A stretch of DNA of 64,000 nucleotides from Loxodes magnus (lineage: Eukaryota; Ciliophora; Karyorelictea; Loxodida; Loxodidae). A program made the position numbers and the translations under genes. Where the stretch lies: contig CAMPDV010000017.1 in NCBI GenBank assembly GCA_946699065.1, forward strand, positions 1,426,001 to 1,490,000. The letters are read 5' to 3'. Each line of letters starts with the position of its first letter. The first letter of the stretch is position 1. A model generated the notes under the pieces. The model had not been told where the DNA came from and did not search any database. It was given only the letters and a program-made list of their open reading frames with translations. Positions 1-64,000 of the stretch are shown piece by piece.

Positions 1-206
1 AATAATGCATATAGATAGATAAATTTAAGTTTAGGATTTTGAGGTATTTCAACACCAACCTCCTATTAGAAAATTTTCTGATGGATTCCATAAAAATAGA
101 ATAAATTTGAATGATTCTAATTCTTGTACTCATCTTTTACTCAACCCATATTTTTAACTTCTATGCTTTCTAGATTTAAAAAATTAAGTTAATCTTTTTT
201 CATCTT

Positions 207-221
207 TTAAACTCTAGCTTG
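207..221. repeat. Left target-site duplication of element A
   Basis: The 15 bases TTAAACTCTAGCTTG occur here and again, identically, at 2050-2064. They bracket the element that starts with the run of A before the ATG at 231 and ends in an (ATT)n tail. A perfect 15-bp direct repeat flanking such a unit is the usual footprint of target-primed non-LTR insertion. Confidence 0.85.
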
Positions 222-230
222 GATAAAAAA

Positions 231-1556
231 ATGGTTGAAGGTTTTAAGTCAGGCTTCTATACCACCTCTTCCTAAGCCAAAAAGGAAGGGAAGAAGCAAG
301 AAACCAAGTCTTAATAATCTTAACAATCTTCTCTATCACAAACTTAACCAACACTGAACTAACAACTTGGAATCTAACAAAACGAATGAAAGCCAACCTT
401 GAAGAATATACACACGGAAACTCCAACTTCAAGCGAGAAACTGAGGAAACAGATGAAGTCTGTTCTCCACCAGGAGGTATCAGAGTTCAACCCTTCTGGC
501 CAGATGAGCATTGAGTAGCTCATCAAAGTGGTACTGAACCTCCGGGAAGAGATCCAGAGATTGAAGAAGGACAATGATATGCTGATGGCAAAGCTAGACC
601 TAGAAGAAGGAATTGAGTCAAAACTTAAGTCCTAGGAAAGAGATCTTAGCGCCTTTTGGAATATCTCACAAAATCAGACTAACGAATCCTAAAATTAGCT
701 TTAGAAACAGACTGAACTGGATAACAGACTCGGAAAAGTAGAAGAGAAATTGTAAACTTTTAAGAAAGAGTAAAGCGAAATTGAGCTATACAAATGGAAA
801 TCGAAGCCTAGAAAGAGCAAATAAATCAAGGAAAATAATTCAAAATAAAAAAGAAATGTTTCTGCTGTGGAAGCGTATGACATTTTTATCGGAAGTGTTA
901 GAAATTCTAATAGAAATAAAGAAACTAAGAAAAAAATGGATAAATCTCTTCGACTCTCAAAAAATTAACTTAAAAACCTAAAGAGAATAGCTGTAAAAGA
1001 AATTTAGAAAAAACAATAGCAACGAGAGGAGTCAAGTTCGTCATCCGAAGGTAAAGTGATGGTAGGACCTATAGAGATAAGATAACCTAAGAACGAAGCT
1101 GATAAAAAACTTTAAATTTAATTAGATAAAATGTAAAAATTAATTTAAAAGTATGAAGAAACAGCTTATAACTAAGGAGAAAAAATAAGGGAATTAATGA
1201 ATAACATAGAGGATTAAAACAACGAATTATTAATACTCAGAAGACAGTTCATTCAAAGCAATTTGATAACGGAAGAACAACTCTGAACTTAGTCATAATA
1301 AAACTTTAAATATGACACGAAAATGGAAATAGAAAAAACATCAATATATTCAAAAGTAGAATAAAATCCAGGAAAAGAAATGATCGATATGAACTTCATT
1401 TAAAGACTAGAAAAAATAGAAAATAAACTATCGATAAAAAGAATGAAATAAAAAAGAGAAAATAAACTGTGCGGATATTGCAAATCAAATAATCACTTAT
1501 TAAGAAACTGCTGATAATGAAAGAGAATAAACGAATAAGAGCAGAAAAGAACATGA
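231..1556 (+). CDS. Retroelement ORF1 protein with CCHC zinc knuckle
   Basis: Reads 441 codons to TGA with TAA/TAG as Gln. It begins MVEGFKSGFYTTSSQAKKEG, a start shared with the copy at 7609. The middle holds a conserved stretch (FNPSGQMSIEQLI, then VVLNLREEIQRLKKDND) that recurs in copy C, followed by long coiled-coil, Lys/Glu/Gln-rich sequence, and near the C-terminus CGYCKSNNHLLRNC, a C-x2-C-x4-H-x4-C knuckle. This is the plan of nucleic-acid-binding ORF1/gag-like proteins of non-LTR elements, which coat the element RNA. A few in-frame TGA codons must be read as Trp. The ATG follows a run of seven A, the common start context in this window. Confidence 0.65.
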
Positions 1557-1748
1557 AGACAACTTAACAAACTATGAATAACGCAAACTGGGATTTATAA
1601 ATAAAAATTCTTCGCGAGACCACTTGGAAGTCTATGGTGGTAACCTCCCACTTTTAAAAAAGGTCGTGGAACACACCCACGTTTAAAAAAATGTACGCAG
1701 GAACTGGTCGAAATTCCAGGAAATGCAAAACCTTAATAACTTTAAGTA

Positions 1749-1773
1749 TATTATTATTATTATTATTATTATA
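1749..1773. repeat. (ATT)n microsatellite inside element A
   Basis: About eight tandem ATT units lie in the 3' untranslated part of element A. A second, shorter ATT run (2041-2050) ends the element at its duplication. Such simple repeats commonly form the 3' tails of non-LTR elements; the internal one may mark an older 3' end. Confidence 0.8.
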
Positions 1774-2049
1774 ATAGAAATAAAGAAAATATTGGATAAA
1801 AGAACAACAAAAGAAGAAAAAAGAAGAAGTAAGAATGAAAAGAATGTATTGCAACCCGGATGGTTCAATATACAAGATTAAGATGGAACCAAGGCAAGTT
1901 AAAGGAGGGAAAACCTGGAAAAATCCGAGTTCCCAATCTCGCTTAAATTGAGCGACCCGAACTTTTATATTTAACAGCAGGGAGCATGAACTGCTGTTTT
2001 CCTGACGGGGTTGGAAATCCCTAAAACGGAAAACTTAAAATTATTATTA

Positions 2050-2064
2050 TTAAACTCTAGCTTG
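2050..2064. repeat. Right target-site duplication of element A
   Basis: Exact copy of the 15 bases at 207-221, directly after the ATT tail of element A. Confidence 0.85.
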
Positions 2065-2507
2065 CTTTTTACAATATAATACTTAAGTTTGACTTTTAAG
2101 CTTTTATCAAATATTTGTTTGAATTATCGGAGCTTGTTTAAAGATTATTCTTCTTTCTTAGAGTCAACTTTGTCACTAAAGTTATTGGAACTTATTGTCC
2201 TACATATAATAAAGTATTTTTAATTTACAACATAGCAAGATTTATTGATTTTTGATCATAAGATTTTATCTTAGAAACTCGTTAATTTTCCATCTTAGTT
2301 CTTCAATTTGATCTTTATTTTTAGGAGGAAAATTAATTTAAGGAACTTATCATTTTTTCTATTTATTATTCATATTCTTAGACTTTAACCCTTTAACTGT
2401 CTAATTATCCCGACTAATCATTTTGAATATTTTAGAAAGCAAAAATACTCTTTTTCTATTAAATCTTTATTCACTATATTACTTTAATAAACTAGAAATA
2501 TTTAAAA
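2065..2507. other. AT-rich spacer, no gene recognised
   Basis: No recognisable gene, RNA or bounded repeat. The sequence is T-rich and merges into the 5' side of the ORF1-related fragment B. Confidence 0.4.
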
Positions 2508-3430
2508 ATGGAAGAAGTTTTCAAGAAAGGCTTTTTGATCTCCTCCTAGTAGTAGGAAAGAGAACTAGAAGAGTTAATTATCTTGCACTTAACTTCTTTA
2601 AAGCATAATTTTCTTCTTAGAGCATACAAAATTAAATATTAAAGAATACTCGAAGCAACTTATGAATTATCAACAAGCGATAATATTGTTTGAGGTTTTA
2701 CCAAATAAATAAAAAATAAGCTAGATCAAGATATTTAGTCTCTATATGGATTTTCAAGACTTAAAAAAAGGAAAAAAAAATTAAAAATGACTAAGAAAGA
2801 AATGACTAAGGTGATATTAATCATTGTCAACAAGAATAGGATTGGAAAAAATAAGTCGATGATCTTGTTCGAGATTATGAGAAAATAATCGCAATAAAGC
2901 AGGATCTTATACAGGTCTATGATGATAATAAAATCCACATGGTGGACAGATTGACGATAGCAGGAGAATTACTTTAAATAGAGAGATTTTCTGCGGATAT
3001 AATGATATTCAAAGAACAACAAGCAAAGGATTCTGTTAAATACATGAACTAAATGATCCATTTAGAAAAATTAAGGAATGAATAGAAAAGCAATAAGTAA
3101 GAAAATTCTCAACGATTTATAATAATGTAAATTGGACAGTCAATAATCAAGACCTAAACAAATTAAAAACCGAAAAAGATTACAAATTATAGAATTTCCA
3201 ACAAGATTAGACACTATTGAAAAAAATGTAGGTAGAGAGAAAGAATAGAGAAGAAACTAAAAGGCAAAATCAGCAGGGAGATTACCTCATTTATCCACAT
3301 CAAACGGCTATATCTATAAAAAGAAGTTAAGAATTACTGAGATGTTCTAGAAACCCTTGAAATGTGAAGCCTGGAGAAGGTATAGATGCAAAGGGATTAG
3401 TAACAAGCTAGATTCGAAAGGCAAACTATT
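2508..3430 (+). mobile_element. Older ORF1-type element fragment (copy B)
   Basis: The ATG at 2508 follows AAAAA and reads MEEVFKKGFLISSQQQEREL, alignable with the MVEGFKKGFYTTS start of copy D. Around 2786 a second stretch reads MTKKEMTKVILIIVNKN, alignable with MTKEEMAKLILALIGKN in copy D. The rest is Lys/Gln-rich coiled-coil-like sequence. The reading shifts frame more than once, no flanking duplication was found, and no zinc knuckle is clear, so this is an old degraded copy. It lies in the same orientation as copy A, 450 bases downstream. Confidence 0.5.
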
Positions 3431-3779
3431 ATTTTGCCATATATCTATATCTACTTCAATAAATGTATGATTAACTTTTCTTAGCTTAAGTACTTAATCT
3501 TGAAGATTATTACTGGAAGATAATTTATTTAGCCTATTTTTCATTTAAGTCAATTTTAGGTGCTTCTTGATGTAAGATTAATTTCTTTTATTTTCAGGTT
3601 TTTCATTTGGATTTGGAACTTCAGAGTAATAATATTATCTCTTTTATTTAATTTAAATATTAAAATTGTTTTACAGCAGCACATCACTGCAGTTTAAATA
3701 TATTTGATAGTTTGAGATTTCTTGATTATTAAGGTCTTATTATCTTCTTCTATTCAGTTCAATTATTCTAAATTCTTGT

Positions 3780-4660
3780 AATTTAAGGCCCATTTCCTTC
3801 TGCAAATATCTCCCATTCTTGTCACAGTAAAGCTGTCCTCTCTTCTTTTCGCTTTGATTCAATATTGTATTTTTAAATTCTGAAATTAAGATAGCTTTTT
3901 TACAAGTGTTTTGAGTTATTACAATAATAACATTTTTTCCTAATTCTTTTTTCTATAGGTCTAAATTTTCTATGGCTCTTGTCCTTCAATTTTCATGTTT
4001 TGGTTTCTTAAGTTTTGCTAACTGAATTAACTCCTATTTCTTTGGAGGTTTTCTCCATCTGACCATTTTTTCTCTCATCTTTTAGAGTTGGGATTTCTTC
4101 TGGCTGATTTAACTTTGCTGGTAATTCCATAAGGCGTAGATTTCCCTCTCCTAAATTACAATTCTTAAATTCAGCATCTTTTAAAATCCGTGGAAGATCT
4201 ATTCCACTTACTTAATATTTTCTTTTTCAGAGTTTCTTAGCCTTAACCTGGAGCTTCAGCACCACCATAATGAGCTGTTCTTCTCTCATTTATCCAGAAG
4301 GATGGAATTTTGAGATATCTTAGTGTAAAGCAAACTTCGTTTATTTCCTCAGCTTCTTCTCCAAGATAAGCGTTAATGCATCGTGGGTCGTTTTCTGCAG
4401 CTTCTTAGTCTGTTTTTATTAAAAAGATAATTAGTTAGAAGAAAATGTGACTGTTCTAATCTTGAGATTTGCATTAAAGGTATTCAGGTCTCTTTCTTAG
4501 GATTGAATCTCATTCTATGTTATCTGCTTTTTCAAGTTTTCCCATATCATCTTATTATTTATATTTTTAAATGCGGACGATAAATAATCGAACTGTCCAG
4601 TAGGTAATCTGGTATAGTGTATATTTTAATGCCGTTTTTTCGTATGAGATTCTACCACGG
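3780..4660 (-). mobile_element. Older ORF1-type element fragment (copy C, reverse strand)
   Basis: On the minus strand a long frame contains KFHPSGQMREEQLIMVVLKL (about 4300-4240), which matches FNPSGQMSIEQLIKVVLNL of copy A almost position by position. Further on comes a zinc-knuckle remnant CYYCNNSKHLQKSY (about 3935-3895), with the last Cys replaced. The order (conserved block, coiled coil, knuckle) is the same as in copy A. No duplication at the ends was found. It is clearly older than copies A and D. Confidence 0.6.
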
Positions 4661-6821
4661 TAAGGATGGACAAATTTTTGAGAAATAAGGTTAGCTTATT
4701 AAAGGTTCTCTTTAGTGGTATGAAAAGCTATCTAATAACTCGGAATTAGTTCTTGGGAGCTGAAATCAAAGCCTCATAATTTACTGCCTTCAAATGTAAC
4801 TATTTTTGGTAGGAGTTGGACAAACTCCAAATAGCGTAACTGAGATAAATAATAAAATTTTGAGTAGAATGTTATTCAGATAAGGTATTTCCCACAAAAA
4901 TTGGAGATTCATCTAATTCCTTCTCATTCTAATCTTCGGAAAAATTCATGCATAAGGAAGATATCAAATTTCTTATTTTAAAAACGGAGAAAAGATGAAA
5001 AAGCATCTTAATCGTGGTGATCCTAACAAAGGTTGTACCAAGTTAATTTATTATTAATACCTTACTTTAACTGATCTAAATTTTTTGAGGCTTTTCTTAA
5101 GAAGTAGTGAAGCCTGCATTTTAATGCATTAATGTTGATACTTTTATTATTCAACACACTTGCAGAATAGCTTATATTTATAAATCAATATCTTAAAGAT
5201 CTTTTCTAGAATTAAGATTATAGATTCTAAGCTGTGGCTATGATAATTTATCTTCTTTTTTCAGTTTTCTTAATAAATAATTTCTAAAATATACAGATTT
5301 AAGATCTACTCACTATTCACTCTTAAGTCTTAATTTCTTCCGATTTTATAATTAGCTGCTGTATAGGATTACCTTTCTTCTAATATTATACTTATTGGCA
5401 AATTTTTTATGCCAATGATTTATTAAGGATTTATTATACCAACTTCAAATAATCTTAATAGGTTCTACCTTGATCTATCTCTATTTCTTTTTTCTAGTTA
5501 TAGTTATTAAGTAAAATATGATATTGTTGATTAAGTCTTATTATATCTAATTTTTAAATAAATAGTAGTAAGAAATTTTAAATTTGAAAATTGATTATTA
5601 ACTTTGACCAGAACCAGCTAATGATTAAAATAAGGTAACTTAAGATGAAATAAAGCTTTTAACAAATCTTGCTATATTTACTAGTAAACTAAAAGTAAAA
5701 AAAGTGTGTGTTCTCTAGAATCTAAACCAGGTTCTCGCTTCCAGTTTTTTAACGTAGTGGAAATTATGACCAAGATTTTTATGTGGGAGGTAATTATTAT
5801 GATAATCTCCTTAATCAGTTGAAAGACTACTTCTTGAATACTCCATTAGAAATTACATACAGCCTTGTAAGTTCTCTTCACATTATTTAATCTTCCTTTC
5901 TCTTTATTTGCTTAAAGCTTTGGCAGGTTTTCAATAAATGGTTCTTTGAGTGGCAGAATCAGCATCTTCTATATTTGATTATTTTAGGATTAAATTCTGG
6001 GTATAAGTGATTCTCTATCTTTTCTATTCTAGTTATTAGATTCTATTATTATTTTTATTCTTATTAATTCTATTTGTTATATGCTTATTAATCCTATTCA
6101 TTATGTCAACTTTGTTCGATCTAGATTAAGATTATAGTCAGAGTTTTTCTTTAGTCACTATTTGGCTTCGTATCAGTTGATTCCTTAAGCAATTTGTTTC
6201 CTAATTAAGTTCTTCAATTGTATTTAGGAGTTCTCTTATCTTTTACGCTCGATTAAATATTATCTCATCCTACTTTTAGAAATTTTCCTCATAGGTCAAA
6301 CTTGATTACTTAACAATTCGATTGTATCAAATTCTTGCTCCTCAGTGTTCCCATAAAGGCGTTTTTCTTTTGCCGATGGAGGAGAGTCAGGGTCAGTGAG
6401 CTCTTTTATTTGACGTTATATTTTTTTGTGCAAGCTTACTGGCTTTCTTTGCTTCAATCTTCTTTTACTTGTTTTCCATTTTTCATATTGCTTTGCTTTC
6501 TATTATACGAATTTTGCTATATAGATATGAATATGTTGCTTTTCAATCACATTAGAATTAAGTTCTTCAAAATTTTATACAACGAAATAAGAAATAACTA
6601 CTTTTTCTTAATCTATAATAAATTCTTTTTTTTTATTACCGAAAAAGCTGATATTCTAGCCTCTCAGAGCATATCATTAGTTTTCAAATGGAAGATTTTT
6701 TCAGATTAAATTTAAGTTTCTTTATCATAACATAATTTATTAATGTAAATTGCATTTATTTGGCTTCTCATGTATTGTTTATAAAAGTATAAAGAATCAA
6801 TTTAAAGCTCATTGAAATTGT
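4661..6821. other. AT-rich region without a recognised gene
   Basis: About 2.2 kb with no motif, paralogue or clean start-to-TGA reading that I could support. The open stretch on the plus strand at 6335-6709 is hydrophobic and T-rich, lies opposite A-rich reverse-strand sequence, and looks like an antisense shadow. Sequence just below 6822 still resembles the region after the paralogous gene at 54288-54922, so the repeat unit may extend further down. Confidence 0.4.
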
Positions 6822-7518
6822 TCATGTCTTCTCCAGTTTCGTATTCTTGAATAGCATATTGATGGATTCTAATATATCCTTTCTTTACTGCTGATATTTT
6901 TCTAATCTCAATCCTTTCCAAATATTTGAGAGTTCTTTATTCTAAGCGTCTATTATTTGCTAGAGTAATTAGTCTCCACCAATCTTTATTTCGCTAATAA
7001 AATCACCTTCTGATTTACAATAATCTTGGTTAAGTTTTTTCTGAATATCATATTTTCACTTCTTTCCAATTTTGATTTCTCCAACAATTATTTTTGTGCT
7101 CTCTTGACTTCTCAGAATCAGCATATAATTCTTCTTCTTTCTTTTTCTTGATTAATTGTCTAATTTTTTATATTTGATTATTAATCTCCACAGAATCATG
7201 CATGGCTTTAATCATAAATTGCTAGTGGTTATTTAATAGAAATTTCAAATTTCTTAAATTTTACTTCTGCTCTTTTATTTCTTTATTAAATAGCTGACTA
7301 GAAGCTTTCAAGTTCAGATATGTATTTAGGATTTTATTATCATTTTAGTTAATTTTTCTATCTAGACTGTCTATTTGCTAAATTAGTCGCTTGCTTTGTT
7401 TCCTTTATTTTTTGTTCTCAGTCTATAATGAATAGATCCCAATCAATACATCCTAATGTTAATTAAGTAATTGATTCTAGGATAATTTTTTCTTGGATTT
7501 CATATTTTGTTACACCAT
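6822..7518 (-). CDS. Q-rich coiled-coil protein, paralogue of 54288-54922
   Basis: Starts MVQQNMKSKKKLSQNQLLNQ and shares with the gene at 54288 the blocks LIxIYSLQTxNK, NKILN..L..S.L.N.EIK, FMIK.M.D, DQLL..I.DA and KYQQQRK....I..LFKNT.LEK. It is rich in Lys, Gln and Asn with heptad-like spacing. Both copies reach a TGA at the same place after LFKNT(K/N)LEK(T/K), taken here as the stop; similarity goes on past it, so that TGA could be Trp. One frame discontinuity lies near 7090 (EKSREHK to IIVGEIK); a tiny unseen intron or a frameshift would explain it. Substitutions between the two copies favour third positions in this frame. Element D is inserted 83 bases upstream of the start. Function unknown. 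Confidence 0.5.
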
Positions 7519-7582
7519 AATAAATAAGTTAGCTAGTCTTAAATAACTAATAGCCTTTAATTTAGATTTCTAATTTTAATCT

Positions 7583-7600
7583 ATATCATCTTAAGCTTAA
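7583..7600. repeat. Left target-site duplication of element D
   Basis: ATATCATCTTAAGCTTAA occurs here and again at 8517-8534. The last A residues are ambiguous because the element also begins with A. Confidence 0.85.
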
Positions 7601-8516
7601 AAAAAAATATGGTAGAAGGTTTCAAAAAGGGCTTCTATACCACCTCTTTCTAAGCTAAAAAGGAAGAGAGGAAGCAGGAAACCTAAATTTTTAAACACCA
7701 CACGTCATCTTCTAAAACCATATAGGAGCAACTCTAAACAATACCCCCAGACAACCCTAGAAACACTAACATGTAACAATATCGACTGAGGACCTTCCCA
7801 AGAAGCAAAATATTAGTAACTTTCAGGCCAAGATTAGGACATTCAATCCCTACATGGACCTAGGAGATCTCAATAAAGAACAAATCTTAGGAATGACGAA
7901 GGAGGAAATGGCTAAGCTTATCTTAGCATTAATAGGAAAAAATAAAGATCTGGAAAAACTGATTGAAGAACTAGCTTAAGAACAGCAAGAGCATTTAGAA
8001 GATGAGGAAACCCATGCTCCTAGAAACTTAAACTAGGCTGCAATGAATATCAGAATTGACGAATTCGATAGGCAGCTGGAACAATTATACGAATCGAATG
8101 AAAATATTCATATGAAATTGGAAAAATTAGAGACAAGTGTAAAATAATAGGCTATGCAATCTATCCCAATGGAGATCGAATAAGAGAATAATAAGCCAAT
8201 TGAACAAACTAAAGAGAAATATTTTAGGAAAAAATGTTACATCTGCAGGAGAACAGACCACCTATGGAGACGATGATGGAAGAGAAAGGAGATTTAATAG
8301 AAAATATGAAATGACCTAACCTAATTTTACCCAACCAGGAATGGAGAAATTTATAAGAAGAAAGCAAGCTATATGAAGAGACAACCATTCCGAAAACTTG
8401 ACAGTGAAGGGAGAAGACCACCTAGAGATCAAGTTCCTATTGGTTGGATAGGGAAGTAGGAAGCTTTTAAGTAGACGATCCTTCTTTAACACTTTAATTT
8501 AATTTAATTTAATTTA
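7601..8516 (+). mobile_element. Short non-LTR element carrying only ORF1 (copy D)
   Basis: Bounded by a perfect 18-bp direct repeat and ending in a TTTAA-type simple repeat (about 8491-8516). The protein start MVEGFKKGFYTTSFQAKKEE (ATG 7609) matches copy A. Further on come MTKEEMAKLILALIGKNKDL, a coiled coil, and CYICRRTDHLWRRW (about 8236-8277), a zinc knuckle whose last Cys is replaced by a TGA-encoded Trp. It is half the length of copy A, its middle is shortened, and the reading changes frame at least once. The tail repeat differs from the ATT tail of copy A, so the family does not need one fixed tail. Only 82 bases separate its left end from the start of the reverse-strand gene at 7518. 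Confidence 0.75.
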
Positions 8517-8534
8517 ATATCATCTTAAGCTTAA
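8517..8534. repeat. Right target-site duplication of element D
   Basis: Exact copy of 7583-7600, directly after the TTTAA-repeat tail. Confidence 0.85.
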
Positions 8535-8908
8535 TTAATATGAAGCCATGTTATAGACTTTTAAAGTAATCAAAGCAGTCACTTGCTTATAAATCATTGT
8601 ACTTTAAATAAACAAGTTAAATTTTACAAGCACATTCTATATCATAATAAGGCAAACCATTATTCTATTAATAGTTAGGTCTAACTTCTTATAATCTCCT
8701 TAATTATTACTTTTTGAGTCTTCATTTAAGATAAAAATTAATTTTCATCCTATTACCTTATGGTAGATAGTTAATGTCTATGTACTACTAAAGCTAAGTT
8801 GATTAGTAGATTTAAAATTGAGTTTCTTGATTGTCTTAAGAAATAAGGATATTAGCTACTTAGGTTAATATAATAATTATAATTAAAACTAACTATTTTA
8901 CTCTTGAA
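8535..8908. other. AT-rich spacer upstream of the thioredoxin-fold gene
   Basis: No gene recognised; probably 5' flank of the gene at 8909. Confidence 0.4.
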
Positions 8909-9295
8909 ATGAAGAGGTTTATTATGCTTATTATCTTATTCTAGATAACTCTACAATAGAAACTAAGAGATATAGATGGAGAAGGACTCTAAAAGATTAT
9001 TGATAGTGGATAGTAACAAACTGTTCTCTTCTACTAGGAGGAAAAAGACTTAGCTAACTACCATGATGCTCGAGTTAACTGCAACACTTATCCTTAGCTC
9101 TGCCTAAATATGGAACTTCCTAATGTAAAGGTCTACAATCATAAAAAATTTCTTGGATAAAGAACTGAAGAAAAGCAGTTTCTGTATTAGTACGTAATAG
9201 GTATGATATCAGTACTATGAGTAGTTCTATGACTTGCTTTTTACAACATGAAGGATAAATACAAACTATCAAGTAAAATATCTTAGTTAGTTTGA
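8909..9295 (+). CDS. Small type I membrane protein with thioredoxin-like fold
   Basis: 128 codons from ATG to TGA. Residues 1-16 (MKRFIMLIILFQITLQ) form a signal peptide. Residues about 30-95 read TVLFYQEEKDLANYHDARVN, then CNTYPQLCLNMELPNVKVYN, the strand-helix-strand plan of a thioredoxin domain with the usual VDC and P-x-x-K-V-Y/F landmarks but no CxxC redox pair. Residues about 100-118 (IGMISVLWVVLWLAFYNM) are a membrane helix in which both Trp are TGA. A basic tail follows. By family knowledge, such membrane-bound, redox-dead thioredoxin proteins (TMX/PDI relatives) act in the ER as folding or chaperone factors; the exact role here is inferred. Confidence 0.6.
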
Positions 9296-9679
9296 CTTTT
9301 TAGAAAAAATAAACTTAATAGCTTTAAATCTAATTCTATTTTGCTTAATAGTAGGACTTAATTCTCTATCTAAGAGATAGATTATATAGAAACTAATATC
9401 TATATCTCTAAAGCAACATTTGATTGCTTAAAGATTTTAAGAATGATTACCTTTCAGTAATTTATATATCCCTATGAATAACAGAGAGTGACTTAAAATA
9501 GAATAAAAGTTTCTTAGGTAACTAGCTTATTACCCTTTTAGTAAAATATACAATGTGAATGACTGTTAATTACTTGTAAAATACTAAATATTGATTAATT
9601 GAAATGAAAATTAGAAAAGATTGAAGTGATAGTTAGTAATACTTGCTCATTACTTGTATATTGTAATTAATAAATAAAA

Positions 9680-10351
9680 ATGCATATTTTCAATAGTAGA
9701 ACTATATTTTCTTATCCTAGTGAAGAGCCTAGATTTTTTAGATGCTTATTTAACCCTGCTGAAACTCTATGCTTTGGAGGTGTTACACTAAAATGTGGAG
9801 TCATTGTTATTGCGATCATAGATATGCTTGTCTCCCTTTTCTATTTATCCACTTTTATTGATTTGATGCAGCATATAAATGAATATGGATATGGAAATTA
9901 TAATAGGAATATCCCAAGTTAGGGATGGCTAATTTTGGATTTTGTTATAGGAATGCTAGCGTTTATTCCAGCAGCTTTAGGATTCTATGGGGCAGCCTAG
10001 AATAAATCATAATAATTAACTATTTACTCAAACTACAAGCACTTTGAGTGTGTCTTGCTTTTAATTTGGGGGTTCATATGGGAAGTTATACTAACTCGTC
10101 ACTAGGTTTAACTCATTTTTTACATATTATCGCACATTATACGCTGTAGCTTTAACACATACTGGACTTTCATTGTTTGGAGTGCTAATATAAAACTTGC
10201 AAGAGGAGAGTCAATTTCAATCATTGCTCCAGATATTGTAGAAGGAATTGCTATGAAGCCTGTAGAAAAAATAGTGGAGCTAGAAATGTCCTCTACCACC
10301 CAATAAGGAAAAATAATCAGTACACCTTAGATTATAACGAACTAGAAGTGA
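9680..10351 (+). CDS. Four-pass membrane protein of unknown function
   Basis: 223 codons from ATG (context ATAAAAATG) to TGA. The N-terminus FFRCLFNPAETLCFGGVTLK is followed by hydrophobic segments at about residues 37-57, 83-103, 118-140 and 145-170, then a polar tail with Ser/Thr/Gln and one late charged block (VEKIVELEM). Short cytosolic N-terminus, four helices and polar tail resemble the small tetraspan proteins common in ciliates and other protists. No enzyme or transporter motif is visible. No frame change is needed and no internal TGA occurs, so coding status is firm but function is unknown. Confidence 0.65.
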
Positions 10352-11312
10352 TAATAGTCAGCTTTGAACCTTTAAACATTAAATAGCTAAATTCCTTTAT
10401 GATTTATTCTAATTTTAATTAGATCGTTTAGTAGCAAGATCAACTTACCATTTCGATTCTTCAATTCTAATTATACCACTAAAACTAGGATACTAACCTA
10501 AATATAATCCTAATCAGTCTTTGTCATTTGCTTTAAAACTATAAAAGTGTCTTTAATATCAATATGTTTATTATATAGTGAGTATGTCCGAAAAAAAAAG
10601 TAGCTAAAATGCTAGAAAAACCTTATTTATTTAGCTATAACTATTATAAAACAGGATTCATAAAATTAACTAAGATCTAAATTAGTAAAGCTAAACTTAT
10701 CAAGCTTCATAAAAGTTAGGTAATCAAAATAATTCAATAAAGAACATACTATTTATTAAGTATCCTTAAAATAGAGGAAAGGGAAAATGAACTAATGTTA
10801 GTAAAAAGCCAATTGAGTGTATTCGGAATCTAATAAGCATTCTTTATTGAACTTTAATAGCTTATTTCAATTAGTTACAGAATAGATTTACTTAGGTACT
10901 TAATCTTAATTTAATCTTAATCGCTTACTTAAACCTATAAACTGTTTCCAAAATAATAATTATTAATTTTAATAACTTTAAGCTTCTTTTTCTATCATAT
11001 GTCTAGTTCTAATTAAAACTATGGATAAGGGATCGTTTTAAAAATTAATTATATGAAGGTAATTTTTTTTTGCCAAAAGGCTAACTTTTTATCGAGTGAG
11101 TTTTGAAAAGATAAGAGTAATAAAACCATAATAAGATGAAAGTTTATGAAAGTTAATTTCTATTTTTACCATAGTTTTCTATTTATTCTTTGGTATATTA
11201 CTATAGCAATATAGTTTGAGATGATAGAAACCTTAGTTTTTATTAAGAGAATAAGAATTTTTTAACTTAGTATTTATAAAAGCTAGAGAAATACAATTTC
11301 TTTTAGAATCAA
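10352..11312. other. AT-rich spacer, no gene recognised
   Basis: About 960 bases between convergent genes (plus gene ending 10351, minus gene ending 11313). Nothing beyond possible 3' flanks was recognised. Confidence 0.4.
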
Positions 11313-11990
11313 TCAACTAATTTTCGCTTCTGGTTCTTTGTAAAATCTAGAATGTAGATCTAACTCATTAACAATTTACTCTTATAGAAGTTAAATTTGC
11401 TTTTCTTCCTAATTAAGTTATCGTAGAAAATGTTTCTGCTATATGTTTTTGTCATCTATCAAGCATTCTAATTCAACTTCTAGCTAGTCTACTTAATCTT
11501 ATAAAGCTTCATTTTCCATATCTAACAATTAAATTTAGTTATGTACGTCTTGTAGTTACTTTTGCTATTCTATCTATTTTGATGGAAATTATTCTTTGAT
11601 AATAGTGAATTAACTATCAAGTTACTTATATTCCTACTCCATTTCAGATATTTTTTGGTTATACTTTGTATGCTACTTTTAAAACCAATTTATCAGTTAA
11701 TCTCTATTATTTCTTAGCTCATTAATACTTCTATTGATTTGAGGGAGTAATATATTCTCAATATCTTAGTTCCTCTGGTTATTTATTTCCTCCATTTAAT
11801 CCTTTCATTTCTTAGTTTCCTCTTATATCTGTCTTTCTTCAATACTCCTCTATGCTTGAATAATAGTAGAGTATAATTTTTCCGCATGGATTGTCAGATT
11901 TTATTTCTCTGAAAGTAGTTTTTCAATCTACTATATTTTCGTTTAGTCTTTTATATTCCTCTCAATAGCTGCTAAATCTTCTTAATCCAT
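11313..11990 (-). CDS. Coiled-coil protein, function unknown
   Basis: 225 residues from ATG (11988-11990) to TGA (11313-11315), starting MDQEDLAAIERNIKDQTKIQ. Nearly the whole length is predicted helix with heptads of Leu, Ile and Gln and many Glu/Lys/Gln (for example ELRNNRDQLINWF, DQVDQLEVELECLIDD). One internal TGA lies in ETKKWKDQ and would be Trp. An in-frame TGA lies just upstream of the ATG, which supports the chosen start. No globular domain or membrane segment is seen. Such small all-coiled-coil proteins in ciliates are often cytoskeletal or basal-body parts; that is only a guess. Confidence 0.6.
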
Positions 11991-12042
11991 TGATATTAAA
12001 AATTAATAATCATATCAGAAATATCTTTTATAGGGTAAGGAT

Positions 12043-12640
12043 ATGAATGATATATTAACGTTGAACTTAATTTATAGAAACGTTTAAATTTTTAAAAGAT
12101 AGTCAAGGTTGTTCTTCTTGGATCACTATCCCCACTTCCTTTAGCTTATTTATCTGCTTTTGCTTTTTTAAATCTTCTTTGCTATTTTTATCATCTGTCT
12201 GTTGTATATCGTAGTTCAAACATAAGTCTTTGATATTTTACCTTTCATTCTGTTATTTCATATAAAACTAGAACAGCATGAAGCTGCTGATGTAATTATA
12301 CCCAAACCTAAGAAAGCCAATACTCATTATGAAATACAATCCTTGCTAGCTAGTCTTCGTAATGAAAACTAGAGTATAGACAGTAGTAAAGTATATCTCT
12401 AGCATCTTAAACTTCAGGTATTTTTAGTTAGTTTTTCCAAAGTTTGATTATTCATACAACGAAGCTTTTAGAGTTAATAACGCAAATGCTAAGCAAGCTA
12501 TTTGCTAAGCTTTTTCAACTAGAAACAATATATTTAAGCCAGATAAATTAAAGTATAGAATAGTGTCTTGACCCTAGCACATAGTTTTAATTTCTTTGGT
12601 AATAAAAACATCAAATCCAATAAGCCACAAAACAGCATGA
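12043..12640 (+). CDS. Possible small membrane protein
   Basis: A reading of 190 codons results if one 25-nt intron (GTATTTTTAG...CCAAAG, 12416-12440 approximately) is removed. The second half (EAADVIIPKPKKANTHYEIQ, then FDYSYNEAFRVNNANAKQAI) looks like genuine protein. The first half is hydrophobic and lies opposite a Lys-rich minus-strand frame starting at 12261 (MKQQNERQNIKDLCLNYDIQ), so the N-terminus or even the strand of that part may be wrong. The end at TGA 12638-12640 overlaps the predicted 3' end of the TELO2-like gene. Function unknown. Confidence 0.35.
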
Positions 12641-15523
12641 ATTGAAACTAATATATCTACCAGGCAAGTTAATTAAATCATTACCATGTTACCTCTAAAA
12701 AGACCGAAATTTAATCCTAAACTAGCAGGCTTGAAAAAGTTTTCCATTGTTATTAGATCTTTGAATGTGTTTCTCTTAGTAGTTTGCATATTTTAAACTT
12801 ATAAATCTAGTAATAAAAAAGGAGTGCTAATGAAAAATTATCTCAGCATCAAATTTAATTGAAGGAACAGTTTTATTAATAATTATCTTATGTTAATTTA
12901 TAAAGTCAAGGACTTCGGTCCAATACTTAAACCCTATAAGTGCAAGGCGTTGGCATGTGTCATCGAAACTTTCTTGATAAACTCCTAAATTGAAAACTTA
13001 CTTTAAAAGAACCTTTGCAGCCTTTAAATATTTTAATACAGGTTATTAAATTACTCACAGTAGCTTATGAATAATGCTTGCTTATTTTAAGCATCACCAA
13101 ATAGATTCTAAGACAGTTAAGTGCTGAGAATTAATACTGATTTTAAAACTTGCGTTTGATGTAGATCGGATTCCTCAACTTATTCATTATAAGTTTTTAC
13201 AATTATGGATATAATCAAGTCCACGAACTAAGTGATCTCTTAACTGTAAAATAACTTAATACTGGCCATAAGGACATTTAGTGTTGCAAATACTTAAGAT
13301 TTTAGTTGCAGACTTCTTGTAAACTTTTCGTTAGTTGCTTTTGGTGAGTTAATAATCTCTATTATTCCATATCCAATTATTTGCCAGTGCTTATAAATTA
13401 GTTTTTGGTTATTAAGTATCTCTACTGTAGAACAAATTACTCCAAAAAGTACCAACTTTTAGCCAATAGAGCATAAATCACTTTATACTCTTTGCACTAT
13501 TAGCTTTATACCTTATGCTGGCTATTTTGATATTAGAACTGCTAAACTTTTTGTTTAATACTGATCAAAACTGTCCTAGTTAAATTTGTTTTGCAGAGTT
13601 ACTAAACATATGAAAAGTTCGTCATACAGTAGTTCTAAATCTGGAGGAGATTTATCAATTAAGTCTGGTAAGTGTCTTACAGTTTAGCTGAATCTATCAT
13701 AATCACTTGAATTAAGAGCCATCACACTTTCTTATAGATAAAAAGGAAGGGGAAAGTTGATCTCTTCTGATTCTTCATGTTCACTTGCTTTTTTCTCTTC
13801 ATTACTATTAATATCCAGATTTCTTGTTTCCTCACTTTCCACTTTTAAATTTAACTCCTATGATTCGCTATAAACTGGCTTATAAGCCCCTTCACTCTCA
13901 TTTAAACTCTACAAAGCTTATTCTTCATTAAAATTGTCAAACTGAAGAGGCGACTGAGCTTATATTTTTCTGCTAAGTTTCTACGCAATCAACTTTCCCT
14001 AATCCTAGATTTAGAAAGCAAGTTGCTAATCGAGTCTTAACTAAACTCCAGTCAAAAATTAGTTCAAGTTCTTACTAACCTACGCTTACTCAACGTGATC
14101 CATTAAGCAATAAATCAATAAGGTTAATCCTATGGATAAAGTAACTTACACTTGTTCTAAACTTAACTAAGCTTTGCCAATATACTTTAGTTCTCTCAAT
14201 AAACTAACAGGTTTTTGAAAAAAGAGTCAAGTAAGCCTCTTTAACAAATATCATCAGCTTCTTTTAAAATATTTACATAGAACTAGACAAACTTCTAGTC
14301 ACAAATAATAGGAGTTGCTACCACTTTCTGAGTTAAATAATTTTCCATTGCTTGGTTAGGAAGTTTAAAGACATTGAAAAGCAGTAAATGTTGATTCTAC
14401 ATGGTAGTGTAAATGAATTCTATAGCTTTCTACAGAATTTTATCCACTTGCTGTATCCTAAAAAACACTTCAACTATATAAAAGTTTCAGTTCAAATATT
14501 CTGTATTTTAAAATTTGGCTATTTCGTTCAAACTAACTGAGATTAGAAGATCAGAAAAGCCTAAAAGAACCAGCTTATTTAATATATAAGCTCCTATATC
14601 TACAATCTTTCTACTTTAAATAGTAACAGACTAGTGATATATTGACTAAATGAACTATTGAACAAAGTGAGTGAAGAACCATTTCTAGGTTATAGGATTT
14701 GATTACAGCTTATTTGATATTCTATCACATGTAGAGCAAACTAGATTCAGAAACTGGGAATAATTAGGTATCTAAACCTTCTACATACTCTGATCATCTT
14801 CTAGATAGTAAAACTCAAAGATCTCTTAGAATATTTATCTTCTAACCACCAAATTTTGGATCAAAAGCTAGATAAAAGAATTGGCAGCCTGTGATTAATC
14901 AAGGCTTTATATTTTCAAACTATTGACAAAGAATAGAATATTCTGGTATATTACAACAGCATTAATCCACTTATCCATGTATACATCAACTAAACATATG
15001 TCCAAACTCTAAATTTTTTGGTAGTACTATGAGACAACCTCTAGAGTGAATCTATTAAGCAGAATATCACAAAAATACTAATTTTCCTAAATTTACGTTC
15101 CTAAGGATTAATTTTAGTCCACTCTTTCTGTTATTATTTCCTTCATCTGCTTTATTTAATTTAGAGGGTTATCAATTGCTTTTAATTTCGATTACTAAAG
15201 GTATAAGGTTTCTATTAAATTTTCCATTAATTGATAGATTGTTTGCTATATTAAAGTCAGATACTAAAAGAATAGAATCGCTTTATAAGTTTTACTATAG
15301 AAGGGTTAGTTAATGAAATTACCAAAATATATAAAATCTATTTACTAAATTAAATCATCAAGCAACTTACTAACTGCTTCTTCATGAGGAGTCAGTCTAA
15401 AAACATAAGTAAAAAGCTTAAAAAACAAATAAAAGTAAATTAAAGAGCTGCCTTATTATATAAGCTCTTAAATAGTTGATGGAGTTAGATTCAAAAATGC
15501 ATGAAGTTAAAATGGACAATCAT
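12611..15523 (-). CDS. TELO2: TELO2-like protein (telomere length regulation, TTT complex)
   Basis: The conserved C-terminal Tel2 domain is clear around 13760-13430: INFPLPFYLQESV, VRHLPDLIDKSPPDLELLYD, ELFICLVTLQNKFN and AVLISKQPAQGIKLIV align in order with the Telomere_reg-2 region, including the LPDLI and NKF landmarks. Upstream sequence (VRRQIFQEIFEFYYLEDD, KWFFTHFVQQFIQ) is helical, as expected for the HEAT-repeat arms. TELO2 with TTI1/TTI2 and HSP90 stabilises PIKK kinases such as ATM, mTOR and SMG1. A 17-nt intron (GTAAGTTTTCAATTTAG, near 13000) restores the frame to a C-terminal tail, and a second small intron is needed near 14230. The 5' end is unsure: ATG 15523 needs a further small intron. 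The first in-frame TGA (12611) overlaps the plus-strand gene. Confidence 0.7.
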
Positions 15524-16252
15524 GAAAGTAATAATCAACAATATGAATCACTAAAGTAAAGTAAGATGTTAATGAAAATTTTTGATTTATAAGATTGAGT
15601 GAAGACTTTTAATTATTATGCAAATACTATTAGTTCATTAATATGGTTTTCTCATCAATTCTTTTTTATTAACTTATCATTCTTCATATTAATTTAGTCT
15701 ATTCTTACATTCTTAAAGTCCTTTATATAATTAGACAGTTGTTATTCAGAATATTTTAGCTTATTTACATTTGAAAGTCTATATGAACTGAGAAAGAAAC
15801 TAATATGATTTATGAAAATAGCTAATTTCTACAAGCCCTACATTTCGAGTTTTATCAAAAAAGGCTCTTAAAATTTATTTTATTTGGTACTAATAAAAGT
15901 GACTAGCATATAACGGTATCATTATCCTCACTAGAGTTATCTAAAAATAGTATTAATAGCTTATGCATTATTTATCTCATAAAAAAAAGAATTTTAACAA
16001 TATAATACTCTTATAGCTCTTAACTTAACTCTATTATATACAATATTTAACTTTAATATTAAGTTAGTTTGAATATAAAGCTTATCGCTTTTATATATTA
16101 TAACACTAGTATAAGGTATAGATGCTTTTCTGAGAAATATTATGAAACAATTTGATTCTAAAAGAATAAAGAAACCAAAATTAAAGTTAGTTATTAAGAT
16201 ATAATTTTGAAGTAGTTAATTTAAGGCTACTTTCATACTTCTTTCATCTTTT
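15524..16252. other. AT-rich spacer, possible 3' flank of the next gene
   Basis: If the 16-nt intron proposed in the neighbouring minus-strand gene is real, its reading would continue into this stretch to a TGA at 15928. Nothing else was recognised. Confidence 0.35.
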
Positions 16253-17416
16253 TCATTCTCTTGGTTCTTAATTTAAATATTTAGATCTTATTCTGAATCT
16301 TCTATTTTAATTATGACTTTACAGTTGGACAAAGAAAAACTAAAAGTACCTAAATTAAATATTACCTGTCTAATTGCTTGTTACTACGTTCCTAATTTAT
16401 TTAATGGTAGATTCGTTAATACAGCTTTATTTTAGCTTCTGCAGAATTAAGTTTTTATTAAGGTAGTTTTTATAAAGCTTCACTTTACTATTTATTTTAC
16501 TCGCTTAATGAATGCTATTTAATTAGCTTTAATCTTGAGACTATTCAGAAGCTTTCCAATCTTTGCTAGACTGACTATTTGACTATATTTAATTTTCATT
16601 GCTTTCTTCTAGCTTCTAATTTAATTATTACTCTGGATTGTTATTTTAGATCTAGTGATTTTGTGTATAAGTAAAACAGTTTAGATCTTTCAAGGTAGAT
16701 GAGTTCTATTATATTTCATTAAAATCTACTTTTCTAATTTTTCTAACCTTATGCTTTTATCCTTATCTTTTAGTCTTCCTTTTTTTACTTTTGATTGAGT
16801 TATTATCTGATATTTACTAGAAGTTTGTAGTTACAAATAGTACATTGTCTTATGTGGACACAGTCGCTGTTGCCTTTTTCTTTTTCTCTTGTTTCTCTTT
16901 TTACTCTTTTTTCTATTTCTTTTTTTTCTTTTCGTCAATCTTAAGTTTCTTTTACTAAGCAATGCTTTAAATTTTTTTCACTTTGTTTCTCTCTCTAGTT
17001 TCCTCTCATAACATATACCTCATTTCTCTCTCTCCATCACTTAAATCCTTAATATTATAAAAGCCAGAACTAGATTCTTAGTTTTCCTATTCCTTTCTTT
17101 AATTTTGCTCATTACTACACTATTGCTTTTAAAGTTTTACTTGGCTTCTAGATTACTCTTCTCCATTCTCTTCCTACAATAGCATCTGTATAGTCTTATG
17201 CTTAAAAATCTTGTTAAGTTAAGTTTCTGCTTTATTTCAGGAAAGCTAATTAAAATCCTTTTACCCCTATTCTTCTACTTGCTTCTTTCCCTAATGGTTA
17301 CTATAAAACTCTTCTGTACCATTAAGAGAATTCTAGCTTTAATTATAAATCAGACGGTCATATGGCTTGTATGAGAACGGAGCATTTAATGACTTATCCT
17401 ATTAAGAGCTTTTCAT
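16253..17416 (-). CDS. Charged coiled-coil protein, function unknown
   Basis: About 387 residues starting MKSSQQDKSLNAPFSYKPYD at ATG 17414-17416. A Gln/Asn-rich N-terminal part leads into a central block of almost only Lys, Glu, Gln and Arg (about residues 145-190), then KATATVSTQDNVLFVTTNF and a basic, Asn/Gln-rich C-terminal part. Two internal TGA codons (LSWNKA, MLWEET) read as Trp. Near the end a stretch GTAATATTTAATTTAG (about 16378-16363) looks like a 16-nt intron; splicing it would give FSFSLSNCKVIIKIEDSEQD and a longer C-terminus instead of the TGA at 16253. No known domain. Lys-rich blocks of this kind occur in nucleolar and RNA-binding proteins. Confidence 0.55.
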
Positions 17417-18011
17417 AGTTTAGACAGCTTAATTAATGTAATAACGTTAATGTTTACTTTAATTAACTGACTAACTGATTTATTTACTAACTTCACTTAA
17501 AAAAGCTCATTCATTGTACCTTCATCGCTTATTCTATCTACTTAATGAGGAAGAGCAGATGCTTTACTGATTTAAATTTATTAGATTGGATTATCATTTT
17601 GAGAATAGAACTGATAGTCCTTTATATGTATTCTAATGCACGTATTTGATTAAGCCAGTTAAAGTTGTTGGATAGATATCTAATATTAAATAATAAGGCT
17701 TAGATTAATTATACTTTTCAAAAATATAGTGATGCGCTATTCTAAAATAATACTTGAAAGCAAACTTGAAGGAGTGGCTGTGTTTGAATGTAGTTAGCTA
17801 AATAAATAAAAAATGAGTAGAAATAGCTAGGCATGTTATGCATAGGACTTGATACTTAATATCATTTAAAGTAGTTTTAGGTGAATACTTTGCAAGGAAT
17901 TAACTTTAGAAATAGATTTTAAGAGTAAAATTAGATTAAAATAGAGTAGCTTAATCTTTAAAATTTTTAAATATATTCTTTTAAATGAACTAGTTAAATA
18001 AGTTTGTCTTC
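17417..18011. other. AT-rich spacer, no gene recognised
   Basis: Lies between the start of the coiled-coil gene (17416) and the 3' end of the Cys-rich gene (18012), both on the minus strand. No feature recognised. Confidence 0.4.
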
Positions 18012-19112
18012 TCAAGCCAAATTTCCATATTTATTTTTATCTTTGCAGAGTCTTACACAGAAATAAATGCTTACAATTAAAGCAACTAGAGCTGAAATAA
18101 CTATGACATAAACCCACCAAGTGTCTTCGGCAATCTCTCCTTATACTTTATAAAAATCTTAATAATCGCCATAATCTACCAGGCAGCGTACTTTAGCAAC
18201 ATTCTTTGTAATAGCTTCCAAAAAGTGGCCAAGCTATACATTGATCCAGTAAGCACAGGCATTGTCCCAATAGTCACTATGATCAGTTTCTTCACAAGCA
18301 AAATTAAAGAATAATTCATAGCTTTTGTCTTCATATGTTGCTTTGCACCTTCCTAATCCATCTTCAGAAGGAACACATTCACAAGCATTACTCATACAAT
18401 CAGAATCTGTTGTACAGTTGCTCCATCCATCAGCTTTTCCTTCGTTGAAGTTAGTATCAGATGACTATCGAGCTTCAACAAATTTTTCATAATCGCAATC
18501 AAACTAATCGTCAAAAAGTAAAAATCTACTATTGTTTTTAGGGATGCAAAATGCAGCGCAAGAAGCTTCTACTGTCCAGTTCTTTTTATTTCCTTTTTCA
18601 TCTTAGCAATAACTTTCAATAAAAGGAACTGTAATATATTAATAATCTAATCCTAAACGTCTTCGAGTAGCACCGGCAGTTTCTTCGGAGGAAGAGCTTT
18701 GTGCTGTTTCAGCTGGAGCTGCTTCTTAACTAGTAGATGTTTCTTAAGTCGTAGTTGGCTCCTATGTAGTAGTTGGCTCCTATGTTGTAGTTGGTTCCTA
18801 TGTTGTAGTTGGTTCCTATGTTGTTGAAGTTTCTGCTGGTTAGGTAGAAGTTTCTTATGAAGTTTAGACTACTTCTTCTTTCAAAGAAGTAGGACAAGCT
18901 AAACTTTTTTCGTGACCATTTTCATACCAATCATGCAAAAAACATCCTTTATTCAAAACACCACAGAAGGGTCCTGCTCTTATAATATCTCCATCCTTAA
19001 ATACGCAATTTCCTTAATATTCCTCACTTCATTTAGGTTCACATTTCCAAACAGGGCAGACAGAAGCCACTGAGAGTAAAATAAGGCATGATAAAGAGAA
19101 CAAGATCTTCAT
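18012..19112 (-). CDS. Cys-rich type I membrane protein with mucin-like stalk
   Basis: 366 residues, ATG 19110-19112 to TGA 18012-18014, no intron. Signal peptide MKILFSLSCLILLSVASVC; then CPVWKCEPKW and more Cys; a Thr/Pro/Gln stalk with four or more EPTTTQ repeats; RRRLGLDYQYITVPFIE; a second Cys-rich module with DSDCMSNACECVPSEDGLGR; a C-terminal helix VYVIVISALVALIVSIYFCV; and a short basic tail ending YGNLA. The same plan (CPxWKC start, SDxxCxSNxCxCVPSxxG module, C-terminal helix) recurs at 31819-32673, so the two are paralogues. The repeated Thr-rich stalk suggests a glycosylated surface or secretory-pathway protein. I know no named family for it. Confidence 0.7.
18750..18825 (-). repeat. 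18-bp tandem repeats coding EPTTTQ
   Basis: Four or more near-identical 18-bp units (plus strand GTAGTTGGCTCCTATGTA and close variants). They lie inside the Cys-rich protein gene and encode its mucin-like stalk. Copy number in such units often varies between alleles. Confidence 0.8.
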
Positions 19113-19752
19113 ATTTATTTTTAAAGATATAAGTTGATATAAAGCATTTAATTAAATATGTCTTTTATACCAAATCTTTACAAATTAGATTAAAACTTTT
19201 ATTTTCATTTAAAGAAAATAAACTTCAACTTATTTTAATTAGGAAACTATAATCAATATATATCTTTTACAGATCTAAAAATCTCTATGCATTATGATTT
19301 TCTATCTAATCCTTGTGAGTTTTAAGTAGGATGCTTAAGTTACTTATTCTATTAATTCTGTCCGTAACTCTACTGTCTTGTTACTTTTGATCCTTTTATT
19401 TTTATATTAATTTTATAATGGAAATTTAAAGCAGTAATTTTGGGGATATATTATAATATAGCTTAGGAAGTAAAAATAATGTTATAGTGCTATTGGTATA
19501 TTAAACGTAAAGTTTAAAGGTAAAAAGTATAAAAGTTGTTCCAAAATATTCAAATTACTTATTATAATAGTCATTTCTTAGATTTGCTAACCATGCTACA
19601 TTCTATTATAATCTAGCTTTACTTCATTGTACTATTTCTTAGTAAGGATATATTTCAGTGTAGTGTTTAGGCTAATACTGATTATAAGTATATTTGATTC
19701 TAAATTAAATGATAGATAACTTTAGATAAATAAATGGTTTAGTATATATACT
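19113..19752. other. AT-rich spacer, no gene recognised
   Basis: Between the start of the Cys-rich gene and the stop of the double-FHA gene, both on the minus strand. It presumably holds the promoter of the former. No feature recognised. Confidence 0.4.
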
Positions 19753-22375
19753 TCACTTAACTATAGCAAATTCAAATTTTGTTCCTCCTATTGATATTTC
19801 GTCTCCATTTTGGATAAAATATGGTAGACTTTCTTATCTACTTTCGTGCTTTGATTTATTATTTAGCGACACAAATGTTCCATTTGCGCTTGGTTATTGA
19901 TAGCCGTCTAGTAAGAGTCATCCGAATTCGTGATCGTATATTATTCTAAATATTTATATCCTACCTGCATTGTTTTCGACTTATTTTGTTAATACTACCA
20001 AGAAATATATCACATTGTGGATCATTTCTACCTAAGATAAACTATTAGCTCTTCAAAGGATCCTGTGGGATTATTTTTTTCGATAATAAATATTATCTAT
20101 TAAGTTTAAAAAACGATAATTGTACTTCAGGTAATTTTTAATTACTTGCTTTTTTCTCATTTTTACTTTAGTTCTACTCTTCATTCTAGTTTGTTTGAAG
20201 ATCTTACTCATTCTAATTTTACGAAGCAATATGAACGTTAACTGTTCTTTCTTATTATTATTTTTATTTTTGGGAGGAAATGTTTTCTTTACTATTTCTT
20301 CTAACTGGAGAAAATCCACTTTCGTTTAATTATTCTTCGCTTTTTGCTTCAGACCCTTTCCCTTAAGACTATTAATGTGTTCTTTATCCTGAATTTCTAG
20401 TTTCTACAACAGGAAAACCATATATAGCTAAGTTTTTGTTGATCTTTTCATTATTTCATTATATTTCCATATGTACCTAATTTTATCCTTACTGAGAGTT
20501 AGTATTATTAGTATTATGCTAAGTTGAGTTTTATTAGTTTGGCTAAAATATTGTCTATTACTTATTATCGAAGAGATTCATACACATTCCTGGCATTTGA
20601 AGTGGTTGACTTGAATTGGAAAGCATTTGAGGAGCACTCAAAAAATTTTACATTTCATTTAATGAACTAAAATTTGTTTAGTTTCTAATTAGGTTAGCAT
20701 TTTCACTTTCTAAGCTTTGTTAGTTAGCACAATTACCTAATTTCAGTATTCCTTAGTCTTTATTTTGTACTTTTTATATATCATTCTACTACAGAGCTTC
20801 TGGATTTGTCTAGAGGGACTATAAGTTATCTTAGTTTTCCTTAAATTATATTTGTCAGCTTGGATACTAATTTTATGGCTGTTCTGTTTATATAAGCTCG
20901 AGTGGTGCTGATTTTCTCTATTAATTTTATGAAAATTCGCTAGGAACTTTATAGAATTCGTTTTGCTCCATGTAATTTTATTTTTTGATTGAAACTTCTC
21001 TAATTTCTTATTCACTCTAAATTAAAATTTAGTTTCCTTTACCATCTTCAGACTACGAAAGTATGCCTTACTTCTACAAACACTGCTTTTACTGTATATC
21101 AATGTGTTACTTATCTAGTACTAATTTATTCTCCCCATCATAGCAAAAATCAATGGTACAATAAATGGAATCTCCTATGAGTAAAAATTAGTCAGTTTTA
21201 AGTTTTAATGGAGTGTTATTCTTAATTTTTATCCAAGTTCCATATAAACTTCCATTATCTACTATGCATCATTATTTTTTATGCTCAACGTACTTTATAG
21301 TGCAGTGCGTTTTAGATACTTCCAGATCTTCAAAGTGAAATCAAATATCGTTTTCATTTGTCGCTCCTTAGAACTCCCTTCCGATTTTGACTTAGTAATC
21401 TCTACAATATCTTGGTGAACTAACAAAACCAGTTTCGTATATATAGAACTCTGTATTTGGATCTAAAGTGAATTTTGACTTTTTCAATCTTTCTATATTT
21501 CGCTTTAAAAGACTTTAATCTAAGGGAATTTCAACGCAAGCCATTTTTAATATTTACCCTTGATAGTTCTCTTATTCTATTAGCTTCTATACAAACTGCT
21601 GTTAAATGCTTTTCAGATACTCTATTTAAACCGTATCCTCAAGAAGGTACTCAAAGAAGTAATTGATATCTATCATATCAACTGCTTTAACTTAGCTGTT
21701 AGAAAGCATAATTTATTACAGAGCATGTTCAAAACCTCTATCAACTACATAAGGATGTTATATTACCTACAGTTAAAGTCTTAGAGGCTTAAAGAATTCA
21801 TCTCAGGGTATAGAAAACCTATTAACGAAGTTATATTTCATTATAAAGCTTTTCGCGCTTTAATTGCTTATATGCAACTCAACGTTATTAAAATACTCGC
21901 TCAAGTTTGAAAGCTTTTACTGAATGGTCTAAATATCACTTAACTTTATCTCTAAATCCTGAAATAAATTTTCAGAGTTGCTTCTAATGTAATTATCAAT
22001 CTAGTTCTTATTTATCCCTGTTAACTATGATATCTAGGCTATTAGTTCTTAGTTCTGCTCTATTAATTCCTCAGGTTATTTATGCTATAGGCTGACTATT
22101 TCATTTAAAGCCTTCATTAAATCCTCATCATTCTTCTTCAATTTTTCTAAAAAGTCTTTAGACTTCTAGACACTTTCTGGCTTTTCCTTAAGACTATTAA
22201 TTTGATTCTCCTTTTAAAGTTAAGTGAAAATCTGAGCGAACTCTTATAAAATACCATCAAGTTACTCATTGATAAATTCGAAAAAATTAGCAAAAGAAAA
22301 AGAGTACTCAACTACAATTTTTTCAACCCTCCTTACAATCGTAAATTTAGTCAAAGCTTCTTTGATAACTTTCAT
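19753..22375 (-). CDS. Double FHA-domain protein with coiled coil and Q-rich linker
   Basis: 867 residues after removing one 19-nt intron (GTAGGATATAAATATTTAG, 19964-19946); exon length is then divisible by three. Residues 1-250 are coiled coil (MKVIKEALTKFTIVRRVEKI start). FHA1 at about 318-405 has VKIGREFQGATNENDI, VSKTHCTIKY and VDNGSLYGTWI, the GR...SxxHC...NG landmarks. Residues about 410-775 are Gln/Asn/Ser-rich and disordered. FHA2 at about 779-867 has FILGRNDPQCDIFL, SRKQC, SANGTFV and NGDEISIGGTKFEFA, ending at TGA. FHA domains bind phosphothreonine, so the protein likely bridges two phosphorylated partners; in FHA2 the SRxH His is replaced by SRKQC. Six Trp are TGA-coded. Confidence 0.8.
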
Positions 22376-23855
22376 TTTACTATACATTAGATTCATGCTT
22401 TACATATACTAAGGCTAAGTAACTAAAGTGAGATTTAGTGTAAAGTTCTTATTAATTTTTTAGAGTTTCTCTAAGAAGTAAGAAGACTGCTACTTGTTAA
22501 TTTATGCTGATTCACAAAGAGTTTGGGATTCCTTGAGAGTTTGTAGAATTAGTTTAAGATCCACTTTTTGGTTTTATTCCATTATTAGTTTTTAATTAAC
22601 TTTATTTCTATAATTATGCCTTATACTATATTCACGCTTCTATCTATTACTTTATACTAAACTTTTATATTAACTAAGAACTGCTGAAGAGTAGTTATTA
22701 TATACATTGCTTAATCAAATTTTGCTTTGCGTGTAGCTTGATAAAATCTAATGAATTAGGTATATGAAGATTTAAGGAATCTATACTTTGTAAAATGGTT
22801 TATAGTAAGCTTACCTATCTAGTAGCATACTTAAATATCGTTCAGTTATAAGGAACATCCAATGCTCTTATACTATTTGCTGTCTCTAATTCAGCTTCTT
22901 TAGATTTCCTTAGCTTAGATTATTTCTATTCATTTAAGTACCATTTTAGTTCTCAGACTTGCTAGATTGTAGAACTATTTCATTGATATCTTAACTGAAA
23001 AATATTGACTAGAAAGCTAATTTTTTGATAGCTTAAATTATAAAGACATTGAGCTAAAGCTAGGCTTTAATAAAAGGGTAGTATTCATTACTAGTCCAAT
23101 TTTTAAATGCTAAAGCTTATTAAATAATATTAAAGGTTAAGTATATTAAGAAGCATAAAGGAAATGAAGTTCGTAAATTAAGTTAATTGAAGACATATTT
23201 AGAAGACATAACAGTGCATGGAAGGAAACTTTAAGGCTTATAAAGATGAAAGATTTAAGAGATGCAAAAATTGCGCTTCTAAAAGAATGCAGAAGTAACT
23301 AAAAATTAAATCCTAAATACATAACCAAAGAGCTTTTATTAATTATGCTCTATCTTATATCTTGGTATATCTAAAGCTTCCTTAACTGTAGAAATCTAAG
23401 GATATTAATTGAACTTACCTACATAAACTGATTCTATTACTAAAATGGATTTCTAGTAGTTTGCTTTATTGAAATAGCTTAATTGTTAACTATATTTTAT
23501 AGTAGCTAAGCTATAATGAATTCTATGCGTTACCGTCTAAATTAAAATTAGTTAAGAGGATAGCTGAGAATATGAATAAAGGCTAGAATATAGAGTTAAG
23601 AAACTATATCCTACAATGGTTAAAAACTACCTTAGTAATAAGATATTTAAAATAGTTAGATTATTATCAACCCAAAAAACAGAAGCTATATAAAGGTAAA
23701 TCTTTAAGCTTTATATCCCTTGTAGTTTAACACCAATATAGACTAAAATGAGAGGCGAAATAGCAAGCATAAAGATTAACTTTTACAGATATGCTTACCT
23801 TAATAAGTTTAAGTATTACTACTTATAGTTATTTAATTAGCTTACTTGCTAATAA
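22376..23855. other. AT-rich intergenic region
   Basis: About 1.5 kb between divergent genes. A short motif near 23708 (CTTTATATCCCTTGTAGTTT) recurs in similar form at 27838, hinting at a dispersed repeat. No gene recognised. Confidence 0.4.
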
Positions 23856-24380
23856 ATGAACCTCCTTATAAACAGGCTTTATTAACATCGAGCTAAAATT
23901 AAAAGTTATACTTTAAAGTACTTTTCATTGAAAATCAGCTAATTTACTTTCTTCATATTAATAAGTTTCTCAGCTTAAATAGATATAAGCAAGCAATATG
24001 TTTTAGATCTTGAGACTATTGAATAATCTTTGAAAAAGCATTTGCTTCACTATATATTCCACTAAAGCCTTAGTTTGAGATCAAATAATTATATAGTGCC
24101 AACACTAGCAGAAGTTGAAGCATTTTAGATCACTATAATGAACTGAGATTATTCAAAGCATAAGCTTAGAAACTATTATAGTAACTAGCTTGTAAAAGAG
24201 AATATGGACTTATTTAGTATTATCAACAGGGAAAAAAGGAAACATATAGCTATATTTTCTTAATAAATATAGCACTTTTACATGAAGAGTAAGGATAAGA
24301 AAAAGAAATTGCAAAGTGAAGAGAAAGTAAAGAAAGGACAGGAAATGATTAAAATGCATGCATAATATATAAATTTATGA
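23856..24380 (+). CDS. Hypothetical small protein
   Basis: 174 codons from ATG (AATAAATG) to TGA, starting MNLLINRLYQHRAKIKSYTL. One internal TGA lies in TMNWDYSKHK. Residues about 28-40 (FTFFILISFSAQ) are hydrophobic. The rest is helical and polar (SLKKHLLHYIFHQSLSLRSN, TLAEVEAFQITMN, NREKRKHIAIFSQQIQHFY), ending in a Lys-rich KSKDKKKKLQSEEKVKKGQE block. No family recognised. The low TGA count and natural composition favour coding, but no homologue or motif proves it. Confidence 0.45.
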
Positions 24381-24931
24381 TATCTATAGTGACTAGAGAT
24401 CTATGAAGAATTATTAAAAAGCAGTATGTTTATACTTTGCATAACTGAATTGATTTAAATTAAAACTAAAATTGAATTTAGTTTTAATCTCAATAAGCCT
24501 TTTTTATTTTAAATCTAGGATAAATGCTAATAAAAAAGGGTATTATTTATATCATCAATTAGAACCTTTAATCTTAAATAAACTATACAAAATTAGTAAG
24601 GAAAGCTTAAAATCTCAGAATAGAAGGATGGATAATATCTTCTATTTTGTTTAATTGAAGTAGATAAGATAAAAAAGAAAGATGGATTACTAACTAATAT
24701 TATTGCATGATAAAAAGTGAGTAAAAACATTAACTTAAGAGTATTAAATCTATACTTCAGTTTCTTAGATTTGAATAGATGAATTAGCATATTTTATTTT
24801 GATAGATATGTTAGATAGGTATTAGGTATAAGTATGAATTGACTCATTGCAGGGTTTAATAGGATTAAAGATAAATTTATTGGTATAATTGAAATAGAAT
24901 GATAGTATAAAATAAGTATGATTTTATTATC
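24381..24931. other. AT-rich spacer between convergent genes
   Basis: No feature recognised. The short open frames at 24472-24654 and 24593-24790 overlap on opposite strands and show no domain. Confidence 0.4.
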
Positions 24932-25777
24932 TCAATTAGGCATGAAAAAGGTGTAGGCTGAAAAGAATAGGAAGAGAAAGCCACCTATGAAATTCATAGT
25001 TCTTTCTTGAATTTTTTCTCCTAACATTTTTCCTCCAATAACGGCAAGTCCAGTGCATACCGCATGTCCTAAAGTTCCTCCTATAAATACACCAATAGGT
25101 TCATTGACAGTTGCTATTGAGATAGTAGTTATCTAAGATCTGTCACCCCATTCTGCGAAAAATGTAATAGTGAAAGCTTCAAACAAAATTCTTTTTTTGC
25201 TTTTTTTGTATTTTACTTGTGTGTTGTCAACGTCTTTAGATCCATCAATAGCCTTTATACAATCTCTTTCTTCTATTTCTTTCTCTGCTTCAATCATTTC
25301 TTCGTTTGGTCCCTCATTCTAATATTTAAATATTTACCTTTTAATACCATGCCTCATAAAGTAGTTTTAAACCAAAAATTAAGAAAAGAACAACTGCAAT
25401 AATATTTGTGACTTCTTTTGGTAGTAAATAGGGAGCTGCATATCCCATAGAAGTAGATAAGAAGGTCATAAAAGCCAGAGCTAGCATAGCACCTGAATAA
25501 ATAATAGCTCTTGAATACTTCATTGCTAGTATAGCAGCGATGAACCATGTCTTTAAAATAATAAATCGCTTACCTTATCTCCAAGCTCAGAAGCTACATT
25601 AAGTAGGAAGGAGGCCATAAAGCCTGCGCTCATTGTACCTTCTTTCATTCAATCTTCCCAATCCCAATATTCTCCTTAGAAACCTTCTTTCTTAGGTAAA
25701 AATGTAGATATATCAGCGGTTGTTATAACAAACTGGGAAGGATCTTAAAATTTGCCCAAACTGCTTTCTATCTCCAT
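24932..25777 (-). CDS. GDT1: GDT1/TMEM165 family cation/proton exchanger
   Basis: 268 codons after removing two introns: 23 nt at 25573-25551 and 19 nt at 25337-25319. Both signature motifs of UPF0016 are present: SELGDKTWFIAAILAMKYSR in the first half and TFFAEWGDRSQITTISIA in the second. The first half continues GAMLALAFMTFLSTSMGYAA and the second GGTLGHAVCTGLAVIGGKML. Two three-helix repeats are joined by an acidic cytosolic linker (NEGPNEEMIEAEKEIEERD). The family moves Ca2+ and Mn2+ in exchange for H+ across Golgi or vacuolar membranes and supports glycosylation. The first intron splits the codon run exactly after SELGDK. It ends FFMPN at TGA. Confidence 0.92.
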
Positions 25778-26175
25778 TTATATAATTTTTAAATTAAGAA
25801 TGAAACTTTAACTTTATAAACTAAGGCAGTAGTTTCAAAAGGCAGTAATTTTATAGTTTCAATTGGCAAATTCATAAAAAGCTACTTAATTAATATAACT
25901 TAGTCTTATACCTATTAAGATGATACTTTTTAAAAGCACATTTTATAGTTAGAATCGACTTATGTATGCATCATGCTTTATAGCATCTAGAATGAAATAT
26001 CTTTGTGTAATGAGTTTAAACTGAAAGAGCTTATGTATGTGCTTTATTTGGTTAGCAACTGTCCTAATGGATAGTTAGCTTTTTATTATTTCCTTCATTT
26101 TATTAACTTTAATAGTTGTTACTGAAACTACTAGCAAAAAGCTCTTACATTAGGAACTGAGGTTACTATAAACTA

Positions 26176-27558
26176 ATGGAATAGGATTGGTTTATCTTTA
26201 AAGATCAAGTAGATATTTACGCTCCGAGAAGGATTTTAACAAGATTAGGATTTGGCTCTCACTAAGTTATTGTGATGTTTATTCTATCATTGCTGTTTTT
26301 AGCTTGTGGTGCTTAATTCGCTTTGCTTGCTTCATTGCGAGGAGTTATTTAAGATTATTTCGATTTATCAGAATTTTAGCTCGGAGTTACCTGTTCTTCA
26401 GAAGCTATCGGATTTTTAATGGGATGCTTAATTTGTATGAGAATATAAAGAAAGCTAGCTTGTATAGTTGGCAGTGTGATAATTATAATAATGACACTAT
26501 TCTGCTTATTAGTAGCTGGATTTTGAATTTAAAGCTTCAGTTTGTTTGCTTTTTCAAGAATAGCAGTAGGCTTAGGATATGGAATTATTACTCCTGCTTG
26601 CTTGCTTTTATTCCTTGATAACCTACCAGGGAAATATCACGCCTTTGGCGTATCATTTTTTTTCCTAATGACAACAATAGGCGCATTCCTTGCAGTGCTT
26701 ACTTCTGCATTACTTTTAGATTGGTAATGGGGTGATTATGACGACAAAAATTGGCAAATAGCAATTCTAGTTTGGCTGAGCTTTTTAATACTATCACTTA
26801 TTTTACTTCCTCTATTTGTTCCAGAAGGACCAGAATATGTAGTATTAGAACTTAACGAACCTTAAAATGCTATCGATATTTTAGAAGACATTTCTAAGAG
26901 AAATAAAAAGTCTCCTTTAAATGACTTTGAAAAGGACTAAATATATATATTGCAAGATGTTAAGAAACTGTTTTGGGACTACTTCAAAAGCGAAATGAGA
27001 ATGGGCATTCCATTATCTGTATGCATGATCATATTTAGTACTCATTTACTATCTTATGGGATAATGTTTATACTTCCTGAACATAGCGAAGACAATAATT
27101 AATTCAGAGATCTTATGCTAGGCTATGAATCTCAAGTTCCTTTAGTAATCATTTTGGCATTGAGTTTGTATAATGGATCGAGCCAATTTTTACTAGTATT
27201 TCTGATGTGTACTGCTATTGTATGCAGTACTTTTGCTGCAATGTATTAAGATAGTGTTATTCTACTCGAAATTCTAACTCAAGTTTCTTGCAAAGGAATC
27301 CTTCTAATTTGCTACGCTTACATACTGAGTTTAGAACCAATTTGCTTTAGAGACAAAATGTTCTTTATAATGTTTTTTTTTGGAATTGCAGGATTTGTAC
27401 TTTGCCCCTCTTTTGTTATTTGGGCACATAATCAGAGCGAAGAATTACCTTTTACAATTCTAAGTGCACAGATGTGTTTAAGTCTATTGGGCTACTTATT
27501 CACAATAAACTTCAGCTCTTCATACAACATGTTTGACCATCATCCTGGTAAAAAATGA
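26176..27558 (+). CDS. MFS transporter, SV2/SLC22-like
   Basis: 460 residues with no intron, ATG 26176 to TGA 27556-27558. About twelve hydrophobic segments are visible. An early acidic loop (QDYFDLSEFQLGVTCSSEAI) leads to GFLMGCLICMRIQRKLACIV, the loop-2/3 motif of the major facilitator superfamily. AFSRIAVGLGYGIITPACLL is the helix-4 motif, and FVPEGPEYVVLELNEPQNAI after helix 6 matches the PESPRWL-type motif of the sugar/organic-ion/SV2 branch. A long cytosolic loop divides the halves. One Trp (GFWIQSF) is TGA-coded. Substrate cannot be told from sequence; small organic ions or sugars are typical. Confidence 0.85.
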
Positions 27559-28578
27559 AAACTTCTTAATTTTTGGCTTATAATAATTTATTCCTTCACC
27601 TTATACTTTTATTTCCATCAATCTCATCTAACTAAATCTCAAATCCCATTTAAACTACTTAATAAAGCTATTTCTAGGATTTATAATTAGGTAGCTAATT
27701 TTATCTAGTAAGTAAATAAATTATATAACTGATTTAGCCTTCAAAATAATTAATTAGTTAAAATGGTTTAATAAACTAAGTTGAAATCAGCTCTCTGAAT
27801 ATTAAAAATCCCTTTAAGTAATATTATATATAGCTTAATCCCTTGTAGTTTGATAACAATCTTGTCACTGTTATAACTAGATTGACCATATAAAGCTAGA
27901 CTCTATTTCTTAAGTTGATAAGCTACTTTATATCCCTTCATTATTAATAGCATTAAACTTAGTGATATTAATATAATACACTGAGAGTATTTCCAAGCGT
28001 AGATCCTTATATTACTAGCATGTAGCAACTTACTATACTAGTTAAGTACTATTTTTACTTTGATAGCTAATAAAGCTATTAGCCTTCTGATTAATCATGC
28101 TTAAGTGATATCATTCCTTTATTAGCTTTCTTAGCTACTTTGATTCTTTCCAATGTATTAAATCTTTTAAACTGATAATGTGCATTTATAAGATATTAAT
28201 ACTATTCTCTCCCTTAGCCTACAAAATATTTTGAAGTAATACTTCTGAATCAAGCGTTAGATATGAACATTAGATAATAAGTGTGCTACTTATATTGCTT
28301 AGATGTAAAATTGAGGTTCTATATTTAAAAGCTTTACTATAGATTAACAAGCATTTGGAACTTCTATTAAGGAATCTATCTTCCAAGTAGAGAAAATAAG
28401 AAGCATCTTTGCTTTAGTTAAGCATTTTAGTTTTAGCTTAACAAGAAGAAATATAAGAGGAAGGCTTATAAGTATAAAGGGAGTTGTATAAGTAAATGAG
28501 ATAGTGATAGATATATGGATTTGACTAATTGTAAGTAAAAAGGAGATTAAGAAATAACTTATTTCACTTAAAATAAAA
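27559..28578. other. AT-rich intergenic region with possible dispersed repeat
   Basis: About 1 kb. CTTAATCCCTTGTAGTTTGA near 27838 resembles 23708. No gene recognised. Confidence 0.4.
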
Positions 28579-29094
28579 ATGGGTTCTTGTTGTTCACGGC
28601 ATTAAATGGCTTTTGAACCTATGAAAACAAGCGATAAGTCAGAAACAGCGACTATTCATGATTAAACAGAACGAGATAGTAACGAAAAGGTAGAAAAAGC
28701 TGGTTAGGATATTAATTAAAGCATACAATACATTTAGTCATCGTATAACTAGTAAATACTTAATATTTAAGAGGGAAAAACTGAGAAATTAATTGAAAAA
28801 GCTGAGGATACTGAACTCAAATCTTTATTGGATTTTATAGGTGAGGATACTACTCAACTTAGCAGATTTATAGAGGTCAAAGAGTAAAAGCCATTTAAAA
28901 GCAAGACAGTCAATGAAAAAAAGAACGAAGTAAAAGAAAATCAGACCAAGTAATCTGCTTTTACTCAAAAGGTTTAAAAGGGTTTAGTAAGTGAATTCTT
29001 AGATCTAAACGATGAAAATTTAATGGATCAAATAATTTCAGAGGAGTTTCCTTAAAAATAATTAAGTAAGGAAAAACTTATTTTTGTTAAATGA
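28579..29094 (+). CDS. Lipid-anchored acidic protein (MGSCC N-terminus)
   Basis: 171 residues from ATG (ATAAAAATG) to TGA. It opens MGSCCSRH: Gly2 with Ser3 fits N-myristoylation, and Cys4-Cys5 fit palmitoylation, so the protein is probably tethered to a membrane. The remainder is Glu/Lys/Gln/Ser-rich and looks disordered (TATIHDQTERDSNEKVEKAG, EDTTQLSRFIEVKEQKPFKS), with a mildly ordered C-terminus (LVSEFLDLNDENLMDQIISE). No internal TGA and no intron. No catalytic domain; a scaffold or adaptor role is inferred from the anchor alone. Confidence 0.65.
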
Positions 29095-29278
29095 TTTTAG
29101 AGTTAAGAATGCATACTTTTAAAATCAAAGAAATACTTATTCCTATAAATCTACCATATAGTTAATTCTAAGTTTCAGTAAATATTCCAAATAAATGCAT
29201 ACCCAAATAATTGGATATCTAAGGTAGCTTAAATAAGAAATCTAAGCTGAAAATATAATAATAAGGTACATAAAGGAG

Positions 29279-29440
29279 ATGAGTAGTTAAATTAGCCAAA
29301 ACTTAAGAGCTTTAAACTATAAATATCGTAAGGTTGAAGTTAAAAAAAGTATAGGGGAAAGTAAGTAAAGCTATGCTAGTACTATGGAAGAGAAAGTAAA
29401 ATTAATTAAAATAGCTTTGAATCACGGATTTTTACTTTGA
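29279..29440 (+). CDS. Possible 53-residue protein
   Basis: Short reading MSSQISQNLRALNYKYRKVE continuing to NHGFLL and TGA. Composition is plausible and there is no internal TGA, but nothing else supports it. The rest of the 29095-29705 gap shows no feature. Confidence 0.25.
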
Positions 29441-29705
29441 AGGACAGTTTAATTCTTTCTTACAAGCAGAAAGCAAATATATAGTAAGATTAGTGCTGAT
29501 ACTCCTCTTTTGAATAGATGCTACATAGTAAGTGGCAAATTAAATACTTGATAGGTTTAAATAATTTTAATAACCTAGTGAATAGTAAATAAATCAGCAA
29601 TGATAGGTTATAATCTAGCTATGAGTAAATAAACAAGGGTAGTTTAATAAGAGTATCTGAATTAATAATGGTATTATAGAGAATTAGATTTAAAGAGATT
29701 TTAAA

Positions 29706-31719
29706 ATGTGGAAAAGATTGATGGAACTTTCTTAAAATACAGACAAATTAAAGTACGAGGCTTAGAAGTACATTAGTAGAAAAAAATATTTTTTAAACAT
29801 GCAGTGGAACGAAGCTTTGAAAAAGTACTAGCAAGCATAGTAAAAGGTAACACAAAAGGCTAAGCAAAGCGTAAATCTTAATAATTTAAAGTAGTAAGTT
29901 AATAGGATAGATGAGTAAATCGTCAATAAGAGAGATTCATTCTAATAAAAAGTTAATTCGTCAATAAAAATTAGTGGAGGCTTCCTTCAGAAGTTGAAAA
30001 ATAGTATAATCAGCAAAGCTCCCTATGCACTAGTAAAAGGTACAAAAGATGTGAAAGATTTTACTAGAGATTATGTATCAAGCAGCTACTGAGAGACTAA
30101 ATACTCTTTGATGAGATGAAGAATCTAAAACAGAAAGTTCTTTCAGTACTATTTTAGTTCTTTTACCAAGGCATTTCATAAAACTAAAAGAAAGATTATT
30201 CTGCTATCTTTACTAGCAATCTTCGTATATGCAGTTGGAATTTCAGCCCCATAGGCTTATTTTCTATATAAAAAAGAAGCACTAGAAAACAAGGAGACTG
30301 AAAGGCTACAAAGAGAAAAAAGCAGTGGACTTAACTGAAAATTAAAAAAGGATAATTTAAATTTGAATATTATAAAGTAAAATGTTCTATCAGTTTAACA
30401 AGTACAGTTAAAAGCTACTTAGCTAAATAGCCTTAAGTAAAATAGATAGAATAGCAGTTGAGTTGTATGTAGGGAGTTAATGTAAGTTTTATTCTTACAC
30501 ACTTACTCGCAATTATTACTCTCCGTAATTAATTGCGATTTTTTTATTTAATTAGAACTACCCAGATGTATTGAGACAGCACATTTCTTACTGGAGTAAA
30601 GCAAAAATACCTTTTATTAAGCTTATTTAAACAAAATAAGAGCGATTGAAGAAGGAAATTCATAGAAGTGGATAGAGGCATAGGAAAAGATTTCGAAACT
30701 ATGCAGAGAGGAGTAGCATGTACTTGCAACTGTAAGTATTTCTAGTTAAGTTTACCTAAGCTAGAGAGTTGTACCATTTAAGTAAGGGCATTCCTGACAA
30801 GTAATAGAAAAAAATAATGCATCATTAGATGGCAGAGTGGTTTTTCAGTCTTGTTAGGCAGCATGACTACAGGCCTGCTTATTTATACTTAGGCTTTTTA
30901 TACTTAGAAGGCATTATTGTAGATAAAAATATTGACATTGCAACAGATTGATTTTCATTGGCTGCAAGTTATGACAATCCTATAGCATATTGGCAACTGT
31001 ATTAATTAGTCTAAGATGAAGAGCTTAAATAGCAGTATTTAAAAAAAGCAGCAGAACTTGGACTGTCAGAAGCTTAACACAACTTAGCTGTTATGTATAT
31101 GCAAAATTAAAATGCGAAGTTTGCCTTTGCATGGTTTTTAGAAGCAGGTTTTAATAATTTTGTACCTTCAATAATAAATCTAGCACTAATCTGGCTAAAA
31201 GGTAACGAATAAATCAAAAGAAATCCTTGGTTTGCCTAAGTATGAATACAGAAAGCTGAAGACTTAGTTAAGCTATAAAAAATCTAGGACTAGCAAATGA
31301 TAAAATAGATATAAGATCTAAGAAAGGAATGCGATGAGCAGGTAGAACTTAACAAGCCAAAGTATTGATTGATAAATGTTCTGATTATTTATTAATCTAA
31401 TAACTATAAAGCTTTAACATATAATTCTTCAGTTTTATAGAAATCAGCTTATTTTATAAGAGGACTAATACCTTTTTCTCACATATTTGACGTTTAAATT
31501 AGTACTTAATGGTCTTACTCTAAGAATAGAAAACTAGAGCTAAAATTAACTCTCCATCATATGTAATCTTAGAACTAGAAAGAGTGGTATAAATAGTTTC
31601 CTTTCTATTATAAGTTTTGAGAGACTAAGATTAACGGTCTAGAATAATAAGCAAACTATCATCTGAAGAAGTAATTTCTTAGTATATAAATAAGGTTAGA
31701 AAAGCCTTAGAGATATTGA
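29706..31719 (+). CDS. Membrane-anchored Sel1-repeat protein
   Basis: 664 residues if a 19-nt intron (GTTCTATCAGTTTAACAAG, 30384-30402) is removed; total length then divides by three. N-terminus MWKRLMELSQNTDKLKYEAQ is basic and helical, followed by KRKIILLSLLAIFVYAVGIS, a single membrane helix (about residues 160-180), then a long soluble part. Around residues 400-450, KKAAELGLSEAQHNLAVMYM and FAFAWFLEAGFNNFVPSIIN show the AxxxGxxxAxxNLxxxY pattern of Sel1-like repeats, helical pairs that scaffold protein complexes (for example in ER quality control). Several Trp are TGA-coded. The donor GTTCTA is weak, so the exact intron could differ. Confidence 0.55.
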
Positions 31720-31818
31720 ATTTGCTATTTAAATAAAAGTTGACAAGTAAGATACATAATATACATATATAATGACATACTCTATTTATAAATTACTAAA
31801 ATATTCTCTTATTACAAA

Positions 31819-32673
31819 ATGTCTTTAAGCTCATTTTTGCTTTTTTCCTTGATTATTTTCCTAACATCGTCAGAAAACTGCCCATAATGAAAGTGTAGCG
31901 ATGATATGGATGATCTTCATCCAAAATGATGCTTCAGATATAGCAAAACAGACAACTATGTTGTAAGTGCGTATCCTGAAGATCCAGGATGTCATTTGCT
32001 GCATTTCTACGATAATTCAGATACGAATTTAAATTCTCAATATAATTTAGATGCTCCTGCTGATATCTAAATTCTATTTAATACTACACTTTATGACAAA
32101 TTTTGTGGAGGAAAAAATTTCTATAAAGACATTATAGATTGCTCCAAATACTGTGATTGAACTGAAAATGCTACTCACTAGGGATGGGTTGAAAAATACT
32201 GACTGTGTGACTACTAGCAATTTTTAGCCGATTAATAAGCCCTTTTTAATTAATCTCTTAAGCAGAATTATTAACTATGTGAAAGTGATGACGAGTGTGC
32301 ATCTAATGAATGTTAATGTGTACCTAGCTTAGAAGGATATTCAAGATGTACTGCTTCTGTCTACGATAAAATATTTGAAATTTTTTTCCATAAGACTTGT
32401 AGCTTTAAAGAAAAAGATCAAAAATTCGCTTATAAATCATGCAAAGGCTACATTTATACAAAGTTAGCTCATTATATCATTTAGTTCTAGAACGAGACGA
32501 ATAGAGTTTAATTAGATTGCTTATACGAATATACAGACATTTCTGCTATTTTGTAAATAGTTGCTGAGATAGATCTAGAATTCTTCAAAGCAGAAATATT
32601 ATTTTATACAGTCATTGCAGCATTAGTGCTAGGATCTATATGCATAGTTTACAAGATACTATTGAAGGACTGA
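31819..32673 (+). CDS. Cys-rich type I membrane protein, paralogue of 18012-19112
   Basis: 284 residues ending at TGA 32671-32673. Signal peptide MSLSSFLLFSLIIFLTSSEN; then CPQWKCSDDM, matching CPVWKC of the paralogue. A Cys-rich ectodomain contains CDDE-type spacing and CESDDECASNECQCVPSLEG, matching SDCMSNACECVPSEDG. A helix YTVIAALVLGSICIVYKILL is followed by only KD and the stop. It lacks the Thr/Pro stalk of the paralogue. At least four Trp are TGA (CPQWKC, KWCF, CDWTEN, KYWLC), one of them inside the conserved motif, where the paralogue has TGG-type Trp spacing; this supports UGA as Trp. Function unknown; surface or secretory protein. Confidence 0.7.
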
Positions 32674-33336
32674 AGTTCTAATTCATTTTAATTATCAAAC
32701 TTCCTTTTTGATTGCTCTTTGTATAATCTTAAAATGCTTTGCTATAGAGAAGCTTTAATGATGAAGAATACTTTTATAGTAATCTTAGTTTCCAAAATCA
32801 ATTTAATGCATTAAATTAAGTTAGTTAGATTTATAACTTTCTATTTCATCTATTTCTTCAAGGACTTCTCTTGGATAGCTACATCCTAAGAAGTTAATGT
32901 TGTACCAGATGTTAGAAAGCTTCAAGGCTTCATCTTTTTATTTCCCCAACTTTATTGCCTTTATAAACACACTTTTCCTCTACTAGTAATGATCTTTAGT
33001 CTCTCATATCTCTTACTTAATTCCTTCGTTTTCTTAATCAGGCTGTGGCAAACTGTTCATGATATTTTATTAATTAAATAAATAAAAGGAAGAGCTTTAT
33101 TTAAATGGCTTAGCTATATCTTCCTTACTTTTAAACTGTCTTTGTCTATATTTAAAGTGTTTCTTTCCTTTATATAATAAGACCTTTATTTTAGATAAGA
33201 GACTGCTAGCAATCTGTCTCTGAATGGTTGACTTAACTTATAGTATAATTTAACTACCTTTTGATTTGAAATTTTCAATAGTATCTTTGCATAAATTTGC
33301 TAGAAAGTAAGTTCCTTAACTTAATAGTAGTTGATC
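32674..33336. other. Spacer between convergent genes
   Basis: Holds 3' flanks of the Cys-rich gene (plus) and TRIM-like gene (minus). The plus reading stays partly open after the TGA at 32671, so a read-through tail cannot be excluded. Confidence 0.4.
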
Positions 33337-34899
33337 TCATTTTAAGCACGTAACTTAGTTACTAAGCTGCAATATTTAATCTTCTGAGTATATAATAACC
33401 TAGAGTACCCTTGATTGTCTGTCTAAGTAGTAATTTAATTAGTTAATATATCTAGTTAAAAAGCAGGTATGAGGGATATTAGTATAGTTAGATAATTAAG
33501 CTATAATAGAGGTATTATAAGAAACTTATAAAGGTTACAGAAATTAATTAAGCTTTTCATTAAACTAAAACTTTAGCCCTAAAATGGGACCCTCCTGAAC
33601 GTTGGTCTAATTACTTTCTCTCTGTTGAAATTATAATTCTGAAAACTAAACTTTGATATTGTTAATTTCGATTGCTTCCTTGCAGCTTTCTCCATAATAC
33701 ATTTTCCCTCCTTTAAGTTTGATAACTATTCCATAAGAAACGTCTTTTTTTATTTAAGTTTGTCTGGAGAGTTCAATGTAGTTACTCTTTAAAGGCTAAA
33801 GTTTTACTTCATCTGCATGTAGATAAACCACAGTATCTGTATCTTTTTATCCTTCAACTACAAAAAATTCTTCTATGATTGTAGGATCGCTTGGAAAGGG
33901 ATGAGATACTACTATGCCCTTCAGAATGCAATCTTCTGTAAGTTAGAACGAAAGTCCATCATATCTATTAAAGTTCGTGAACCAGGGACTTTGAAGCTTC
34001 TCAAGATCGCATCTTAGGACATCTATATCCTTAAACTGCACAGGTGGTTGAATTTTTTCGACTTCTATTTTAAACTCAGCGCATTACTAGAGTTAAGGAA
34101 ATTGCAAGCCTTATTTCTTACTTATACCTCTTAACTCAGGGTATGGAGAGGCCTTAATGCACTGAACGATTTGTTATGCCTCTTTTAAGTACTTTAAAAT
34201 GCTAAAATAATCCTCTTAGACAAACTACAGATTCTTAAGCAACTAAATTTACCCATCTTCTGAAAAAATTTTCCCTTTAAGAATGTCTGATACTTAAGTC
34301 AGCTGTATTTTAGAGATTTTTATCTTCTCATTCATATTATTTTGTAGCATATCTATTCAAGATTAAGTTTGAAGCTATATGTCTTTTTCAAACTAAGCTT
34401 GCTCTTTAATAAGCTGATCTAAGTTATCCTGATAGTGTTGCTTCTTTTGTACAAGTATTTCTAGTTTCTTTTCAATCTGCTATGTCATATCTTTAGATTT
34501 TGTCTTCAGAATGTTTCTAGCAAGGTGTAAGTCGTAAACCTCTTGTGCATGGCTTCTATGCTTTCCAAACTTTACGCAAATAGAGCAGATAGATTCTAGA
34601 CAGAATAAGCAAGCCTAAGTTAGAGACTATTTAGGATGTAGCTAGCACTTTTTACTCTCTTACTTCTTCACTTCATTCATTTAGTTCAGAAAATTCAAGG
34701 TAGAGAAATGAGTAGGAATGACCTTAGCTTTCCTCCTATCAACTTTATTGCATATTGGACAATAAACAGTTAGCTTCTACTGCGCTACTTCCTCTAAGCA
34801 TACCTGACAAATAACATGTGAGCACTATAATCCTTTAGGTTGCCTATCTTTCTGGTTATAGGCTGCTTTGCAATGTGTACAGTTAGCAAATGAATTCAT
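33337..34899 (-). CDS. TRIM-like RING/B-box/coiled-coil/PHR ubiquitin ligase
   Basis: 520 residues without intron. A perfect C3HC4 RING: Cys7, Cys10, Cys26, His28, Cys31, Cys34, Cys47, Cys50. A perfect B-box: Cys85, His88, Cys97, Cys100, Cys105, Cys108, His114, His117. Residues about 125-215 are coiled coil (EKKLEILVQKKQHYQDNLDQ). The C-terminal region has DGLSFQLTEDCILKGIVVSH, YGIVIKLKGGKMYYGES and NVQEGPILGLKF, the strand order of a PHR domain. RING ligases of this plan dimerise through the coiled coil and use the last domain to choose substrates or bind microtubule-linked partners. After GLKF about 75 less convincing residues precede the first TGA, so the true end may be earlier by splicing. 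Confidence 0.82.
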
Positions 34900-35131
34900 A
34901 GTTTGAATTAATTATTAAAACTAGTAAGCAAAATATCATTGAAATAGCTCTTTAGCCTATAATTAAGACACTGCTTTAATAACTAAATCATTCTAATTAC
35001 TTTAAATATAGCATCAAACAGACTAACTATAGAGTATTACTTAACAGTATCCTTTATATTAGGTATCTAACATAATCTTAGCTTTATACTATAAAGTCTA
35101 TCTTAATATCTTCAACTTTTGCATTCTGGTA

Positions 35132-36177
35132 ATGAAATAAAGAAACTTTCTCAGATTTGAAGATGTGAACTTAATATTCCAGTGGGTTGACTAGGATAAG
35201 CCTTTAGAGCAAATTGAGAGACAATTCTAGATGAGTATTGTAGATCTAGAGAAACTGGATATTTAAGCTTTTGATTAGTTGGTTTAAACATCTTTGGGTA
35301 TTTTTATTTATCTTTAGAGAATAAGAGCTTTTAGAAGTATGGGATTGGTCTGATCTCTAAGAATTCAAAATTATTACATGAAACTTTCTATAATTTTTGG
35401 AAGAAGCTTGAACCTGGGGACTAACTGTAAGGTAGGCATAAATATAACGGCAAAAAAGAACACAAAGAGCTATAAATATGATACTTCTATTATACAAGAG
35501 TAACTATTAATGAAATCGTGTTCAATGCTAAAATGTTTAAAAGGACCAATTAGAAATAGGAAGAATTTGGATTAATCCAAATAGTGGAAGATCTTTAGAG
35601 TTGTAGAAACGACTAAAGGTTTCATAAGCATGGCAAAGTTAAAAAGAGAAAATATAATTAGCATTAGTAAGATCAAAATACTTTCGAAAGCTTTTAAAGT
35701 TAGCCATTTGATTTTAACGAGTAAAACTCCAATTCACTATAATAAAACAAGATATACGCTGAACAATAAAATTAAGATTAGATGAATATGAACGAAATAG
35801 ATAACTTTCTAAACATTGATTTTTAGAATAACAGTAACCAAACATAATTTCTATATCAATAGCAATCTTCTAGAGACATTGATAGTTAATTACAAACATT
35901 GAGTAGTCAATTCGAACAAACTTAGTTGTTTCTATAGAAAGTAGAAGAGGACTCGTAACGAAGTTAAAGTTTTATGAATAATTAAGTCATAAAAAACAAA
36001 TAATTAGAAGAAAAAAACTAAGAGTTTGACTTTAGATTGAGTAAATTGGAATAATCTCAGAGAGAATATAGCCCTTTTGTATATGAAACCTAACTATATA
36101 TCTATTAATTTTAATATTTTAACTCCTTAATTTCCTATATTAAACAACCTCTAAATGTCATTCAGTTATATAGTTGA
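35132..36177 (+). CDS. Hypothetical protein with Q-rich C-terminal half
   Basis: 341 residues after removing a 20-nt intron (GTATTTTTATTTATCTTTAG, 35298-35317); the sum is divisible by three. The N-terminal 150 residues look folded: NFLRFEDVNLIFQWVDQDKP, VDLEKLDIQAFDQLVQTSLE, NSKLLHETFYNFWKKLEPGD and YFYYTRVTINEIVFNAK, mixed helix and strand. After residue 190 the chain is Gln/Asn-rich, with a coiled coil near the end (LEEKNQEFDFRLSKLEQSQR). One TGA (LQIWYFYY) reads as Trp. No family recognised. The start neighbours the divergent TRIM-like gene (232 bases apart). Confidence 0.6.
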
Positions 36178-36740
36178 AGTTTAGTAGATTTTGTTGAAGA
36201 GAGGGTATAAATATGATATGGTGGATCTTAAATTCCTATAATCTGGATATAATTAATAAACCCTAATATGCACTACATTACATTAGTATCCTAATTTAAC
36301 TCTTTCTAGCGAATACTCATTATACTCATTTTCAAGGTATAATATCAATTTTATGTGATAAGCAATCTAATAGTCAAATTTTATACCAAGCTAAAGCAGG
36401 ATATTTCCTATAACTAAAGTATTATCAATGATAATAAATCCTTCAAAGCATTAAATAGTATCCACTTTTATATTGATAAAGCATATCAAATAATAGGCTT
36501 TTAAAGCTGATATTTAAAGGTAATATTTCTAACCTCTCAAAAGACTGCTAATTCTTTTATGCACTCTACATATTTTAACCAGCAAACTAGATTTAAACAT
36601 TTGAGCAATATTGTAAAGATTAAATAGTAATGATAGACTTAAAAAGTAATGAATTGAAGTTAGAATTAAAAAAGGGGATACAGTTAAAGTAACATGAGTA
36701 CAGTATAATAACTAACTATAGACAAGAACAGTAAATAAAA
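36178..36740. other. AT-rich spacer between convergent genes
   Basis: No feature recognised besides 3' flanks. Confidence 0.4.
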
Positions 36741-38582
36741 TCAAATTTATGTATTTTCGTTCTATGAATCAGTAGCACTCATTTCGTATTCTCTAACCTA
36801 TGTTGTACTCCTAGATGTTTTGTTAGGGTATTCTCTTTCTAGCTCTTACTCGTGATTCATTTCTTCGTCGAAAAATTCATATTACTTAATGCGAATAAAC
36901 AGACTTGAGATAAAGCCAATAATGGAGATAATTATAGGAATTAGAGACATCAAAATTCTTAGGAAATTAGGGTCTTCTTCTTGGAAATACTTTGAGTTAG
37001 TTATTACACATAAAGCTATTCCACTCAAAAGCTTATCAAAAATAGCGAAAGATCCATATACAAATCCTCCATCCTTTCCTTTTGGTCCAACAAAATCAGC
37101 AATGAGAGACATTGAAGTGGCTAGTTAAATACTAAGACCTAATCCAAGGATAAAGAATAGAATGAATATCCAAGCATAGTTGTCAGGAGTAAGGAAAATG
37201 TAAAATGTAACTAATGAAAAGCAGATTAGTAAAGTACCCATTCCATATACTATTTTTTTAGGAATTCATAAAACTAGTTGATTCATCGTAACTGAGCCTA
37301 TTAGACTTCCCATATACATAAGCATTGGGACAACTGCTAACTACCAAGGAGTCTTCAGTTTAGCCTAAGCTTTATTTGTAACTCCTCCTACATGAAGTCA
37401 AAGCGTTAAATAAAATGGATAAAGCGACATTGAGAGTACATAAGCAAGTCTTGCACCCATAAACACGAAAACGCATATATAGTAATCGCATTAAAATAAA
37501 ATCTCTTTTCATCCAACACGAGGCTATTCCACCTCCATTTCCTCTTCTATGATTCCTCTCTCAATCAATCTTTTATTAGGATACATAACGTTAGCATTAG
37601 TACCAGTAAATGGACTTATTGGGCTAGCTAAGCTTCTCTTTCTCATACTTCCAATTCCACTAGATGTACTTTATTTTTGGTTCTTATGCAATAGAATAGC
37701 TCCATGATCTGAATGTTAATAAGGGTTTTAGATAATAGGACTAGATATTGAATTTTCTTCTTAGTTGAATTAGAACTTATTTAACTCTGCGTAGCTTTAA
37801 GTCAAATTCTTCAATGTCTGCAGATTTTCTGCTTCTTGTTTAAGTCTGTTTGCCTCTTTAACTAAAAAAGGCTCATCGAGTGTTATCACAAAAAATCAGC
37901 ACAGAGGATAGCCTAGACATACTACTATTAAGGCAACATAATTAAACTAGTCCATAGGCTTGTCTGCTGCTCAAATCAGTATTAGAAATAAAATCAAGAC
38001 TGTTGCATTAGCAGTAAATGAAGCTGAATTTACGTATCTTATTAGTTTGTTTCTTACTTCTCAGTCATAGGTTAGAGATGGAACTAAACTCATATGGTTA
38101 ATTTAGACAAGAGCAAAGCCAATGTTTAGAAGCACTAAGTTAATTGAGTAATAAATAAAAGCAGGAATATCGAAACCGTTTACTTCACCGCATCATAAAC
38201 ATTGCTAGAACAGTAATAAAGTCGCAGCTGCAAAGAAAGAGCAGCCTACTATATACCAAGGCTTTCTTTTTCCTATTTTAGTGTCCGTTTTATCTGATAA
38301 ATAACCTGTAATTGGAGAAACAATTGAGTCAGTCATTTAACCAATCAGAGCACAAATTCCTGCTAATCCAGCATTTAGTCCTACAACATCAATAGTAAAA
38401 TATAAGAAAAATGTGAAAAATAAAGAAGCACCTAAGTCGTTTAAAAAGTGACCTAAAGAGTAAGCAAGAATATCTTTTTTACTCAAAGAGTCTAACTTAG
38501 GCTTTGCATATAACTCTTCAGGTTTTTCTATAGATTAATCGTTTGAACTAGAAATCTCTTTAAGTTCCTGACTTTTTTTCAT
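36741..38582 (-). CDS. MFSD12-like major facilitator transporter
   Basis: 613 residues, no intron, ATG 38580-38582 to TGA 36741-36743. After helix 1, FLNDLGASLFFTFFLYFTID and AGLAGICALIGQMTDSIVSP are followed by GYLSDKTDTKIGKRKPWYIV, the signature of the GPH/MFSD12 branch. Twelve hydrophobic segments are split by a long acidic Ser/Asn/Gln-rich cytosolic loop (about residues 245-345). The second half has GARLAYVLSMSLYPFYLTLW and SLIADFVGPKGKDGGFVYGS. Human MFSD12 imports cysteine into lysosomes and melanosomes; the same substrate here is only inferred. A polar 25-residue tail ends the protein. The first helix region starts near residue 40, after a hydrophilic N-terminus. Confidence 0.88.
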
Positions 38583-39434
38583 TGCCAATAACTTTATAAT
38601 TAACTTTTAAACTACTTTTTATTTTAATTTGGCTAAAGCAAAATGCCTAAGTTAGTTCGAAGTAATATACTACTATACTTCTACCTCTTATATAGAGTAT
38701 TTAAGATCTCATTATGCAATATATTTGCTTGAAATTTCTTACTCAAATAGATTCAAACTAGAAGCTAGCTTATTCAATCTGCTAAGCTATCTTGAAATAT
38801 AATCTATAAATAGAATAAATTATGTACTAACTAGATGAAATGACTCCTATTCCCATAAATGCTTTTAAGCATTTTATAGATATTTTAGTATACATCACTA
38901 GCATAGGATTGTATTAGCATTGTTAAAATATAATTTGATGGAATAAATAATGAAAAGTTACTACTTCATTAGCATTATTCTTATTCTATTTTTCGATATC
39001 TCAATATATTGATTTAACTCTGTATCTTATCCTTTTTATCTAGTCAATATAATGCTTAGACATCCTAAGATGAGTAAGTTAGTCTATTGGATTCTAATTA
39101 ATAAGCTAACTTCTTTTGATTTAATGGACGGTTTAAGTTCCCTTAAATGCTATTAGCTTTTCATTATCTCACTAAGCTACTACTATTGCTATATGCCTAC
39201 CTAGTCTTTCTTCAATTAGCTCTATAACTTAATCTAGGTTTAAGATTAGTTAGAGTTAGATTATGTAGTGCATTATAATTAGTCTTTATATAAAGCTAAT
39301 CTACCATTAAGTGGTTTCTTAAGCTTATCTTAATAAATAGCAGTATAAAGGGGTAGTATAAGGGGATAGGTACTGTTAGGAACTGATTTAATTTAAACTT
39401 ATAAATAGTCAGTTTTAGCGTAAAATTACTAATA
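38583..39434. other. Intergenic region between divergent genes
   Basis: About 850 AT-rich bases, presumably promoters of both neighbours. No motif recognised. Confidence 0.4.
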
Positions 39435-41472
39435 ATGATTTCTAGTTCTTCTAACATTCAGCTAGCTTAAGTCTCTGGATTGCTAGAAGTCTTACAAGGA
39501 GTACTTTAGTGTGGTAAATGTAAACTAGTCTTTAACGAGGCTGCTAGATAGCCACATTTACTTCCTTGTGGACATAATGTTTGTGAATAGTGTTTAATAG
39601 GTAACTATTAAGGTTCTACTTAAGGGTATAAAAGCTAGAAGATAAAGTGTGATAAGTGTGATAAAACTAGTTAGGTTAAAATGAATAAAGTTTACAAGAA
39701 CTTAGATTTCCTTACAATAGTCTAAAAGGCTAATCTAATCTAAGAATTGGAAGGTATTAAGAATGCATCTATATAGAAAACAGTAGTTGAGAGTTAGTAA
39801 AAAGAAGTGTAAGACTATCAAATTTAATATAATGAGGATGAAATCAAACAATAACTGGATTGTATAAACTGTGAGGAAGCATTGATAGTTGTTTTTACAA
39901 AGGATAAGAACTTTAACCTCTAAGAAAATTTGAAGTATCTGGAAAATGAATTGCAACTTAAAATTAACTCTGATTTTAAACGAAACCAAAATACTAATTA
40001 GATGATGTTCTAATTATAAAAGTCAAGAGTGCTAGAGATGTTTAAGATCCTATCAAAATTTTCCAAATTAACTGCTTAAATCACACAGACTAATTTCAAT
40101 ACTGTAGTGGTATAGAATCTTCCTACTGATGCAAAAGAATAAGAAGTAAAAGAGATTTTGGAGAAAGTAGGGACAGTTTAAGAATTTCACCTTTACAAGC
40201 ACTAGACAAAGAAGATATTAAAAGTATATGCACATGCATTTTATTCAAATAAGGAAGAAGCAAAACTAGCAGATGTGAGACTGAATAAGTATATGCTAAG
40301 GAATAACTAGCTTGCTGTAAAGCAGGATTGAATAGATTAAAAGAAGTAAAAATAGTTTCAATAGCAAGACTAAAACAAAGCATAGTCACAATTATATAAT
40401 ACTGTTTACGAATTAGTTGTCTAAAATGTGCCTGAAACTATTACACCCGAAAAATTGTACGAATACTTTGAGAAGTATGGAGCTATTTGTAAATTTCAGT
40501 ATTTCTTAGGAGATCAAAATAATCAATCTAAAACAGTTTCCGTATAGTTTGATAGGCTGAAACCTCTTTAAGGATTGCTTAAAAACTCCAAGCAGTTAAA
40601 TTAAAATACTTCTACTCTACTGAGAGATTGGGAGGGTAAATTTTTGATTTATAGATCTGAAGGAGACAAAAGATTTGATAAAAGAATCAGTTTAAGACAC
40701 TTAAAACGTACAAATGGTTTTGAATACACAAGAAAGGGTTTCTTAAAGTAACGAATAGAAAGCTTAAAGCTAGGTTAAGGAATAAGTTAGTTAAAACCAA
40801 AACTTTAAGAAGTCTTGAAGGGATTCTTTATTTGAAATTCTATTAAAAGCCTATCAAGAGTAAGTTTTAAAGTACAGACAAGCTTAATTTTTGCTGGATA
40901 AGTTACTAGATGTTAATTAAAACTAGGTTGAAATAGAAGCATATAACTATGTCATGAGCAAGAACCACTTGGAAATGAAAATACAGGAAATAAGAAAAGG
41001 ATAGTCAAACACTTAAAATTCTTAATTATTAAAATACTATTTAGCTGATTTTCTTAATGCTTTACTCTATACTATCTATTAAGTTCCTAATAACTTAAAT
41101 ACAAATAAGAACCTTTTAGTCTCAAGTGAAATAGATAAACCATAAGATAGTAGTATTAGAGTATATTACTTGACTAGCACTATATTTATCCCCTATTGTA
41201 TGATATATAATTAAGGTAGCAAATAACAATACCTAGAGAGTATAAAAATTACATTAACTAAATATAAGTTCGAAGTTATTGTTTATTATCCCTTCTAGCT
41301 AGTTTTTGCTCTAATTTGGTGGAGGAAATAGGGAATCACATATAATTCTAAATTATTAGATTACCTTATTACGTTTTCAATTACTAAGGGGATTAGTCTT
41401 GATAGGTAAGGAGATACTAGTTCTAAACAAGGATTTGTGTTTACCTCGATTAAAAAAGGAGTGCCTTGCTGA
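39435..41472 (+). CDS. RING - RRM - RRM - MLLE protein
   Basis: ATG 39435. A perfect N-terminal C3HC4 RING: Cys26, Cys29, Cys45, His47, Cys50, Cys53, Cys72, Cys75. RRM1 starts NTVVVQNLPTDAKEQEVKEI and runs to QLAVKQ. RRM2 is ELVVQNVPETITPEKLYEYF to KTVSVQFD. After a probable 25-nt intron (40738-40762) comes LFEILLKAYQEQVLKYRQAQ, then FLLDKLLDVNQNQVEIEAYN, aligning with the MLLE (PABC) domain of poly(A)-binding protein, including the LL pair and following helix. RRMs suggest mRNA binding, MLLE binds PAM2 peptides, and the RING suggests ubiquitin transfer, together hinting at mRNA-coupled protein turnover (compare CNOT4, RING plus one RRM). No in-frame TGA occurs before 41470, which overlaps the TTLL gene, so the true end is probably near 41050-41150. 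Confidence 0.75.
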
Positions 41473-43198
41473 TCTAATAAGAAATCATAGCCAAGAAGTT
41501 CAAATCCATGTTCTCTCTTTTATGGGTCTATTTTAAAACTAGCTGCATCTATTGAGTCTCTGATTATTGACTTAATCTGAGGTAAGATTTGAGCAATAAA
41601 ATTAATTTTATACTTGTTTTATAAGTATCTATTAAGCTCTTAGAAAGTGAGCTTATTTCCCTATTCATATCTTCCATAAGCTTCAGTGAATTTTTAAATT
41701 GCATCATTAGTCAAATGAATCTAAGGATCAAAGCTATCAACAGTAAATTCTACTGAACTTGTTCTTATATAGCCATCTTTACACTGAAATGCTAGCAATT
41801 TCTAGTTGAGGGAAGTTATGAGAACAAATATTCTAATGTCAAACTTCCTGTTATGGTATAGCATTGGTTTTATATACTCCTGTATTATCCATGTATGGCT
41901 TTTACCATTTTGGCAAACTCACTTCTAACTTACTATTTCATTTATTTTACTTATATCCTAGCATATTTGTATTCTATTACCTCTATTTGAAAACTCACCT
42001 GGCTTTACAATCCAAACATTCCAATCACTCTCTTTTTGTCTTCTTTGAAACTCTTCCGTAAATACCCAAAGATCATTACTCGTTTTAATATGAAAGGTTA
42101 GAGGTAAGAACATGATATAGTCTATCTAGTTTTCAGAGTAGTATTATTTCAAGCTTTTAAATAGATTCTTTTTGTTAGTAAGGCATGAATTATGCTCCAA
42201 ATGATTATATATAGTTTATTCTTCTGCCTACAGTTATTTTAATTTATGTATCATTTTTTTCTAAGGACTATCATCTATTAATGATATACCGTATTTCTCA
42301 ACAAGCTTTTAGATCTGTTATTTGCTTAAGTTAGCTAATTCTTTTTATAGATTAATATGAATTCAGCCTAGATCCTTGTACTAGCATTGATTATTAGACT
42401 TCTCACTATTGCTAAGAAATTGCTTTTAAAGTCAACTGCTTCAGATGAAATTTGCATTTTCAGGTTTATCTGCTTGTTGTCATCAAGATCTCTTTTTAAA
42501 TTAATCCTTCACAAGCTGAGAATTATTCCCACTAAAGATGTAATATTTATAGCTTCCATTTTCAGGTGGTTGGCTGATAAAGCCGTGACAAGCGCTAATA
42601 AGCAAATTGAGTTATTACTCAAGGAGTCGTTTGCATGCCATTTGAACTTCTTTATTTACTTTCATTATCTCCAAAATGGAAATCTGGCCAGCTTCCTTTC
42701 TAGTAGTTAGCTAAGATGAGTTAGAAGCTAATGGTTTCTTTTATACAGGTGCCTCTATATAATAGTTCCAATTTCTAAAAATGCTTGCAGTTTATTATTC
42801 CTCATTCTGCTCACTTAAGATATATCATTTCTAACCTTCTTTTTCTCTGTCTGATTATTGCCTTCTTACAGTAGCACAAGTTTCAGGTTTTAATGGCTTA
42901 ACCTTAGTTAAATTTTTATTAGAGTTGTAGCAAAATTTAATATTGGGATAGCAGTTATAGGCCTAACTAGGAGACCCATTAAACTAAAAGTCAATTTAGT
43001 TCTTTTCTTAAGTAGTTTTGTCTTCAGAGTTTTGGAAATCAATAACTTCAAATTATTTATATCCTCTACTGTGCTTTTTATTAAGAAGGTAAAGCTTCTT
43101 AAGTTTCTAGCTTAAAGGCTTTAAAAAACTCTTTCGCTAGTCTCTTTTTTCTATCGTCTTACTCCAGAAATCCTTCTAATAGTATTTTTACTAAACAT
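41122..43198 (-). CDS. Tubulin-tyrosine-ligase-like protein, TTLL3/10-type
   Basis: About 678 residues with two introns assumed: 23 nt (GTTTTTTAAAGCCTTTAAGC.., near 43122-43100) and 17 nt (GTAATCTAATAATTTAG, near 41363-41347). After a polar N-terminal 190 residues come YKYYIFSGNNSQLVKDQFKK, NHLEHNSCLTNKKNLFKSL, IDYIMFLPLTFHIKTSNDL, WNVWIVKPGEFSNRG, TWIIQEYIKPMLYHNRKFDI and FLIEVNTNPCLE, the ATP-grasp order of TTLL enzymes. The NH-x-LT-K-x-L block resembles TTLL3/8/10 glycylases, so a ciliary tubulin glycylase is likely but not certain. Many Trp are TGA. The last clear match is CDSLFPPP; the TGA at 41122 may be beyond the true end. Confidence 0.82.
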
Positions 43199-43980
43199 AG
43201 TGAGGAACGAACTTTTAGGAATAGCAGGCAGGGAAGAGAGCATAGTTATACTAAGGTGTGTATTGGTTTTAATTTAAAGCTTTCTAAGGTTTATACATCT
43301 TGATTGGAGAAGAAGAAAGCCTAGCTTCTTGTTCTTATAACTGCATTATATGCTAAAATAATTAAAAGTAATTAGTATTAAAATAGACACTAAAAACGCT
43401 TACTTCTACCATTCTCTATTTAATACCTCTACTGCTACTATTTATTTTCATCCTTCCATTATATCTATTCACATACTACTAGTCTTCTTCTAATTGAAGC
43501 TTAGGTATCACAATAGTGGTAAGGTAAGTAGCAATATTGATGGTTATTAGATGAAACAATGAGGTGTACATTAAGAGAAGTTTTATATACTTTGATACTT
43601 TAATAATACAATTGCTAGGCTATTTAGTATACTCTTTTACTATTAAAAAGCCTTATTATTTCTAAGCTTTGGCTATTATATTCTAGTCCTTCCTTTCCCT
43701 TTTCTCTAGATTAGGCTGTATTAGATTTCATATCCTTCTTTCTTAAACATCTGTCAGCAGCTAGATTAACTAGATTGAATTTAAAAGTGAATAGCTATAT
43801 TAAATATATACCACCTTAATAATAATAAGCGTCTAGAATATATAAGTTCTCAAAGCTTCAATAGTAGGTTTAGATTAAAGGAACATAAATGTCTATTTGC
43901 AAGCTTTTAGAACGATCTTTTATAATAATTGCTCTAAAGAAGGCAGAAAAGACAGTAGGTAAAAGTCTTAAATTATTAAA
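43199..43980. other. AT-rich spacer, no gene recognised
   Basis: About 780 bases between minus-strand genes; it likely includes the promoter of the TTLL gene. No feature recognised. Confidence 0.4.
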
Positions 43981-44643
43981 TCACCTTTGATACCTATTTT
44001 AATTAACAAGTATGTCTAGGTCTTTCTACAAACTTAGCAAAGAGATAGAATCTATTACCTTAAGGATACATATTTATCTACCTTTAATCATTTTAGGGTT
44101 AAAGTAGTTATTGAATGTAAATAATTTGATACCCTTAGATATAGACTATATGAAGGGAAAGGAGCATTGTTTAAGTTTAAAGCTAAAGCTTGAAGTATTC
44201 TGGCTTACGATTTCAATTATATAAAGGTAATGTAATAACTAGGTTAGTTAAGATAAGCTAACTAGATTTAAATACCAGTATACTTTACTTTAGATTAAGC
44301 TTAGTAATATATCATATTGAAATAGCTCAGAAGCATTGATATTATCTTTATTTTCCTAAAAGCTAAATAATACTCTATTAATAGCCTCAACTAACAATAT
44401 TCTATAACATCTACTTTTAGTGCTGTTACCACTGAGCTTTCTATCAGAAGGATTGCTTTCAGATTCCTTCATTCGATTGACTACTCTAATCAGTTTTATT
44501 TGTTTGATATTTAAAATCTTTATGAAATGAATCCGATGGGAAGATTGATTATAGTCTTGAAAAAACGAAGACTAAATTCTATCTTCCTTAATACTAGAAT
44601 CAAAGTAATCAACACAAGACACATATAAGATGATTCTTTACAT
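43981..44643 (-). CDS. Hypothetical protein
   Basis: 220 codons from ATG 44643 to TGA 43981-43983 with no internal TGA, which is unlikely by chance in such AT-rich DNA. The first 90 residues look natural (CVDYFDSSIKEDRIQSSFFQ, NQSSHRIHFIKILNIKQIKL, KESESNPSDRKLSGNSTKSR), then LLVEAINRVLFSFQENKDNI. The C-terminal part is hydrophobic, T-rich and less convincing. No domain recognised. Confidence 0.35.
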
Positions 44644-45348
44644 GAATAGAAGCACTATAAAGTATATAATTCTCCTTATAACAAACTAGTGACATGCATT
44701 ACAAACAATTGTAACTAAAGATACTAAGAACTTCTATACTAATAACAAGCTTCTTTATTAAACCTCAAACGTATAATAATTACAAGCTTATCCTTATCTT
44801 TCATCTTATATAAAAGTTAATCTCTTAAGCTATTAAACTCTATCTCTACATTATAAGATAAGCTTTTAAATTTTATCATCCATCTAGCTCTTTAAGCTTT
44901 GAAGATACTAGACAACTTTTGCCTGTGGTATTTAAAATATCTTTCGTCTTCCAGTCTCTTTTGTTCTATTCTACTTACTAGGTTAAAATAAAAAAGATTA
45001 CTTAATTAAAAATAACTTTTACCTATTTGGTTGGAAGTAATAGCTCCTTTATTTAATTAACTAGCTTGCATAACTAATATAGTTAGCCTTTATTATCTAT
45101 GATATACTCTAAACCTTATTTTCTAATACTTAGACTAACAAAATTTTGAAACTAATTATCCTTCATTGCTAGTAGCTTTCCCAAATCTTATGAAAAGCAT
45201 ATTAGGATTAAAGGAAAAGTTTATAATATAAATCCAAAAGGAGGTATAAGATACTAAATATGGATAGATATTAAAGGTCATCCATTTTAAACAAATTAGA
45301 ATAGTTTTCATTTAAATAAATAAAATGATTCGCTTCATTTATAAAAAT
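44644..45348. other. AT-rich spacer between divergent genes
   Basis: No feature recognised. An open frame runs into the AsnRS gene from about 45130, but the splice at 45364 and the ATG at 45349 give a better N-terminus. Confidence 0.4.
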
Positions 45349-47482
45349 ATGTCATTAAAGCTGGTGAGTCTTCTTTTACTCTTTAGATTGTAGGTCATAC
45401 AAATGAACCTATCGCTTAAATTACCAAAATGATCAAACAGTTCGCTCCAGTTCCTTTGAGTGAAATCGTTGAAGACGCCAATATTTAGACAGATCTTCTT
45501 GATAATTCAATTCCAATTCTGTAGATTGATAGTCCTGCTCAGTAGGTAAAAGGATGTGGGGCTATTGCAAGATACTGTAAGTTATTACTTTAGTGGCAAG
45601 ATAGTATGCAGTAGAGCTATATGGAAAAACTATTTTCGATCAGTCTCTCGTAGATTAATGGATTGATTTGATGTAACACTTCTAATTGGAATAAGAACCT
45701 GATAAAGAAAGAGTTACCTCTACACTCAAATCTCTAGATTCACTAGCTCCAAAATCTAAATTCTTAGTAGGAGGAAACTTAACTTTAGCAGACTTATTTT
45801 TGATATAATCAACTTCGCATGCATTTTCATGTGTAAGATTTAATATTTAGACTGAAGAAGAAGTGAGGAAGAAATAGAAGGCTATTTTCAAATGGTATGG
45901 CTAAATCATGACTACACCTCAAATTAGTTAACTCTCAACAGAATTAGGTCTTCTTACTGTTGCTGCTTAAAAAGAATAAAAAGAGGTAAAGCAACAAGTA
46001 TCAGCATAGCCAAAGAAAGAAGCTCAAGTTAACAGTTTAGTTCATATTTTACCCGAAAAGTCTTGGGGAGGAAGATATCGCATATAATACGTACTTGAAA
46101 ATTGGGAAAACTATATTGATTAAATAATTTTAGTTGCTGGATGGACAAAAACAATAAGATTCCAAGGAAATGAAAAAATAGCTTTTATTGAATTAAACGA
46201 TGGAAGTACAGTAGAAAATATTCAAATAGTTGTTGATAATTGCATGGAGGAATTCAGTAAACTTAAAAACAGTGCAAATGGAGGAAGTCTTAAAGTGAAA
46301 GGTAAAGTAATTCGGTCTTTAGGCTAAGGTTAACATATCGAAATGTAAGTAAATGATGTTAAAGAACATTTCTGCAAAGTAGTTGGAACATGTGATTAAT
46401 CTGAATATCCCTTGTCTAAAAAGGATCATAAAATGGAAACTCTTAGAACTATAGCTCATTTACGTCCTAGAACATAAATTATGTCTGCAATAATGAGAGT
46501 TCGAAATGCATGTGCCTTTGCTACTCACAAATTTTTCCAAGAAAGAGGCTTTTTATATATACATACTCCAATTATCACGGCCTCAGATTGTGAAGGAGCT
46601 GGAGAAATGTTCCAAGTAAGCACAATAATGCCTCCATAAAACAAAACTGTAGAGATTGACTATTCAAAAGAATTTTTCACTAGACCAGCCTTTTTAACAG
46701 TATCAGGTCAACTTGCTGTAGAAAACTACGCCTGTGCTCTTTGTGATGTATATACTTTTGGCCCAACTTTCAGAGCTGAAAATTCTCACACAAGTAGACA
46801 TTTAGCTGAGTTTTGGATGATTGAGCCTGAAATTTGTTTTGCTGAATTGGAAGATGATATGGAATGTGCAGAAGCTTACTTAAAGTTCTGCGTTGAATAT
46901 TGTTTGACTAACTTGATGAATGACTTAAAGTTCTTTGAAGAAAAATGTGAAAAAGGATTGATAGCAAGACTTTAGAATGTAGTACAAAACAATTTTGCTA
47001 GAATAACTTATACTGAAGCTATTGAGCTAGTAAATGCTTGTCCAGATAAATAAACTAAATTCAAAACAGTACCTCAATGGGGTGAAGATATGAACTCTGA
47101 ACATGAAAGGTATATTGCTGAAGAACTAATAAAGGGACCTGTCATCGTTTATAACTATCCTAAAGAATTCAAAGCCTTCTACATGAAGTTAAATGAAGAC
47201 AACAAAACAGTGAGAGCTATGGATATTTTGGTACCTAAGATTGGAGAAGTAATAGGAGGAAGTTAAAGAGAGGATAATTTAGAAAGATTAGATGAAATGC
47301 TAAGATACAAAAATCTAAAGGTAGAAGATTACTGGTGGTATAGAGATCTAAGAAAGTATGGAACAGTACCACATGCTGGATTCGGACTCGGATTTGAGAG
47401 ATTGGTAATGATGATAACAGGAGTTGAGAACATCAGAGATGTTATACCATATCCCAGGTATCCAGGCCACGCTGAGTTTTGA
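45349..47482 (+). CDS. Asparaginyl-tRNA synthetase with N-terminal GST-like domain
   Basis: 697 residues after removing introns 45364-45386 (23 nt) and 45577-45593 (17 nt); the total is divisible by three. Residues 1-190 form a GST-like fold: [49 protein letters not shown] (the IARYLA landmark), then [20 protein letters not shown] (the N-cap of the C-lobe). A Lys/Gln linker leads to the OB-fold ([26 protein letters not shown]). The class IIb core has [17 protein letters not shown], motif 2 [20 protein letters not shown] and motif 3 [11 protein letters not shown], ending RYPGHAEF at TGA. It charges tRNA-Asn with asparagine in the cytosol. Usual AsnRS carries a different N-terminal extension, so the GST fold is notable. 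Confidence 0.95.
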
Positions 47483-48037
47483 ACAAATAAATTTTTTAAA
47501 TAAATTCATAAATAAAAATGAATTAATTAACCTAAATAATCATAGTTCCCCTATTTAAATACTTATATCTTTAGATTTAAAAAGTGGAACATGTATGAGA
47601 TGATAGAACGTAAAGTGATATTGTATCTAAAACTTATTCAATAGCTTTTAAGTACTTTATTTATCTTACTTTCTATATCACTTTTTTAAATAAATGCGGA
47701 AAGATAGTGATCAATAAAAAATTTTTATGCATATACTATTTTTCAAATCTAATGCTTATTTCAATTTTTGAAATCGTTAAGTAACAAACAAAAAGATCCC
47801 ATCAGTATGTAAGCGTTCTAAATAATGTTTATAAGTAGCATACTAACCCTTTTAAAAATGAGGTCATATAAATTCGTAGAAAAAGGTCTAAATTTGAATA
47901 AAAGCAAGTAATTCAAATTAGGGATGTAAAAACCATTGCTTGACTATTTTTTAAACAACTTTTAGTCGAAACCTATTTACAAAACGTTTACATTATAATG
48001 AATTACTAAGTTTAAAGTATCAATCATTTAATAAAAA
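47483..48037. other. AT-rich spacer after AsnRS
   Basis: No feature recognised. Confidence 0.4.
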
Positions 48038-48691
48038 ATGGTAGTGGATAGTTAATTTTCATTAATTGAAGCACCTAAAATATAGCAGTTCTATAATCAA
48101 AAAATTTCAAGCAAATATGAAAATTTCATTAGCCTCAAGTTAGTTTTAGCTAGAGATAGAATAAATAATTCATTTACTTACTAAAATTTTCCAGAGATAA
48201 AGGCATTTTTAATTCTTTGTAGATTTTATAATCCTTCTATTGAATAAATTTACCAATCCTTGCATATTTCAATAGTTTATATCAAGCCTTCTATTATAAT
48301 TACCTGGTTACTATTAATTTAGTTTCAATGATTTCTTAAATAATAATGTTAAAACCTAGTTTTAATTGGTTTATCATCTTGTATAGATATTAAATGCAAT
48401 AATAATAATTAAAGCTTATTAGTAGACTAAATCTTATTCAATAACCAATTTATTATACCTTTGTTTATTTATACAAGCAAGTAGTATCAACTTTAAACCA
48501 TTTTGTTATACTTAATTAGAAACCTTTCCTAGCCTTTTATTTCATCAATTCCTCACATTCTAATTAGCTTATTTATCTTAGTTATAAATCACTTAATTTT
48601 ACTCTTTTTAATACCAAGTCACTCATTATTTTTAATGATTGCTATTTACAAATGCTAGCATTAACTAGTCTCTTTATAAATATCCTTCTGA
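48038..48691 (+). CDS. Doubtful ORF, possible membrane protein
   Basis: ATG in good context (ATAAAAAATG) reads MVVDSQFSLIEAPKIQQFYN and 217 codons to TGA with one internal TGA. The first 80 residues look plausible. Later ones are T-rich and hydrophobic (ISSIPHILISLFILVINHLI) and may be only low-complexity DNA. No domain. Confidence 0.25.
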
Positions 48692-50599
48692 AATATTTCC
48701 AGTTTAAATGCGATTTTGAATTCTAATCACTTTTACAATTTAAGTCTAAATTTTCAATTATCTTAGGTAATTAGCTTTTCCTTATGAAACTGTTTATTTC
48801 TTTATTAGCATATTATTTATTAATTAAGCTCTTTATTTTATAAAGCCAACTTTACGTAAATTATAGACTCTAAAAGCAGATTCTTTGATATGAATAGTTT
48901 CTTATTAGGTAGACAATTTCCAAGTTATTTCCTTTTTCTAACTTTTTATATTAACAAAACAGTTAAAATCAATGATTATACCTTTTTATATTTAGACTAT
49001 TTAGCTTGCTTTTTATATTAAGCATTTTGTAGGTTTAGCAATATTTTCCCCCATACTTTAGTATTATTTCGCTTTTAGTCATATACTGACAAAAAATTTC
49101 TAATTCTAGTTTAATTTAAGAAATAAGTTGCTTATATTATCACTTCCAAAATCTATTTGAAGGAGCTAAATAAGATACTATATGAATGAGAAAGGAGGCA
49201 TATCAGAATATAGAGAAGTTTCTACTTGTAGCTTTTAAATTTATCAATATGAGATCGTGATGATGATAAAATTACCAGTTTATTAGAGTTAAACTTATTT
49301 TAATTCAACAAAATCAATTAAATAGTCTATTAACAGTTTCAAACTAGTTTCCTTTGTTTATTAATATTTTTCTTCTTCTTTATTCCTTTTATAAGTCAAT
49401 ACTTATTTATTGAACCATATATGATACATATGTTTATTCTTCTTTAGAACTTCTTATTTCTAAGCTCAAATGATCTAATATTAGCAAAGCTTTTCATCTT
49501 ATATGAATTCTTTATTATTTATTTTCAATATTTAGATCAAACTGATTTCCTGCTCTAGCATTTACTTTGAGTTTGTGTAAGCAGCAAGCATTTATATCCT
49601 AGTTAATAAGATATTTGTGCAATTCATTTCTATCACCAAAAGTGCTTTTCTAACATCTTAAATTATAAGTATCGCTTGCGTTTTTTAAAAAGATCAGTTG
49701 AATGTTTTTAAAATTGGTTTTTAAATCTTATTATCCTTTCAAATTTACTCAACTACTCTTGCTTTCTTCTCCTCTTCCTCTTTAAATCTTCTTCAATTCT
49801 AACAGTTTAAATCTTCTTTACATTAGCATCCTGTTAATTATTTATTCATAGGTCTAAATACTCCAATTAAGTACTTGGAAATTAGTTTATAGCCTAAATC
49901 ATACTGTATAGAACGACTTACTTCATAATTACCAATTATTAAATATAGCTATTTCCTTATTCTAGAATGTATATTCTATATAATATGCATTTATCCTTAT
50001 ATTTCAAACATATATATTCAGGGTAGTCAATAGCATAATGGCAATTTAGAGAAGATCCATCCTAAAATTATAATACTAGTTTCTAAGCTTAAATACACTG
50101 CTATGTTCTATACTTTTATTCAATTTCATGTAAGTAAATTGAAGAACCAAATATATAGAATACCTTGCTTATCAGTATGTTAACTAGTTGTTTACTTACT
50201 TTTTAATGTGTAGGTAGATGTAGCATAATATCTATGTTGTATCCCGTTCTTGTATATCTAGCAAAATTCCTAGATTGGTGTTGTTCTAGTATTATGTAAT
50301 TTCGGAATCATAAAAGACTGATAGTTTATAAACTTAAATATAGTAATGAAATTCCTTTTGTCGGTTACTAGTCAAAAAGATAATTTATTAGTGGTTGAGG
50401 TGAAATAATAGTTTCCAATATTTTTTATCGAAGAACTTTAGTACCTAAGAATCGTTGTGTGTTTGAAAAGCGATCTTAAAATGCTAAGAAGTCACATTCT
50501 ATAGCTGCATTAACTAAAAACATCTACATTCATATCAGCAATATACTAAAGAGTAACCACTTTACAGTGGAAACTGTTATTCTTCTGATGTAGTAATAG
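48692..50599 (-). repeat. AT-rich repeat region, probable 3' part of LINE copy
   Basis: Around 49120-49440 the DNA resembles 55190-55960 (for example CTTCCAAAATCTATTTGAAG against CTCAAAATCTATTTAAAATA, and a shared GGTTCAAT block on the minus strand). The two regions belong to one repeat family. The rest carries no recognisable gene. Confidence 0.35.
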
Positions 50600-52114
50600 A
50601 ACTAAATCTGAAACATGCTTATTTTAAATTATTGGTTAATTATCTAATTTCTAATTAGTTTTTCTTAATCCTGATATTCATTTAAAAGTTAGTTAATTCT
50701 GACTCTTTAGCCTTTATTTACTCTGAGCTTATGCTAAAATTAGGTTCGTTCTTTAATCAATTCTATCATTTATTTTGTAGATTAAGATTAAGATGGAAGA
50801 CTCAAATTATATACCCTTCCTCTGTAAACGAAACTACTTAAGTTTTGGTTTTTAATCCCAACTAGATACTTTTCTTTGTAAAGATCCGATAAAAAATTAA
50901 TTATATAATAATGCTAAAACTGGGCTATGGGAAATTCCTTATACAATTGAGATGCTATCTTATAATGTTCAAATCTTAGTTCCATCTATAATAAATGATT
51001 ACTTTGTATTTGAGAACAACTCTAGCACTTTTATCAATATAGGTAGTAATTCGACTCTTTTAAGCTTATCAAATACAAATTTTTTTTCTGTGGAGTTTAA
51101 CGTTTTATTTACGTCTATCAGTATTTAGTTCAAATTTGTCTTTTCTTCATTATTTTTTCTAAACTTGTTTTTATTATTAAATCCCAAATCTATTAAGAAG
51201 CTTATTTATGTTTCATGAATTTCATTTATGATAAACGAGCAAAAAATCAAAACCGAAATCAGTTAATCAAATCCTTTTAAATACTTCTCTATATCATATC
51301 TTGATTATTTACGATAAAATAGGCTTTTATTTTTTCAAATCATCTTACTTCTTTTCTAATACCGGATAGATGTTGATGTTTTCAGTTCTAAATGAACTCT
51401 TCTAAACTTAACATTATTTAATAAAGAGTGAAAAATCATTATAAGATAGCTTTCAGTATATTTCAGAAGTTCCCCTTATCTCATATTTGCAAGTTTCTTT
51501 ACCTTTAAGAATTTCTTTATAACTTCCTTTTTCTGTAATAGTAAAAAGATATGATTCTTATAAACACTAGATAGGATAGTCTGTAATTAGCTAATTACTA
51601 TCTTATATTTTATCTATTTTTATTGCGTTAATTTATTAATTATTAAGTCAAATTTTAATTATCTTTAAACACGCAAATCTCTCATAAATCAGTGAATTTT
51701 TTAAGCCCTTTCTATTTATTTTCTTCCCAAGGATTTATTATTCTCTTATCCAGTGAAACTTTTTCTTAGTTCTCCATAAGAATAAACTTCCCTTTGCTTC
51801 TCTTTTTTGATCTCCCATAAATAATAGTAGTTTCATTGTATATGAATACTAGTTACTTTTTAATAAGCTATCTTCTTATATGGATCATTAGCAATTAGCT
51901 TCAACATTTTTCTAAGCGAAATTTTAAGAAAGTTTGCTGTAATATAAATCTGGAATAGCTGATCTTAATACTATTAGATATAGTTGTGTATGAGTATTTG
52001 AATATATTCATACTAAGCAGTAACTTAAATGAACCTTTCTAAAGCAGATTTAGTCAAATTTTAAGTAAAGAGCTTACTACTTTCACTATCTGTTGTACCT
52101 TATTACTCACTCAT
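50600..52114 (-). mobile_element. Degenerate LINE with reverse-transcriptase core
   Basis: On the minus strand around 51180-50950 the translation reads WILIDVNKTLNSTEKKFVFD, KLKRVELLPILIKVLELFSN, IDGTKIWTLQDSISIVQGIS and HSPVLALLYNQF. This aligns with the reverse-transcriptase fingers/palm of non-LTR elements: the FIDFxKAFDSV block, the KL..LG....L...L..Y.N linker, and the GVxQGxPLSPLLFN block. Upstream a frame from ATG 52114 (MSEQQGTTDSESSKLFTQ) may be its N-terminal part. Key residues are substituted (QG followed by IS, DF replaced by DV), and TGA codons occur at the background rate, so the copy is old and almost surely dead. No flanking duplication found. It could belong to the partner that mobilises the ORF1-only elements; that is speculation. 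Confidence 0.55.
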
Positions 52115-52187
52115 TTTATTGCTTCTTTTAGTTGTCGTTTTACAATTAAGGGTATATAAAGTAATGCTTGTAGATAGAAGAACGGTT

Positions 52188-53012
52188 ATGGAAAATAAAA
52201 AAGTATCTGGGATTTATCAGTTAAAGACTGGTTGGTATGTCTGAAAAGAGGAAAAAAGGTATGCTTAATCAGAGTTTATATCATCGTGTCGAGGAAAGTG
52301 AAGACAAAGAAACTATGATAGCGCTTGAAATGTCGCTTTGGAAAATGAATTAATATATGAATAATTTGACAAATGAAGTAATTCTCAGCAAAGGCCAGCG
52401 GAATTTGGTATTTATAATATTTCAGAATGAATAATGTATACTTAGTAGCTGATTCCAGAAACAACGAATTTACAAAAGCAAATTGTTCAAGATAAAATCC
52501 TAGTAGTAATAATACTGTGGTATTAATCTTAATCTAACTAAATAGAGGAAGTTTCAATAATTACTGGAGTATTTAAGATATATATCGTGATTTATCAAGT
52601 AACTGTTGAACCAGAAATTAAAGAACGGAAAAATTTAGAAATTTCTTTCCAAAATAAAAATAGAAGCAGAAGATTAAGAGTTGCTGATTTTGCAATTATT
52701 TCTAACAACTAATAAAGCACTGCTAAGTTCTTCATAAGGCTTAAAAAAAGAGAATTCAAGAATATGAAGAGAATTAGCAAACTTTTGATTAAACAACAAT
52801 AGAATCAAATGATTTAGATGAAGGATTAATTATTTATATCCACATAAAAAATAATCGAGGAATCCAACCACGATAAAAAATGGAAAACTTACTTGTTGAA
52901 AGGTTATGGAAAGCAAATATTACTTAAACTTTCAGTTATTAATAATAATTAACTAATTATTAACCTTTAGAGTCTGAGGATAGACTTACTCTCACTGTGT
53001 TGCAATTTCTGA
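52188..53012 (+). CDS. Possible AP2/ERF-like DNA-binding protein
   Basis: 274 codons, ATG 52188 to TGA 53010-53012. Residues about 7-56 read SGIYQLKTGWYVWKEEKRYA, QSEFISSCRGKWRQ and RNYDSAWNVALENELIY, resembling an AP2/ERF domain: SGI/V start, Trp-x-V strand, a turn, a strand ending in F, then the YxSAxxxAL helix. The rest contains QFDKWSNSQQRPAEFGIYNI, RRLRVADFAIISNNQQSTAK and a basic C-terminal third. Five of eight Trp are TGA-coded, about the rate expected by chance, so the frame is not proven. AP2 proteins in protists are transcription factors or parts of mobile elements; the LINE-rich setting fits either. The stop is 38 bases from the stop of the convergent gene. Confidence 0.4.
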
Positions 53013-53050
53013 ATGAAATTTTGACGGATAAAACGGAAAAGTTCAAATTA

Positions 53051-53512
53051 TCAATTTCTGCAAGCAGGGATTATTATGTGTATTAAATATATACTCCATA
53101 ACCAAAGATTTGAAGCAATACTAAAAACAGACAATCTCAAGATACATGCTAAAAGACTTTAATCCAACCGGAGTCCTTCATAAGCATTAGAGATATAATC
53201 AGACATTTAAAATCTTACTTCCATTATTCTTTTAATTAATTAGTTGATAAATAATAAATAATATTATAGAGCGCGTAGCACCTCGTTGGCGCTTGGACCT
53301 TTTTATATTAATATTTAATTTAAAAAAGTGTTTTTATACTTCTTGTTGTTCATTCTATTCATCCAAATAGTCACATCAGCTTCTCCAAATTTGGAATCTA
53401 CTTATTAAAGATTATTTTCGAATCTTGAATCAAATGCTCCAGTCTTCTTGAATAAGATCTAAATTAGAATTAATAATTAAGTCATTAAAAGACCTGCTAG
53501 TCAAACTTTCAT
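53051..53512 (-). CDS. Small secretory-pathway protein, function unknown
   Basis: 153 residues from ATG 53512 to TGA 53051-53053, no intron needed. The N-terminus MKVWLAGLLMTQLLILIQIL is a signal peptide or anchor; then TGAFDSRFENNLQQVDSKFG and EADVTIWMNRMNNKKYKNTF. A middle piece KGPSANEVLRALQYYLLFIN is coded by an unusually GC-rich spot (53266-53290). Two C-terminal hydrophobic stretches (SLLACILRLSVFSIASNLWL, WSIYLIHIIIPA) follow. Only one TGA is read as Trp. An opposite-strand frame from 52880 overlaps it and is considered its shadow. No family recognised. Confidence 0.45.
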
Positions 53513-54287
53513 ACTGCTAACGAGAACTCTTGGGCTACCTAGGTTTGTCTCTTCCAAACTTGTTCACTCTTCCCCGTAGTGCTATCTAGTACGAGTTTAA
53601 TCATAATGCAGTATATACTGCACCAGATTACTTTCAGTTATCCTGACCACGGCCTACATCCAATTTTTTTATAACAATTTTAAAAAAAGTGATTGGAACA
53701 TACTCAGTAATCTAGGTATTCTTATAAGCAGAGAAATTAGTAAATTAATATTTAAATGATTGCTCTAATTTATAATAGTTGCTATAGAATGGATTACAAG
53801 TACTCTCGTTATAGATGCACCATAAATAAGTAAGGGCATGTCTTTTGTGTGATAAGCTTGCTATTTAGTTGGCTCTCTTATACGAGAAGCTAATTAGTTG
53901 CTCAGTATCAGTGTTTGTAGTAATGGACACCAAAGACCAGGCTTAAGAATTTTCCTTTCTTCACATGTCGTTAATCGAGATGGAAGCTGAAAAATATCTA
54001 AAGAAATGACTGAGATTAATTAAAACTTTTATGTAGAAGAATTTAAATCTGGTTGTGATATTTAGCATAATAATTGGAAATTCCTCTATTTCCTTATAAT
54101 TCCTTCTTTTGGAAAGAGTTTCAAGAATTAAGAGAAAGTAGTTAATCAATTTTGATACAAAATAGAGAGAAAAGAAGGAAATATGATCCAGAGAATGTAA
54201 AATAAATAAAGAAAAAGTGGATCAAGAGTCTCAAGAGAAGAAATAGTGGTGAAACTATCAAATATCACTTTAATACATTTATAAAAA
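53513..54287. other. Intergenic region between divergent genes
   Basis: Base composition near 53513-53640 is less AT-rich than the surroundings and includes GCAGTATATACTGC (about 53611-53624), a perfect 14-bp palindrome. No gene recognised. Confidence 0.4.
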
Positions 54288-54922
54288 ATGGCATCTAAGA
54301 AACAATTCACTTAAAGCCCGTCTCCTAACTAGCAATAAGGTACCTTGATTGAGATTTACTCGTTATAGACTGATAACAAAAACTATAAGATGAAATGCAG
54401 CAACTATATACAGCTTAGATATAAAAATTAACTATAAAAGGGTAATAAAATCCTTAATATCGAAAGCTTAAAAACTAATTCATATCTAACTAATTAAGAA
54501 ATCAAAAGAGAAAGAAAAAATACGAGAAAAGTGAATTTCAATAAGTTAACTGTTAACTGTTTATGATTAAAGTCATGTATGATCTAATGGAAATTGAACT
54601 TCAAACTCAAATATTAATCAAACATAAAAAATTGGACAATTAATCAAGAATTAATTTTGTGCTTTCTCTTTATAAGGTTATGCTACACTAAAAAATTGTT
54701 GGATATATCAAAAATTTTGAAAATAACGCAGCCAAGATTTATTTTAGGTTGAAGGTGATTTATGTAGACTAGTTACTCTATAAAATAGCAGATGCTCATA
54801 AAAGAGGAACAAAATAAATGTTTGGAAAGGAGAGAGATTGGAAAAAATATCAACAGTAAAGAAAGGAAAAATTAGCAGGTATCAAAATATTATTCAAGAA
54901 TACTAACTTGGAGAAGAAATGA
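54288..54922 (+). CDS. Q-rich coiled-coil protein, paralogue of 6822-7518
   Basis: ATG 54288 (ATAAAAAATG) reads MASKKQFTQSPSPNQQQGTL and IEIYSLQTDNKNYKMK. After a frame jump near 54560 (a 14-nt intron GTTTATGATTAAAG would fit, or a frameshift) it goes on FMIKVMYDLMEIELQTQILI, DQLLYKIADAHKR and WKKYQQQRKEKLAGIKILFK NTNLEKK to TGA 54920. Each block has a counterpart in the 7-kb gene in the same order, and the TGA is at the same place. Two copies so far apart in opposite orientation point to a small gene family or a mobile unit. Function unknown. Confidence 0.45.
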
Positions 54923-55481
54923 GCGATTTCAATGAGTTCTATGATGATTCTTGAGACGTTTTATAAACTAATGCGTGACAAACGAAAACAACTTCACATA
55001 AATAATGTTATCTATCTTTTGAATAAGAGTACTTATTCTCGGATTTCTCTAAAATAAATAATTGTAAATTAGTTAAATTAACGTTTTTACTTATTTATCA
55101 TCACTTTTCTTGCTGCTTTTAAGTATCGTATACAGATAAAGTGATAAGTGCTGATTAATGCAACTGTATACTGACAAAAATTATTATAATTTTAGTTTTG
55201 AAACTAGTTGCATAATCATTCTCAAAATCTATTTAAAATAGCTTAAATAAGACTTTTAATTACTATTAGATTAAATAAAGATGCAGACTATAGCAAAGTT
55301 TCTACTATTAGCTTAAGCTATATTATAGTAAAGGAGGTATTTTAATTATATAAAGAGAGATTCTGCAGCTTATATTGCATATCTTACTACTATACTTTCT
55401 TTAAAAATAGCTTGTGGAACTTCTTTTATATGACTCAATTTTCTAGTAATAGAAAACGTAAGAATTAATGTGCATAAGAAC
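54923..55481. other. AT-rich repeat-like spacer
   Basis: Sequence after the TGA at 54920 still resembles that after 6822 for some 50 bases. From 55190 on it resembles 49120-49300. No gene. Confidence 0.35.
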
Positions 55482-56765
55482 TCAGCTAATGGCCCTTATT
55501 ATATTTCTATTCAATTAGCTTTATAATAACATACAATGACTTGCCTATAGATTGCATTTGGCAGTTTTAACTAAAATACTTTTTCCAGTGTATCAGTTAC
55601 ACTTAAATCTTACTTCAATTTATATCTTCTACATTGGATATAGAATAGGAATTCTACCTTTTTATTTAAAAACAGCCCGTATTCAAAGTCTAGTTTTTAA
55701 ATCTTCTATATACCTTAAAAATCATTAATGATGGCACTTCTTTCCATTTCTCCCTCATAACTAACTTTATCAAAATTCTAAGATAAAGATACCAGTTCAT
55801 TAGAGTAATGTTTAATACTACAACACCAATAAAATAATCTAATCACACTTATTTTCTACCAATGAAGTTCCTTTTTATAATTCAATAACTAATTATTGAA
55901 CCTAATCTGATGCCTATCTCTTCTTCAGGATTAGATTTAAGACTTTATCCTTTTCTAGCCTTTATTTTTAGCTTTTGTAAACAATAAGAATATCTTAGTT
56001 ATTAAGGGATTTTTGTTTTCTTACCTTATTGTTCACTTAATTCGTACTGAAATTCATTAATTTGACTTTTTTTTATGTTTAAAAGATTAAATTTTTTGAC
56101 AAATATGAAAATAATCATTTTCTAACTCGCTATTTCATTCACATTTCTAATTTGGCTTAATAACCTTTCAACTTTCTTTCATCAATATAGTAATGATAAA
56201 TTCGAAATTGGTGACAGTATAGCTATTTCACCTACAGACCTCCAGAAATATATGGAGGTTTAAAAAAAGTCTTAAGATTTAGGAATCTGATTTTGTTTGC
56301 GTGGATATATTGGATAATTATTTTCTCTATCATTGCTATTAGATTTACATCCTATTAGTTTGTCCTATTTGAGTGTAGAATAGCTTTCCTTGCTATCTTC
56401 TTACTTTCATTAAATATTTTCTGCTTCATCTTTTTATTTTATTTTCATTATTTCTCAGGAACTTGTGACATCAATTATAGAGATGACCTGGATATTGAAA
56501 ATAATCTCTCTCTTTCTCACATATCTTGCTATTTGAGATATACCTAAAGTTCTAAATTATTAGCCTATTTTTGATTAAGTAGATAAGAAATAAGGTATTC
56601 CTTAAGATATAATTCTAATAAACTCTCAAACTGATTTATGATTACTAATGTATTTTGGTACAAAGGTAGATTAGCAAGTCTAGCACAACGAAATAAATAA
56701 TAATAAGCCAACATTCTAATAAGCTAACAAGAGAATTTCAATTATAACGCTAATGATTGCTTCAT
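55482..56765 (-). mobile_element. Long ORF of a LINE-like repeat family
   Basis: One frame runs 428 codons from ATG 56765 to TGA 55482 when TGA is read as Trp (about ten times, the background rate, and no TGG). One part is free of TGA for 100 codons (KQNKKMKQKIFNESKKIARK ... IEKIIIQYIHANKIRFLNLK). Later KKRQASDQVQQLVIELQKGT matches the 49.4-kb repeat. QKGT..ENKCDQIILLVLQY resembles the KG...N..PI.LL block before the RT core of non-LTR elements. The TGA rate argues for a decayed element rather than a working gene. No ends found. Confidence 0.3.
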
Positions 56766-57439
56766 GAAGTTTAAGATACTATTATTTACTTCTCTTTTGT
56801 CAAGTGTTCTATGTGACGTTGACGACTTATATCACTTTAAATTTATTGAAAGATTCTTTTGCTTAAGCTGATAAAAAAATAACATAGTACCTCTTATAAT
56901 TAATCTAAGTGAAAACTATATATCATTGACTATTCAAGGAGTAGAGTTTCAATTCTTCTTTATAATATGAGGACCTACTTTAATAGTTTCTCCATCTTAT
57001 CAATTTACTCCTAATCTTTGCTTATCATCATGCTTCTTTCTTTAGTCTTCACTACTCTTTAGTTAATTTCCTTTTTTTTATACTAAAATGACAGTAAAAC
57101 CTTTAATTTTTTATTTTGCTCGTACTTCGTATCTTTCAATACTCTTGGAAATTTTAGATTTAAAAATAAGCATTTCTTAAAGCAAAAAAAATTAAAACTA
57201 GTATTTTCATTAGTTTGGCAATAAATATTTTAAAGTATTAGTAGATATGAAGTATTAAAATTGAAGTGCTAAAGCTATTTTATTGATATTGAGCTTATTA
57301 TTATTTGATGCTTTAAGAGAAATAACTTAGTTAGACACTCTAAGATTTTAAATATGCTTGCGATTGAAGTTGTATTAATGATGTTGTTAAACGTAGATTA
57401 TTTTTATAAAATTAAAATAGACAAAATAAGTAAAATTAT
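56766..57439. other. AT-rich spacer, no gene recognised
   Basis: A plus-strand frame from 56765 (MKFKILLFTSLLSSVLCD) looks like a signal peptide, but it quickly becomes T-rich low-complexity and was not called. Confidence 0.35.
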
Positions 57440-58405
57440 TCAATTTTCGTCTTCTTGATTTAAACATACTGAAATCTAGTTAGCATCAAAAGAAGAAACA
57501 TTTTCATGACTTTGAATTTCAAATTGGTCAAATGAAGCTAGACTTTATTACTATTTAGGTTAAACTTCTTATTAATTTTCCACTCTCATTTCTAGCTGTG
57601 ATAGACTTTTAGATTTTCTTTCCATTTGTTCTACGTTTTCGTATTATTCTTCTACTTAAACTACTTTTAATGGCATCGATTCAATTCCTAGAGCTATTTT
57701 TAGCTTTCCTATCTTAGTGTTCTGTGGCTAAAGTTCAGGAGGCAAACTTGATCTTTCAACTTCAGGAGGAAACTCCCAGTTTATAGTCCTGTTGAACCAA
57801 GAGCTCCATCTTTCATTAGGATCTACAACAGGATCTTTAAGCTTAGGAGGAAGCATTCATTAAGGCTTCTAAAAGTAATCGCAAGTAGGTTTTTCTACTT
57901 TTGCTTCTAAATCTTCTAGAAACTTTTCATAGTTAACATAGAAAAGTGATAATGCTTATGAGTGAGTTAAGTATTCATCTATTGTATGCTTAGACTAAAC
58001 TCCTCTCTTCTTTAAAAGAATAGCTACTTAATATTATCCATACATAATAGCAAAATCAAGTGCGTTTAGTCGTCTCATATCTGTTTAATGGGGATCTGCT
58101 TGAAAATCTAGCAAGAACTTAACTGTTTCAATATAACCCTACCTAGCAGCTCACATCAATGCACTTATCATAGTACTACCTGTTGCATTCACATTAGCGC
58201 CACATGAGATAAGAATTTGAACTATGTATGTTTTACCCAAAAATGCTGCTCTTCCAATACCATTGATGACATTATCTTCTGTAATAGGCTCATCGACTAT
58301 ATTAGGATATTTTTTTAAGTATTGTCTAATTTTCATTTTGTCTTCAGGAGTATCTTCAGCTTCATTAATAAAATCGAAGAGTTTATATTAAGGCTTATTC
58401 CCCAT
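57440..58405 (-). CDS. Ankyrin-repeat protein
   Basis: 321 residues, ATG 58403-58405 to TGA 57440-57442, no intron. Start MGNKPQYKLFDFINEAEDTP; then about four ankyrin repeats: INGIGRAAFLGKTYIVQILI, SCGANVNATGSTMISALMWA, ARQGYIETVKFLLDFQADPH and ALDFAIMYGQYQVAILLKKR. The region KPQWMLPPKLKDPVVDPNER, then WSSWFNRTINWEFPPE, is Pro/Trp-rich and well ordered in look; the end is Gln/Glu-rich. Two Trp (ALMWAA, PQWMLP) are TGA-coded. Ankyrin repeats bind partner proteins; no enzymatic part is seen. It starts only 10 bases from the divergent gene at 58416. Confidence 0.82.
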
Positions 58406-58415
58406 TTTTAATAAA
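58406..58415. promoter_or_regulatory. 10-bp gap between divergent start codons
   Basis: The sequence TTTTAATAAA alone separates the ATG of the ankyrin gene (minus) from the ATG of the small gene (plus). Both 5' untranslated regions must be nearly absent or overlap the opposite gene, or one start lies further in (ankyrin Met at 58336 is the next choice). Confidence 0.5.
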
Positions 58416-58841
58416 ATGCTTTTTAAAGCAAGAAGAGTAGTCAGATATATTTCAAATAGCAGTCTGACACCTGAGCATAGCAGCTAATGGAATGTAGTCC
58501 ATACTAACTAATGGCCTATTCCCTATTATAAGCGCCAATCATGGTATCCCAGCACTTACTACCCAGAAAGTGATTACAACGTCGATATTGCAGTTGGAGG
58601 ACATTCTGAAGTAGACTTTGTAAACGCCTATTCAGCCAGAAAAATTTTGGCTAAATCAATGTGGGGAAGAGAAGTATTGGATAGCGCTGATAAGCAAGGA
58701 GTTCCGTACTTAAGTGTTATCAAGAGTCCAAGAGATCAAGCTGAAGTATACATTGAGGATTTATTAGGACATGTTGGATTCACAGTACAAGAAAACAAAA
58801 GAATACTGAAAGAGGTAGACTTAAGCTCTGTCTTTGCTTGA
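58416..58841 (+). CDS. Small conserved-looking protein, possibly mitochondrial
   Basis: 141 residues, ATG 58416 to TGA 58839-58841. The N-terminus MLFKARRVVRYISNSS is basic, hydrophobic and free of acids, like a mitochondrial targeting sequence. Then TPEHSSQWNVVHTNQWPIPY, YPESDYNVDIAVGGHSEVDF, YSARKILAKSMWGREVLDSA and HVGFTVQENKRILKEVDLSS. No internal TGA; all Trp are TGG. The sequence looks well conserved in style but I do not recognise a family; a mitochondrial ribosome or respiratory-complex accessory subunit would fit its size. Less AT-rich than its surroundings. Confidence 0.7.
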
Positions 58842-59633
58842 GAAGTTACAAAAATATTAACATCTTACAAATAAAATTATAAGTGCTTAGTTTATCATTC
58901 CTTATTTCTCTATTAATAGCTACTCCTCTCATTTAAGTATTACATATCCTATGCTTTCTTAACCTAGTCATATACGAAAGAGAAATAAATGCCTAATAAT
59001 CTAAGAAGATTAAGCATTTAGTGAGATATTCTTACCATTCTTAAAAAGCATAAGAGTCACTTATAAAACTAATTAACAATCAGCTCTAAATGATATTCAT
59101 TAATTAAGATCCATACAATCCTTTTATTAGTCTGTTAATTGACTAGAATAATCTAGCTACAATAGACAAATAAAGTAGAAAGGTGTGTATACAAATAACT
59201 AGAAAATTAGCTAAATATACTAGATTATATAGGCAAGGGTATACTTGGATAACAATAGTACTTTATAAAATACGAGTATAACACTTAACAAGTGGTTCAT
59301 AGATAATTGTTATTAGTCTCTGAAAATAATTAAATCATTAGTTAGCAATAAACTAGCTTTCTTAAGATAAAACTAGATCTATCTACTAGAATTTGAGCAA
59401 ATAGTTCAGATTATCAATGATGAAGCTATTAGTACTTTGCTTATTGGGTTACTCTAATATTTTATTTTTCTATAAGAAGAAAGAATTATAATTAAGGAGG
59501 CTTGACTCATTTGGTAGTAGAATAGCAATCTAAAAATATAAGAAGCAAACCCAAGAAAGATTGAGTAGACTAGTTGTATTATTGATAAAGGAATATCAAG
59601 AAGTAAAAGGATTATAATTAAGATTAAGTAAAA
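58842..59633. other. AT-rich spacer, no gene recognised
   Basis: No feature recognised. Confidence 0.4.
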
Positions 59634-60071
59634 ATGCCTAATCTTTCAATGGCTATCTTTTAAGATCAAAGAAAAGGTAAATCTATAGCAAATAAAAATT
59701 AAAGAATGAAACTTAAAATAGAACTTTTTTATAGCTTATGAACCAAATTCCCGATTAAATGCTATAGTGCTCACTAAAATAATGATAGTTAGAATGTGGA
59801 ATATATAGCTTTTACTAGAAAAAGCAGAATTAAAGATAAGGAATGCAAAGTAAGAATATATACAACTAATTACTCAGGATATAAGAAGTTTAGGTTATAC
59901 GAATAGGTTGATAAATTTTAGATCTAGGTATATTCAAAATAGATTAAAGACATTCATTTTGAAAGCCTTAATGCTAGAAATCTGAAATCCCAATTGAAGA
60001 ACTGACAAATAAAAAAAAAATAGAAAAAATACTTGAAGATAGATTTGAAAATAAACTCATTATATGATTGA
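59634..60071 (+). CDS. Hypothetical basic protein
   Basis: 145 codons from ATG (GTAAAAATG) to TGA 60069-60071. Start MPNLSMAIFQDQRKGKSIAN; then NDSQNVEYIAFTRKSRIKDK, ECKVRIYTTNYSGYKKFRLY, EQVDKFQIQVYSKQIKDIHF and a Lys-rich end. It shows alternating strands, perhaps a small beta domain. Two TGA codons (SLWTKF, KNWQIK) read as Trp. No family recognised. It lies 196 bases upstream of actin, same strand. Confidence 0.45.
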
Positions 60072-60267
60072 TTTTTAGATATTGTATGATCCTAATTTAT
60101 ATATTGATCAGAACAAAGTAGAAAGATATCTAAAAAGAAAAAAGAACTACTATGATTAAATATAGATTTCATATATCTCCTAGTTAAAATGGTTTTATTA
60201 AAGGAGTATAAGAAAATAAAAAGAGCTTGTAAATAATTAATAATTTGTTAGTTATAATTTTTATAAA

Positions 60268-61401
<1,134 letters not shown>

Positions 61402-61619
61402 TTTGATAAACTGCTGAATATTATATTGTTTTTTATCAAATTTTCCATTAACTATCTTACATGAAAATCCTTTCTTTTTTCCTTAATTTTTTCACAAAGA
61501 AGATGCAATTATTAGCTAATCAACATTAATGGGATTTATATTGATTGATGTCTAAACTAAAAGATATAAAGAAGACTATATTTAATTATAAGTTATTTAA
61601 TTAATTAATTAAGCTATTT

Positions 61620-62489
61620 TCATTCTTGAGGTTTCTATTTAAGTTTACTTTTCTTCTATTTTTTTTGCTTCTAATCTCCGTACTACTTTTGCTTCGTTCT
61701 CATTTTTTATTTAAGTTTTTGCTTTTTTTCTTTCATTTGTATTCTTCTTTAAGCTCCATCCAGCAATTCCTACAATAAAATTCTTACTTGTTTTTTCGCT
61801 TTTTTAATATTCATTTCTTTACCATTTAACTCTGTCCCTTATATTTAAAAGCATTTTTTCATATCCAATCTATTTTTAAACTATAAAAAAGCGAAACCTT
61901 TACTAACCTTATCTTCTTTACCTTTAACAATCCTTATATTAATAACCTCTCCAAATTAAGAAAACAGCCTAAACAAATCTTCTTCGTTTGTTTTTTTGGA
62001 TAAGTTTCCAATAAAAACTGAATCATCATAGTTTTGAAAACCTGTGCAAGATGTCAGAAAAAGATGCTTTTTATGTAACTTAATAATTCCAGACAATTCT
62101 TTGCATGCTTTTTGAGCATTTTCTTCAGATGATAGAACAGCATACGCTGACATCGTATCGCAATAGTCAAGCAGTTTATTAGTATGAACTGCTCCTTTAA
62201 TAGATAAGTTTCCTCTATCCACTGGGATATTACGAAACCTTATTTTTTAAATTCCATATTCTTTGAGTATCTTCTTAATCTCCTTTTTAGTAGTCTTTAT
62301 ATGCACATTCCCTATATAGATTGTCTTTTTTTCTTTTTCATCTTTTTCTTAATTCTTTTCCTTCTATTCCTCCTTTGTCTCTTCAACTTATTGTTTGGGA
62401 AGCTATATATTTAGGCTCTGGAAATTCAAGTTTATCTTTGGAGCTTTTGAAAATAGTAGGTCAATTGCTGAATTTTAATCTTAAGACAT
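61620..62489 (-). CDS. RBM34/Nop12-like RNA-binding protein, two RRMs
   Basis: 289 residues from ATG 62489 to TGA 61620-61622. A Lys/Glu-rich N-terminus precedes RRM1 (KTIYIGNVHIKTTKKEIKKI, then a long insert, YAVLSSEENAQKACKELSG) and RRM2 (DDSVFIGNLSKKTNEEDLFR, VSKGFAFLQFKNRLDMKKCF) with intact RNP2 (VFIGNL) and RNP1 (KGFAFLQF). The spacing of RRM1, with its broken middle, is that of RBM34/Nop12, a nucleolar factor for 60S ribosome assembly. The C-terminus is a Lys/Gln/Arg tail, again nucleolar in style. GTAAGAATTTTATTGTAG (near 61784-61767) could be an 18-nt in-frame intron removing six residues. Confidence 0.8.
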
Positions 62490-63465
62490 TATATTCTAAA
62501 AGTGACTTTAACTTAAAAATAGATTTATATATCTATTACACTCAATTCAGTTAATAACTAATATTAGCTCTTTTTGCTTTAATATTGAAAGTATTGACAG
62601 ATGTAATAGAACAAGAAAGATGCTATAGCTTATCAATGAATAACGTTAGTTAAAGCTAGAATGATAAGCTTTTGCTATATTTGCATTTCTTTTATTAATT
62701 GGATTCATATTATGGGCTATATCCCAATGTGTAAAAGACTTAGTATATCTTCTATATTATTAACTTCTGCTACTTAGTAGCATAAAGCAAACTAGGAGCC
62801 AGTTTAATGAAAACATCCCTCTTAATTCATATTTTCCTATTTCCTTTCTACTTTTTCTTAATAATATGTAGCTTAAGCTATTTTCTTTTAAGCCTTGTTT
62901 AAATTAAAATGAGGCTATTATTCTTATCTTCATAGAAAACAAATTTTGCTAGCATTTCTATTTTAAAAGCTTTTGCTACCAATCACACTTTGCATTATAT
63001 AGCAAGTGTGAAAGAGTTATATTATAAGAGCCAAACTAGAAGTTACAGATTAGTTAATTCCTTTATTTCCTTAAACTTACTAGAAGCTTTATATCTTTGC
63101 TCACTTTCTGAATCTCACATTTAGTGATTAAGTCCTCTTTCACTAACTTCTAAGCAGAAAGGCATTTATTCAGTTACATTTGATTAGGAACTACTAAACA
63201 GGCTATAACACAACTGAGTTTTAAAGCTTACATATTCACAGCTTTTTAAACAGCAAAATAAGCTAATTAGAAATATCTTTTCCTTCTTTATCTTTTCATG
63301 TTCAATTAAACCTTATAAAAGATAAGCACTCTGCACTACTTTAATAACTAGTAGTACTTAACTTAATTGGTTAAAAAACTCATTTATAAGACATTAAATC
63401 TGAAGGAGAATAATATAACTATCATAACTATTTTCAGCTTGAAATAGAATTAAGCTTAGCAATAG
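62490..63465. other. AT-rich region, no gene recognised
   Basis: About 1 kb; no supportable gene. The plus-strand frame 62321-62554 is the antisense shadow of the RBM34-like gene. Confidence 0.4.
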
Positions 63466-64000
63466 ATGAAAATAGAAAGAGAACGTGAAGAGTAAAAAAT
63501 TTAGTTAGTGAATTGCAAAAAATTAAATCTACTTATATCAATAAATTTCTTCTTAGTCTTCATCAAAACAATTAAAATAGTAATAAAGTTTTAATAAATT
63601 AATGAGCATTATTTAGCTTTATAAAGCTAAAGTAATGCATAAATAACAATATCAGAGGAATTTAAATCAAGAGGAGCAAAATAAAAAGCATTTCTTATTT
63701 ATCATTTTTAAGCTATTCAGGTTCTCAAACTCCAAGCTTATTTGTAGAATAAAAGAATAAAAATTAGTAAAATTATTGCTGTTTCAGATAATTTAGGCTT
63801 GAAAAGTCAAAACAATGTTTCTAACTAGGAATTTATTGTAATCTTAAAACACTTGAACAATATCTCAAAGGAAGAAACAATGATATAAACTTTTAACTAT
63901 TTAATCTGCATAAAATATCTGAAGTAACTTAAAGATTCATATTGCTTATTTATTAGCCAAGAGTATCAAAAATAAATAATTACTACATTTACATTTAATA
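63466..64000 (+). CDS. Hypothetical protein, runs off the window
   Basis: From ATG 63466 the frame stays free of TGA for all 178 codons to the end of the window, which is unlikely by chance. It reads MKIEREREEQKIQLVNCKKL, a hydrophobic piece (LLISINFFLVFIKTIKIVIK) that may partly be an intron, then KAFLIYHFQAIQVLKLQAYL, KIIAVSDNLGLKSQNNVSNQ and EFIVILKHLNNISKEETMIQ TFNYLICIKYLKQ. The last hundred residues are natural-looking helices. No domain recognised; C-terminus missing. Confidence 0.4.

Follow-up and report, generated by a model that had tools for sequence, protein, structure and literature searches.

The Loxodes magnus window analysed here, a stretch of 64,000 nucleotides (contig CAMPDV010000017.1, positions 1,426,001–1,490,000, forward strand, assembly GCA_946699065.1), contains one of four genes that we interpret, with a probability of roughly 0.7, as a small Loxodes family encoding a TRIM-type RING finger followed by a rear half derived from poly(A)-binding protein (PABP). 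This rear half comprises an RRM3-like RRM, a second RRM that is degenerate, a linker and an MLLE domain that has diverged. The layout, the family, the RING and RRM matches, the similarity to MLLE in two of the paralogs and the intron site held in common with PABP MLLEs were all computed in this work. A preliminary description of the same DNA, made from the letters alone, has been confirmed in part: the gene is real and the list of domains proposed for it was largely right; the gene model was wrong.

The organism is reported to use code table 27, in which TAA and TAG are read as Gln and TGA as Trp or as a context-dependent stop, and to have introns with a modal length of 17 nt, 93% of which are 25 nt or shorter (PMC11441545). 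The same source gives the size of the MAC assembly as 706 Mb; the assembly searched here amounted to 705.7 Mb. A single frame from the ATG at 39435 spans the RING and both RRMs and contains one in-frame TGA, at 40329. In the alignment, the column of this codon holds W/Y/Y/F across the four family members, which fits a reading of TGA as Trp. Introns were picked by eye from the GT-AG candidates, according to the agreement between the window gene and three paralogs, here designated L010, L011 and L033. The intron just after RRM2 is common to the four genes and measures 19, 37, 28 and 19 nt (window, L010, L011 and L033, respectively), as is the intron inside the tail, at 18, 21, 20 and 16 nt in the same order. 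From this comparison, the two introns listed in Table 1 replace the one at 40738–40762 that had been proposed earlier; the latter, being 25 nt long, shifts the frame in the same way as the 19-nt intron, which is why it appeared to work. Since the second intron of the window gene is a multiple of three in length, the frame by itself is no proof of it.

Table 1. Features of the RING-RRM gene in the window (positions counted from the first letter of the window)
Feature	Position	Strand	Basis or remark
Exon 1	39435..40635	+	start codon through RRM2, 400 codons + 1 nt
C3HC4 RING finger, residues 26-75	39510..39659	+	Pfam zf-RING_UBOX
Conserved block, about 85 residues	39834..40088	+	aligns in four members
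RRM1, closest to PABP RRM3	40104..40313	+	Pfam RRM_1; PDB; PABP loci
RRM2, divergent	40404..40634	+	second RRM_1 stretch; family profile
Intron 1, GTAAATTTTTGATTTATAG, 19 nt	40636..40654	+	required by the frame; also at this place in L010, L011 and L033
Exon 2: linker, then helix 1 of the putative MLLE homologue	40655..40859	+	comparison with paralogs
Intron 2, GTAAGTTTTAAAGTACAG, 18 nt	40860..40877	+	codon and phase as for the intron of five Loxodes PABP MLLEs
Exon 3: remainder of the putative MLLE homologue	40878..41048	+	end putative

At the 3' end, GT-AG candidates of 15–45 nt with donors between 40901 and 41060 were considered, among which only one, of 41 nt, keeps the whole tail and provides a near stop. 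This candidate (41004–41044), the splicing of which is required by the stop TGA at 41046–41048, is long for the Loxodes genome, and an end of the gene near 41048 is as yet unproven. The end at 41472 given in the preliminary description falls inside the coding region of a gene of the TTL (tubulin-tyrosine ligase) family that lies antisense to the RING gene and converges on it (match at 41364–41903, minus strand; PF03133, E 2.6e-39). As this match reaches down to about 41364, the coding regions would overlap and an end at 41472 is unlikely. Elsewhere in the window, we observed a class II (D/K/N) aminoacyl-tRNA synthetase that has an OB fold and, at its N terminus, a GST_C-like domain (45554–47482, plus strand), as well as matches to the actin family (60514–61401, plus), to Telomere_reg-2 (12103–14199, minus) and to an MFS_2 transporter (38193–38708, minus).

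A genome search with the first exon of the window gene returned 96 matches; besides the window itself, only L010 (contig C46) and L011 (C100) extended into the RRMs. The third relative, L033 (C35), was found by a genome search with L010. When aligned, the four genes displayed the same domain layout and both intron sites, which indicates that the RING, the RRMs and the tail constitute one gene. The earlier claim of a RING, two RRMs and a tail in one chain is thereby backed, and the MLLE-like part probably does not belong to a separate gene. A genome search with the L010 tail matched only itself and L011, and one with the window stretch 40763–41101 matched only itself. Two shorter relatives, L043 (C128:553326–553709, minus strand) and L045 (C32:932933–933151, minus strand), were seen by eye to have a RING of the same type and a single RRM2-like domain but to lack RRM1; an MLLE tail was not recognised by eye in the 3.2–3.4 kb of sequence at these loci. 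Dozens of similar RING domains are also repeated along each of the contigs C575, C1002, C582, C1863 and C1867, apparently forming a large clustered family.

The RING finger of the window protein scored 28.3 bits with Pfam zf-RING_UBOX against a cut-off of 25.2, in agreement with the RING recognised earlier, its frame being open if the TGA at 40329 encodes Trp. Among the paralogs, L010 also passes the cut-off (26.8 bits), and L011 (12.2 bits) and L033 (19.0 bits) fall below it. Eight zinc ligands in C3HC4 order (C26, C29, C45, H47, C50, C53, C72 and C75) are invariant in the alignment of all four members, and the best RING in the PDB for the exon-1 profile was that of TRIM32 (E 1.9e-10). By eye, the four members have neither the hydrophobic residue in CxIC nor the Pro in CPxC, and they also lack the linchpin Arg. 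E3 ubiquitin ligase activity is predicted for the family from the zinc ligands only. The block between the RING and RRM1 is strongly conserved between L010 and L011, and its best PDB match was unrelated (E 0.16). The possibility that this block hides a third RRM found no support in the profile comparison, in which 48 of 200 shuffles scored as high.

The two RRMs of the preliminary description were borne out by a Pfam RRM_1 score of 62.1 bits over two stretches of the window protein, both in frame from the ATG. Each paralog had a single RRM_1 stretch in Pfam, the second RRM being assigned there through the alignment and the family profile. This RRM2 profile, built from six sequences, matched NOP4 (E 6.5e-7), PRP24 and Pab1 in the PDB and outscored 200 of 200 shuffles when compared with RRM. 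The best PDB match of the exon-1 profile was yeast Pab1 residues 218–390 (E 3e-18), which we take to be RRM3-RRM4, and the RRM1 profile by itself was best on residues 218–295 of the same protein. Outside the family, RRM1 of L011 matched seven places in the genome, five of which have four RRMs with an MLLE downstream; these five loci were for that reason considered to be PABP genes. The family RRM1 profile scored highest on the third RRM in all five, a preference that is partly by construction because the loci were fetched through the L011 RRM1 match. Among eight loci fetched through their MLLE instead, RRM matches were present in three (L001, L002 and L004), where the penultimate RRM was the best in every case, in L002 narrowly; the other five had no RRM match in the stretch examined. 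In a tree of 39 RRM rows, RRM1 was not joined with PABP RRM3 and its origin was not placed. An assignment of RRM2 as PABP RRM4 found no support, RRM2 also scoring best on the third PABP RRM. At the place corresponding to intron 1, the reading frame of the five PABP loci is unbroken. By eye, the RNP motifs of the family are partly degenerate; RNA binding by these domains, that of poly(A) included, is putative.

The tail was evaluated against the Pfam MLLE family (PF00658), the cut-off of which is 27 bits. No MLLE match was obtained with Pfam for the window protein, with either the earlier splicing or the revised one, or for L033. For the tails of L010 and L011 submitted alone, MLLE was the top Pfam match but below the cut-off (14.9 bits, E 0.028, and 16.2 bits, E 0.01, respectively); as full-length proteins, L010 had no MLLE listed and L011 had MLLE at E 0.1. 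A genome-wide Pfam search for MLLE identified 15 places, none of them in the RING-RRM family. Three of these at least 15 places lie close together on C15 (e.g., C15:1490024–1498399), which suggests that PABP genes have been multiplied in this genome. When the tails of the three paralogs, combined in one profile, were searched against 177,635 PDB sequences, nothing fell below E 0.01; INO4, a bHLH protein, came first (E 0.019), followed by the MLLE domains of UBR5 (E 0.033) and HYD (E 0.042), these two being mutually related, with HYD orthologue-like.

Comparison by hhalign with eight Loxodes MLLEs that pass the Pfam cut-off, upstream RRMs having been seen in three of these, gave a probability of 87.7% for the three-paralog profile, with none of 400 column shuffles as high. 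Taken singly, L010 reached 83.8% and L011 85.2% (0/200 shuffles as high for each). The matches of L033 alone (3.9%; 7 of 200 shuffles as high) and of the window tail (6.7%; 2 of 400) were weak. Against MLLE and the paralogs together, 6 of 400 shuffles were as high as the window tail, and against the paralog profile alone 284 of 400, which gives no support. In a MAFFT alignment of the L010 tail, with its intron retained, and five Loxodes MLLEs, the gap in the five MLLE rows coincided precisely with the seven residues encoded by that intron; the same alignment misplaced the L033 fragment. From these comparisons we conclude that the tail is a putative divergent homologue of MLLE, the conclusion being weakly supported in the window copy. 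With regard to the MLLE domain originally assigned to the window protein, that copy, taken by itself, gives no HMM support; the assignment is supported indirectly, by the L010 and L011 profiles and by the intron site that the family has in common with MLLEs of PABPs.

This intron site is the strongest evidence for MLLE homology. The tail intron lies at the same codon and in the same phase in the five split PABP MLLEs and in the four family members, that is, in all nine genes read; it is in phase 2, and the codon that it splits stands two codons ahead of the A with which the KITGM helix begins. The split site reads P-Q^x-A-G-K in four of the PABPs and P-A^M-A-G-K in L062, and P-Q^x-A in three family members and Q-E^Q-A in the window. 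The length of the intron forces the frame in seven of the nine genes, the window (18) and L010 (21) being those in which it is not forced. Working from protein sequence alone, hhalign brought the split codons together when it aligned the window tail to MLLE. An intron is absent from the split site in eight further Loxodes MLLEs; of the 15 MLLE places, the two on C27 and C3 stand outside this count.

Structure prediction gave different pictures for the two tails modelled. The AlphaFold model of the window tail, computed from two sequences with six intron residues retained, is a single long helix (pLDDT 90.2, pTM 0.47). For the L010 tail, with three sequences, the model is a bundle of helices at residues 2–12, 15–21, 25–35, 40–45 and 47–61 with MLLE-like spacing (pTM 0.65; mean pLDDT 82.3, against 79.4 to 54.8 for the remaining four models), in which helix 15–21 consists mostly of intron peptide. 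A Foldseek search with this model returned 23 matches, none of which reached significance: the first was a phage repressor complex (Stl), which is unrelated, the Pab1 MLLE second (E 2.3, which was also the best E value, and TM 0.58) and the PABPC1 MLLE nineteenth.

A different reading, in which a RING protein with two RRMs carries an unrelated helical or coiled-coil tail and the resemblance to MLLE is convergent or due to chance, would accommodate the lack of a Pfam MLLE match in the window protein and L033, the single long helix of the window model, the failure of the window tail to rise above shuffles against the paralog profile, and the position of INO4 at the top of the PDB search. We regard this reading as unlikely, given that the tails of L010 and L011 match MLLE with no shuffle as high in 200 each, that the UBR5 and HYD MLLEs rank second and third in the PDB, and that four of four members have the intron at the codon and phase of five PABP MLLEs. 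It is less likely still that the window copy is degenerating, its RING and RRMs still being encoded, its MLLE having decayed to a helix, and the function being kept by L010 and L011. Such a decay would be consistent with the window tail and L033 being the poorest MLLE matches and with a near stop that is reached only via an unusually long 41-nt intron; opposed to it are an exon 1 that is open for 400 codons, the retention of the zinc ligands, and the fact that the sole TGA of exon 1 falls in a conserved aromatic column.

A relative of CNOT4 (Not4) that acquired a tail is highly improbable: CNOT4 likewise has a RING followed by an RRM in one chain, but its RING is of the C4C4 type and it has one RRM, a C3H1 finger and no MLLE, differing in each of these from the window family, whose RING is C3HC4 and nearest to TRIM32 in the PDB. 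Moreover, the Pfam matches of the window protein at E values up to 10 do not include zf-RING_4, which is far below the cut-off in L010 and L033. In Pfam, zf-RING_4 is above the cut-off at L038 and L039, and L039 (C14:190565), where an RRM and a C3H1-like stretch are seen by eye, is the better CNOT4 candidate; its existence as a separate locus indicates that the window gene is not CNOT4.

Returning to the reading of the tail as an MLLE homologue, the PAM2 pocket of MLLE is described as being formed by the KITGMLLE helix together with a characteristic Gly (PMC9249222). At the KITGM positions, the window protein has F-L-L-D-K, L010 and L011 have V-L-T-E-L, and L033 has E-I-M-Q-Y; K, G and M are replaced in all four members, T is kept in L010 and L011, and I in L033. 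The characteristic Gly is possibly, on our assumption, that of LGE in helix 2, and if this is the pocket Gly, its position holds R, Y, Y and E according to an ungapped extension of the alignment. Since the KITGM core has largely been lost, canonical PAM2 binding by the tail appears unlikely, and the binding of PAM2 proteins suggested in the preliminary description is not favoured.

The family is similar to PABPC1 and Pab1 in having an RRM3-like RRM, a second RRM, a linker and a C-terminal putative MLLE homologue, with the intron site as in five Loxodes PABP genes. It differs from them in the RING at the front, in having two RRMs rather than four, and in the replacement of most of the KITGM core. 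With two RRMs and a divergent MLLE, it does not have the four RRMs and canonical MLLE that define a PABP. UBR5 and HYD, which are HECT E3 ligases with an MLLE, combine a ligase-type domain with MLLE in one chain, as is proposed for the family, and provided the best MLLE structures for the paralog tail profile; the window family, by contrast, has a RING in place of HECT and possesses RRMs in addition, and neither a HECT domain nor a UBR box was among the Pfam matches of the respliced window protein. Rrm4 of Ustilago maydis is comparable as a non-PABP RRM protein with divergent MLLEs, unlike the window family in that it has three RRMs and three MLLEs and no reported RING. In MLLE1 and MLLE2 of Rrm4, the characteristic PAM2-pocket Gly is reported to be replaced by Ser and Arg (PMC9249222), and these replacements are comparable to the changes in the window family. 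The same 2022 account names PABPC1, UBR5 and Rrm4-type proteins as the only ones in which MLLE had been described (PMC9249222). A survey of the literature on MLLE with RRM, RING, E3 ligase and ciliates yielded no RING-RRM-MLLE protein, as judged by titles and the beginnings of abstracts.

The combination of domains may link RNA binding to protein ubiquitination. The RRMs would place the protein on an mRNA or mRNP, the MLLE-like bundle would dock a partner via a surface altered from the PAM2 pocket, and the RING would recruit an E2, whereupon the partner or a neighbour could be ubiquitinated. As a tentative extension, one that we consider possible though somewhat doubtful, the family may represent RING ligases of a new class that are directed to mRNPs; these would have arisen by the grafting of a TRIM-type RING onto the rear half of a PABP, with an MLLE that has exchanged PAM2 for another peptide. 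To PABP, UBR5 and Rrm4 as settings of MLLE, a RING-RRM-MLLE family would add a further one, with the common intron as a direct trace connecting a PABP domain to a ligase-like protein, and it offers a testable case of how an MLLE changes its peptide and of how RNA binding could be coupled to ubiquitination.
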